DNA from: an uncultured Planctomycetaceae bacterium
GTDB lineage: Bacteria; Planctomycetota; Planctomycetia; Planctomycetales; Planctomycetaceae
Assembly: GCA_937916515.1 (NCBI GenBank)
Contig: CALFSX010000207.1
Coordinates: 1 to 47,128, forward strand
Length of the DNA: 47,128 nt
Direction: 5' to 3'
This document shows positions 1 to 47,128 of this stretch, in pieces. The notes under the pieces are model-generated. The model did not search any database. It saw only the letters and a list, made by a program, of their open reading frames with translations, and was not told the DNA's origin. Numbering within the stretch: the stretch's first letter is position 1; every line of letters begins with the position of its first letter. Made by a program: the position numbers and the translations under genes.

Positions 1-172
1 CTTCAGTTGAGGCGATGTTTCCGCCTAAATCTGCCGGCAGAACGGTAACGTTAGGAACCACACTGGCCCCACCACCGTATTCACCACATCCAGAGAAAAC
101 GAATGCCGCGACGCCGCAGAGCACAAACTGTGTCTTAGAAAACAAGCTGTTCATATTTGATCTAAGTCTCAT
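1..172 (-). CDS. Lipoprotein N terminus, cut by the window edge
   Basis: The reading frame begins at an ATG that overlaps the stop of the octaheme cytochrome by one base (TAATG), so the two are translationally coupled. A second in-frame ATG lies six codons later at 154. The first 57 residues can be read: a short basic start, a hydrophobic stretch, then the lipobox FSGC followed by GEYGGG. This is a lipoprotein signal peptide, so the mature protein should be lipid-anchored outside the cytoplasm. The visible mature part is low-complexity and does not identify a family. Its place as the last visible gene of the Rieske/cytochrome b operon suggests a partner of that complex, for example a monoheme cytochrome, but no CxxCH motif is visible yet. 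The product is unknown; existence of the gene is well supported. Confidence 0.7.
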   Translation of the reverse strand, partial: MRLRSNMNSLFSKTQFVLCGVAAFVFSGCGEYGGGASVVPNVTVLPADLGGNIASTE

Positions 173-3100
173 TATTCTTCACCAGCCGCATCGCCCGCAG
201 CAGGCTCAGCCTGAGGTGGTGCATAAACAGTTGGACCTACGTCTTCCAACAGGCGTGAATAGTTGAACAATGCATCCCGCGTTCCCGTTACCTGAGCTTC
301 AGGGTCACCTTTGAACAAGTCCGGAAACTGACTGCTGTTGTTATGAGGGAAGTTGACTGGCATGGATGTGTAAGGAGTAATCCATTTTGGATTGTACAAC
401 CACAACTGTACCCAGTCTGCTCGAAGTCTATTCTGAACACGATTCAGGTTTGGTCCCTGAATATCCTTCTTAGGATCGGAAACCTTGAACTTGCGAGCTC
501 CCACTGAGTGACACTTGATACACAGTGGTCCATTGACCGAGTCCCAGCATTCCGCCAGGTATTGCTCGTTCTTCGCCAGCAATCCTTCTGCTTCCAGATC
601 TGCCTGCCGCCGGGCAAGGTAGTCTGCGTCGGTTGGAACCAGTTCCTGATATGGGAACTCGGCATCGTCAACAGCAGCAAAGTAGTTAGCAAGCGTTTGA
701 GCTTCCTTGAGACTCAGGCTGAACTTAGGCATTCGCAAGACCGTTGTGTAACGAATCTTTTCTGGTTCCAACAGGAACTGATACAACCAAGGTGTCTGTA
801 CCTTGCCACCTTCCTGATACAGCGGTGGCGGTGACGCCTGCCATGCCAGGTTGCGGTTGCCACCCATGGTTGTGTCAGATAGGAACGAAACCAACCATTC
901 GGCAAAGCTGCCACCACGTGATGGCTGGTAGTCAACCATCTTGGCATCAGTCACCGTGATACGTGAACTTGCAAGTACTCGCATCGGATCTTCTGAGTTA
1001 CCAAAATCGAGTGTTTCCCAAGTATCGAAGCCGCTCTCACGGAATGATGGGTCCTCTTCTTCAGCGTCCGGTTCCACCATTTTGATGCCATGGAAACTGG
1101 CCAAAGGCAAATCGACTTCTTCGCCATCAATGATGAACTTCTGTTTGGCACCTGTCAGAGCAGGCTTAGGCTTGCGAATTTTCAGGAACAGCTCAAGCCC
1201 CTTCTGATGATCGGCATCAGACAGAACTGTCGGGAAAACGTCCTCTTCCAAATCCACTCCAAAGGTCACCTTTGGCAACTCCACCATATGGCAGCCTGTG
1301 CAGTTGTACTTGGCAAGCAGGAATTCGCCTTCAATACGATTCTTATCACGCTCATTCGGCGTGTACACGTATTGATCAGCCGGTGGTTCTGCGACAAGTC
1401 CCAGTACAAAGGTGGCGATCGCTTCAATTTCCTGTTCCTTCAACGGGAACTTAGGCATTCTTAGACGTTCGTCGTAACCCTTTGTTTCTGTTTTCAGGTA
1501 ATCATAGGTGCGAGGCCCACGAAGCTTCTGCCACAGGAATCCAGCTCGACCATGATGTAACAAGCTGTCATAGAAGAATGCCTGAGTCAGCTCGTTCTTC
1601 AAGGCTTCTCCGCCATCGACGCCACTTTCTGCGTCCTTCATTGCCTGTTCAACGCGATCACGTGTGGACGAGTTGTCAGGTTCGCCATGATGATGCAGGA
1701 ACTCTTCAATATGTTCCAAACCCAGCTTACTGGTGTCTTTGCGACCCCAGTCCTGAAGAGCAACGCCGATTGGACGAGCATCTTCATAGCCTGGGATGTC
1801 GTGACATGCATAGCAACCGTAACGCGAGATCGTCCGACGACCAATGTATTCCAGTTTACGATCGTTCCATTCGTTCTCGTCTGTGACAGCAGAACCATCA
1901 GCTGTGGCAAGAACACGTTCGTCGCCAGCAAACTTATCAGCTGATTGCCCCAAGCTTCTGTCTTTCAGGATCTTCGCGACTGCTTCGTCGCTGAATCGAG
2001 ACTTGCGAAGGAACAATGTGACCAACTCGTCCAGCGGTGAAATCTCGTTCTCTTCGCCTTCGTTCAGCAAAGGCAGAGTCAGTGGATCAACAACCTTGGA
2101 AGCGAAGTCTTCCTGATCACCACGACTCAACAGGAATGCTGTGATATCAGCTGCTGGGTCAATATCTGCTCCATCCTGAGAGTAGACGTCCAGATAGAGG
2201 TTCGGCATACGAGTTCGAGCGTGATAACGACTTGGTTCTTTGATCCAGGTGTACAACCAATCGCTGAAATCTTTGTTGTCAGCATTGCGGCTGGCTTTAC
2301 GATGGATGTCACTGATGTTCGGGCCAAATTCAGCGGTGGTGCCTGGAACAGCATCGTGCTGATGGCACGCCAGACAGCCACGTTCTGAGAACAATTGCTC
2401 TCCACGTGCTACGTCAGGCTGGTATTCAGCTGCTGGCTTCAACAGATCGATTGGCTCTGAGTCGGCCAACAGAACTTTGGCAATACCAGCAAGTTCGACC
2501 GCTTCAAACGCCTGAGCAAGATCGTCCTGCTGATTGGTCAGGTTAAAGAACTGAGGCATCTTGGTTGACGGACGAAATCGTCCGGGAACTTCTGTCCAGT
2601 ATTCAATGAATCCAGGCACGGCTTTGGCGGCGATATGTCGTAGCCCTGGTCCGACCTTGCGGTACTTACCAGCAACCTGAGTTGGATCGTCTGCGACGCG
2701 TTGTTCCTGCTCTGCAGTCTGCGGTTCAAGACGTACGTCCGGACCGATTGACTTGCCGCCATCGAAACCATGGATTTCGTGGCAACCGAAGCATCCGTAT
2801 TTGCCCAACAATGTGAATCCATCGAAGACCTTCGGAGCAGAAGCGCCAAACTTCGGATGAACGCCCAATTCCGTCACATCGTGATGACACTTCAGGCATG
2901 TTGATTCCTGGAATCGTTCTGGCTGCATCGGATACTCCCAAAAGTGATTGGGGTGGTAGCCGTATTCGTGGTGCCAGTCTTCCGCAACATGCGGGTCGTT
3001 TGGAGTGTGCTCAGCATTTCCAAAGTTGACTCCGGAGCCCTGCCCGTCGTGGCATGCAGTGCAACCGAATGTTGCGACTGGATGCGGACTTGAAGAAGTC

Positions 3101-4071
3101 ACGAAAAGTTCGTGATTCGGGTGAGTCGTAAACGGATGCGGAAACTTATTTTCCGCAACCCATGTTGATACATCTTCAGGATCGCTGGCTTCACCGTGTG
3201 GAAACGCAGGCAAGTTGCCCGGAGCAGTCCGGTCCATATTCATATGGCAGGTTCGGCAACGGTCAAATCGTGCGATCTCTGTCATACCCAGAGTTTGGTG
3301 CAATTCCGGCAACCAGTCCTGTGTCACCTTAATTGGACCGTTGAAACCGTCGACGATTGGCAATTCCATGAAGCTACGCTTAAGTTTCATGAATCCACCT
3401 TGTGGATCGATTTTCTCAAGAGCCCCCTCAGCCAATACTAAATCAGCTTCCAGTTTCGCCAGTGACTTCTTTAGTTCCACATCCTTCTTAACCAGTTCCT
3501 GAAGTGACTTCAGCTTTTCAGCGGTCTCTTCGTCTTCGGCAGTAGACGGTGACCCGACAAGTGCCAAATCAGCCTTAGCGGTCTCAAGATCCAACGTGAT
3601 CTTTTGACAAACGGCCTCAGCCTTTTCGTAGTTCTTCATCAACGACACTTTGACGTCATCGCTCAGATTGTCTCGAATGGCCAGGTCATAGTGAGCACGC
3701 TCCTCGTCACGCAAAGCGTTTTCATTCTTAAGCCGAAGCTCAAGCGATTCCACCTTACGGATTCCTGCGTCACGTTCTTTGTCAACCTGAAGTTTCAGAT
3801 CGGCAAGTTCAGCAAGAGACTTACTGTTCTCGCGTTGCTGCTTCTCAAGCGACTCTCGATTGGCCTCAAACTCAGACGTCTTCATGCGACTGATTTCAAC
3901 CTTCTTGGCCGCAGCCTGAAGCTTGAAGTTTGTCGCCTGGTACGAGCGCCAAGGATCAGCGTAGTCTTCGACCATCATGGCGACGACAGAAGCCAGCAGC
4001 ACAACGCAACTTATCGCAAAGACAAGGTGCAGTTTCTTTTGGTTTCGGAAGAAATGTTCGGTTGCCGGCAT
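172..4071 (-). CDS. Membrane-anchored octaheme cytochrome c of a Rieske/cytochrome b complex
   Basis: A 1299-residue protein with one N-terminal membrane segment (about residues 14-32), a long charged coiled-coil region (about 45-220), and eight CxxCH heme-attachment motifs: CRTCH 272, CTACH 337, CLKCH 392, CFGCH 427, CLACH 566, CYACH 753, CTGCH 924 and CIKCH 1184. Repeated RMP/SMP segments (TRMPN near 621, LRMPKF near 871 and 1113, TSMPVNF near 1235) are candidate distal methionine ligands of class I cytochrome c domains. It follows the cytochrome b genes in the same direction, so it probably replaces cytochrome c1/f as electron acceptor of the Rieske protein on the periplasmic side. Domains appear to be several class I cytochromes fused in tandem with insertions. 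The heme count is read directly; the role is inferred from context. Confidence 0.88.
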   Translation of the reverse strand: MPATEHFFRNQKKLHLVFAISCVVLLASVVAMMVEDYADPWRSYQATNFKLQAAAKKVEISRMKTSEFEANRESLEKQQRENSKSLAELADLKLQVDKERDAGIRKVESLELRLKNENALRDEERAHYDLAIRDNLSDDVKVSLMKNYEKAEAVCQKITLDLETAKADLALVGSPSTAEDEETAEKLKSLQELVKKDVELKKSLAKLEADLVLAEGALEKIDPQGGFMKLKRSFMELPIVDGFNGPIKVTQDWLPELHQTLGMTEIARFDRCRTCHMNMDRTAPGNLPAFPHGEASDPEDVSTWVAENKFPHPFTTHPNHELFVTSSSPHPVATFGCTACHDGQGSGVNFGNAEHTPNDPHVAEDWHHEYGYHPNHFWEYPMQPERFQESTCLKCHHDVTELGVHPKFGASAPKVFDGFTLLGKYGCFGCHEIHGFDGGKSIGPDVRLEPQTAEQEQRVADDPTQVAGKYRKVGPGLRHIAAKAVPGFIEYWTEVPGRFRPSTKMPQFFNLTNQQDDLAQAFEAVELAGIAKVLLADSEPIDLLKPAAEYQPDVARGEQLFSERGCLACHQHDAVPGTTAEFGPNISDIHRKASRNADNKDFSDWLYTWIKEPSRYHARTRMPNLYLDVYSQDGADIDPAADITAFLLSRGDQEDFASKVVDPLTLPLLNEGEENEISPLDELVTLFLRKSRFSDEAVAKILKDRSLGQSADKFAGDERVLATADGSAVTDENEWNDRKLEYIGRRTISRYGCYACHDIPGYEDARPIGVALQDWGRKDTSKLGLEHIEEFLHHHGEPDNSSTRDRVEQAMKDAESGVDGGEALKNELTQAFFYDSLLHHGRAGFLWQKLRGPRTYDYLKTETKGYDERLRMPKFPLKEQEIEAIATFVLGLVAEPPADQYVYTPNERDKNRIEGEFLLAKYNCTGCHMVELPKVTFGVDLEEDVFPTVLSDADHQKGLELFLKIRKPKPALTGAKQKFIIDGEEVDLPLASFHGIKMVEPDAEEEDPSFRESGFDTWETLDFGNSEDPMRVLASSRITVTDAKMVDYQPSRGGSFAEWLVSFLSDTTMGGNRNLAWQASPPPLYQEGGKVQTPWLYQFLLEPEKIRYTTVLRMPKFSLSLKEAQTLANYFAAVDDAEFPYQELVPTDADYLARRQADLEAEGLLAKNEQYLAECWDSVNGPLCIKCHSVGARKFKVSDPKKDIQGPNLNRVQNRLRADWVQLWLYNPKWITPYTSMPVNFPHNNSSQFPDLFKGDPEAQVTGTRDALFNYSRLLEDVGPTVYAPPQAEPAAGDAAGEE

Positions 4072-4148
4072 TTCAGATCAGGCTCCAACCTTTGGTGAAC
4101 TCGACACAGTGCGTTCGAGCAAATCCTGGGCGAGAAGTCATTAAAGGA

Positions 4149-5522
4149 TTAAATATTGAAAAACCACTCAGGGATACCAACGATGTACTTCAGCGAAAAC
4201 GCCCAACGAAGCAACATCTTGATTGGCAAAACTGCCATCCACAGAGCGAGGTTTGAAAACACAAGGAAACGAAGAATACCCATCTTGACGAAGTACTTTC
4301 GCAGCACGGTCAACCCCAGTAAAGGCGGCAGCAACGCGAAGTACCCAAGCGTTAGAAGGATGCCCGGTGACTCCCGAAGCAATAGCGTCAAAGTCGGGCT
4401 TCCCATGAAGGAGTCACCCTTTGGAAGACCGCCGTACATCCAACTGAACAACGGAGAATTCCAGAAGAACTCGGAAAGATTCACGTTATTCGCCGCGACC
4501 ACTTTGTGAACATCCCACAGTTCGTAAATTCCGTAGAAGTTCCAGTTTGGACCACGCAGAAAGGTTCCCAAAACGATCAACGCAATCCACAGCGGAAAGA
4601 AGCCAAACAGAAAAGTACTGATCGCGAACGATCGTTCTTTAAAGCTGTAGTAGCCGTTTCCACCTTTATTGAAGTCGATGTACGGGACAGCAATCAATCC
4701 ACCCAGAATAATTCCGGGCAGAACAACGCCAGCCAACCACGGGTCAAAGTAGACCAGCATTTCCTGAAGGCCCAGGAAGTACCACGGGGCTTTCGATGGA
4801 TTCGGTGTTTTGACCGACGAAGCCGGCTCCTCCAACGGAGCTTCCAGCGCGATCCCCCAGAACACCAGCACGGCGGTCAGAACGACCATGCAGATCAGCT
4901 CAATGTAGACAAGGTCTGGCCAAACCAAAACCTTCTCGTTGTTTTCCTGTTCGAACAACGGACGCCCCTGAGCAATCCGGTTGTCGTTATCTACAGCACG
5001 CTTGAAGTAAATCCATGTCAGGAAAGACACGATGAACAACATGGCCACAATCGGCACGTTGTCCGGTTTACCGACGATTTGACGGAAGTCGTAATCGCTA
5101 AGACTTAATCCCATGAAGATCAGTGAAAGCTGCAGCATCGTGTAGGCCACAGTATCCTGAACCCACCACTCGCGAAAGCGGATCATCGCCCAGTACAAAC
5201 CCACTGAGCCTGCAAAGTAGATCACCGGATTAGCGAAGTACGCATCCACCGGGTTTTTAAACCATTCCGGCAGGCGAATCATGAATTTTTCGGGGCTGCT
5301 GCCACCGGTAAAGTGAGCGGCCGACAACATCAACAGTATTGATGTCAACACGGCCCACACAGTTGCGACTGGCATGCCACCGAGTATCGGGGTGCTCTTT
5401 TTAAACTCGCCATCCACCTTGAAGCTGCGAACAGTCCACAGAAGATTCATGACGAAGAGAATCAGGTAATACCAGCCAAGGCCGTGTAGTACACCGGATG
5501 TCAGGTCGGGATGAGGATTCAT
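4149..5522 (-). CDS. Cytochrome b C-terminal (subunit IV/PetD-like) subunit with extra N-terminal helices
   Basis: A 457-residue polytopic membrane protein. Residues about 195-320 match the C-terminal half of cytochrome b: a membrane helix, then the quinol-oxidation loop NPSKAPWYFLGLQEML at 241-256, then two more helices. The classical PEWY motif is replaced by APWY at 245-248, a variant I recall from other bacterial bc complexes. The protein is much longer than PetD (about 160 residues): the first 190 residues hold roughly five extra hydrophobic segments, and residues 380-435 add more. It lies between the N-terminal cytochrome b gene and the octaheme cytochrome, so the cytochrome b is split as in b6f-type complexes. 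It should form part of the quinol-oxidising Qo site. The function of the added helices is unknown. Confidence 0.85.
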   Translation of the reverse strand: MNPHPDLTSGVLHGLGWYYLILFVMNLLWTVRSFKVDGEFKKSTPILGGMPVATVWAVLTSILLMLSAAHFTGGSSPEKFMIRLPEWFKNPVDAYFANPVIYFAGSVGLYWAMIRFREWWVQDTVAYTMLQLSLIFMGLSLSDYDFRQIVGKPDNVPIVAMLFIVSFLTWIYFKRAVDNDNRIAQGRPLFEQENNEKVLVWPDLVYIELICMVVLTAVLVFWGIALEAPLEEPASSVKTPNPSKAPWYFLGLQEMLVYFDPWLAGVVLPGIILGGLIAVPYIDFNKGGNGYYSFKERSFAISTFLFGFFPLWIALIVLGTFLRGPNWNFYGIYELWDVHKVVAANNVNLSEFFWNSPLFSWMYGGLPKGDSFMGSPTLTLLLRESPGILLTLGYFALLPPLLGLTVLRKYFVKMGILRFLVFSNLALWMAVLPIKMLLRWAFSLKYIVGIPEWFFNI

Positions 5523-5627
5523 CGGCCAAACCGAGTTGAAGAACAGAATTCGTTAACAAAGAAAACCGGCCACACCAGCCGTCCGAGCTAATGTGACATA
5601 TCCGTCCATAGGACGGTATCCCAGGTT

Positions 5628-6401
5628 CTAAAGAGGTTGGCTGATGCCACCGTCTTTTCGAACTCGCCAGAAGTGAATCGCAATCAACCCCGACACAACC
5701 ACCGGAATGGCCACACAGTGAAGGATGTAGAAACGGTTCAAAGTAGCTTCGCCTACAAATCGACCGCCGAGCAACATAAACTTTGCATCGCTGGCGTTTG
5801 TGATGAGGTCGTAGCCGCCCATGTTCAGCAGCTGGAAACCAGGACCCTCACCACCCAGAAACGGATGGGCGCGAGCCATATTGGAACCCACCGTAATGGC
5901 CCAAATGGCCAACTGGTCCCATGGCAGAAGGTAACCGGTGAACGACAGCAGCAGTGTCAACACCAACAGCAGCACACCGATAACCCAGTTGAATTCTCGC
6001 GGCGGCTTATAACTACCGGTCAGGAAGACTCGGTACATATGCAGCCAAACAGTGATCACCATCGCGTGAGCACCCCAGCGGTGGATTTCACGCATAATAC
6101 CCAGCGTCTGCACGTCTCGCAGAGCCTGGATATCATAAAACGCCCATTCCAACGTGGGGCGATAATAGAACATCAACAATACGCCGGTCAGCGCTTCGAC
6201 CAGAAACAGGAAGAAGGTAATTCCGCCCATACACCATGTGTAGGACAGTGCAATACCTTGTTGCTTAATCGACACCGGATGCAGATGCAGGAAAAAGTTC
6301 GTAAGCATCACGACAACTCGGTTACGACGATCAGTCGGTGCCGGGTGCCGAAACACACTTTTCCAAATCTGTGAATTACGAATGTAATCGCCTACGGACA
6401 C
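5628..6401 (-). CDS. Cytochrome b6-type N-terminal cytochrome b, with a heme c_i cysteine
   Basis: A 257-residue protein with four main membrane helices. Heme b ligands are visible as H107 (in EIHRWGA) and H121 (LHMYR), spaced H-x13-H, and H228 (ILHCV) and H243 (AIHFW), spaced H-x14-H; the x14 spacing is that of cytochrome b6 rather than mitochondrial cytochrome b. Cys57 in WCMGGIT aligns with the Cys of YCLGGIT in plant b6, which covalently binds heme c_n/c_i. The TGSYKPPRE and GYLLPWDQ segments are also conserved. Together with the downstream PetD-like subunit it forms the split cytochrome b of a quinol-oxidising complex. It sits between the Rieske gene and the PetD-like gene on the same strand. 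Identification is firm; covalent heme c_i is inferred from alignment. Confidence 0.92.
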   Translation of the reverse strand: MSVGDYIRNSQIWKSVFRHPAPTDRRNRVVVMLTNFFLHLHPVSIKQQGIALSYTWCMGGITFFLFLVEALTGVLLMFYYRPTLEWAFYDIQALRDVQTLGIMREIHRWGAHAMVITVWLHMYRVFLTGSYKPPREFNWVIGVLLLVLTLLLSFTGYLLPWDQLAIWAITVGSNMARAHPFLGGEGPGFQLLNMGGYDLITNASDAKFMLLGGRFVGEATLNRFYILHCVAIPVVVSGLIAIHFWRVRKDGGISQPL

Positions 6402-6591
6402 TGCCGGTATTCCTTAACTGAATTCGCCAGAACTGATCTGGCACAGCAATCTAATGAGGCTGTGCCTCAGACCATTCGAGCTAACGCTCGGAAACGCTCC
6501 GCTGTCGCTCTAAAAACTTCGCTCAATGTGAACAAGTTTTTCAAAATAAGCAATCTAACTAAGTCCAGAACCTGGTCTGAATAACCGTGTA

Positions 6592-7659
6592 TTAAACCGG
6601 AACAAAACAGGCCGCGTTGTCCCACTGACCAAGTTCCTTCTGAAACTTCACACTCTTATCAACTTCAAGCGTCCCATCTTCTGCAAGACGAATGCCGTGA
6701 CGCTCAAGAGGGCGGGGGGCTGGACCTTCGAAGTTCACACCACTTTTATAAAATCCCGAACCGTGGCACGGGCACTTAAACTTCTGTTCGCCTTCCAACC
6801 AGTTTGGAGTACACCCCAGATGCGTACAAACTGTTGAAAGAGCGTAGATCATTTGCTGTCCGTCAATTTCGTCGTTGACGATCCAGACGCCGAACTGAGC
6901 CTTCCATTTTGTCGACACGGTTGATGCACCGTAATCTGTTGGAGGGCCAATCTTAAACTTTGTTGGCGGCTCAACCAGCACGTTGGGCATCATAAATCGA
7001 GCCATCGCCAAACTTGATGCGGCAGTTGCCGTAATCAAAGACCCCCAAGCCACAAACAGCGGGCTGCAAACAGCAGTCAGAGCATCCGAAAGAAAGCTAC
7101 GTCGAGTGTCCGCAGCCTTCGCAGCAGCCGCGGGCTGAACAAGCGGCTTGCTTGGCAGGGCAACTTTCTTTGGAGCAGCCGTTGCTTCAACTGAACCACC
7201 AACGCTGGTGCGAGCCGCCTTAATCATGTCTGCAGCAGACATGCCTGACGCCTTCGATGGGTCAACAGCAGCCTTTGCAGCCGCCTTGGGAGCAACTGAC
7301 GCAGCGGCGGGCTTGGCTGCACCACCGCCTTTGATTGAGTCCAGAATGCTGGCAGTCCCTGCAGGCTTAGCAGCACCACCGCCCTTGATGGAATCCAGGA
7401 TGCCGGCAGTGCCCGCGGGAGCTGCCGGTTTTGCAGCAGCTCCACCTTTGATGGAAGCCATGATGTCTGCTGTTCCGGCAGGAGCAGCAGCCTTTGGCTT
7501 GGCCGCACCACCCTTAATCGAGGCCAGAATGTCAGACGTCCCCTTCGGTGCGGCGGCAGCGGACGATTCCTCAGCAGCTGCAGGCTTATCGCCTGCAGGC
7601 TTAGCCGCGCCGCGAATCTTCGACAGGATGTCGTCGCTTGATGGTTTTTGATCGCTCAT
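6592..7659 (-). CDS. Rieske [2Fe-2S] protein with a repeated Ala/Pro/Lys-rich N-terminal extension
   Basis: A 355-residue protein. The C-terminal domain carries both Rieske cluster motifs, CTHLGC at 278-283 and CPCHGSGF at 296-303, which bind the [2Fe-2S] cluster. A twin-arginine-like membrane anchor begins at TRRSFL (185-190) and continues into a hydrophobic helix (about 195-222), as expected for a Tat-exported Rieske protein. Unusually, the anchor is preceded by about 180 residues of low-complexity sequence with five imperfect repeats of the type DI(L/M)xSIKGGAAKPA (starting near 10, 43, 64, 86 and 103). If the anchor has the usual topology, this extension stays in the cytoplasm. It is the first gene of the complex operon. 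The Rieske assignment is certain; the role of the extension is unknown. Confidence 0.95.
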   Translation of the reverse strand: MSDQKPSSDDILSKIRGAAKPAGDKPAAAEESSAAAAPKGTSDILASIKGGAAKPKAAAPAGTADIMASIKGGAAAKPAAPAGTAGILDSIKGGGAAKPAGTASILDSIKGGGAAKPAAASVAPKAAAKAAVDPSKASGMSAADMIKAARTSVGGSVEATAAPKKVALPSKPLVQPAAAAKAADTRRSFLSDALTAVCSPLFVAWGSLITATAASSLAMARFMMPNVLVEPPTKFKIGPPTDYGASTVSTKWKAQFGVWIVNDEIDGQQMIYALSTVCTHLGCTPNWLEGEQKFKCPCHGSGFYKSGVNFEGPAPRPLERHGIRLAEDGTLEVDKSVKFQKELGQWDNAACFVPV

Positions 7660-8452
7660 ATTCAGCTTCCACCAACTGGTGAGAAGTGCGAAAGAACACT
7701 GCCAGCAACAACGTGTTGCACGCAGCGAAGATCAACACAGATAATCCAATATCCAAACAACTGAGTCGGGTGTTTTAACACCTGACTTGGGTGCCAGATT
7801 GGGATTCTGCGCCCACCGTTCGGAAGTGGCAAGCTGTATGGAAAAACGCTGAATTCTTTTCTCAGAAGACGGAAGTGCCAAAAATCGAGCTTCTCAGGCC
7901 CGGGAACCATAATCGCTCGCTTTTTTGCTGGCAAATGTACCTGCTGTGCCACCATCAGATGCTGGCCAAACGGTCATTTCTGAACTGTTTTTAGCGAGCT
8001 GTTTCGGAAGCCATTTTCTGGAACGCTAAGGATTAAAAACTGATATACAAACTGCAAAACAAGAGGTTGCATAGCCCATGACTTCCGCAAGCTGCCGTTC
8101 TTAAAGAGTCACAGACGAAACCCGTCGAATGTATTGGCCATAGTCAAGTGATCCGCCACAATTTGCGCCGTTCGGCTTTCGCGAATGCTTTCAACGTGGT
8201 GCCGCACGCCGCTAGTCCGCAACTTTTGAGAAAGTAAAGTTCGATTGAAGTCGGCCACTGAAGCCGGTTTGTAGCAATTTGGCAGTACGGGCAGTTTGCA
8301 TCTGCAGCAGTACAGCTGCCAGCAATTAAGGAGCAGTCCCGAAATAAGCTCCCGATTTGTGAGTACTGAAATACGCCGGAATTGTAACTGCCGTTCGTTG
8401 ATGCTCAAAACACTTTTTGATTTCCCAGCACCATTGCACGTTGCGACCGGTG
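7660..8452. other. Non-coding gap upstream of the Rieske operon
   Basis: About 790 bases with no credible gene. Short open frames here have no recognisable domain and run through stop-poor but structureless sequence. The part next to 7660 must contain the promoter of the Rieske/cytochrome b operon, but I could not pick a convincing -35/-10 pair. The part from 8453 onward is a palindromic repeat, listed separately. Confidence 0.6.
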
Positions 8453-8640
8453 AGTCGCGGAGCGACGACATGCGATAGCCTCGGGTTTTACCCCGAGGCT
8501 GGCTGTCGTTAGGCGAATGAAAAGCCGCGGAGCGGCGACATGTGGCCTTACCGTATGCCGTCGCTCCGCGACTCTCCTGGAAAACAGCTGGTAACCTCGG
8601 ACTGAAGTCCGAGGCTATCGTATGTCGTCGCTCTGCGACT
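8453..8640. repeat. Nested palindromic repeat element (REP-like)
   Basis: The outer arms are inverted copies: agtcgcggagcgacgacat at 8453-8471 against the reverse complement at about 8622-8640, with one or two differences. Inside each arm is a perfect hairpin: agcctcggg/cccgaggct at 8477-8500 and cctcggac/gtccgagg at 8595-8614. The centre (8524-8573) holds two further inverted half-units built on gccgcggagcggcgac. The whole block can fold on either strand. Such elements usually occur in many copies in a genome. An open frame of 222 codons on the minus strand runs through it and is an artefact of the repeat. Confidence 0.75.
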
Positions 8641-8789
8641 GTACAAAACAGAATGTGCCAAATCGCGAGTCCCTCTGGCGAGTTGAAATGGCCTTCGCGG
8701 AGTTGCGAATTGCTGTCAATCAGGGAGTTTAATTCGGGACAATTCCAAAGCGGCACTGTGGTCGTCAACAACCTCAATCAATTGGCATT

Positions 8790-10202
8790 TTAAGTTTCGT
8801 CCGTAATTGCGGGCAGTCGGTACAAAGCAGCAACCGGCAGCATCACCAGCGCCAGCGCCAAAAATATGCAGCTTTGAAAGCGATACGGAGACTGCGGTCC
8901 TGCTAAAGCACCAGTGACAGCGTTTGCAAGTCCCAGAAAAGCGGCCGACAGCAGGATTCCAATCCAGGTAATAAAGTTCATCGCTCCTATCAACCGCCCC
9001 TTTTGTTCTGCGGGCGGCGCTTGCTGAATGAACACCTGAACGGGTATCACGAAAATACCGGCTGATAATCCCAGCAGCAGCATGCTGATTCGCAGCATCC
9101 ATTCCATGCCGTCAGCGACCAACAACGAATGCATGATGCCCTGCAACTGGTCTTTCGATTCCGCCGGACGTCCCAGCAACCCGCTCCCCAGCAGCGTTAT
9201 CAGCAGCAGTGACATTACCAGCATCCAGCCGCCGCGAGTTGTCCAGCGTGCTCCATCTGTGCCGCCTTTATTCGCAAAGCCGGATACAACGCAGCCCAGA
9301 GCGATACCCACTCCAATGGAAGCTGCCATCAAGCTGGTTCTGGTCTTATTCAGATGCAGAACGTTTTCGCCCAGATTATTCACCGCTGGTTGAGCCACGC
9401 CGCCAATAAACCAGAACAACATCATTACCAGAATCGCCTTCAGCAGCCTGCGGTCAGAGCGAAACAACTGCAGAATGTCGCCGGGAATAAACAGGTTCCC
9501 CGGCTTCAGCTTCAGGCCTGGGTCGGCCACCGCGGTCGGTTGAATCATGAACGAGGTCGCTGTTCCCACGATGGCGATGCCAACCGCAATCATGCTGCAG
9601 AACCACAGCGAGTTATTCAGGCTGTCCAATGCGATGCCCGCGCCTGCCATGCCGAAAATAATGGCCAGAAATGTAGTCATCTGGATAGCCCCATTAACGG
9701 GCAGCAACTTTCCCGACGTGAACAGTTCGGGCAATATTCCGTACTTGGACGGCCCGAAAACAGCACTTTGAGCTCCCATAAACGCCAGCACAAGAATCAA
9801 CAGCTTCAGCTGAGCAGTCGGCGAAATGCTTCCCAGCAGCAGCACCTGTAAAGCCGCCGCCATCACCACAATTTCCAGCACTTTGCAGAGCACAATCACC
9901 GTCCGTTTAGAGAAGCGATCGGAGATGTAACCGCCAATTCCAGACAGCAGCACAAACGGCAAAGCAAAGGCCGCCATGGCAAGCGGTTGCAGGTCTGAAC
10001 CTGTGGTGCTCGCAACTTCGGTACACTTTAACAACACCATTTGCTTGAAATAGTTGTCGTTGAAGGCTCCCAGAAACTGAGTCGATAGCAGGCCCCAGAA
10101 CACCCCATTGGCCATCAGGTTGACATTGGGCGGAAGCAGTGCCGGTTCTGCGACCGAGGTTTCTTCTGGAGACGAATAGGGATTGTCGCTGCTGGAAGAC
10201 AT
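8790..10202 (-). CDS. MFS transporter, LplT-like
   Basis: A 470-residue polytopic membrane protein with about eleven or twelve hydrophobic segments. The first helix carries STQFLGAFNDNYFKQM, the signature of the LplT-type major facilitator family (lysophospholipid flippases, often fused to or near acyltransferases). A conserved DRFSKR loop follows helix 3. The start at 10202 gives MSSSSDNPYSS; the frame stays open to an ATG at 10265, but the added 21 residues look non-coding. It follows the WD40 gene by 123 bases on the same strand. Substrate is not shown by the sequence; lysophospholipid transport is a family-based guess. No acyltransferase domain is attached. Confidence 0.8.
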   Translation of the reverse strand: MSSSSDNPYSSPEETSVAEPALLPPNVNLMANGVFWGLLSTQFLGAFNDNYFKQMVLLKCTEVASTTGSDLQPLAMAAFALPFVLLSGIGGYISDRFSKRTVIVLCKVLEIVVMAAALQVLLLGSISPTAQLKLLILVLAFMGAQSAVFGPSKYGILPELFTSGKLLPVNGAIQMTTFLAIIFGMAGAGIALDSLNNSLWFCSMIAVGIAIVGTATSFMIQPTAVADPGLKLKPGNLFIPGDILQLFRSDRRLLKAILVMMLFWFIGGVAQPAVNNLGENVLHLNKTRTSLMAASIGVGIALGCVVSGFANKGGTDGARWTTRGGWMLVMSLLLITLLGSGLLGRPAESKDQLQGIMHSLLVADGMEWMLRISMLLLGLSAGIFVIPVQVFIQQAPPAEQKGRLIGAMNFITWIGILLSAAFLGLANAVTGALAGPQSPYRFQSCIFLALALVMLPVAALYRLPAITDET

Positions 10203-10325
10203 CGGCGGTCGATTGCAAAAGGAACAGAAGTATCTGGCTGCAAAGACGTTAGCAAATTCGGCCACCGGTGCAAAGACTGGCTCGCAGCGTGGAATTTCGC
10301 AGAGCGACCCAGGGCAACGACCGCT

Positions 10326-11483
10326 CTATTCCGCAAGCGTCAGTTTTTTGACATTGCCATTGGAATCCCCAACCGCAACTCCGCGTAAAGTTGGATGGCA
10401 GGCCAGTTCCGTTACCCACGCGTCGCATGCTGAAGCCAGCGACTGAAGCGACAGGTCGTCTGGATTCACAGCGACAACGGAACCGTCGCGAGTTCCCACA
10501 ATCACGCGATCGGCCGTAACATTCCACGCCACCGCAGTCGCGGGCGAAGTCAGTCGCTTAAATCGTACCATCCGACCGATCGTCGGTTGCCACAGCCGAA
10601 GCGTGCGGTCGTCACTAACGGACGCAAGCATCGGCAACCGCGATTCAACGGCAGGCCGAACGGCAATCATCCGAACGGCCTTCAGGTGGTTGGAGAGCGT
10701 TCTTGCAAGCTGCCCGCTGTCTTCGTCCCAAATGCGAACCGTGCCATCAACACTGCAACTGGCGATCAATCGCGAGTTACCAACGACGCAAACCGACGTC
10801 ACCGGCTTTGAATGAGAGCTCAACTTTGCAACGTCTGTTGCGTTTGTCCCGGCGTCGCTGGATTCACCGCCTTCAACATCAAGCACATAAACAGCATGAT
10901 CGTGCCCGGCAACTGCAATGCGGTTCGAGCCGTTTAGAGTCTTAGTCAAAATGATTCGCGGACGGTGCTCGCGTGATGGTCGCAGCGACAACGGAGCGGC
11001 TCGGAGATTCGAGCGTTCCATTTCTTCCGGCCAGCCACGCCACTGGGTCAAGGGCGAAGCCCTTGTCAGGAAAGTCGCTGAGTACAGCACGTCGTCGCTT
11101 AGTTGGTGAGTCCACATCACCCGAAGCTGCGGCCACGAAAGCAGAGCGACGTTGCCGAATTCTGCCGGCGTTCCTCCCGCCAGCAGCAAGCTGTTTCCAT
11201 CGGCGGAAAATTGAGCGTCATGCAATTGGGCGATTGGAACCGTGAACGTTTGAACAACCTGAAGATCGTCCCAACGCTGCACAACCAGCAGGCTGCCACC
11301 ACCCGACACCACGTGTTTTCCATCCGGCGAAACGGCAAGACATGTTACGCTGCGCAGTGAGTCGTCAGTCTGCACGCTGGCGGCGTTTAACGTGGTTGCC
11401 AGGGACGAAGTCAGTGTCAGGCCGGCAGTCAGCAGTAAGCCGGCAAGGTGCTGCAATTTGCCGCGTTTTAACGTGAGTTTCAT
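10326..11483 (-). CDS. Secreted WD40-repeat protein
   Basis: A 385-residue protein with a signal peptide (basic MKLTLKRGK, hydrophobic core, likely cut near ALA-type residues around 34). The remainder holds about six or seven WD40-like blades, clearest at residues about 225-255 (ending VRIWDED) and 268-300 (ending LRLWQP), with SPDGKHVVSGG near 51. It probably folds as a beta-propeller outside the cytoplasm. The ATG overlaps the stop of the DUF1501 gene by four bases (ATGA), so the two are translationally coupled. In Planctomycetes WD40 proteins often accompany DUF1501/DUF1549 pairs; the function of the set is unknown. Confidence 0.85.
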   Translation of the reverse strand: MKLTLKRGKLQHLAGLLLTAGLTLTSSLATTLNAASVQTDDSLRSVTCLAVSPDGKHVVSGGGSLLVVQRWDDLQVVQTFTVPIAQLHDAQFSADGNSLLLAGGTPAEFGNVALLSWPQLRVMWTHQLSDDVLYSATFLTRASPLTQWRGWPEEMERSNLRAAPLSLRPSREHRPRIILTKTLNGSNRIAVAGHDHAVYVLDVEGGESSDAGTNATDVAKLSSHSKPVTSVCVVGNSRLIASCSVDGTVRIWDEDSGQLARTLSNHLKAVRMIAVRPAVESRLPMLASVSDDRTLRLWQPTIGRMVRFKRLTSPATAVAWNVTADRVIVGTRDGSVVAVNPDDLSLQSLASACDAWVTELACHPTLRGVAVGDSNGNVKKLTLAE

Positions 11484-12856
11484 GAAAAAAGTTCCAGCAC
11501 CGGTTTAGCTTCATCTGACACCAGTCGCACAGGCCGACCGCTGGACGTGGAAACGATAGTGGCCGGATCAATGCCCAACGCTGTATAGACGGTAGCCACC
11601 AGATCAGCTGGCGTCACCGGACGTTCCAGCGGCGATTCACCAACCGAATCGCTGGCACCGATCACCTGTCCGCCCAAAATTCCGCCGCCCGCTAAGACCA
11701 CGCTGAAAACTCGAGGCCAGTGGTCTCGCCCACCGCTGGTGTTGATTTTGGGAGTGCGTCCAAATTCGCCCATCACCACCACCAGCGTTTCATCCAGCAG
11801 GTTTCGATCTTTCAAATCATCCAGCAGCGCCGACACGGCCAGGTCCAGCGACGGAATCAGGCCCACCGGCGTTTTGGCTCCCGTATAGCCTTCCTTCAGT
11901 CGTGTGAACAGGTTTTCGTGAGTGTCCCAACCGCGTTGATTGACGGTCACAAAACGGACTCCCCGTTCAACCAACCGGCGAGCCAGCAGGCAGGACTGGC
12001 CGACGGTTTTCGCTCCATAACGTCGCCGCGTTTCGGGCGTTTCATCGTCCAGTTGAAACGCCTTAACCGCGTTGGGGGAAGTTACCATTTTTAGAGCTTG
12101 ATTCAGCGAACTGCTTTCCTGCAAAGTTGCGTCACCAGCAGAATTCCACTGGCTAAGCTGCTGTGCAAACTGGCGACGGCGTTCTATTCGATTCAGCGTC
12201 ATTCCGTTGGCCGGCTGCAAGTCTTTAACCGAAAAATCATCCGCTGCCGGATCAGCCTTCAACGAAAATGGAGCGTACTGTGAAGGCAAAAATCCAGCTC
12301 CATCAAAACGCCCACCGCCCACCGCATATTCCGGAACCGCAATATTGTTGGGGATGTCTGTCTGCAGCAAACCCAGTTGCTGACTGCCGACGGCGTGAAA
12401 CGAAGGATACGTCAACACGGGAGTCGGCCGGTAACCGGTCAGCATATAATGAGCTCCCAGGTTATGTTCGCCCAATGGCGAAGTCATTGAACGCACAATG
12501 GCGAAATCCTGCATGCGTTTGGCAAGTTGCGGCAGACACTCGCTGATGCTGATCCCTGCCACAGATGTGGAAATTGCCGACAAGGGGCCACGCACTTCGG
12601 ATGACGCGTCTGGCTTCAGGTCGAAGGTTTCCAAATGGCTGGGCCCACCATCCAGCCAAACCAGAATGCACGATTTCGCCTTAGAGCCCGCGACTTGACG
12701 CGTGTTTGTGTTTTCTGCAGGACATGGCGAACCGCTGAACGCAAGCATCTGCGGCAAGCCGATTCCCAGCCCCGCCAACTGCCCCAGTTGCAGGACGCCT
12801 CGGCGAGACACCCCGTCGCAGCGAATGGAAGAAGAAGGTCGAATTCTTTTTTGCAT
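11480..12856 (-). CDS. DUF1501 family protein with Tat signal
   Basis: A 458-residue protein of the DUF1501 family, related in fold to alkaline phosphatase/sulfatase enzymes. The ATG at 12856 places a twin-arginine signal near the N terminus (SRRGVLQLGQLAGLGIG, residues 17-33); the frame is open further upstream to 12985 but that stretch is not signal-like. Family features visible include ILVWLDGGPSHLETFDLKP, GEHNLGAHYMLTGY, GVRFVTVNQRGWDTHEN and VMGEFGRTPKIN. It follows the DUF1549/DUF1553 gene after 151 bases and overlaps the WD40 gene. The DUF1549 plus DUF1501 pair is abundant in Planctomycetes; the biochemical activity is not known. Confidence 0.88.
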   Translation of the reverse strand: MQKRIRPSSSIRCDGVSRRGVLQLGQLAGLGIGLPQMLAFSGSPCPAENTNTRQVAGSKAKSCILVWLDGGPSHLETFDLKPDASSEVRGPLSAISTSVAGISISECLPQLAKRMQDFAIVRSMTSPLGEHNLGAHYMLTGYRPTPVLTYPSFHAVGSQQLGLLQTDIPNNIAVPEYAVGGGRFDGAGFLPSQYAPFSLKADPAADDFSVKDLQPANGMTLNRIERRRQFAQQLSQWNSAGDATLQESSSLNQALKMVTSPNAVKAFQLDDETPETRRRYGAKTVGQSCLLARRLVERGVRFVTVNQRGWDTHENLFTRLKEGYTGAKTPVGLIPSLDLAVSALLDDLKDRNLLDETLVVVMGEFGRTPKINTSGGRDHWPRVFSVVLAGGGILGGQVIGASDSVGESPLERPVTPADLVATVYTALGIDPATIVSTSSGRPVRLVSDEAKPVLELFS

Positions 12857-13007
12857 CAGAAACGTGACTTTACAGACTGAGGTGCTGAGCTTCTGCCAAC
12901 GGGAACTCTGTTTCAATCGCTTAACAACAGCCCTTAATTTACTTCCGTGCGGTTGGAATTTGCGCCGTGAGCAATCCTTGCACAATGCGAGATTCAGGGA
13001 TTGTTCT

Positions 13008-15179
13008 TTAATGGTTCGTCAAAAATTCGTTGGAAGTCAGGATGCTCCACAAAAAATCTTCAGCGATCAGTTTTGATTCGTCCGGCGAAGTGGCCTCGTG
13101 AAACTGCTTTGTCCAGAATTTCAGTTCGCGAGCGCTGGCTGTTCGCGAGTAGGCTCGCCGGAAAAACAGATTTACAAGTTCTTCCGTTCCGATTTTGGAA
13201 GAGATCGCTGTTGTCAGCGCTCCACCGTCCTTGCGGATCGGATCGTTCAATAGTTCGCCGTTCACAAAAGCCAGTTGCACGGCCAGATCTTTAATGGCAA
13301 CCTGGTCGACACTACAGTCTTCGCCGATTTCGCACCTGCCAACGGGTGTACGAGCGAAATCGGAATTTCTGTATGCCGCATACGACACATGTCGTTCGCG
13401 TGGCGTGTTGTCACTCTCGCACACATCGTTAACGGCATCGTGAAAAACAGCGGGGTTAAGTAGCTTTGCAGTGGCGACGCAATAAAACTGAGCCAATTCA
13501 GTGGGGCTCGCATTGCTGCCGTCGGCGAACACATTCTGTTCGGTTTCGCTTTTGGCTGGCTTGGTGGTTGATTTGTTGTTTGTTGCTGTTGGCGGCGAGC
13601 AACTGCGCTGATAGGCGTTGCTAAGACAGACTGTTCTGATCAAATGACGCAAGCTGTGCTGATGGTTGCCGAAGTCCATGGCCAGCCAGTTCAGAAGTTC
13701 CGGATGAGTGGCGGGATTTGTGGATCTCAGGTCGTCGATGGGTTCGACAAGGCCTCGCCCCATCAAGTAATTCCACGTTCGATTTACGATGGCTTTCTTG
13801 AAGTATGGGCTGTCTGCTGCTGTGACCCAGTCGGCAAGTTTTTCTCTGTGCGGTGAATCTTCTGACAGAAATCTGCCGCCGGGAATCTTCGGTATCGCAG
13901 CTTCACCCGTTTGAGGATGAATGACATAGCCGCTTCCGTTGGCAACAACGGGACCTCGGGAAACCGTCGCGAAAATCGCCGCCAAACCGTGATAATCATC
14001 CTGAGTCCACTGATCCAGCGGGTGATCGTGACAGTTGGCGCACTGCAGTTGAATTCCCAGAAAAATGTTGCTGGCAAGTTCCGCCGTCGCCTTCGGCTGG
14101 ACTCCTGCGGGATAGAAATTGGCCGGGCCGTTGGATTGAAGTTCCCCTTCTGCCAGCAACAGTTGTCTGGCCATTTCGTCAAACGGCACTTCGTTTTTCA
14201 GGCAATCACGAATCCACGCGTAGTAAACCGGCGGAGAATTTCCGGGAACTCGCAAAGCACCGGCCAGCCGAAACGTCCAGAATTCCACAAAGTGGTCGGA
14301 TCGCAGCAGATCGTCAATGAGCTGCTCCGTTTTGTCAGCAGCGGACGACGCTACAAAGCTGTCGACGTCAGCCGGCTGCGGAAGGCGCCCGGTGAGATCG
14401 AGTGACAGTCGCCGCACGATTGGGGCCTCATCAGCGGGTGGCCCGGATTGCAGACCCAGTTGCTGAATTTTTCGGTCGACAAAGGCATCAACGGAATCAG
14501 GTGTGAAGTTCTGAACAGCTGCGTTTTGCTGGTTAATACGAAACGGGGCCAGCAATTCCAGAGCAGCCACCCGATCAAGATAGCGAGCCAGAATCACGTG
14601 ACGCCCCGCCTTGAGGATTGTCGCCTGACCAGACTCAGAAATTTCCACGGCGCTGGGATCGTTGGCGCTAAACACGGTCCACGGAACAACGGGCTCAACC
14701 GTGCCGTCGTCAAAACTGGCCAGAGCGTGCAGTTGCACAACCTGGTTTCCTTCTTCGGCATTGCTGTTGTCGGCCTTAAAATCGAATTCTGTCAGCCGCC
14801 GCCCGTTGATCCGCCTGGCCCCCTGATTCAGCCATGTCAACAGCGTTTGGTGATCGGGGCCATCCAGCTCAATGCGAGTCCCGCCTTCGTGGCTTAGCTG
14901 CTCAGTCGGCTTTTGCAGAATCAGGCTTAGTTCCGGACGTTCCGCGTCGATGCGACGGCCTTCCATGGCTCGCACAATCTGGTCATAGTCATCGTCTGGA
15001 CGGCTGCCGTACAGCGAAAGGAAAAAGCCGCCTCGACCAGCCGCTGCGCCGTGGCAGGCTCCCGTGTTGCAGCCGGACTTTGTCAAAATCGGCATCACTT
15101 GTGTGTCGAAATCGACGGGCGAAATTGCAGCGTCAACGGGAAGGCAGAGCAGAAATTGCAGCAATATTGAGGCAAACAT
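13008..15179 (-). CDS. DUF1549/DUF1553 protein with cytochrome-like motifs
   Basis: A 723-residue secreted protein. After a signal peptide, residues 20-120 hold a planctomycete cytochrome-like domain with CNTGACHG at 37-44, which has four rather than two residues between the cysteines. An Ig-like (BIG2-type) segment follows at about 140-210, then DUF1549 (about 225-430) with CANCH at 380-384 in CANCHDHPLDQW, then DUF1553 (about 445-720) with KAIVNRTWNYLMGRGLVEP. Such proteins are thought to sit in the planctomycete periplasm; heme binding by the CxxCH motif is plausible but not shown. The start is six bases after the thioredoxin-fold gene and the DUF1501 gene follows, so they form an operon. 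Confidence 0.88.
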   Translation of the reverse strand: MFASILLQFLLCLPVDAAISPVDFDTQVMPILTKSGCNTGACHGAAAGRGGFFLSLYGSRPDDDYDQIVRAMEGRRIDAERPELSLILQKPTEQLSHEGGTRIELDGPDHQTLLTWLNQGARRINGRRLTEFDFKADNSNAEEGNQVVQLHALASFDDGTVEPVVPWTVFSANDPSAVEISESGQATILKAGRHVILARYLDRVAALELLAPFRINQQNAAVQNFTPDSVDAFVDRKIQQLGLQSGPPADEAPIVRRLSLDLTGRLPQPADVDSFVASSAADKTEQLIDDLLRSDHFVEFWTFRLAGALRVPGNSPPVYYAWIRDCLKNEVPFDEMARQLLLAEGELQSNGPANFYPAGVQPKATAELASNIFLGIQLQCANCHDHPLDQWTQDDYHGLAAIFATVSRGPVVANGSGYVIHPQTGEAAIPKIPGGRFLSEDSPHREKLADWVTAADSPYFKKAIVNRTWNYLMGRGLVEPIDDLRSTNPATHPELLNWLAMDFGNHQHSLRHLIRTVCLSNAYQRSCSPPTATNNKSTTKPAKSETEQNVFADGSNASPTELAQFYCVATAKLLNPAVFHDAVNDVCESDNTPRERHVSYAAYRNSDFARTPVGRCEIGEDCSVDQVAIKDLAVQLAFVNGELLNDPIRKDGGALTTAISSKIGTEELVNLFFRRAYSRTASARELKFWTKQFHEATSPDESKLIAEDFLWSILTSNEFLTNH

Positions 15180-15185
15180 TTCAGG

Positions 15186-16088
15186 CTATTCCTTAGAATT
15201 GTTCGCCTTTTCAGCAGCCGTGAATTCCTTCGCCCACTTCTTCAGATATTCCTGACACGCAGCCGTTCCATAGTTGGCAAGCTTGTCAGCAGCGATGATT
15301 CGGCGAGCGATATCGCCGACCTGTGTTCGGGCGTCAGCGTGAGTCGCGGTGTATTCTTCAATCTTCTTTGCAGCAGCTGCAACTTCGTCGTCGGTTGCTG
15401 TTTTTTGAATCAATGGCACAAGCAGCGGTCTGAGGTTCGGGTCTTGTTCCTGAGCGGGCCTGGCTGCGTCGCGTCCGGCAGCTTCACGGGCCATCCGCCC
15501 CTGCTTGTTTTGCGGCGTAAAAGCAGAAACTTTTGCGACCTGTTCTTCACCAAGTACTTCCGCGATCGCTTTAAAGATCCTGGGGGCATCAACTTCCAGA
15601 CTGGGTTGAACCATGGCAAAGTTGGCTGTGACAACGTCGCCTTTGGCAACCAGCACGGTCACTCCCACTTTGCGGTTAAGTCCATATGCTTCCGGGCCTT
15701 CGATACCGTCGGAAGACACGGCAACACGTGCTGCGGGAGGAAAATTTCTGGCCACGTTTTTCAGCCATCCGGAAGCTTCCGACGGATCTTCCGCCAGATA
15801 GACCATGGTCGCGTCCAGCTTTTGAGTTCCTTTTGCGGCAGCAAGTTTCAGCAGAACGTTTGCCATGCCAAAAGCTGGCCGAGTTTTTTCGTGCATAAAC
15901 ACAATCAACCGGGGCTGGGCTGAGTCCGCCCCTGTGGCTGCCGGGGCAACGGTGAATTGCCGATCGTCATCCATTGGTAACGTGACGTCAAACGGAAGCA
16001 GCTTTTCGCCGACCTGCGGTCCGGAAAAAACGGGCTCATCAGCCGTTTGTGTGATCGCGATAAGACACAGTACAAGGTTGCCAAACAT
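15186..16088 (-). CDS. Secreted thioredoxin-fold protein without CxxC
   Basis: A 300-residue protein. The ATG at 16088 gives a short signal peptide (MFGNLVLCLIAITQT); the longer open frame to 16181 adds non-conserved residues. The middle part (about 25-190) has the order of a thioredoxin/AhpC-type fold: GEKLLPFDVTLPMDDD, then LIVFMHEKTRPAFGMAN, then a VGVTVLVAKGDVVTANF strand pair. The redox CxxC expected after the first strand is missing, so it is unlikely to be an oxidoreductase. The C-terminal third is Ala/Lys/Glu-rich and helical. It is the first gene of the DUF1549-DUF1501-WD40 set, with a six-base gap to the next gene. Function unknown. Confidence 0.75.
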   Translation of the reverse strand: MFGNLVLCLIAITQTADEPVFSGPQVGEKLLPFDVTLPMDDDRQFTVAPAATGADSAQPRLIVFMHEKTRPAFGMANVLLKLAAAKGTQKLDATMVYLAEDPSEASGWLKNVARNFPPAARVAVSSDGIEGPEAYGLNRKVGVTVLVAKGDVVTANFAMVQPSLEVDAPRIFKAIAEVLGEEQVAKVSAFTPQNKQGRMAREAAGRDAARPAQEQDPNLRPLLVPLIQKTATDDEVAAAAKKIEEYTATHADARTQVGDIARRIIAADKLANYGTAACQEYLKKWAKEFTAAEKANNSKE

Positions 16089-16302
16089 CTTTTCATGCCT
16101 GAAAAAGCAGGTGCGTCGGTTTGCGACGGCGATCGGGGAAAAGTATCCACCGCAGCAGGATACAGATTCCGCAATCAACATGCATCATCAGAAGGAAAAA
16201 GAAGGCAGCTGTCGAACCGTAAGGCCGGTTGCATGGCTGAATCAAACGCCGGCACTGAATAGTTTATGTAACACTATAGCTTCGAGGTTAATGCCTTAAT
16301 TA

Positions 16303-17304
16303 CTATGGAGCCAGGCTGATTCGGCCATTGTTTCCGTTGCCGGAATTTTCGGGCAGTGTGACGGTGAATCCGGCGGGCAACTGGCCTCGGCTATTGTCGA
16401 TGTTCAGCAGGCAGCGAAACGTGTTGCTGGCAGAATTGATGATCGGTGACACGGAAACGACGGTGGATTGGACCACGCCTGACACCGGGGCCGACGCCTG
16501 CAGAGCCAGCTTGTCGCCTCGACCGATTCGTCCAAACAGGTGCGAAGGCACGTGCAGTTCCACTTCCAGAATAGCCAGGTTTGCCATCGAAACAATCACC
16601 ATCGACGGATCGACGGCTCCGGATTTGACGTGAATCTCTGTGACCAATCCATCAAACGGAGCCGTGATGGTGTACTGATTCAATTGAGCTTCCGCTAATT
16701 CGCGATTGGCTTCTGCAGCTTTCAATACGTCTTTCTGTTGAGCCACTGCTGCGACTGCCTGGTCGCGAGCTCCTTCCGCTTCGATAAGTTCAAAATTCGC
16801 CCCCGCTCCCTGCCGCATGACCTGTTGAATGCGAGTCAGACGATTTTCTGCCAATTTCAGTTCGACCTCGGCACGCTGCAACGCACCGGTCAGTTGAGCT
16901 TCAATCGTGGCGGCTTTAAGTCGAGCCTGAGGAACTCGATCATCCAGCGTCACCAATCGATCGCCTTTCTTGACGAACTTACCTTCAATGGCGTGCATCT
17001 CAGAAATAATTCCCGGCACCAGCGACGGAAGATCAACAGCGTTGGAAGGCTTCGCAATTCCATGCAGCTGGTTGCTCATCGAATAGGCGGCGCTATCAAA
17101 TTGCTGCTGCTGGGGCTGCTGCTGGAGCAGGGCCGTATAGATTGGCGGCAATGCGGCCATCGCCAGGCTGTTGGAATTTCCCGCTTGATGACCACTGTTT
17201 GAATGTTTCATATCGTTCAACGGTGCACTTTCGTCGCCGGATGCCAGCAGGCTTCCGGCAAACGATATGATTCCGGCAGTTGACAGCAAAGCAATTCGTC
17301 GCAT
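16303..17304 (-). CDS. HlyD/RND-type periplasmic adaptor (membrane fusion protein)
   Basis: A 333-residue protein with an N-terminal signal peptide (MRRIALLSTAGIISFAGSLL). It has the usual adaptor layout: a first half lipoyl strand set around IEGKFVKKGDRLVTLDD (about 112-128), an alpha-helical hairpin (about 130-215), the second lipoyl half YTITAPFDGLVTEIHVKSG (about 217-235), and a beta-barrel domain to the end. It is the third and last gene of a minus-strand set with the M50-HlyD and GAF-HlyD genes (gap 88 bases) and faces a TolC-like gene. It should form the periplasmic bridge of an envelope transport complex. No pump gene (ABC or RND) is in the window. Confidence 0.85.
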   Translation of the reverse strand: MRRIALLSTAGIISFAGSLLASGDESAPLNDMKHSNSGHQAGNSNSLAMAALPPIYTALLQQQPQQQQFDSAAYSMSNQLHGIAKPSNAVDLPSLVPGIISEMHAIEGKFVKKGDRLVTLDDRVPQARLKAATIEAQLTGALQRAEVELKLAENRLTRIQQVMRQGAGANFELIEAEGARDQAVAAVAQQKDVLKAAEANRELAEAQLNQYTITAPFDGLVTEIHVKSGAVDPSMVIVSMANLAILEVELHVPSHLFGRIGRGDKLALQASAPVSGVVQSTVVSVSPIINSASNTFRCLLNIDNSRGQLPAGFTVTLPENSGNGNNGRISLAP

Positions 17305-17392
17305 GGTCGATCCTTTTTCTATTTCGAATCACCTGAGCGGCAGAAGCCAGCGCGGGTGAAGTTCTGTATTGTTTTGGCGTGAAATCAAGCGA

Positions 17393-19540
17393 TCAGGCCA
17401 CCAGCAATTTATGAACAAAGCTGGTGCATTTACGATACGCCCACGCGGCCACCGATTCGTATCTTCTTGGCAGTTGCAGGTTAACGCGAGCTCCGTGTTT
17501 AACCAGTTGCAGCACGTTGTCGTTGGGTTCAATGTCAACTTGAAAGACGGGTTCCATTGGCTGGCCATTGGCTGGGTTAATCAATATTTCGCCGCCTGCA
17601 ATATAAGTTAGTGCGACTTTGTCGAAGACGAGTTCCGCTGCCGGTTCAATGCTGACGATGTGTCCCGTGTGAGTATCCATCGATTGCCCCGGAATGCGAA
17701 ACCTGACCTCGGTGTTGAGTTGTTTCTGGATGCTGCCCAGCTGTTCTTCGTTCAGCCATGTTCTTAGACGAGGTTTGCCGTCAACGACAACGGCCAACGG
17801 CGTGCCTTCATCCAGAAACTTGCCTCGATTTGTTTCGCCGATCAGTTGAACAACCGTGCCATTGTCTGGCGCTGGGATAGTTAACAGCGTGACTCGGCGA
17901 GTCATCTCATCCACTTCGTGCTGAATTTCGGCCACAGTCGCCTGTTGCTGTGTTGCTCGAAACATGTCCACGCCTCGCAGAATTTCGGCACGCAGTTTAG
18001 CTTCCTGAAGATTCATTTTCGCCAGTTGCAGCTGTTCCTGAAGGCGTTCGTTTTTCAGCTGCACCAATGGAGCGTTTGCGGAAACGTGTTCTCCGTCTTT
18101 TACCATTGTTGACTCGAATTCACCAGGAGAATCGACATTGACGTAGTGTTCGATTTCGGCGCCCACCAGCCCTTGAGTCACCACGCCAAATGGTACGGGG
18201 ACAAAGAAGGACGCGACGGGAAGTCCCACCAGCACAGCGGCTGCGACAAGCCTTGCTCGACCTCGCACGGGTTCGGTTTCTTTGCTCTTCAACAAATACG
18301 CCGCCATTTTCGATACTCCCATTCCAAGCGTTGAACAAAAATGAAACGCGGCAAGTCCCAGACCAACCATCGGGAACTTCATGGCAATCATCACGGCGAT
18401 ACTGATGACCAGTGAAAACTTATAGATGGTGGCCGCAATGCCATACCCAACCAGCATGAATCTGGTTCGTAACGAAGCTTCTGTGTTAGCAGGCCTGATT
18501 CCCAGAAACGCTCTGTTCAGCATGCCTTTGATCTGCTGGTCAGCTCGCGGACGCAGATTCTGAATGGAAATCAGTTCGCACAAAATGAAGTATCCATCAA
18601 ACTTCATCAGTGGGTTTGCGTTGAACAGCACAGTTACCAGGCTGGCCATGACAACCAACTGGTACGCACACGACGACAGCATCGGGCTGCTTGAAAACGC
18701 CCAGATGAATACACCGGGAATAAACACGAGGGATTCAAAAAACATGCCGCCGCACATTACGATCAGACGTTTATAGCGTTCCGGAAAGCTCCACGCGGCC
18801 GACGCATCCACATACGCAGCCGGCGTTCCGGCAATCAGAATTGTGCCCATTTCCGGAATGAAGCCTCCGAAAACTTTGCACGCATAACCGTGTCCCAGTT
18901 CGTGCCAGATTTTCAACCCAACAAAAGCCAGCCATAAAAATGGCAGATTCTTTGTCGCCAGAATTCCGTTCAGTGGTTGCACCAAATCGCTGAAGCGACT
19001 TAAGACGACAAAGCCAGCCGCCGCCATTCCCAATAGCCATACCACAAAGAATGCTTTGGTGAACAGCCACGACATCCGATGCATGGTCCGCGTCAGAAAC
19101 TTGTCGGGATTCACTAACGGAATCGTCATGAACAGGAAGCCCATCGCTTTGCCGCGACGCTTCATAGACTGCATTTTTGTATGCTGCTCAAACAGCTTTG
19201 CTCCGTTACTGCCGGGCAGCAACAGCAGGCCGAGCCGCGAAAAACTTAGAATCAGTTCCAGGTACAGTTCTTCTTCGTCGCGATCGAAGTCGCCTTTTGC
19301 AACCTGCGATTCAAAGTTCTGGCCCAGCGTCAGATCTTCGTTCAACGTCGCCAGGGTGCGGTACTGAAAAACGCTGAGACGATGAGTTCTGAACCCGACC
19401 GGATCGTGAACAACGTAAACGGGAGTTCCCTGATAAACCTGACGCGATGACTTCAGGTCGGAGCGCAACGTGACCTTGATCCCTTTGAGTTGCTCTTGGG
19501 GATCGGCGGGAGCACAGGTTGCAGCTGCCGGTGAGGACAT
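17393..19540 (-). CDS. M50 (site-2 protease-like) membrane metallopeptidase fused to HlyD adaptor
   Basis: A 715-residue protein. Residues about 20-115 resemble the small PqqD/winged-helix-like domain often found before M50 domains in this architecture. The membrane part has the zinc-binding motif HELGH at 213-217 and the third-ligand motif NANPLMKFDGYF at 307-318, both as in site-2 proteases, with about eight membrane helices. The C-terminal 220 residues are a HlyD-type adaptor: VDSPGEFESTMVKDGEHVS, a helical hairpin, then LTIPAPDNGTVVQLIGE and a barrel domain. The ATG at 19540 avoids overlap with the upstream gene; an open frame to 19657 would overlap it by 58 bases. Neighbours are two further adaptors and a TolC-like protein. 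Whether it cleaves or moves a substrate cannot be told. Confidence 0.85.
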   Translation of the reverse strand: MSSPAAATCAPADPQEQLKGIKVTLRSDLKSSRQVYQGTPVYVVHDPVGFRTHRLSVFQYRTLATLNEDLTLGQNFESQVAKGDFDRDEEELYLELILSFSRLGLLLLPGSNGAKLFEQHTKMQSMKRRGKAMGFLFMTIPLVNPDKFLTRTMHRMSWLFTKAFFVVWLLGMAAAGFVVLSRFSDLVQPLNGILATKNLPFLWLAFVGLKIWHELGHGYACKVFGGFIPEMGTILIAGTPAAYVDASAAWSFPERYKRLIVMCGGMFFESLVFIPGVFIWAFSSSPMLSSCAYQLVVMASLVTVLFNANPLMKFDGYFILCELISIQNLRPRADQQIKGMLNRAFLGIRPANTEASLRTRFMLVGYGIAATIYKFSLVISIAVMIAMKFPMVGLGLAAFHFCSTLGMGVSKMAAYLLKSKETEPVRGRARLVAAAVLVGLPVASFFVPVPFGVVTQGLVGAEIEHYVNVDSPGEFESTMVKDGEHVSANAPLVQLKNERLQEQLQLAKMNLQEAKLRAEILRGVDMFRATQQQATVAEIQHEVDEMTRRVTLLTIPAPDNGTVVQLIGETNRGKFLDEGTPLAVVVDGKPRLRTWLNEEQLGSIQKQLNTEVRFRIPGQSMDTHTGHIVSIEPAAELVFDKVALTYIAGGEILINPANGQPMEPVFQVDIEPNDNVLQLVKHGARVNLQLPRRYESVAAWAYRKCTSFVHKLLVA

Positions 19541-19599
19541 TGGGTGAAGGAGTTTCGGGGTTCGGGGTTTCGGAATGGGTTCGGGATACGGTGGACCGG

Positions 19600-21579
19600 T
19601 TAGAACCAGAAGTTCATGCGAGCCCAGTCGACGGCTCGATGCATAACGACCCACCAAACGGGGCGTGAAACTGTTTCAATTCTCGCGGTACCTTCCATGC
19701 CGGATTTCATCCATTCCGGACGCAATTCCAGAGGAGCTTGGGCCATAAACACGTTGCGATCCTGAACCGTCATGGCGGCTCCATCGATGTGTTTTAGTTT
19801 GAACTGCTGTTTTTCGGATGGGTGTGAGGCGGCAGAAAAGGTTCCGGCCTGATCTGCGGCAACATAGTTGGCGATATCGTCAGGCACTTCAATTTCCAGC
19901 AGCCAGTTGCCATCAGCAGCAAACTGGAAGATTTCCTGCCCATGCGGAAACATCTGGCCAATTCGCTGTTCCAGGTCAGAAACCACAACAGTGCCATCTG
20001 ACGGTGCGTAGATCTTCGCTTCCTGAATCTGCTTGTTAATGGAATTAGCCTGAGTTTGCAGCACATTGATTCTGGACCGCGCAAGTGCTGCCAGCGTTAT
20101 GTCTTCGTCTTCCATCGCCTGGCGGATTTCCACCTGAGTTGAGTTGATTTGGCGAGTCAGCGAATTCAGCTGTAGCTGTAAATCTGTGGTATCGAATTCC
20201 ACCAGCAATGTTCCGGCAGTCACTTCCTGGCCAGGACGCACATGGACGCTTTGCAGTTTTCCGTTGAACGGTGCCGCAAAGTGTCGCAGGTCTTCTGCGG
20301 TGACTCGAGTTCTTAAAATTGGCCGATAGGTGAGAGTGCCGAACAGAAACCACAACACTGCCGCAGCAACGCAGCCATAGGCGATCCTTCTGCCCATAGT
20401 GCCCTGTTGCAGCGTTTGCGTCGCCGTGGTGCCAACCGCGTGCTTCAGCTGAGCACGCAGCGGGCGATTAGCCTGTTCGACCACTCGTAAAGCCGCACCA
20501 TACGGAGACAGCATTTGCTGCAGTCCGTCAATTTCTTCTTTCCTGAACGGCCTGGTGGACGAGCGGCGAATACTGATGACGCCTGTGATCTTTTCACCCT
20601 GCTTTAGTGGAATCGAACAGACAGACGAGTGATTAGTGTCGGCCGACCACTGCTGATGAATGGGCATGGCGTCCGGCTGGTCGTCCAGCTTTTCACGCTG
20701 TACCAAGACGAAGTTGCCGTGATCGAGGCATTCTTCCATAGACTGCCGCACAATCGCTACGCCGGGACTGCTGGCCTTGAAGTCAGCGAAGCCGGAGATC
20801 GCTTCAACCAAGATTCTCTGGCCCTTTTCCATGCCAAAAATGACCTGTTCAGCCTGCAATTGCCCGCACAGCGAATTGACAATCGAATAGCCGAATTCTT
20901 TGGTTGACTTGAACTGAGCGGCTTTCGACAGCGCGGTTGCCTCGTGAATTGCCGCCACACTCGCAGCCGTTGCTGCGACGGCTTCTGGACTTACTGCCTG
21001 TTGATTTGCTGCCTGTTGATTCAATCCCGCAGCGGCGGCTTGCTTTTGTTGTGCGGCCAGACTTTGCGTCTTGGCGATCAATACGGCTGAAGCCATGGAC
21101 GTGATACCGTCCAGTTGCGGCAATACGATCTCCGCTCTGTGGCTGTTGCCGGTTAACATCAGCGTAACGATGCCGTCTGCCGTGTTGTCAGCGATGTTCA
21201 TGATTGGAGCGGCCAGCAGAGTCATCATCTGGTTGCCGCGTTCGTAACGCTTCAGCTTTGGTTCCACAGCGCCATCGGCAAGCATCGATGCTGACAACGG
21301 CTGCAGATATTCGGTGCTGAAACGGTTCGCAAGATCACGCGTCATACGAACATCGTGAGTTGTCTGTTCCTGTGTTGTGTCACCCACTTTGAAATCAACG
21401 CGAGCCACGCTGGCGTGAAATCTGTCCGCACTGATTCTCATAATCTTTTCATAGAACGCCTGTCGAGACGGGCATTCCAACATCAGATCGCGAATTTGTG
21501 TGCTGAGACTTCGCGCGGCAGAAACAGCAGGCTGAGGCTGTGCCGGCGTGGATTCAGGATTGACGGATTGAGTTGTCAT
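19600..21579 (-). CDS. GAF-domain protein fused to HlyD-type adaptor
   Basis: A 659-residue protein (start MTTQSVNPEST; the frame is open upstream to 21642 but those residues look non-coding). The cytoplasmic part has two GAF-like regions: about 20-170, less clear, and about 215-375, clearer, with FGYSIVNSLCGQL and TGVISIRRSSTRPFRKEEI. A single membrane helix follows at about 397-416. The C-terminal part is a periplasmic HlyD adaptor with FAAPFNGKLQSVHVRPGQEV and AKIYAPSDGTVVVSDLEQR. This would put a small-molecule-sensing domain inside the cell and an adaptor outside in one chain. It is the first gene of the three-adaptor set and lies divergent from the TolC-like gene. Confidence 0.85.
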   Translation of the reverse strand: MTTQSVNPESTPAQPQPAVSAARSLSTQIRDLMLECPSRQAFYEKIMRISADRFHASVARVDFKVGDTTQEQTTHDVRMTRDLANRFSTEYLQPLSASMLADGAVEPKLKRYERGNQMMTLLAAPIMNIADNTADGIVTLMLTGNSHRAEIVLPQLDGITSMASAVLIAKTQSLAAQQKQAAAAGLNQQAANQQAVSPEAVAATAASVAAIHEATALSKAAQFKSTKEFGYSIVNSLCGQLQAEQVIFGMEKGQRILVEAISGFADFKASSPGVAIVRQSMEECLDHGNFVLVQREKLDDQPDAMPIHQQWSADTNHSSVCSIPLKQGEKITGVISIRRSSTRPFRKEEIDGLQQMLSPYGAALRVVEQANRPLRAQLKHAVGTTATQTLQQGTMGRRIAYGCVAAAVLWFLFGTLTYRPILRTRVTAEDLRHFAAPFNGKLQSVHVRPGQEVTAGTLLVEFDTTDLQLQLNSLTRQINSTQVEIRQAMEDEDITLAALARSRINVLQTQANSINKQIQEAKIYAPSDGTVVVSDLEQRIGQMFPHGQEIFQFAADGNWLLEIEVPDDIANYVAADQAGTFSAASHPSEKQQFKLKHIDGAAMTVQDRNVFMAQAPLELRPEWMKSGMEGTARIETVSRPVWWVVMHRAVDWARMNFWF

Positions 21580-22001
21580 GTTGTGCTGCTGTCCAGAACG
21601 ACCATCAGGATCGTGCGTCACCACGTATCTGCAGAGCTTCAATGTTGGATGTCAGCTTGAATTGCGAATCACGTGATTCAACTGACTCCGTTGCGACCCA
21701 GGTGCCGCAACAAAAATTGACGCCCCAATTGCTATGTTTATTTGAAGGCAGGTTGCACAAGAATCGCTGTCAGCGCATTTCTGGCGCGATCCGCGCAATC
21801 AGGCTTCATGTGCAAATAGACAACATAAACCGTGCAGCGGCTGATGTTTCATTTTGGCAACATGGGTATCTGGCAGACGGTTCGTAGAATATTCCGATTC
21901 TATGGGTTGGCTAAGACTGTGTTGCTCTTGCGCAGTGGAAACCGTAGAGGTGATATCCTCCATACAATCAGAAAACTCAAGCTGACCGGTCCAACCAGTC
22001 G
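21580..22001. promoter_or_regulatory. Divergent promoter region between adaptor operon and TolC-like gene
   Basis: 422 bases separate the start of the GAF-HlyD gene (minus) from the TolC-like gene (plus). Both promoters must lie here. The clearest element is a perfect 14-base palindrome listed separately at 21666-21679. I could not assign -35/-10 boxes with confidence. Confidence 0.5.
21666..21679. promoter_or_regulatory. Perfect 14-bp palindrome, possible operator
   Basis: The sequence gaatcacgtgattc reads the same on both strands. It sits 87 bases upstream of the GAF-HlyD start within the divergent control region, a typical place for a dimeric repressor or activator site shared by both transcription units. 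No regulator gene is adjacent, so the factor is unknown. A 14-base perfect palindrome is unlikely but not impossible by chance in 422 bases. Confidence 0.35.
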
Positions 22002-24674
22002 ATGAAGTCCCCGAACCGTCGGCGTAGATTGAAAGAAAGACCGGGAATAATCGTGCAGCAACGATCCAAAACACTTCTGGAAAGAATTGCTGACGCAGCT
22101 CGCCGCACGAGCTCCGGCGAGTTCTGCCGATGTGGTCTGGCGGGAATTGCAATGCTTGGCAGTCTGGCAGGCGCTGTGGCTCAGGAATCTCGGTCAGTAC
22201 CGAACCCGCTTCAGGCTCCGCAAAGCCGAAGTTCGCAAGCCGTGGCAGCAGATTACCGAACGGTCGACCAGCAGAATAAATCGCTGGAAACTCAGCAGAC
22301 TTCCGGCGTGTTTCAACAGTGGTTTGCACCGGAACCCACAGCTAACCCCATTGCAGCGGCCAACGTTGTTGGTTCGCCGCAGCTGCCGCATTCAGCTGGC
22401 CAGGCCTATGCTGGCAGACTTCAGGTATCTCCGCAGTATCACGACGGCTCTCAGCGATATCAGCAATCACCCGCAAGTTTGCAGATGCAGCCCGCACTGC
22501 CTCTACAAACTTATAGTGCTGATTCCGGCTTGAGCATGAACGGCGTGAGCACGAACGGCAGGCCGGAAGAAGCCGCAGCCGGAGTTGTGTCGCGACAAGC
22601 AAACGCCGTCGGAACGGCGCCGCCGCAGTCGCCGCCGCCGATTCACGTTTATCCGAAAGGCATACAACTGAAAGGCGATGACTCTGAAGTGACGCTGCCC
22701 TACCGTTCTGTTTCGTCGCAGCAAACCTTCGTGCCTTCATCGCAGGGAGGCCACAGCTTTGGCAATCCGGTTCCGCTGCCGGTGCCTTCAATGCAGCTGC
22801 CGCCGATGCAGCCGTGGGCGAATTCGGGTGATCGGTCAAACGGTGGCTCAACCGCAGGAAACTTCGATCAGCAGGCAACTCCACTACTTCAGAACATGCC
22901 TGATGCTGTCGGTGGGCAAACTCTTCCCGTTCCGTTTGAACCACCAACCACACTACAGCTGCCGCCCGGCTCGGACGCTGGTGGCGTAAACGGTGACACT
23001 CACTTGCCTTCCCGGTCAGATAATCACGTCGATTCCGTTCCGATGGGCGACGATTTGTCGTGGTGGGAAAATGACATCACAACGTCCATTCTGCGAGATC
23101 GCCAGCCGCTGCCGATGTCGCTGCAGCAGTGTCTGGGCTTAGCCATGTCTGAAGCTCCGGAACTTCAGATTCTGAAGTCAGACTGGTACATTCAGCAATT
23201 GGAAGTGACTCGCCGAGATGCCGCGTTTGACTGGACGGGCTTTGTGAATTCGGTCTGGAACCGCGACAGCACGCCTGTCGGCAGTCAACTGGACGGAGCC
23301 ACAGGCCGACTTCGCAGTCGAACGGCCAGCGCTACTGGCGGCATTAGAAGACTGAATCGCGATGGTGCTGAAGTCGAGCTTTCCCAGAACATGGGCATTC
23401 GTTCCAGCAATTCGCAGTTCATTAATCCGAACAATCAGGGAAATTCGCGTCTGGCGTTGCAGTACGAACGACCTTTGCTGCGAGGCGCAGGGGAAGACTA
23501 CAATACCGCCACTGTAAAGCTCGCTGAAATTGACAAAGACACCGCGTTCGATCGTTTTCGAGCTGGCGTGCAGGACCACTTGCTGGAAACGGCAACCGCG
23601 TATTGGGCGTTGGTGCTGCGTCGGGGGCGATTTGTGCAGGCCGTTTCTTCATGGGATCGATCGAAAGCCATTGCAGAAGAAATGGCTACGCGAGTTGACA
23701 TCGACGTTACCCCGACGATGCTCGACCGCACGCGTTCGGAAGTCGCCAACCGACTGGCAAATTCCATCAGAGCCGAGCATGAAGTGCTGGCGGCTCAGGA
23801 CGCGCTGCTACGGTTGATTTATGGAGCTCGCTTTACGGAATTCACCAGCAGCGAAGTGGTCACAGAAACGCTTCCGATGAAAGCGGCCACCCCACTGGAA
23901 CCGGAATCGCAGATTCAAACAGCACTCGCCAGTCGCCCGGAAGTTCATCGTTCGATTCGAGAGATCAAAGCGGCAGCTGTCAGATATCATGTTGCTGAAA
24001 ACGAAGTTCTGCCGGTGTTGAACCTGGTGCTGACTGGCTATGTCGCCGGACTTCGTGGAAACAACGACATCGGCGGTTCGTTTCTGAATCAGTTTTCGCA
24101 AGGTGAACCGGGAGCAGGGATTGCTCTTAACTACGAACTTCCCTATCGCAATCGAGCTGCCAATGCTGCTGCCGAACAGGGCAAGGTTTCGATTAAACGT
24201 ATGCAGGCTCAGCTGGAAGCGACCATCGCGGACGTGACTGAAGACGTACGTGCTCAGGTGATCGAACGCAATCTGAACGGTGCCGTGCTGCAGCAGCAAT
24301 TGGAATCGTTGGCCCGCAATAAGCGAATGTTGCAGCATACTCATGCTCGCCGCGAAGCCTTGGCCGACGGAACTCGCGTGGCCGATTTGTATCTGGAAAA
24401 TCTGTTGCAGATGCAAAGCCGCCTGGAAAACGCGGAATTCACGTACCTGCAGTCTCAGGTGCGTTTTGCCATTGCAGACAACGGACTACTGCGTGCAATC
24501 GCTTCTTTGGACACGATTGCAGAACAATACGGTGGAGCCTGTGAACCCGGTATTATGGGAACGGCCGCCTCAGCCGGAATGCATGCCGGTCCCGCTCTAA
24601 ACATCGACGACGTGCAGCAGGCACTGGCGGTGCCGTCGAATGGCGGCGTGCTGCCCGCATCGTATCGCCAGTAG
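22002..24674 (+). CDS. TolC-family outer membrane efflux protein with long Gln/Pro-rich N-terminal region
   Basis: An 890-residue protein. A hydrophobic segment at about 45-60 (GLAGIAMLGSLAGAVA) after a basic stretch is the export signal. Residues about 65-360 are low-complexity, rich in Gln, Pro and Ser, and not found in ordinary TolC proteins (about 450-500 residues). Residues about 370-850 are the outer membrane efflux protein repeat pair: LQQCLGLAMSEAPELQILKS at the start of the first half and a second half beginning near ASRPEVHRSIREIKAAAVRY, with the long alternating helices of a TolC barrel-tunnel. It is divergent from the three-adaptor operon and is the likely outer membrane channel for it. 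An alternative start a few codons downstream is possible. Confidence 0.85.
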   Translation: MKSPNRRRRLKERPGIIVQQRSKTLLERIADAARRTSSGEFCRCGLAGIAMLGSLAGAVAQESRSVPNPLQAPQSRSSQAVAADYRTVDQQNKSLETQQTSGVFQQWFAPEPTANPIAAANVVGSPQLPHSAGQAYAGRLQVSPQYHDGSQRYQQSPASLQMQPALPLQTYSADSGLSMNGVSTNGRPEEAAAGVVSRQANAVGTAPPQSPPPIHVYPKGIQLKGDDSEVTLPYRSVSSQQTFVPSSQGGHSFGNPVPLPVPSMQLPPMQPWANSGDRSNGGSTAGNFDQQATPLLQNMPDAVGGQTLPVPFEPPTTLQLPPGSDAGGVNGDTHLPSRSDNHVDSVPMGDDLSWWENDITTSILRDRQPLPMSLQQCLGLAMSEAPELQILKSDWYIQQLEVTRRDAAFDWTGFVNSVWNRDSTPVGSQLDGATGRLRSRTASATGGIRRLNRDGAEVELSQNMGIRSSNSQFINPNNQGNSRLALQYERPLLRGAGEDYNTATVKLAEIDKDTAFDRFRAGVQDHLLETATAYWALVLRRGRFVQAVSSWDRSKAIAEEMATRVDIDVTPTMLDRTRSEVANRLANSIRAEHEVLAAQDALLRLIYGARFTEFTSSEVVTETLPMKAATPLEPESQIQTALASRPEVHRSIREIKAAAVRYHVAENEVLPVLNLVLTGYVAGLRGNNDIGGSFLNQFSQGEPGAGIALNYELPYRNRAANAAAEQGKVSIKRMQAQLEATIADVTEDVRAQVIERNLNGAVLQQQLESLARNKRMLQHTHARREALADGTRVADLYLENLLQMQSRLENAEFTYLQSQVRFAIADNGLLRAIASLDTIAEQYGGACEPGIMGTAASAGMHAGPALNIDDVQQALAVPSNGGVLPASYRQ

Positions 24675-24946
24675 CCGCAGCGTCACATCGACACGTTTTG
24701 TTCCGTTTGCCAACTGCGGCTTCATTGACAGCAGGCACCACGTCTTCGAAGAAGGCATGCGACGCGGGGAAAAGCCCGGAAATAAGCCCCCTGTTTAACC
24801 CGGGTCGTAGAACCGGTTGTACGGCCTGGTCAAACAATCACAGGGCAACAATCACGCAACGCATGGTCGCATAGCAAGACTTGCCTGCATGGCCCCCGTC
24901 GCATTTTAGGAACTGCGATTTTCCGAAACTGCGATGAATCGACGCC

Positions 24947-26356
24947 CTAATTCTCGTCCCAAATCTGAGCGATGCGTTTTACGACCGGATGAATCGACTG
25001 GTTGGCACCAACCAGTGTTGCGTCCATCACGCTTGAATCGTTCCAGTTCAGGCAGAAGAATCCAGACACGCGTTCTTTCGACAGGCACATCAGCATCAGG
25101 TCTTCAATGATATCAGACTGCCATGCGACCAGTTCTGCGACATCGTCGTTATCGCGGCATCGCTCCGGCAATGCGACCATCACGTTGATTGGCAGTTGTA
25201 ACAGTGACCAATGGTCGAGCAATTGAGACACATACAACATGTCGCGCTGCAGGCTGTGAATTTCTCCGTTGCCAAAACGCAGGTCCAGGTTAATTTCAGC
25301 CAGGCTCGCACCACTGCGTCGCAGAGTGTCCACAAACTGAATTGGAGGCAACCTGTTTTCGGTTGTGCTGAGATATTCACCCCATGGCTGAATCACTCGC
25401 AGACTGATCTGAATCTGTTCGTCAACGGCCTGAGCCGCTTCAGCCGCGCGGATAATCAGATTCAGGCGTTGTTCTTCTGATAGTTCGTTTTCGCCGCCGC
25501 AGTTGGCTCCACAAACGATTTCCCAGTGGCGAATGCGGCCAACGTATCGTCCGACGACTGTTTCGACGAAGTCTGCTGTGAAGCTCTGCAGATTCACCAG
25601 GTCGCTTTTCCAGGACATCATCCATCCAGGAAAACAGGTCGACGAAAGATCCAGCAGGGGTCCACCCATGATGAACAGATTTCGCTGAACCGCCCAGTCA
25701 ACCATGGCGTCCAGCTGTTCCCACTGGTAGTCGCCATCGTTGGGTTCCACAATGTCCCAGCGAGTTCGGACGATAATCGCGTTAAACGCTTTCAGAAATT
25801 CGTCTTCGCTTTCCGGCGGAGAAATCAGGCGGCAACCCACAAACATGGGAATCCGGCTGGTGCGTTGGGTGCGATAGGCGATTCTTTGAGACGTGTAGAC
25901 CAGCACCAGTAAATCGATGGCATCTTGCGTGAGTTGAATTGACTTGATGGCTGCCGCAGAGGAATCGTCGGCAAAAATGCTGCCTCGAAATGCTTCGTGT
26001 GCCAGGTGGATTGTTCGATCCAGTTCTTCCGTGCTTTTTAGTCCTGCACCGGTCCACAAAGAATAGAAATTTCTGAGTCGTGCCAATTCGCCGCGAGCCA
26101 GTTCGGTTTCGAGGCTGTAGACAAATTGGTTTTCTCTTAACGACGTCGTTTGAATGATCAGCTGGCGTCCGTTCAGGTTACACAAAATGCGTAACTTGCT
26201 GCTGTCCGTTTGACCGCGATAGCAACTTAGAAGTCCGTCGTTGAACTGACACTGAGCCGCGATGACTCGACCATCAAACGTCACGAAATCAGCCTTGCTG
26301 ATTTCTGACTGTACGATGAAATCGTTGGAATCGACGTTGAACTGAATCAAACCCAT
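24947..26356 (-). CDS. GH10-like (beta-xylanase fold) protein, probably catalytically inactive
   Basis: A 469-residue protein with no signal peptide (start MGLIQFNVDSND; the open frame to 26524 adds unlikely residues). The C-terminal 290 residues follow the GH10 TIM-barrel order: IVRTRWDIVEPNDGDYQWEQ near 194-213, FIMGGPLLDL, FPGWM, then HWEIVCGAN at about 277-285 and EINLDLRFG at about 354-362. In true GH10 enzymes the strand-4 motif is W(D/E)xxNE, whose Glu is the acid/base; here it reads WEIVCG. The nucleophile Glu of the ITELD motif also appears to be absent. The N-terminal 150 residues are a separate beta-rich domain. It stands alone and converges on the TolC-like gene. A binding or scaffold role, or a changed mechanism, is inferred. 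Confidence 0.7.
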   Translation of the reverse strand: MGLIQFNVDSNDFIVQSEISKADFVTFDGRVIAAQCQFNDGLLSCYRGQTDSSKLRILCNLNGRQLIIQTTSLRENQFVYSLETELARGELARLRNFYSLWTGAGLKSTEELDRTIHLAHEAFRGSIFADDSSAAAIKSIQLTQDAIDLLVLVYTSQRIAYRTQRTSRIPMFVGCRLISPPESEDEFLKAFNAIIVRTRWDIVEPNDGDYQWEQLDAMVDWAVQRNLFIMGGPLLDLSSTCFPGWMMSWKSDLVNLQSFTADFVETVVGRYVGRIRHWEIVCGANCGGENELSEEQRLNLIIRAAEAAQAVDEQIQISLRVIQPWGEYLSTTENRLPPIQFVDTLRRSGASLAEINLDLRFGNGEIHSLQRDMLYVSQLLDHWSLLQLPINVMVALPERCRDNDDVAELVAWQSDIIEDLMLMCLSKERVSGFFCLNWNDSSVMDATLVGANQSIHPVVKRIAQIWDEN

Positions 26357-27031
26357 GTTGTGGTGGCCCTTGGGCCTTCCTTGCTGTTGCGTCCTGAACT
26401 GACTCGATGCTGTTGGCGTGGACCTGTAAGCCTTACCAACAAATTCGCGATTTTCGCCGTTCGGACACCATGTCCTTTCGGGCCCCGCAAATTCTGATGA
26501 GGTGACAGCCTGATCGGCGTCCACTATACCTGCAACTGAGTCTAACTAAAATTGCCCGATGCGGCCAATCGTTCTGTCGACAGTTATTCGAAGTTGATAT
26601 TTCAGCTTATGGTTTCCTGTGAACGTGTTTTTGCAATCGACCGGCCATGTTTCGTTGCAGTTTTGCTGAATTCCATGGCGTTGTTCGGAATCGTATTAAC
26701 AGGTAAACTGCGAATCCGTGCCAATGACAAACGATTCCGACAGAGCGGTTTAGAATCGCCCCTTGACAGGCACTTCGCCTTGTGAATGTAAAAAAATTGG
26801 CCGCAATGGGCAGTCTGTGACTCCGCTGGATATCCAAGACCACAGAAAGCTTGCTATTCTGGAGCAGGCTATCAGCTATTCGCGATGGAATGTCTCGCGA
26901 ATTGGGGTGCTTGGAATCTGAACATCGTTGCTTCCGTGGCAAATATCGTGTGCTTGTTAAAAGTGGGGATTGTCCCCACTGATTCGTTTTGAGTTCGCGA
27001 CAGCAATCTGCTGTAGAGAAGTGCAATCGTC
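26357..27031. other. Non-coding gap between GH10-like gene and purC
   Basis: About 675 bases between two divergent genes. Several short frames occur but none shows a domain, a signal peptide or a plausible ribosome binding site. It must contain the promoters of both flanking genes. Nothing else was recognised. Confidence 0.55.
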
Positions 27032-27910
27032 ATGAATTCGGTAATGCTGGAAAGCCAGATCCCAGGCGTGCCTGTTCGCCATGGAAAAGTGCGAGACGTC
27101 TACGATTTCGGCGACAAATTGCTGTTCGTCGCCACTGACCGAATTAGCGCGTTCGACTTTATTCTGCCAACAGGCGTGCCTCGTAAGGGCGAAGTGCTTA
27201 CCAGAATTAGTCGGTTCTGGTTTGATTTGCTGCAGGTCCCGAATCACTTTCTTAGTGACGATCCGTCAACTTTGCCGATTCCCGCAGAAGTCGACCTGAA
27301 CGGCTTTGCCGGACGCAGCATGGTGGTTCGCAAGACCAATGTTGTGCCCATTGAATGCGTGGTTCGAGGATACCTTTCGGGATCGGGCTGGTTGGAGTAT
27401 CAGCAATCAGGAACGGTGTGTGGAATCTCGTTGCCGGACGGTTTGACGGAAAGTAGTCAGCTTCCGCAACCCATTTTTACTCCCGCCACAAAAGCGGAGG
27501 AGGGGCACGACGAAAATATCAGCTTCCAGCAGATGTGCGAACAGATCGGCGAAGACCTTGCGACTCGGCTGCGAAGCTTCAGTCTGGACGTATATTCCAA
27601 GGGGGCCGCTTACGCTCTTGAGCGCGGAATTATTATCGCGGACACAAAATTCGAATTCGGCCAGTTGGGTGACGATCTGATCCTGATCGACGAAGTGATG
27701 ACGCCCGATAGTTCGCGATTCTGGCCTCAAAAGGACTACAATCCCGGCGGGCCACAAATGTCTTTTGATAAGCAATTTGTAAGAGATTGGTTGCTGGCTT
27801 CCGGTTGGGACAGGAACAGCCCGCCTCCGGAATTGCCCGCCGACGTTGTTTCGAAAACCGCTCAGAAGTACGCTGAAGCCTTCGAGATTCTGACCGGGGA
27901 AGACTTTTGA
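27032..27910 (+). CDS. purC: Phosphoribosylaminoimidazole-succinocarboxamide synthase
   Basis: A 292-residue SAICAR synthetase, the step of purine biosynthesis that joins aspartate to CAIR using ATP in the cytoplasm. Visible family motifs are [20 protein letters not shown] and [19 protein letters not shown] near the N terminus, [17 protein letters not shown] (about 108-124), [12 protein letters not shown] (about 154-165) and [15 protein letters not shown] (about 216-230). The length is that of the longer, roughly 300-residue form rather than the about 240-residue E. coli form. It stands alone, far from other pur genes, and is followed by a hairpin terminator. Confidence 0.96.
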
Positions 27911-28254
27911 CACCTTGAGTTGCTGCGATTATGCCAATTGTGCCATAAGTTCCAGGGGAAAACGGTCCCCGTTATGGTGTTTTTGATAAACACTTCCGTC
28001 AGCAGTTACTCACACTACTTACATTAATGAACTCAAGTTCGACAACAGAAGGTCACGAACGAAGTGCAATGATTTAACTTGTGAAACTCTCGGACTGGAA
28101 AAGTTGCAAACAAACTGCGAGTGCCACAAGCCGACGAATCTGCGTTTGACGAGTTTCTGTTTCACCGAAAATGTGATAAGAATTTAGCCCGAACATCGCG
28201 CTGTCCAGTCGGCAGTCCGTGAACAAACCGTGGCGGCGATTGGTGAGGACTGAC
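27911..28254. other. Non-coding gap between purC and the kinase gene
   Basis: About 340 bases holding the purC terminator (27943-27985) and, toward 28254, the presumed promoter of the kinase gene. No gene or further repeat was recognised. Confidence 0.55.
27943..27985 (+). terminator. purC: Intrinsic terminator after purC
   Basis: An imperfect hairpin with outer stem ccataa/ttatgg and inner stem gggg/cccc is followed directly by tgtttttg. It begins 33 bases after the purC stop and fits a rho-independent terminator, although the stem is interrupted. Confidence 0.6.
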
Positions 28255-29748
28255 GTGTCAGAACGCGAAAACCCAAAACCCGGATCAAAACCTTCCAGCA
28301 GCGACAAATCCCCAGCTGCCAAGGGTAAGAAAGCTGTCACAAAAATTGGCGACTTTGAGCTCAAAAAACGTCTTGGCAAAGGCGGAATGGGCGAAGTGTT
28401 TCTGGCCAAACAAACCAGTCTTGATCGCCTGGTTGCCGTAAAGACACTGTCCAAGGATCTGGCAAAACGAGATAACTTTGTCGCTCGGTTTTTGCGTGAA
28501 GCACGATCCATGGCCAAGCTGGATCATCACAACGTGGTGAAGGTCTACGCTGTTGATTCGTTCAAAGGTCTGCACTTCGCGGCAATTGAATACGTGGATG
28601 GAAAAAGCGTTCAGGATTGGCTCGATCAGCTTGGGCAGTTTTCCATCGGTGACGCGGTTCACATCGCCATCGCCAGCGCTGAAGGTATGAAGCATGCTCA
28701 CGACCTGAACATGGTTCATCGTGACATCAAGCCGGATAATATTCTGCTGACCAGCAAAGGCGGTGTAAAAGTTGCCGACTTTGGGCTGGCCAAAGTTATG
28801 GACGAAGATGTCTCCATGACCCAAAGCGGCACCGGACTGGGCACTCCGCTGTACATGGCTCCCGAACAGGCTCGCAGCGCCAAAACGGTTGATCAACGCA
28901 GCGATATCTACGCTCTGGGTGCCACGCTGTATCACATGCTCACGGGCAAACTTCCGTTCGGTGGTGGCAGTGCTCTGGAATTAATTATCGCCAAAGAAAC
29001 CGGCAAGTACGAAACAGCTCGCAAGCTGCGTCCGGAAATTCCCGAGCGGCTGGACCTGATCATCGACAAGATGATGGCCAAGGACCCGAAACACCGTTAC
29101 GGCGACTGTGCCGAAGTGATTCGCGACCTGCTTAGCCTGGACGTCACTTCGGATGCCTTGACGTTTCTTGATGGAGCAGTTCCGACTGGCGTAGGCCGTT
29201 CTGTAAGCCCCAGCATGGCCAGCGTTGCCAGCACCAGTCCGATGTCTCTGGCCAGCACGGGTGGCCTGAATTCTCGTGTGGATGCCAAGCTTTCCGAATC
29301 CAAAAAGGCTTCCAGAACCTGGTACGTGCAGTTTGAAGACGTGAAGAACAAAACCGTCGTCGAAAAACTTTCGACAGGTCGAGTGTTAAAGATGATCAAG
29401 GCAGGCCTCCTGACCGCGAAAGCGCGAGCAAAAGCGTCTGCTGATGGAGCGTACCTGCCTTTGGTGCAGTACCCGGAATTCAAAGATGCAATTGAAGAAT
29501 CGCTTAGCCGCCAAACCAACCAGGCCAAGAAGTCAGACTTAAAGAGCCTGTATCAGGAAGTTGAGCGAGACCAAAAACGCCACAACCGCTGGCGCTGGAT
29601 CACCGGAAAATTCCGAGGCGCGGTTGGTGCTGTTTCGCTGATTATCTATCTGGCTCTCATAGGGGTCGTCATTTGGCTGGCGGTAACATTTGGCGGTCAG
29701 CTGTTCAGCTATCTGGGCCAAAAGGTCATGGAAATGCTGAACAAGTAA
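28255..29748 (+). CDS. Membrane-anchored Ser/Thr protein kinase
   Basis: A 497-residue Hanks-type kinase. The GTG at 28255 is preceded by ggtgaggac at a suitable distance and is preferred over the GTG at 28219, twelve codons upstream. The kinase domain covers about residues 32-295: glycine loop GKGGMGEV (41-48), ATP-binding Lys63 in VAVKTL, catalytic loop HRDIKPDN (155-162), DFG (175-177) and the GTPLYMAPEQ activation segment end. Residues about 340-430 form a second domain starting SRTWYVQFEDVKNKTVVEKL, resembling GYF_2-like modules seen beside planctomycete kinases. A single hydrophobic helix near the C terminus (about 463-485) anchors it. It stands alone and converges on uvrB with a 20-base gap. 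Its substrates are unknown. Confidence 0.9.
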   Translation: MSERENPKPGSKPSSSDKSPAAKGKKAVTKIGDFELKKRLGKGGMGEVFLAKQTSLDRLVAVKTLSKDLAKRDNFVARFLREARSMAKLDHHNVVKVYAVDSFKGLHFAAIEYVDGKSVQDWLDQLGQFSIGDAVHIAIASAEGMKHAHDLNMVHRDIKPDNILLTSKGGVKVADFGLAKVMDEDVSMTQSGTGLGTPLYMAPEQARSAKTVDQRSDIYALGATLYHMLTGKLPFGGGSALELIIAKETGKYETARKLRPEIPERLDLIIDKMMAKDPKHRYGDCAEVIRDLLSLDVTSDALTFLDGAVPTGVGRSVSPSMASVASTSPMSLASTGGLNSRVDAKLSESKKASRTWYVQFEDVKNKTVVEKLSTGRVLKMIKAGLLTAKARAKASADGAYLPLVQYPEFKDAIEESLSRQTNQAKKSDLKSLYQEVERDQKRHNRWRWITGKFRGAVGAVSLIIYLALIGVVIWLAVTFGGQLFSYLGQKVMEMLNK

Positions 29749-29768
29749 TCACGCAGTACGGCGTTGCC

Positions 29769-31838
29769 TCAGCGTTTTTTGGCTGACTTCCGGCGACGTC
29801 CCTTTTTGGCAAACCCGGGAGCCGTGCTGCCGGCATCTTCCGGCACAGGTTGCCCCATCTTTTGCTTCAATTGATGGATGCGGTCTCGCAATTGAGCCGC
29901 TCGTTCAAAGTCCAGCTTCTCAGCAGCATCCAGCATTTCCACTTCCAGTTCGCGAATGAACTCGGTCGTCACGAACTCTTCTTCCGACTTCATGCCGACA
30001 GTTTCGCGTTCCACTTTTCGAGCGTTGATTTCTTCTTCAATGCCCTTGCGGATCGCCTTGCGAATTGTTTCCGGTGTAATACCGTGTTCTTCGTTGTAAG
30101 CCAGCTGAATTTTTCGGCGACGATTGGTTTCGTCCATCGCTCGCTGCATGCTGTTGGTAACCGTGTCGGCGTACAACAGCACTTCCGCGTTCACGTTTCT
30201 GGCAGACCGACCGATCGTCTGAATCAAGCTGGTTTCGCTGCGAAGAAAACCTTCCTTGTCGGCATCAAGAATCGCCACCAAAGAAACTTCCGGCAGGTCC
30301 AGGCCTTCTCTCAGCAGATTGACTCCCACAACCGCGTCAAAAACGCCTTCGCGCAGCTCTCGCAAAACTTCCACGCGTTCCATAGCATCCAGTTCTGAAT
30401 GCAGCCACTGGCAACGGATGCCTTCTTCTTTCATATAGGTCGTCAGGTCTTCCGCCAGACGCTTGGTTAATGTGGTGACCAGCGTGCGTTCTCCGGTGGC
30501 TGTTCTAGCTCGAATGGCGTCCAGTAAATGAGGCACCTGGCCTCGTGCTGGAACAACGTGAATGACGGGGTCCACCAGTCCGGTCGGCCGAATCACCTGT
30601 TCAACAACTTCGCCTTCCGTTTGTTCCAGTTCCCAATTGGCGGGAGTTGCCGAAACCAACACCATGCTTTTCGGCTTGCCGCTCCATTCGTCAAATGTCA
30701 GCGGGCGGTTGTCCATCGCCATGGGAACTCGGAAACCGTGTTCCACCAATGTTGTTTTGCGAGCCTTGTCGCCCGCATGCATGGCTCTGATTTGTGGAAT
30801 GGTGACGTGCGACTCGTCCACGATCATCAGAAAATCATCAGGAAAGAAGTCGTACAGCGTGTAGGGAGGCTCGCCGGGCTTGCGTCCCGCAAGTGCTCGA
30901 CTGTAGTTTTCGATTCCCGGACAAAAGCCCGTTTCTTTCATCAGTTCCATGTCATAACGCGTGCGAGCCGCCAGTCGCTGAGCTTCCAGAAGTTTGCCTT
31001 CTTTGCGAAACACTTCCAGCTGAGTATCCAGTTCTTCTCTAATCTCATCCAACGCAGCGGTAATTCGACTTTGCGGAAGTACAAAATGCTTCGCCGGATA
31101 GATGTAGATATCCTGCAGCGATTGAGATTCCTTGCCGCTGACCGGATCGATGATGCACAGTTTTTCGACTTCGTCGCCCCACAATTCAATGCGATAAGCG
31201 AACTCTTCGTAAGCAGGCCAGACTTCGATCACATCGCCACGCACTCGAAACCTGGCTCGCCCGGGATCGTAGTCGTTGCGGTCGTACTGAATGTCGATCA
31301 ATCGCAGCAGCAACGCGTCTCGATCGATCTGCTGCCCCACGTGCAGCGGAATCATCATTTCCAGATAGTCTTTGGGTGACCCCAAACCGTAAATGCAACT
31401 GACGGTGGATACAACAATCACATCGTTGCGGCTCACCAATGCGCTGGTGGCCAGAAGGCGCAGGCGATCAATCTCTTCATTGATCGACGCATCTTTTTCG
31501 ATGTAAATATCGCGTTGAGGAATGTAGGCTTCTGGCTGATAGTAGTCGTAATAACTTACAAAGTACGACACAGCGTTGTTGGGAAAGAACTCGCGAAATT
31601 CCGAATACAGCTGAGCCGCCAGAGTTTTGTTGTGTGACAAAACCAGCGTTGGCTTTTGAATTTGCTGAATCACGTTCGCCATGGTGAACGTCTTGCCGGA
31701 TCCCGTCACTCCCAGCAGCACCTGAGCCTTTTTGCCTTCATTGATGCCTCGCACAAGCGACTTGATCGCCGCAGGCTGATCTCCTGCAGGAGCGAACTCA
31801 CTGTGAATATCAAACTGCTGGCTGGCTGACTTTTCCAT
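29769..31838 (-). CDS. uvrB: Excinuclease ABC subunit B
   Basis: A 689-residue UvrB, the damage-verifying helicase-like subunit of nucleotide excision repair that works with UvrA and UvrC. The ATG at 31838 gives MEKSASQQFDIHSEFAPAGD, where the family normally starts; the open frame to 31919 runs into an inverted repeat and is rejected. Visible are the Walker A motif GVTGSGKT (43-50), the beta-hairpin YYDYYQPEAYIP, the DESHV box, IGRSARN (motif VI), and a C-terminal UVR domain (LDFERAAQLRDRIHQL) that contacts UvrC, followed by a basic tail. Length is normal. It stands alone, tail to tail with the kinase gene. Confidence 0.97.
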   Translation of the reverse strand: MEKSASQQFDIHSEFAPAGDQPAAIKSLVRGINEGKKAQVLLGVTGSGKTFTMANVIQQIQKPTLVLSHNKTLAAQLYSEFREFFPNNAVSYFVSYYDYYQPEAYIPQRDIYIEKDASINEEIDRLRLLATSALVSRNDVIVVSTVSCIYGLGSPKDYLEMMIPLHVGQQIDRDALLLRLIDIQYDRNDYDPGRARFRVRGDVIEVWPAYEEFAYRIELWGDEVEKLCIIDPVSGKESQSLQDIYIYPAKHFVLPQSRITAALDEIREELDTQLEVFRKEGKLLEAQRLAARTRYDMELMKETGFCPGIENYSRALAGRKPGEPPYTLYDFFPDDFLMIVDESHVTIPQIRAMHAGDKARKTTLVEHGFRVPMAMDNRPLTFDEWSGKPKSMVLVSATPANWELEQTEGEVVEQVIRPTGLVDPVIHVVPARGQVPHLLDAIRARTATGERTLVTTLTKRLAEDLTTYMKEEGIRCQWLHSELDAMERVEVLRELREGVFDAVVGVNLLREGLDLPEVSLVAILDADKEGFLRSETSLIQTIGRSARNVNAEVLLYADTVTNSMQRAMDETNRRRKIQLAYNEEHGITPETIRKAIRKGIEEEINARKVERETVGMKSEEEFVTTEFIRELEVEMLDAAEKLDFERAAQLRDRIHQLKQKMGQPVPEDAGSTAPGFAKKGRRRKSAKKR

Positions 31839-31887
31839 GAGGAGAATAACTGTCTCAAAGCTGGTTGCGTGGGACAAAGCAGCGTAG

Positions 31888-31958
31888 GGCCGGTTCCTAC
31901 CGGCCGGTACTATTAACACCGACCGTTGCCATCAACAGCGGCCGGTAGGAACCGGCCC
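31888..31958. repeat. Long inverted repeat upstream of uvrB
   Basis: Two 20-base arms, ggccggttcctaccggccg-type at 31888-31907 and its exact reverse complement at 31939-31958, are separated by about 31 bases. Each arm is itself nearly palindromic (ccggttcctaccgg). The structure lies between the uvrB start and the terminator of the next gene. It may be a repeat-family element or contribute to termination of read-through; it could also be a site in the uvrB leader. Confidence 0.7.
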
Positions 31959-31973
31959 TGTTGTTTTGGACGT

Positions 31974-32004
31974 CGCAAAAAAACGGGGGACTTCCGTCCC
32001 CCGT
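31974..32004 (-). terminator. Intrinsic terminator of the adenylate-forming enzyme gene
   Basis: Read on the minus strand, a perfect nine-base stem acgggggac/gtcccccgt with a four-base loop (31983-32004) is followed by a run of seven T. This is a textbook rho-independent terminator, 35 bases after the stop of the gene ending at 32039. Confidence 0.88.
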
Positions 32005-32038
32005 TGGTGTGTTACTTCAAAAACTGCAGCAGTCGATT

Positions 32039-33148
32039 CTAGTAAACGCCGACTGTCGTTGTCTTCGCAAACACGTGATACGGACGAACTCCGCTGACGC
32101 CGTCCCAAGGGTACTTTTCGTGCGGAGCTTCTCGTTCGCCTTCGTCGCGTTCAAGAAAACCGGGTACGAACAGTTCTTTGGTCAGCGTATACAGTTTCAC
32201 TCGACCAGTGGCGTTGTAATCAACCAGTTTCGTGTGATCGTCGAATTCCACAACTTCCACAACGGCTCGCGGTTGAGGAGCGTAGTACGTTACCTTGTAC
32301 TCATCAGCCGGATCAAACGGCTTACCGCAGGCCAGGCCCATCAACGTGTTTCCGTACGTCGGTGTCATGTAGACGTTTGGCCCCAGCAATTCTTCGCAGG
32401 CGAATCGGTTCCACTGTTGAGTGAATTCCGTACCGCCACAGAAGATGCCCTTGATGCCTGCTTCTTCGATGCTGCTGCCGTCGTCCATCAGTCTCATGGC
32501 TAACGCTTCCAGCAACTTGGGAGTCGTGAACATACACTGAATGTCGTTGTTGGCGCTCAGGATGGTAATGGCCTGATCGATAACGTGAGCACTGTATTCT
32601 TTGGCTTCTTCGATTTTGCCCTTCTTCAGAAGCTTCACAACCCAGCGCGGGTCCAGGTCGACGCAGAAACTGATTCCGCCTCGATGCTGAGCCAGATGTT
32701 CAACGGCGAGTCGAAGTCTGCGTGGGCCAGATGGTCCCAACATCAGCCAGTTGGCCCCTTTGGGAAAATATTCGTCAGGCAGTGTGTCGCTGAACATTTC
32801 ATAGTCTGTCCAGTGATCTTCCACCACCACTCGCGACTTCGGAATGCCCGTTGTTCCGCCGGTTTCGAAAACGTAGATCGGCTTGTCCTGATAAGGCTTG
32901 GGAACCCAGCGACGCATTGGGCCGCCACGCAACCAGTCGTCTTCGAACAGTGGGAACTTCTTCAGATCTTCGAAGCAGTTCACTTCGGTCAACGGATCGA
33001 AGTCGAACTCTTTCTTCTTTTCCAGCCAGAAATCACTTCCGGTGTCGTCTCCAAAATGCCACTGCACAATCTCACGAGTGTGCTGGTCGAGTTCTTCTTT
33101 TCGCTTCTGCGCTGCTTCGGCAACACTGCTCACTATACGATTCCTCAT
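32039..33148 (-). CDS. Adenylate-forming enzyme (PaaK/LuxE-like, ANL superfamily)
   Basis: A 369-residue protein; the ATG at 33148 gives MRNRIVSSVAEAAQKRKEEL, and the open frame to 33313 adds unlikely residues. The phosphate-binding motif FETGGTTGIPKSRV (about 95-108) and the adenine-binding region TPTYGNTLMG (about 262-271) are those of ANL acyl-activating enzymes. A G(R)VKLYTLTKELFVPGFLERD segment near the C terminus matches the hinge region. It is shorter than PaaK (about 430) and lacks most of the usual C-terminal lid domain, closer to LuxE length. It should activate a carboxylic acid with ATP; the acid is unknown. No carrier protein, reductase or CoA-pathway gene is next to it. It ends at a strong terminator. 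Confidence 0.75.
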   Translation of the reverse strand: MRNRIVSSVAEAAQKRKEELDQHTREIVQWHFGDDTGSDFWLEKKKEFDFDPLTEVNCFEDLKKFPLFEDDWLRGGPMRRWVPKPYQDKPIYVFETGGTTGIPKSRVVVEDHWTDYEMFSDTLPDEYFPKGANWLMLGPSGPRRLRLAVEHLAQHRGGISFCVDLDPRWVVKLLKKGKIEEAKEYSAHVIDQAITILSANNDIQCMFTTPKLLEALAMRLMDDGSSIEEAGIKGIFCGGTEFTQQWNRFACEELLGPNVYMTPTYGNTLMGLACGKPFDPADEYKVTYYAPQPRAVVEVVEFDDHTKLVDYNATGRVKLYTLTKELFVPGFLERDEGEREAPHEKYPWDGVSGVRPYHVFAKTTTVGVY

Positions 33149-33495
33149 TCTAGAGAAGACAAAAGGCCAGGAGAGATTATTGACTGGCGTGCCAGACTGC
33201 CGAAACAGTTGGCACAATTCTGGCTGGAGAGTTACGCAGCCTAGCCGCGTCAGACAGCATCGTAGAGCCCGGAGGCAGGTTTTCAAACCGCTGCCCGCCC
33301 TGTCAAACCACAATTTCTCAACCCCCGCCCGACGTTCTCAACACGACTATTGTGCTGGTACTGCCTGATTTTATTGCAAATAGTCCGTAACAGACTGCTG
33401 CTGATGCGGCAATTTGCGATAATCAAGGGGTTGGCAGCGCCGTTTAAAGCGGCAAACATCGCAATTTTGGAAATGTTAGTAACGGATTAACTTCA
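33149..33495. other. Divergent promoter gap
   Basis: About 347 bases between the divergent ANL-enzyme and phosphofructokinase genes. Both promoters must lie here. A ttgcaaatagtccgtaac stretch near 33374 is AT-rich, but no box pair can be assigned. No gene seen. Confidence 0.5.
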
Positions 33496-34869
33496 ATGAA
33501 ACGAATCGGAATTCTGACGGCCGGCGGCGACACCCCAGCACTAAACGCCACTATTTATGGAGCCGTTGAGCGTGCCAATTCCATGGGAATCGAAGTCTTT
33601 GCCATTCTGCGAGGATACGCTGGACTGCTTTCTGAACAAGTGCCCCACGTTCACCTGAACCCGCTGTGCTCAACAATTCCGGAACTCGACCCGTGTATGG
33701 GAGGAACCTTGATCGGTTCGTCCAGAACATACATCGAAGCTGGTTCGCCCGAAATGGATCAATGCCAACGCAACTTCGAACGCATGAAGCTGGACGGCCT
33801 GATTTGCATCGGCGGTGACGGCACAATTAACGGCATGCAGCCATTGGCCGAATTTACCCAATGCGTGCTGGCACCTAAGACGATCGACAACGATCTGGGG
33901 CTGAACTATCTGGATGAAGCTAATACGTGGATTCGATCAGCCGCTGACAACAAAGAAGGCTTCGAGTACTCGCAGGTGATGCCGAACAAACGCATTGACC
34001 TGGAAGACATGGTCAATTACGCCACGCCAGGCTATGCAACCGCCGTTTTTGTGGTTGCTCAGTGTGCTCAGCGACTTCGCACAACGGCGGAAAGTCATCG
34101 GCGAGTCGGCATTGTGGAAGTGATGGGCCGACAATCCGGCTATATCGCATTGGGGGCCGCCTATGCTCAGCCCGACCTGATTCTGATTCCGGAAGTGGCG
34201 GTGGACTTCGACAAGCTGGAAGAACGAGTTCGCCAGATTTACGAACGTCAACACAACGTGGTGATTGTTATCGGCGAAGGCTGCAAAACGGCAGACGGCA
34301 ATGAACTGGGAGCGTCATCGCCCACTTACGATCCGGCTGGTAATATTCGCTACAGCGGAGCGGCTGACGCGTTGCAGAAAATTCTGATGGAACGTATCGA
34401 ACCTTCATTCTTCAGCAACGTTCGCACGCACGAACCAGCGGACTCCGCATTCTTCACGCGAAAAATCGGCCACACCCAACGTGGCGGGCGACCGATTCAA
34501 TTCGACCGCTTCCACGCTTCGCAACTTGGCGGCAAAGCCGTCGACCTGCTGGCGACCGGAGCCAACAATTCCATTGCCACGTTGCAGTACAGCCCGACGC
34601 GTGGATTTGAAGTAGATTCTATTTCGGCGAACAAACTGCGAGATCAATGGGGAGAAATTCACCCTCGCTGCGTGCATTCGACAATGTACGACGAAGAAAG
34701 AATGCAGCCGTCCGTGTTTGGCGAAGACTATTTACGGACAATCTTCACCAATGCCATTGGCTGGGACGACGTCGAATTTTTGCGAGCCGAATTATTCAGC
34801 CCCGGCAACCTCGCCATTCGCTATCAAAGTGTGAATGCCGACATCCGCAAACGCACTCGACTGCTGTAA
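33496..34869 (+). CDS. 6-phosphofructokinase of the PPi-type lineage, predicted ATP-using
   Basis: A 457-residue phosphofructokinase that phosphorylates fructose 6-phosphate in glycolysis. Motifs: LTAGGDTPALNA at the N terminus, CIGGDGTING at 104-113, PKTIDND at 127-133 (catalytic TIDND), and MGRQSGYIALGAA for substrate binding. In the family the residue after GGD and the residue before TIDND are diagnostic: ATP enzymes have Gly and Gly, PPi enzymes Asp and Lys. Here they are Gly109 and Lys128, a mixed set known from PPi-type enzymes that use ATP. So the protein belongs to the PPi-type group by sequence but is predicted to prefer ATP; this needs assay. It stands alone, divergent from the ANL-enzyme gene. 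Confidence 0.85.
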   Translation: MKRIGILTAGGDTPALNATIYGAVERANSMGIEVFAILRGYAGLLSEQVPHVHLNPLCSTIPELDPCMGGTLIGSSRTYIEAGSPEMDQCQRNFERMKLDGLICIGGDGTINGMQPLAEFTQCVLAPKTIDNDLGLNYLDEANTWIRSAADNKEGFEYSQVMPNKRIDLEDMVNYATPGYATAVFVVAQCAQRLRTTAESHRRVGIVEVMGRQSGYIALGAAYAQPDLILIPEVAVDFDKLEERVRQIYERQHNVVIVIGEGCKTADGNELGASSPTYDPAGNIRYSGAADALQKILMERIEPSFFSNVRTHEPADSAFFTRKIGHTQRGGRPIQFDRFHASQLGGKAVDLLATGANNSIATLQYSPTRGFEVDSISANKLRDQWGEIHPRCVHSTMYDEERMQPSVFGEDYLRTIFTNAIGWDDVEFLRAELFSPGNLAIRYQSVNADIRKRTRLL

Positions 34870-35008
34870 TACGCCCTGCCGCTAGTGGTCTGGGACAGTT
34901 AAACATGAGGGTTGCCGATTCGGATTCACCCCTTCGCTACCGAACCATTCACGCTTGCCAACCCTGAAATTAAGGTATCACAGTCCACGAGACTTGCACT
35001 GCCGCTTG

Positions 35009-36496
35009 CTATTTGCGAGCCGGAATCAGGGGCAGACTTGCGTCAAATTCCGGGTTAGCGACGGGCATTTTTGCGTTCATGCTCATCTGCCATTCGCGAA
35101 GCTTGTTTTTCAGCTCTGTGGTCTTTTCAATATTGGTCGAACTCAGGTCTTGGGTTTCGCCGAGGTCTTCGGCCAGATTGTACAGTTCTGTTTTTTCGAA
35201 TTCGTACAGCTCGATCAGCTTCCAATCGCCGTCTCGAATCGCCGCGCCGGGGGTCCACGTGGATCCGTGATAGTGTGGATAGTGCCAGCACAATGGAGCG
35301 TGATCGAGTGTCGCTTCGCCGTTCAGCAAGGGTACCAGGCTTGTTCCGTCGACATGCAGTTCCGGCTGCAGAGGCAACCCCGCAAGATCCAGAATGGTTG
35401 GGAAAAAGTCGGTGCTGATCACCGCAACGTCCGTTGTCGAACCAGCCTTGGTTTTGCCGGGAGCTCGCACAATCATTGGTTCGCGAATTCCGCCTTCGTA
35501 AAGCCAGCCTTTTCCTGAACGCAAAGGAAGATTGCTGGTTGGCCCCGGCTTGCGGGCTGTACACAGGCCACCATTATCTGAAAAGAAGATGACGACGGTG
35601 TTGTCCGTTAAGTTCAGTTCTTCAAGACGATTCAGAATTGTGCCGACGCTGCTGTCCACCGCCGAAAGCATCGAAGCGATTTCCGGATTGTCCTGCCTTG
35701 CCCTGGATTCACCTCGAAATTCCACAATGGGTGGCACCTTTGTATTGCCGAACGTGTCTTTTGCCTTGGTTCGGAAATGTTCGATGCGTTTGTTGTAAGG
35801 TTGAATTGGCGTGTGCACGTTGTAGTACGACAGGTACAGCAGAAACGGTTCCGATTGAGTGCGGGTTTCCAAAAAGTTGATGGATTCGTCTGTCAGTCGT
35901 TCTGTCAGATATTCGCCGTCTTCTTTGTCAGGAAGTTGAGGATTTTTAAACGGAGAGTAGTAGCCTCCCGGAGGCGAACCTTTTTCGTGGCCACCAAAGT
36001 TGAAGTCGAACCCTTGATCTGTGGGCAGAAATCCGTCACCTCCCAGATGCCATTTGCCGGCAAAGAAGGTTCTGTAGCCATTGTTTTTCAACACTTCGGC
36101 AATCGTCACTTCTTCCAAAGCAAGTTCACTGCGATCGTCGACGTGCAGGAATCTGGGGTTGCTGGAGGCCTTTGCGGTGGCTCCCGGAATCCAGTCTGTA
36201 ATGTCAACTCGCACGGGATGTCGCCCCGTCATAATGCTGGCTCTTGTGGGTGAACACACGGGGCAGGCAGCGTATCCACTGGTGAACTTCATGCCGGATG
36301 CTGCCAGAGCGTCAATGTGAGGCGTTTCGTTAAACGTGCTTCCAAAACAACCGACATCGGCCCAGCCAAGATCGTCTACAAGGAAGAACACAAAATTCGG
36401 ACGCGGCGTTTCGTCTGCCTGCAAAGAAGGCAACGATGTAACGATCCCCAGGCAGGCCAGAAGTAATGTAAAAATGCGAGTAACGAAAAATCTCAT
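35009..36496 (-). CDS. Secreted sulfatase
   Basis: A 495-residue type I sulfatase. The ATG at 36496 gives a clean signal peptide ([17 protein letters not shown]...SLQA). The metal-binding [10 protein letters not shown] follows at about 40-49. The sulfatase signature [14 protein letters not shown] begins at Cys81, which is converted to formylglycine in active enzymes. GKWHLG and the C-terminal metal motif (FFSDNGG near 305) are present. It hydrolyses sulfate esters, typically of polysaccharides, outside the cytoplasm; the substrate is unknown. It converges on the phosphofructokinase gene. Sulfatases are highly expanded in marine Planctomycetes. An anaerobic/aerobic maturase is not in the window. 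Confidence 0.93.
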
Positions 36497-37171
36497 GGCT
36501 GGTCCAAACAATTGGGGCGTATTCTGGTTATGCATTCAGGAACCCGGCCGACTTAAAGAACATCTTCGAATGCGAAGAGCAATTTATCCGTCGATGCGCT
36601 GAACAGATCGCTCAAAGGGGGATCTTCCAGGCAGCCAATGGGGCTGGTACTGAACGCATAGTTTGGTACCGCAATCAGCCGAAGTCCAACCCGCATGGCG
36701 ATTGAGCGGGCTTGACGAACAAAATGAGTGCACACCTGCCCTCCAAAGTTCGCCTGTCTACCATGATCAACGCAGTTCAGGTGGCGATGTGATCCGGTTT
36801 ACGTCGATTCTGGCGTCATAGACTTGCAGGCTTGAAAGCTAGCGGATGTAGCGACAGCTTCAGGGTTGTCTCCCGTTTGTCAGCCACATGGACAACCGTG
36901 AATCTGCGATCGGGCAGATTCAGGCACAACGGTTGTTTCGATTTCAGCGATGAACTGATGTTGTAACTGCATGGCATGTCGCAAAAGCGTGGGACAACCA
37001 CGTAAGCTGGGTTAGAACCAGGCTGGTTCACGTCAATTCTTCAGTCGGTGAACCTCGTCCCTGTGCTGCAAAATTCGACTGTTACAGGATTTTATGGTTT
37101 CGCCTACACTAGGGTGGGCTGATATCGCCCAATACAAGGCCTGCGTTACCAGCTGAACTGGAATATTAATT
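36497..37171. other. Gap between sulfatase and surface-protein gene
   Basis: About 675 bases. Two minus-strand frames of 60 and 71 codons (36553-36735 and 36816-37031) show no domain or signal and I do not call them genes; they could be remnants. The promoters of both divergent flanking genes must be here. Confidence 0.45.
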
Positions 37172-40100
37172 ATGCGACGTAGTACCAGAAGATCAAACAC
37201 GCCCGCTGCCATTGTCCGCGTGACTGAAACTCTGGAAACGCGATCTTTGCTGACGGCCATCAGCCCCGTTATTCAGATTGATAATGTTGCTCCGGAATTT
37301 CTGGGAGAACTGAATAGCGAAGCCGTGTTGTACGTCGAAGACAGCGGCACAACCCGGCTGTATTCCAGCGATGGAACTCAAGCTGGCACAAACCTGATCG
37401 CCACAATCAACGGTGTGGTTGACAAGGGTGTCGCAGCGGAGCTTGTGTCTGGCAACCTGTACTTCGCCGCCACGGGTCTTGATGGTACTGAACTCTGGAA
37501 GACCGACGGAAAGTCTGGCGGCACATTCCAGCTGGTCGATCTGAACCCCGGCACAGCAAATTCATCACCGAACGAACTGACATCATACAACGGACTTCTT
37601 TACTTTGCGGCAACTACCGTTAGTGAAGGCCGAGAGCTTTATCGTACCGACGGCACTGCGGCGGGCACTCAGTTGGCTGAAGGTTCATTGGCTGGCACTG
37701 ATGGTCTGAGCCCGAAAGAGTTATTCGTCTATGACAACGTGCTGTTCTACAGCTCAACGTCAACTCTCGACTTATATCGCTCGGATGGCACCGTGTCCGG
37801 CACTTCTCTGTTTGTGGAAGGAACCTGGCCCGCTCTGCCGGAAGGCGATCGTTACACCGATGTGGGCTCGTACGTTGTGGGAGCAGTGAATGGTCGATTA
37901 ATCGTGCAACGCGTGAGTGGAAGTCAGTATTCTCAAGTACGTGATCTGTTATCGTATGAATCTGCTTCAGACACTTCGCCCGATGTCCTTGTGCGTTTGT
38001 ATTCCAACGGTAACTATCAGTACGTGTTTGTCCATTTTGCAAATTCTGCAGAACGGCTGGTCTTGCAGGCCACGTTGCATTATACCTATCAAACAAGACA
38101 GTGGCCTCTGAACGCCATCTGGGAATCCGACGGAACCCATGCCGGTACGGTGATGGGGGGGATTTACAGTACACCAACGAAACAGACTAACGCTCGTATG
38201 CCCGGCGCGTTTCGTAACAACACGATGTTCACAACTCTGGCGAACGAAGAGTTGACGGACGCAGTGCTTCCTGACAATTTCTATTACGGTGTTCCAGCAA
38301 GTGTCGGGGCTGTCGCAACGGGTGACAAGACGTATCTGATAGACGAGTCCGCTGGCGTCTATACAATTCGAGCGGTCAACGACACAAATTTCGCTCTTGA
38401 CCTGGTATATACTTCCAGCACCGCCATCAGTGAACCTGTGGTGATTTTTGGGGAATTGTACTTCAAAGCCCACGACGGCAGCGGCACGGCTTTATGGAAG
38501 GTTGATGAAAACGCTCAACTTGACACTGGGCCAACGATCACTTCGCCAGCTGCAGCAAGTCAGCATACCGGGCACAACGTGCAACTGACGTGGAATGCTG
38601 TGACCGGCGCTGCGAATTACGATGTGCGAGTCACTTCGTTAATTGGCGGCGCAGAAACACTAATCGCGTCCGTGGATGCAACTACCTCCACCACCGTTAC
38701 TGTGGGAATCGATCCCGGTGACATTACCGTCTCCGTGCGAGCCCGAATGACAGATGACAGCGTGACCGACTGGAGTCGCGTTCAGTTTACCAACAGCGTG
38801 CTATCTCCCACGGTGCTTAGTCTTGGAGGGCTGGCTCCCGGAAGTCAGGTGGCCGAAGCGAATCCTCTGATCGAATGGTCGGCGGTGGAAGGTGCCATCA
38901 GCTATGAGGTGTGGATTGCTCAGGATGGTGACTATTTTGTCTCCGGCATCTCAACCGGAACCAGCATTCGCACGTCCGAGCTGCTTCACAACGGAAGCAT
39001 TGACCCGTTTAGCGACGGTTCGAAGATTCGCATTTGGGTTCGAGCCAACTTTGCCAGCGGCGTGAAATCGGGTTGGTCGGCGAATCGTGATTTCTACAAG
39101 GTGTCCGATGGCTTTCACACCCCCGTTAGAGCCGTTTCCATCGGCGATAACGGCGCACTGCCGGAATTTACGTGGTCACCTGCTGCGGTCGCAGGAGCAA
39201 CGGTCACCAGCCATGAAATTTTCATCAACAAGGTTGGCAATAGAACGACGCCAGTTTATCAACGCAAGGGACTAACCGCAGCAACTCATCAAGTGGAAAC
39301 GCCGTTGTCCTATGGCAGCTACGAAATCTGGGTTCGAGTTTTCTACTCCGATGGTTCGAAGACTCGCTGGGGCAGGGCGCCACTTGAATACGGATACGCA
39401 GTGCCAGTGCCTCAACTCCAGGCTGGCAACTACAATTCAGCTTCAAAGCAACTCACCGTTACCTGGGATTCGACGGATTCCAGCCTGACCTACGATCTGT
39501 ATGTAGCTCCAGGAAATAACGTGTCCGCGTTTGTTGTTTACGAACGCAACCTGACAAGTACCACATTCACGATGACCACGGCGGATGTACTGGTCGGCAA
39601 TCATCGTATCTGGGTGCGAGCAAAGGATGCGGTTGCCGGGTATTCAATCTGGTCGCCATCTGACGAACTGGTCTTCAACACCGACGGCACTGGAATTACG
39701 GTCACGTTCAACGACGGCGACAACGATACGACTCCCGCATTTGAATGGGCGGCAGTTCAGGACGCCGTGAATTATGAAATCACTGTCGAGCGACCGTCAG
39801 GAAATCCGTACACGCTGGTGCTGCAGGAAACGTATCACGAGGTTACGGAAATTTTGAGTGCCGGCCAGTACACCGTTTCAGTGAAAGCTATTTTTCAGGA
39901 CACATCCACCACGCCCGTTGGGAGCCCCACCGTGTTTACGGTTCAGGATAATTTCCCTAATCAATCTCCCGTTTCGACTGTCGCGAACAACGTGGCCCAA
40001 TGGGATGTCGTTGACAGGGCCACCCGCTATGAACTCTGGGTCAACGAAGTGGATTCCAACGGCAGGACGATTCTTGCCAGAGCCTACCACAACACAAATA

Positions 40101-40513
40101 TTCAGGGCACGCTAAGCCAGGATCTATCCCTGCCATCAGGAATTTACCGAGCGTGGTTAAGAGCATTTTCCAGCACCAGCACAGCCTCGTCTCACTGGTC
40201 TGCAGCTGTGAACTTCACGGTCGCACTAAACGATGCTGAAACACGCAAAGGTGAGTCTGACCTGACACAGCTTGGTCAGGTTCTGCTGACCAGGCTGCAG
40301 CAGTTGCAAACCACCGAGTCTGGTGAAGTTTCCGCAGCCGCAATCAAGGAATTTTCAAACCACAAGAATATTGCCGCTCTTCCGACTTCACACCAGTTGC
40401 CTGATGCGCATCCACAGCAGCCGCAGCCAGACCTGACGAAGACATCGGAAAAACCAGACCTGGCCCAGCTGGATCTGGTCTTCGATCAGAATGTATTGGC
40501 TGAGTTGCTTTAG
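37172..40513 (+). CDS. Large surface protein: LEPR-XLL-type N terminus, ELWxxDGT repeats, fibronectin-III-like repeats
   Basis: A 1113-residue extracellular protein. The N terminus has a basic start and VTETLETRSLLTA (about 17-29), a variant of the LEPR-XLL motif that marks large exported planctomycete proteins. Residues about 40-460 carry six ELWxxDGT-type repeats, for example RLYSSDGTQAGT, ELWKTDGKSGGT, ELYRTDGTAAGT, DLYRSDGTVSGT, AIWESDGTHAGT and ALWKVDE, which probably form a propeller-like domain. From about 460 to 1030 follow six repeats of roughly 95 residues, each with a W-x-x-V-x-x-A-x-x-Y-(D/E)-(V/L/I) core, as in fibronectin type III folds. The last 85 residues are Gln/Pro/Lys-rich. 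It is likely cell-surface and adhesive; function is inferred. Confidence 0.85.
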   Translation: MRRSTRRSNTPAAIVRVTETLETRSLLTAISPVIQIDNVAPEFLGELNSEAVLYVEDSGTTRLYSSDGTQAGTNLIATINGVVDKGVAAELVSGNLYFAATGLDGTELWKTDGKSGGTFQLVDLNPGTANSSPNELTSYNGLLYFAATTVSEGRELYRTDGTAAGTQLAEGSLAGTDGLSPKELFVYDNVLFYSSTSTLDLYRSDGTVSGTSLFVEGTWPALPEGDRYTDVGSYVVGAVNGRLIVQRVSGSQYSQVRDLLSYESASDTSPDVLVRLYSNGNYQYVFVHFANSAERLVLQATLHYTYQTRQWPLNAIWESDGTHAGTVMGGIYSTPTKQTNARMPGAFRNNTMFTTLANEELTDAVLPDNFYYGVPASVGAVATGDKTYLIDESAGVYTIRAVNDTNFALDLVYTSSTAISEPVVIFGELYFKAHDGSGTALWKVDENAQLDTGPTITSPAAASQHTGHNVQLTWNAVTGAANYDVRVTSLIGGAETLIASVDATTSTTVTVGIDPGDITVSVRARMTDDSVTDWSRVQFTNSVLSPTVLSLGGLAPGSQVAEANPLIEWSAVEGAISYEVWIAQDGDYFVSGISTGTSIRTSELLHNGSIDPFSDGSKIRIWVRANFASGVKSGWSANRDFYKVSDGFHTPVRAVSIGDNGALPEFTWSPAAVAGATVTSHEIFINKVGNRTTPVYQRKGLTAATHQVETPLSYGSYEIWVRVFYSDGSKTRWGRAPLEYGYAVPVPQLQAGNYNSASKQLTVTWDSTDSSLTYDLYVAPGNNVSAFVVYERNLTSTTFTMTTADVLVGNHRIWVRAKDAVAGYSIWSPSDELVFNTDGTGITVTFNDGDNDTTPAFEWAAVQDAVNYEITVERPSGNPYTLVLQETYHEVTEILSAGQYTVSVKAIFQDTSTTPVGSPTVFTVQDNFPNQSPVSTVANNVAQWDVVDRATRYELWVNEVDSNGRTILARAYHNTNIQGTLSQDLSLPSGIYRAWLRAFSSTSTASSHWSAAVNFTVALNDAETRKGESDLTQLGQVLLTRLQQLQTTESGEVSAAAIKEFSNHKNIAALPTSHQLPDAHPQQPQPDLTKTSEKPDLAQLDLVFDQNVLAELL

Positions 40514-40757
40514 GCAGCACATTGGGCCGCACGTCTTGCCGTTCAGGCCAGACTATCGATCTGCAACTTCAAACCGCAAATTGGACGCTGCTCGCAGGGA
40601 ATTTGCCGTTTGTGGACCGCTGCGGCAGAGGCTCCCTCCGCCCCTCGTAATTCTCCTGTTGTTTTAGATGTCCCGAACGGTGATATTTGCGGTGGTGGAT
40701 GCCGTTCGTTACTTTGTCTGGCACATAGATCGGCCCACCATTCTTGCTGGATAACAG

Positions 40758-42134
40758 ATGATAAGTAAAACGTTCTGCTGGATTACCGTTACGGGATTGC
40801 TGATGTCATGTCCCGCGCCAGTATTCGCGCAGCAATCATCGCCCATTGAGCCGAACTCGACTGCAGCGGAGCGTGCTGCCGTTCAAAGAGATCGTGAGGC
40901 AACTAACGGGCAACAGCCAGCTACCACCCCGCCGAACATTCTACTGCTGTTCGCAGACGACCTTGGTTATGAAGCACTGGGGTGTTATGGCGGTGAAGAC
41001 TACAAAACTCCCCGGCTTGATCGATTGGCGAGTCAGGGAATGCGATTCCGTCGCGCGTATACCAGCCCGGTTTGCACGCCCTCGCGGATGAGTCTCTACA
41101 CTGGCACATATGTGTCGCGGCATGGCTATTACAATGTACTTCCGGTGCATCTCGGAACAAAACAATCCGTCGACTTCAAGCAGCGGTGCCGAACATTCCC
41201 GCAGCTGCTAAGTCAGGCAGACTATCTAACGTCGGTCACCGGTAAGTGGCAGTTGGCGACACTGGAATACCATCCAAAGCATTGCCTGGATGCTGGGTTT
41301 CAATCATGGTGCGTCTGGCAAATCTGGCGAAATGGTGCCAAGACGACTCGTTACTGGGAGCCTTGTTTTAACCATGATGGGGTCATACGCAACGACATCG
41401 CAGACCGCTTTGGGCCTGACGTGCTGGCGGAGTATGTTGTTCAGCAGATGAAAGCCGCCATCGCCGCGCAGCGCCCTTTTTACATTCAACACAATATGCT
41501 GCTGCCGCATTGGCCGATCAGTCAAACTCCTGACGATCGAAAGCGTGGTCAGCAGGCATCCCTGGGAAGTATGGTGCAATATCTCGATCAGCTGTGCGGC
41601 CGCATTCTGGACGAAGTTGATCAACTCGGAATTGCCGATCAGACAGTCGTGATCTTTATGGGAGACAACGGCACCGATGAAAAACAACCGCGTTCGACGA
41701 AAGCTGGCCCGGTCAGTGGCGGCAAGTCCAACTTTAACGACGCAGGCACACATATCCCGTTGCTTGTGCGATATCCCGGCGTTGTCAAGGCCGGCACCGT
41801 GGCTGATGATCTGGTTGATATGACGGATCTGTTTCCGACCATCTGCGAGCTCGCGGGTGTCGAATTGACGGAGAACCTGCAGCTTGATGGCATTTCGTTC
41901 GCAAGCAGATTGCATGGCGAACCCCCTGCCGTTCAACGTGCCTGGGTGAGCGGTGGGTACCAGGACAAGCTAACGCTGTTCGATGGTAGCTGGCGGATCA
42001 CCACAGGCTCGAAGAACATTGTCGATGCCCGACAGCTCCCGATTGAGCGTGTGGTTCAGGAGGTTCCCACGGGCAGCGAAAACGAAGTTCAGCGACTGCG
42101 TGATGCTGCGGCGAAACTAAGGCAGGCGAAGTGA
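40758..42134 (+). CDS. Secreted sulfatase
   Basis: A 458-residue type I sulfatase with a signal peptide (MISKTFCWITVTGLLMSC...VFA). LLLFADDLGYEALGCYGG at about 62-79 holds N-terminal metal ligands, and CTPSRMSLYTG begins at Cys106, the formylglycine site. GKWQLA takes the place of the usual GKWHLG: the His is Gln. IFMGDNGTDE supplies the second metal motif. The residue change near the active site may alter specificity. It is unrelated in detail to the other sulfatase in the window and follows the surface-protein gene by 244 bases on the same strand. Its substrate is unknown. Confidence 0.92.
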   Translation: MISKTFCWITVTGLLMSCPAPVFAQQSSPIEPNSTAAERAAVQRDREATNGQQPATTPPNILLLFADDLGYEALGCYGGEDYKTPRLDRLASQGMRFRRAYTSPVCTPSRMSLYTGTYVSRHGYYNVLPVHLGTKQSVDFKQRCRTFPQLLSQADYLTSVTGKWQLATLEYHPKHCLDAGFQSWCVWQIWRNGAKTTRYWEPCFNHDGVIRNDIADRFGPDVLAEYVVQQMKAAIAAQRPFYIQHNMLLPHWPISQTPDDRKRGQQASLGSMVQYLDQLCGRILDEVDQLGIADQTVVIFMGDNGTDEKQPRSTKAGPVSGGKSNFNDAGTHIPLLVRYPGVVKAGTVADDLVDMTDLFPTICELAGVELTENLQLDGISFASRLHGEPPAVQRAWVSGGYQDKLTLFDGSWRITTGSKNIVDARQLPIERVVQEVPTGSENEVQRLRDAAAKLRQAK

Positions 42135-42213
42135 CGTAGGCCCAATCAATCGTGCTACGCTTGCCGGAACGGCACGAACCCTGACTGGATTGACCTGTTC
42201 ACCGAATGCTTAA

Positions 42214-42531
42214 ATGCTACGGCGAAAGCACGCGTTGCTCCGGCACCTCAACAAGTGGCTGCGTCGGCGAATCCGCGCGTGCTACTGGAAAAGTTGGTGA
42301 CTGGCGAAGACAAGAATTCGCAAGCTGCGTGAACTTGGCATCAGTCGAGACGAAGCGTTGAACCACAGCTACAGTCGCAAAGGCCCGTGGCGAATGTCGT
42401 CAAGCCGAGCGATTCAGATGGCACTGCCCTTCGAGTGGTTGACTGCCCGAGGACTGTTAAGTCTGAAAGATCTCTGGAACCAGTTGCCTCCGGTAAACCC
42501 GTGGGGCATCCACCCTGCCGTGGCGAATTGA
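42214..42531 (+). pseudogene. Remnant of a group II intron-encoded reverse transcriptase/maturase (C-terminal part)
   Basis: Translating from the ATG at 42214 gives HLNKWLRRRIRACYWKSW, then an in-frame TGA at 42298-42300. Past it the same frame continues RIRKLRELGISRDEALNH, SYSRKGPWRMSSSRAIQMAL, PFEWLTARGLLSLKDLW and stops at 42529. This order (WLRRRIRxCYWKxW, KLxxLG, SRKGPWRMS, ALxxxWLxxxGLxSLxDLW) is the maturase domain at the end of bacterial group II intron proteins. The reverse transcriptase part and the intron RNA domain V are not present, and the frame is interrupted, so it is a relic. It starts 80 bases after the sulfatase stop and lies just outside the cassette array. Confidence 0.75.
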
Positions 42532-43306
42532 TCGTAGTGCAGGGTTTTGCGTAAAGCGAGTGAGCGGACAGGCGGGGCAATATCGGGCAGTCACGTCAGG
42601 CACGGAAAGCGTCTTCCCGCGAACTAAACCTTGCCCAGTTTTTGCAAACCACCAGAGCCCCCCCCCCTGATTGACAGCACATCCTATTCATTGTTTTCAG
42701 GCTGGATGGCCCACGCCATCCAGCCCACGCCATCCAAATCTTGCGGCGGCGAAATGAAGCTGGTGAAGATTGTGCTGAACAACGGCCGAGTTCTGTGGAG
42801 CCATCGCCAGCCGTTTTTGGACAGCGGATGATGAACATCATGGCCAGCCAACTCAACATTTTTGAACGCCTGCCTGGCAGCGGACGAAGACGGTGCGCGC
42901 CGAGTTCGCGGATCCGCGAAATCACATCGTTGCTGATCAAAAACCCGAGGCCGTGCGACCAGTTTGACGCCGTGCGAGTCTGTTGCGAGCGTTCGATCTG
43001 TTCTCGGCCGCGTTGTTTGGTGTGTGCGCCGACCAGACCGCGAGTGATTCCGATCGTCACGAATGACTTCAGCCGAGTGTCTTTGATGACCGTCACAAGC
43101 GGCGTCGAAATGAAAAACCCAAACAGCAAAAAAGCGAAAGAACATGCTGTTGAAGTTCGCTCAAGCCAGCAGTCCGGGCTTCTTGAACAAAGGCGTGGGA
43201 GCTTCGGCTGATCTCGCTCTACCGCGAAGCCTCGCCGAACGATCCACCTCAACTCTATTCCCACCCAACATCCGCGTCAGGCGAAGTCAAAGCCTCACGT
43301 GTTGTG
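42532..43306. other. Gap with repeats and no convincing gene
   Basis: About 775 bases between the maturase remnant and the DUF2817 gene. Overlapping frames exist on both strands (for example 42596-43264 minus and 42741-43211 plus) but they conflict and none shows a domain; the content looks like degraded coding DNA. It includes a run of 11 C at about 42658-42668 and the perfect hairpin at 42701-42726. A GCATAAC sequence right after the DUF2817 stop may be the first half of a truncated attC-like site. Confidence 0.5.
42701..42726. repeat. Perfect hairpin repeat
   Basis: Arms ggctggatggc and gccatccagcc pair over 11 bases around a four-base loop, followed at once by a partial third copy (cccacgccatccaa). 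It resembles a genome-dispersed palindrome rather than a terminator, since no T-run follows. Confidence 0.6.
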
Positions 43307-44395
43307 TTATGCATGACTTGCGGCAAGACCGCGAACGCCCTTCGACAGTATATCAAGCCCTACGGCGATCACTTTCCGTCTCCAAACTTGATCTGCCGGA
43401 CAGAAGCACTCCAGTAATTCTTGCTTCGCATTCCGGAATGCCTGACTCGTTTTCGCACCAAAGTGGTGAGCCCTGTTCTCAGCTCGGATTGATGCCAAAA
43501 CGCGGACTGGACCGTAGGTGCCAAACTCCGCTGTGACGAAACGGTAATCACGGTCAGAGAATTGATCTTGGAGCCATTCTCCCATCGGTCCAGACGCTCT
43601 GTATGCTGTTCCACCACTTACGTCCGTGGCTTCGACAAGATCCTGACCAAAAACACGCTCGTACCATTGGCATTCGTCTGACCCGGTGAGCTCAGCCAAC
43701 AGCAACTTGTAAGAACCATAAGCTCCGAGGCCGCTGTGAAAGTCGACATGGAGCACTCGCTTTGCCGGACCAATCCAGTCCGCTGTGTTCTCCTTAATGA
43801 CCTGGAACGCTTGTGAGGGGCCGGACCCACCAAAAAAGATTCCGCGGGGATAATTGTATTGGCCCCGTGCGACACATTGTTTTAACGCGCTCATCCCGTA
43901 CCGAGCGATGTTCCATATCGCCTTAACACGGAACGGCTCGAATCTCGAGGGTGGCGTTGCGGGATTAAGGAACCCGTTCAGTCGATCGTAGCCCGCTGGG
44001 GCGCCGGTGTATTGGGAGTCATCGGAAAGGAAGTTCCGATTGAGATCAACGTTCTTCACGTTGAATCTTCTGATTCGGGAGAATCCAAATGGGTTGACTC
44101 CGTGGATAAAGACCCAGCGAACGTCACTCGCGATGTCGCCTCGGAGTTCATCGAGTTGGGCGAGTTGAATTGCTGAACCCAGGAAACCCTCAACTCCGTG
44201 AACCCCCGAGGAAGTCACCAGCGTTGGAGCGTCTTCAGGCCCTAAAACTGCAACGTCGATGGTAAAGTCTTCTCCTTCTGCGCCATCCTCGATGTGCAGA
44301 GGGTAACTGCTCATTCGAGCACCGACCGCCCTTGAGGCCTGAACGAATCGGCGTCTCGCATCTTCGTATGTGGATGAAAAAGGCGATTCAGTCAA
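43307..44395 (-). CDS. DUF2817 protein, M14-like zinc peptidase fold; integron-type cassette gene
   Basis: A 362-residue DUF2817 protein, a family related to M14 carboxypeptidases. Zinc-ligand motifs are in place: HGVE at 66-69 in SGVHGVEGF, and His in HVDFHSGLG (216-224); Glu290 in TAEFGTYG is the likely catalytic residue. VNPFGFSRIRR and VDLNRNF are also family-typical. The frame begins with TTG at 44395 (an internal ATG lies 27 codons in); conserved sequence before that ATG supports the TTG. No signal peptide, so cytoplasmic. It starts 14 bases after the attC-like site at 44409-44500, as the first gene position of a cassette. Substrate unknown. Confidence 0.85.
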   Translation of the reverse strand: MTESPFSSTYEDARRRFVQASRAVGARMSSYPLHIEDGAEGEDFTIDVAVLGPEDAPTLVTSSGVHGVEGFLGSAIQLAQLDELRGDIASDVRWVFIHGVNPFGFSRIRRFNVKNVDLNRNFLSDDSQYTGAPAGYDRLNGFLNPATPPSRFEPFRVKAIWNIARYGMSALKQCVARGQYNYPRGIFFGGSGPSQAFQVIKENTADWIGPAKRVLHVDFHSGLGAYGSYKLLLAELTGSDECQWYERVFGQDLVEATDVSGGTAYRASGPMGEWLQDQFSDRDYRFVTAEFGTYGPVRVLASIRAENRAHHFGAKTSQAFRNAKQELLECFCPADQVWRRKVIAVGLDILSKGVRGLAASHA

Positions 44396-44408
44396 CGATT
44401 TGCCTCAT

Positions 44409-44500
44409 GCCTAACGATTGCGGTAACGGGGCCGCGGCCAAGAACCTATGATTTCAAAACCCACGTCATCGGCGGCTCCCGTTCACCACATGGTTATCTG
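44409..44500 (-). other. attC-like recombination site A
   Basis: An imperfect palindrome lying exactly between two minus-strand genes. Read on the minus strand it ends with GTTAGGC, a full match to the integron core GTTRRRY, and begins with AGATAAC. Inner arms ggtaacggggccgc (44422-44435) and gcggctcccgttcacc (44472-44487) pair with unpaired extra bases, as in attC sites. The centre is variable. It starts one base beyond the stop of the 44502 gene and ends 14 bases before the DUF2817 start. Confidence 0.75.
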
Positions 44501-44501
44501 G

Positions 44502-45032
44502 CTAGTTCATCCACCACATCATGAAGTCAACCACGTTACCGTCGCGAACAATTGCAAATCCGTTTTCGCCTCCGAGTTGCTCCCAGTCCTTCTCTGGCGT
44601 GGTGTAAAACCAGAGCTGATCTGATTGGTTCGCATTGTCATTGTACCAAGTGTCAATCGCGGCAACCATGCTTAAGTCGTCCGGTGAGTCAGCATAAATA
44701 ATCTGATGAGCCTCTACGAGGGTCAGCGGGCGATCGAGCCATGACGCGATTTCGTTGAGGCGAGCAGCCGGAACGCTAGGTGCGTCGTCGGAATACCGAA
44801 CGACACGCTGACGCCAAGCGGCCACTGCAAGAATCGAAAACATTGCCGCCCCGAAAGAAAGCATGACGGTCGTCGACGGTTGAGATCTGTCGGGTGGAGC
44901 AACGAGATCAGGGAGCAGGGGCGAGATGTTAAAGACGAGAAGAATGATGTACAGGCAGGCCAGAACGGTAGCACCCCAGTGGGAGTACCTGAGAACAAGG
45001 TCAATGGTCGATAGGAGCAAACGAAACAGCAT
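44502..45032 (-). CDS. Small membrane protein of unknown function (cassette gene)
   Basis: A 176-residue protein with two predicted membrane helices (about 20-43 and 54-73) and a soluble C-terminal domain of about 100 residues that ends DGNVVDFMMWWMN. No family recognised. The C-terminal part, with WLDRPLTLVEAHQIIY and a Trp/Tyr-rich end, looks like a small globular domain. It fills the interval between attC-like sites B and A on the minus strand with almost no spare sequence, which is the organisation of an integron gene cassette. Confidence 0.75.
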   Translation of the reverse strand: MLFRLLLSTIDLVLRYSHWGATVLACLYIILLVFNISPLLPDLVAPPDRSQPSTTVMLSFGAAMFSILAVAAWRQRVVRYSDDAPSVPAARLNEIASWLDRPLTLVEAHQIIYADSPDDLSMVAAIDTWYNDNANQSDQLWFYTTPEKDWEQLGGENGFAIVRDGNVVDFMMWWMN

Positions 45033-45060
45033 GAGCGCGACTCATTGCATTGTCTTTGCC

Positions 45061-45147
45061 AAATAACGGGGTGTTAACGCGAATGTCGGTAGATGCAGTC
45101 CATTCTGTTCGAGTGGGCCGACAGTCGTGTTCAACACCTGGTTATGC
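45061..45147 (-). other. attC-like recombination site B
   Basis: Minus-strand reading begins GCATAAC and ends GTTATTT. Inner arms ggtgttaacgcgaatgtcgg (45070-45089) and ccgacagtcgtgttcaacacc (45118-45138) pair with one or two extra bases. The spacing and design match sites A and C, though the GTTATTT core departs from GTTRRRY. It lies 28 bases before the start of the 45032 gene. Confidence 0.65.
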
Positions 45148-45251
45148 GGCTTTTGATGGTTTGATGGAGTGCTGAGCTTGTGTTGATTAGCAGAGCGGAG
45201 CGAACTGGTCGACACAAGCTCAGCAGTCAAGTTAGACAGGGAAGTGGAAGA

Positions 45252-45527
45252 ATGAATGACGTAGGTGCAATTGGTGGTAAACGGAAGTTGTGGCGGTTGC
45301 AGGCAAGGCGGGAGTACGTCGAGCGGTTGACGGAACTGGCTACGACATATGGAATGGCGAGGTCTCAGTTGGTCGATGTGGTACTAAGGCAGTTCTTTAG
45401 TGACTGTGCGGCAGGGCGTGCGGTGGTTTTGTCGCCTGTTGGTCTTCCTGAGGCAGAGCTGCGTGAAACGGGTTCGAGTATTACAGGGGGTTCTGTTGGC
45501 AGTCAGTCATTTGGGTGGGTGGAATGA
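45252..45527 (+). CDS. Ribbon-helix-helix-like DNA-binding protein, reversed within a cassette
   Basis: A 91-residue protein. The ATG at 45252 follows gaagtggaag, a plausible ribosome binding site, and is preferred over the upstream open frame to 45180. Residues about 11-48 have the strand-helix-helix pattern of ribbon-helix-helix proteins: KLWRLQA, then RREYVERLTELATTYGM, then ARSQLVDVVLRQFFSD. The C-terminal third is Gly/Ser-rich. It lies between attC-like sites B and C but is on the plus strand, opposite to the other cassette genes. RHH proteins are often antitoxins or small regulators; no partner toxin frame of good quality is next to it. Confidence 0.65.
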   Translation: MNDVGAIGGKRKLWRLQARREYVERLTELATTYGMARSQLVDVVLRQFFSDCAAGRAVVLSPVGLPEAELRETGSSITGGSVGSQSFGWVE

Positions 45528-45784
45528 CGGGGAATTTACTGCAGTTTGGGGTGTGGTTCAAATCCCTGCCTCTCCGGTCGTGGGCTTCCGTCGCTGTCGT
45601 GTCGGTCGCTCGCCGATTGGCGACCGATCGCAGCTACGGATCCCCGCGTCCGGGGTCGTGGGCTTTTGTTGTGAGGAGAGGGAGTGGGCTTTAACCCCTG
45701 TGCGAGTATCACAGGGGTTTCTATTGGCAGTGAAGTGGAAGTGTTTGAGCGGGAGCGAGTATTACAGGGGGTTCTGTTGGCAGT
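45475..45784 (+). repeat. Three imperfect 29-bp direct repeats inside a cassette
   Basis: Copies at 45475-45503, 45703-45731 and 45756-45784 share cgagtattacaggggg-ttctgttggcagt with few changes; the first and third are identical. The first lies within the end of the ribbon-helix-helix gene. The middle copy has changed so that it forms a perfect 10-base stem with the upstream aacccctgtg (45692-45719). Between copies one and two is GC-rich, hairpin-rich sequence, including tcggtcgc/gcgaccga at 45602-45627. Irregular spacing rules out a CRISPR array. Confidence 0.75.
45555..45576 (+). other. Short tRNA-Ser-like 3' end
   Basis: The sequence reads ggttcaaatccctgc then ctctccg. GGTTCAAATCC is a standard T-loop, and an acceptor strand CCTCTCC with discriminator G is typical of bacterial tRNA-Ser. 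No matching 5' acceptor (GGAGAGG) or anticodon arm lies at the right distance upstream, so this is not a working tRNA. It may be a tRNA-derived remnant or coincidence. Confidence 0.3.
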
Positions 45785-45864
45785 GGAAGTGGTGGCGTTT
45801 CTTGACGTGGTGTCAGAAAGGGCTTGACCGTCCGCGATGAATAGACGATGTAGAGACTAGTGCC

Positions 45865-45956
45865 GGATAACGACCGTGATCACCGAGCCGGGACGAGCGA
45901 TCCTCCATTTCTAAACCACGCGCAAGACCGGCTTCGCGTGCATCACATTGTTATCC
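45865..45956 (-). other. attC-like recombination site C
   Basis: Minus-strand reading begins GGATAAC and ends GTTATCC, exact inverse copies. Inner arms gtgatcaccgagccgg (45876-45891) and ccggcttcgcgtgcatcac (45928-45946) pair with extra unpaired bases, and the centre is variable. The site begins one base after the TGA stop of the gene at 45958, the tight junction expected of a cassette. Confidence 0.75.
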
Positions 45957-45957
45957 A

Positions 45958-46524
45958 TCAATACCCTGGAATCGGTCGCTCAAGTGGCACTTGAAGTGTG
46001 TGCAATTTACCATCCCGGCTGGAAATATACTGCGCTGCTTTTAGTGGACCAGTTGTTGAGAAAGCTGGTATCCAGATCAGAAGGTCTCTTCCAGCGTGGT
46101 CGTCGACATCTTGCCAAGAAATATAAGCGGGTTTTACAAACGTCCAATTATCATCACTAAATTTCGACGCAATATTAGTGGAATCACCACCAGATGAGAC
46201 AATAATCTCTGCGTCGCCATCATCTCCATTGCCCAGAGAGATGGATCGCGTTTCGATCATGACGTGACGTTTCCCAATGTCAAATTCATGAGTGCCGTCA
46301 TATTGCAAGCCTGCTGGCACCCGTTGATATGCCATCAATAGCTGACGGGCTCCGGCAATTGCTACAATCGCAAGAGCGAAAAGCACAGTAAATAACATTA
46401 TCTGTTTTCGACTCAAGCTGCCGCCCAATACAAGAGTTCGCCGTTGATGGATAACGTTTTGCATCAGCCGGTTGCGACGATCCATGCTCAATGTAAAAAC
46501 GCGCCGTTCGCAACGCGGCTGCAT
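45958..46524 (-). CDS. Single-pass membrane protein of unknown function (cassette gene)
   Basis: A 188-residue protein when started at the ATG at 46524, which lies seven bases after the stop of the previous gene; later ATG codons at 46485 and 46464 are also possible, and an upstream frame to 46632 would overlap it. One membrane helix (about 43-65, MLFTVLFALAIVAIAGARQL) precedes a domain of about 120 residues with WQDVDDHAGRDLLIWIPAF, which resembles repeat-type beta domains but is not assigned. The soluble part should lie outside the cytoplasm. Its stop abuts attC-like site C. It shares a cassette with the EF-hand-like gene upstream. Confidence 0.65.
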   Translation of the reverse strand: MQPRCERRVFTLSMDRRNRLMQNVIHQRRTLVLGGSLSRKQIMLFTVLFALAIVAIAGARQLLMAYQRVPAGLQYDGTHEFDIGKRHVMIETRSISLGNGDDGDAEIIVSSGGDSTNIASKFSDDNWTFVKPAYISWQDVDDHAGRDLLIWIPAFSTTGPLKAAQYISSRDGKLHTLQVPLERPIPGY

Positions 46525-46531
46525 GCTGTTG

Positions 46532-46978
46532 TTACCCGCTTCTATGTTCAGGTTCCACCATCGGGGTAGGTTGAATATGTGTGCGAACGAACAGCTTCCT
46601 GAAAGTCCAATCGCCACCGAACAAGAGACCATAGAGCACTGTGTACCAAATTGCGGTCAATGGAATCCCAGTTATGGGGGCGAACGTGCGTCCCGTGTCG
46701 TTTCCTTGGTTTAGTATCGCGCGGTCGGCCGCGCTTGTGCGTTCGACTCCGTCGATTCTTCCGTTGCGATTCAGATCAAACGCCTTCATTGTCGATCGAT
46801 CAGTTGCGTCGGCCGCCACAACAAAAGCGATGACCAACACGTAGCCGCACACCATCGTCCATAAGATCGCGGGCATGCGAATTGCACGTTCGGTGCAGCA
46901 CCTCACGCCGACATACGCAAATATCGGCAAGGTGTACCAGACGAAAATTAACAGCATCGGTAACAGCATCGGTAACAT
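46532..46978 (-). CDS. Small membrane protein with one EF-hand-like loop (cassette gene)
   Basis: A 148-residue protein with three hydrophobic segments (about 3-25, 36-56 and 104-120). Between the second and third lies DLNRNGRIDGVE at residues 68-79, which has Asp, Asn, Asn, Gly, Ile, Asp and Glu at the positions of a canonical 12-residue calcium-binding loop. A single loop in a loop between membrane helices is unusual. The first codons contain a 12-base tandem duplication (46952-46975), giving MLPMLLPMLL. The start is 13 bases after the end of attC-like site D. No family recognised. Confidence 0.7.
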   Translation of the reverse strand: MLPMLLPMLLIFVWYTLPIFAYVGVRCCTERAIRMPAILWTMVCGYVLVIAFVVAADATDRSTMKAFDLNRNGRIDGVERTSAADRAILNQGNDTGRTFAPITGIPLTAIWYTVLYGLLFGGDWTFRKLFVRTHIQPTPMVEPEHRSG

Positions 46979-46990
46979 CTACACTCTCTC

Positions 46991-47076
46991 GGATAACGAA
47001 TGGCCATCACCGGGCACGAGCGGAAAGGCAACCATTGCCAAAACGCGCTTTCGAGTGCTCCGTGTGCATGGCATTG
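46991..47076 (-). other. attC-like recombination site D, interrupted
   Basis: Left core ggataac (46991-46997), so the minus-strand core is GTTATCC as at site C. Left arm aatggccatcaccgggcac (from 46999) pairs with gtgctccgtgtgcatggcatt (47055-47075). In site C the equivalent right arm is followed by gttatcc; here that core is absent and different sequence begins after gcattg at 47076. The site is therefore broken at its outer core. Confidence 0.65.
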
Positions 47077-47128
47077 GTACGCCAGTCATGGCGTATGACT
47101 TGTGGGGTGCAAGTCCCCTGTACGAGAA
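47077..47128 (+). mobile_element. Probable 5' end of a group II intron (class C, attC-targeting type), runs off the window
   Basis: Sequence after the broken attC-like site starts gtacgcc, near the group II 5' consensus GTGYG, and forms a hairpin tacgcca/tggcgta (47078-47095), then a second stem gggg/cccc around tgcaagt (47104-47118). This order resembles the start of domain I in class C introns. It lies on the plus strand, opposite to the cassettes, and at the TTG of the outer core, where IIC-attC introns insert. The intron protein and 3' end would be beyond the edge. It fits what is known of that class, but 52 bases are too few to be sure. Confidence 0.5.

Follow-up and report, generated by a model that had tools for sequence, protein, structure and literature searches.

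The window examined here, a 47,128-nt stretch of DNA from an uncultured Planctomycetaceae bacterium, carries near its end four cassette ORFs within positions 43307–46978 on the minus strand, together with uninterrupted attC sites and, at its very end, an attC site (site D) that is split by the start of a sequence running on the plus strand (Table 1). The listed frame of the 224-aa cassette ORF overlaps an attC, and its true start therefore probably lies further in. Within the same region, a weak match to the Rfam family anti-hemB is present at 45641–45725 on the plus strand (24.2 bits, below the gathering value of 49.5), and short similar stretches can be recognised by eye around it, at ~45460–45780.

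Table 1. Features at the end of the window, with position, strand and the basis on which each was assigned.
Feature	Position	Strand	Basis
Split attC site D	46991–47076	+ (bottom strand reads on +)	R1 covariance model match 46991–47082, 32.3 bits
First 52 nt of IIC-attC group II intron	47077–47128	+	HMM positions 1–52, E 1.3e-8; R2 51.9 bits, E 4.3e-15 (stretch belongs to the R2 training set)
Uninterrupted attC	46449–46537	+ (bottom strand)	Palindrome scan; R1 training site, 79.0 bits
Uninterrupted attC	45865–45956	+ (bottom strand)	Palindrome scan, score 11; R1 training site, 81.7 bits
Uninterrupted attC	45061–45147	+ (bottom strand)	Palindrome scan; R1 training site, 47.3 bits
Uninterrupted attC	44409–44499	+ (bottom strand)	Palindrome scan; R1 training site, 84.8 bits
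Cassette ORF, 148 aa, no Pfam match	46532–46978	-	Next cassette after split site D
Cassette ORF, 224 aa as listed, no Pfam match	45958–46632	-	ORF list
Cassette ORF, 176 aa, no Pfam match	44502–45032	-	ORF list
Cassette ORF, 362 aa, DUF2817 (PF10994, E 5.7e-81)	43307–44395	-	ORF list, Pfam
Further ORF, no Pfam match	45180–45527	+	ORF list, Pfam

The palindrome of site D opens with the R' core GGATAAC at 46991–46997 and can be followed to ...gcattg at 47076, where the R'' core is severed after its G. As the preliminary description had recognised, the expected TTATCC is missing, and GTACGCC... stands at the break instead. An ordinary gene start at 47077, the other outcome considered there, is unlikely, since no ORF of at least 80 aa begins at this position; two such ORFs read through it, from 46875 and 46882.

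The attC sites were located by searching the window and eight further loci of the same genome for palindromes of the form AAC...GTT. A regular expression with a strict palindrome score found no attC, and the criteria were then loosened, which yielded 10 rows at a score of at least 12 against a mean of 0.0 in five mononucleotide shuffles; these rows correspond to seven places, some being counted on both strands, and one of them, a palindrome at 12015–12087, was not taken as an attC. The covariance model R1 was built from seven uninterrupted sites, four in the window and three on contig C311, including the window site at 45865–45956, whose score of 11 is one at which the shuffles gave 1.2. Double changes occur in 14 of the 25 predicted pairs of the aligned sites, although the pairing itself is selected for, because the training sites were picked by palindrome score. 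Independent support for the attC assignment comes from the sites that R1 finds outside its training set. Site D is one of these, with E 2.5e-5 in 169 kb and 2.2e-8 in a 149-base stretch alone, and R1 also finds sites that lie between the annotated cassettes of integrons on plasmids (L125 and L126, with qacEdelta1-sul1, and L128, with an annotated intI1). The earlier reading of the window palindromes as attC is thus borne out by the recovery of split sites and of plasmid cassette sites. All 42 R1 matches at E ≤ 0.1 lie on the intron-sense strand (in 60 of the 87 loci, from named genomes and plasmids), and at E ≤ 0.01 there are at least 21 matches in G000, at least 22 in G004 and at least 21 in G056, with 150 candidates scored in each. 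Two intI genes of the window genome exceed the curated cut-off of 265 (335.7 bits on C142 and 295.2 bits on C43), both on contigs other than that of the window; on C142, intI is accompanied by an ORF of 346 aa in divergent orientation and, at the contig end, by an attC, an arrangement typical of an integron head. Sites of the attC type were already known from planctomycetes, and PMC8352920 has a model for them.

The sequence beyond the break had been proposed to be the start of a class C group II intron, and this is what an HMM built from the IIC-attC intron 5' ends of 16 non-planctomycete loci detects: its single match at E ≤ 10 in the 47,128 bases is the stretch following the break, starting at model position 1. 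The sequence from 47077 onward is common to intron ends of several phyla. Because matches at E ≤ 1e-4 are also obtained at 5 of the 25 loci of other introns that served as controls, the HMM alone shows class C; it is the attC context and the GTACGCC start that set the window intron apart from the terminator-type introns of related genomes. The Rfam group II covariance models, also suggested as a check, give no match within 46900–47128 of the window and do match the copies in G004, G056 and the plasmids. We conclude that site D almost certainly holds a group IIC-attC intron that entered the bottom strand of a cassette's attC hairpin by reverse splicing, between the G and the TT of R'' and opposite to the cassettes, in agreement with the central proposal of the preliminary description.

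The contig (C207) stops at 47128, and the intron at site D is known here from its first 52 nt only. A start of ~50 nt recurs at four other places in the genome (8.33 Mb in 343 contigs), with 100% identity at the ends of C334, C311 and C255 and 95% identity inside C137. The breaks of four contigs fall within two bases of a single position in the intron, as would be expected of a longer shared repeat, and the fifth copy, on C137, runs on; the window thus stops where it does because the intron is a multi-copy repeat that breaks the assembly. All five copies have an R1 attC match ending 5 nt past the first intron base. The single PF00078 match of the genome lies on C222, in a reverse transcriptase (RT) whose first part is lost at the contig end and which is not physically joined to the 5' end in the window; it is 63% identical to the RT of G004, a relative from the same genus whose genome is complete. 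Rfam gives no group II match at E ≤ 0.01 on the C222 locus (L006), where a domain-V-like hairpin was recognised by eye and by DNA comparison, and RF00029 gives none at E ≤ 0.001 across the whole genome (150 of 522 candidates scored). Near the opposite end of the cassette array, positions 42226–42495 of the window hold on the plus strand a remnant of the C-terminus of a class C intron RT, 44% identical to the C222 RT and interrupted by one stop. Two degraded IIC-attC intron 5' ends are also present in the genome, at 2334 down to 2281 of L245 (C116) and 987 down to 936 of L246 (C190); neither has an R1 attC match (the C116 locus was run directly, C190 in the whole-genome search only), and the C190 relic is attC-like by eye.

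The copy at site D might itself be a dead relic, that is, a 5' fragment whose R'' has been lost by deletion. Several copies among the relatives and in the genome itself are shortened or decayed (the G056 copies of 758 nt, C116, C190 and C255), yet the intron 5' end at site D is conserved to the base, and the common breakpoint of the four contigs is that of a longer repeat. We consider a relic possible but somewhat unlikely, and it would be the same element in a decayed state, compatible with the insertion of a IIC-attC intron as concluded above.

Full copies of the intron are found at attC-like sites in G004. Three of them are identical over 4037 bp, have differing flanks at both ends and start with GTACGCC after an attC (R1 E 3.8e-7, 5.6e-10 and 4.1e-4). 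The G004 intron encodes an RT of 475 aa (TIGR04416, 413.7 bits), whose best PDB relative is the GsI-IIC RT (E 1e-134), and terminates in CCCGAT, followed by TT. Copy L084 is matched by the Rfam families group-II-D1D4-3 and D1D4-1, which are common to other class C introns, RF00029 matches a G056 copy, and CCCGAT ends recur in relatives. The elements that had been predicted downstream of site D were located in relatives and at other places in the genome rather than at site D.

Further elements occur at several loci. A second group II intron (RT of 561 aa, Rfam D1D4-6) is inserted antisense in G004 at one fixed point of the apparent domain V of the outer intron; it is carried by L084 (3075–7111) and also by L085, L086, L089, L102 and L103, and the point is empty in L087 and L254. 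The identity in L103 is 99.8% for the inner part and 78–86% for the outer 5' pieces, which suggests that the inner intron homed independently. Another stretch, of 2135 bp and 99.95% identity (L084 7867–10001 and L085 205–2339), lies near two of the three G004 copies, out of register with them. In L204 (~130), which derives from a Verrucomicrobiaceae MAG, the apparent 3' end of one class C intron is immediately followed by the start of another.

With regard to the insertion point, the preliminary description placed the intron in the bottom strand, opposite to the cassettes and within two bases of TTGTT. The orientation stands, with the intron on the plus strand and the cassette ORFs on the minus strand, and so does the position, although it is one base off the published target TTGT^T. 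The 5' exon in the window ends ATTG, and the G^TT register is read by comparison with G004; all five 5' exons in the window genome end in G, and the two 3' ends available there (C222 and C255) precede TT. Across the 59 copies in which two patterns located both intron ends, the flanks rebuild a GTT core in 55, the remainder being L151 (5' flank off the contig), L157, L182 and L204. The cut is GT^T in 47 of these 55, corresponding to the target TTGT/T given in PMC7923331, and G^TT in the other 8, which include the G004 copies. As far as these alignments go, the window lineage thus appears to cut at G^TT, one base from the published position. No change in EBS1 that would fit this register is identifiable in the aligned domain I among the rows listed. 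A pattern search for the 5' end in the window genome and its relatives gave 24 rows, from which a chance match (L018, 3288) and an intron of GTTTGCC type (L099) were set aside, and 19 of the 22 remaining GTACG-type ends have an R1 match at E ≤ 0.01 ending 1–6 nt past the first intron base. The other three are L088 2279, at E 0.37, and L089 and L100, which have no R1 match.

The RT tree was intended to comprise 92 loci, 5 of which had no usable ORF and 6 of which were duplicates, and has 84 rows in its final form. The RTs of C222 and G004 fall within a clade of nine rows (100/100), all seven named members of which are planctomycetes, so that the window genome is very probably planctomycete; it is from this clade that we infer a planctomycete case of the intron/integron association, as previously proposed. 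Among the best 80 of at least 519 RT matches, the closest from named genomes are the planctomycetes Planctomycetales HKST-UBA38 and Rhodopirellula bin.212, followed by a mixture including desulfobacteria, cyanobacteria, Nitrospirae and gammaproteobacteria. Two RTs from the planctomycete phylum, L136 and L210, fall outside the clade, which indicates that the phylum has more than one lineage. A census of 392 genomes of the phylum with R2, a model that is not specific for attC introns, gave 37 genomes at E ≤ 1e-3, and 5 of the 30 loci fetched (L216, L218, L221, L222 and L224) have an R1 match at E ≤ 0.1 abutting the intron start.

According to PMC4424553, the usual insertion point of class C introns lies behind a terminator, which raises the alternative that a terminator-targeting intron landed after a hairpin that merely resembles an attC. 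Introns of the terminator type are carried by genomes of the same family and class (G047, G008 and G082), and in the free RT tree the neighbours of the planctomycete clade are lineages that, where examined, proved to be terminator-type (84/94). These introns, however, begin with TGTGCC or TTTGCC after GC-rich hairpins without an R1 match, and R1 finds nothing at E ≤ 1 in 90 kb from 19 loci of further RT relatives, including ten (L104–L113) whose class C 5' end is of the terminator type by eye, whereas the GTACGCC start of the window intron is that of the plasmid integron introns. In addition, a tree in which the 66 rows that belong neither to the terminator type nor to the outgroup form one clade is not rejected (p-AU 0.295, with some 5' ends unread), though the same test is strongly rejected when the Verrucomicrobiaceae row L204 is moved across the split. 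We therefore regard a chance landing of this kind as very unlikely. A misjoin of a repeat end to an attC during assembly, to which the coincidence of 47128 with the contig end might point, is still more improbable and can practically be dismissed, since five different attC-like 5' flanks are joined to this intron end at an identical base, the C137 junction is internal to its contig and the same attC/intron junction recurs in the complete genome G004.

How a IIC-attC intron would have entered site D can be outlined from the published family. Class C introns are described as lacking an endonuclease domain and targeting hairpin motifs, and IIC-attC introns as targeting the bottom-strand attC hairpin (PMC7923331, PMC4424553, PMC8876359). 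The attC hairpin may thus stand in for the terminator hairpin used by other class C introns, with the intron RNA and the RT recognising the single strand in its folded form together with a short TTG / TT match; the intron would insert and then be copied into DNA. By analogy with the family, RT-driven insertion chemistry is likely to have operated at site D, and the intron copy there is presumably complete beyond the contig end. As insertion cuts R'', the integrase is probably unable to use attC D, which would entail a loss of cassette mobility at this site. S.ma.I2 is reported in the same sources to separate a gene from its attC and to carry an outward promoter; the published features of splicing, mobility and promoter activity may likewise carry over to the intron at site D.

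The finding in the window is thus a known kind of element in a new host lineage, and an association already on record now includes a bacterial group that has received less study. The intron/integron partnership, which the literature consulted describes chiefly for proteobacteria and for resistance integrons, is also established, in multiple copies, in a planctomycete lineage whose integrons are chromosomal. This opens to testing the origin of attC targeting among class C introns, as well as the question of whether their disruption of R'' immobilises cassettes. Among the papers listed by full-text literature searches, none is an earlier report of planctomycete IIC-attC introns, as judged by title or abstract opening, and we do not claim priority. 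A more far-reaching scheme, which we put forward as speculative and rather improbable, is that planctomycetes hold a deep attC-targeting intron lineage of their own, perhaps of independent origin from terminator-type class C introns and with its own G^TT register, and that in the relative of the same genus these introns serve in turn as the homing site for a second, antisense group II intron at a fixed point of their domain V.

Three known systems invite comparison. The group IIB introns that PMC7923331 describes from integrons in hypersaline habitats are likewise group II introns in cassette arrays, but they belong to another ribozyme class, and UHB.I2 is reported there in cassette orientation just downstream of an attC. 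The terminator-targeting class C introns (G047, G008 and G082, with GsI-IIC as an RT relative) share with the planctomycete introns the Rfam class C ribozyme families (L104), a related RT and a hairpin preceding the insertion point, and differ in their 5' end, in the hairpin itself and in having no R1 attC match. The closest counterparts are the IIC-attC introns of mobile integrons. PMC8876359 presents S.ma.I2 as a published group IIC-attC intron of this kind. Three plasmid copies were compared here (L125, pIMP4_000369; L126; L128), with the same 5' end (GTACGCC..CATG), the same 3' end (CCCGAT), a class C RNA with an RT 49–52% identical to that of G004, and the same insertion into the attC bottom strand, opposite to the cassettes. 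We take these copies to be of the S.ma.I2 kind. In contrast to them, the planctomycete RTs form a separate clade (100/100), the 5' exons in the window genome end in G, and G004 shows the G^TT register rather than TTGT^T. Moreover, an extra segment of domain I following the conserved AGCC is present in 6 of 8 planctomycete rows (G004, C137, L131, L142, L152 and L092, but not L133 or L210) and in 0 of 15 others.
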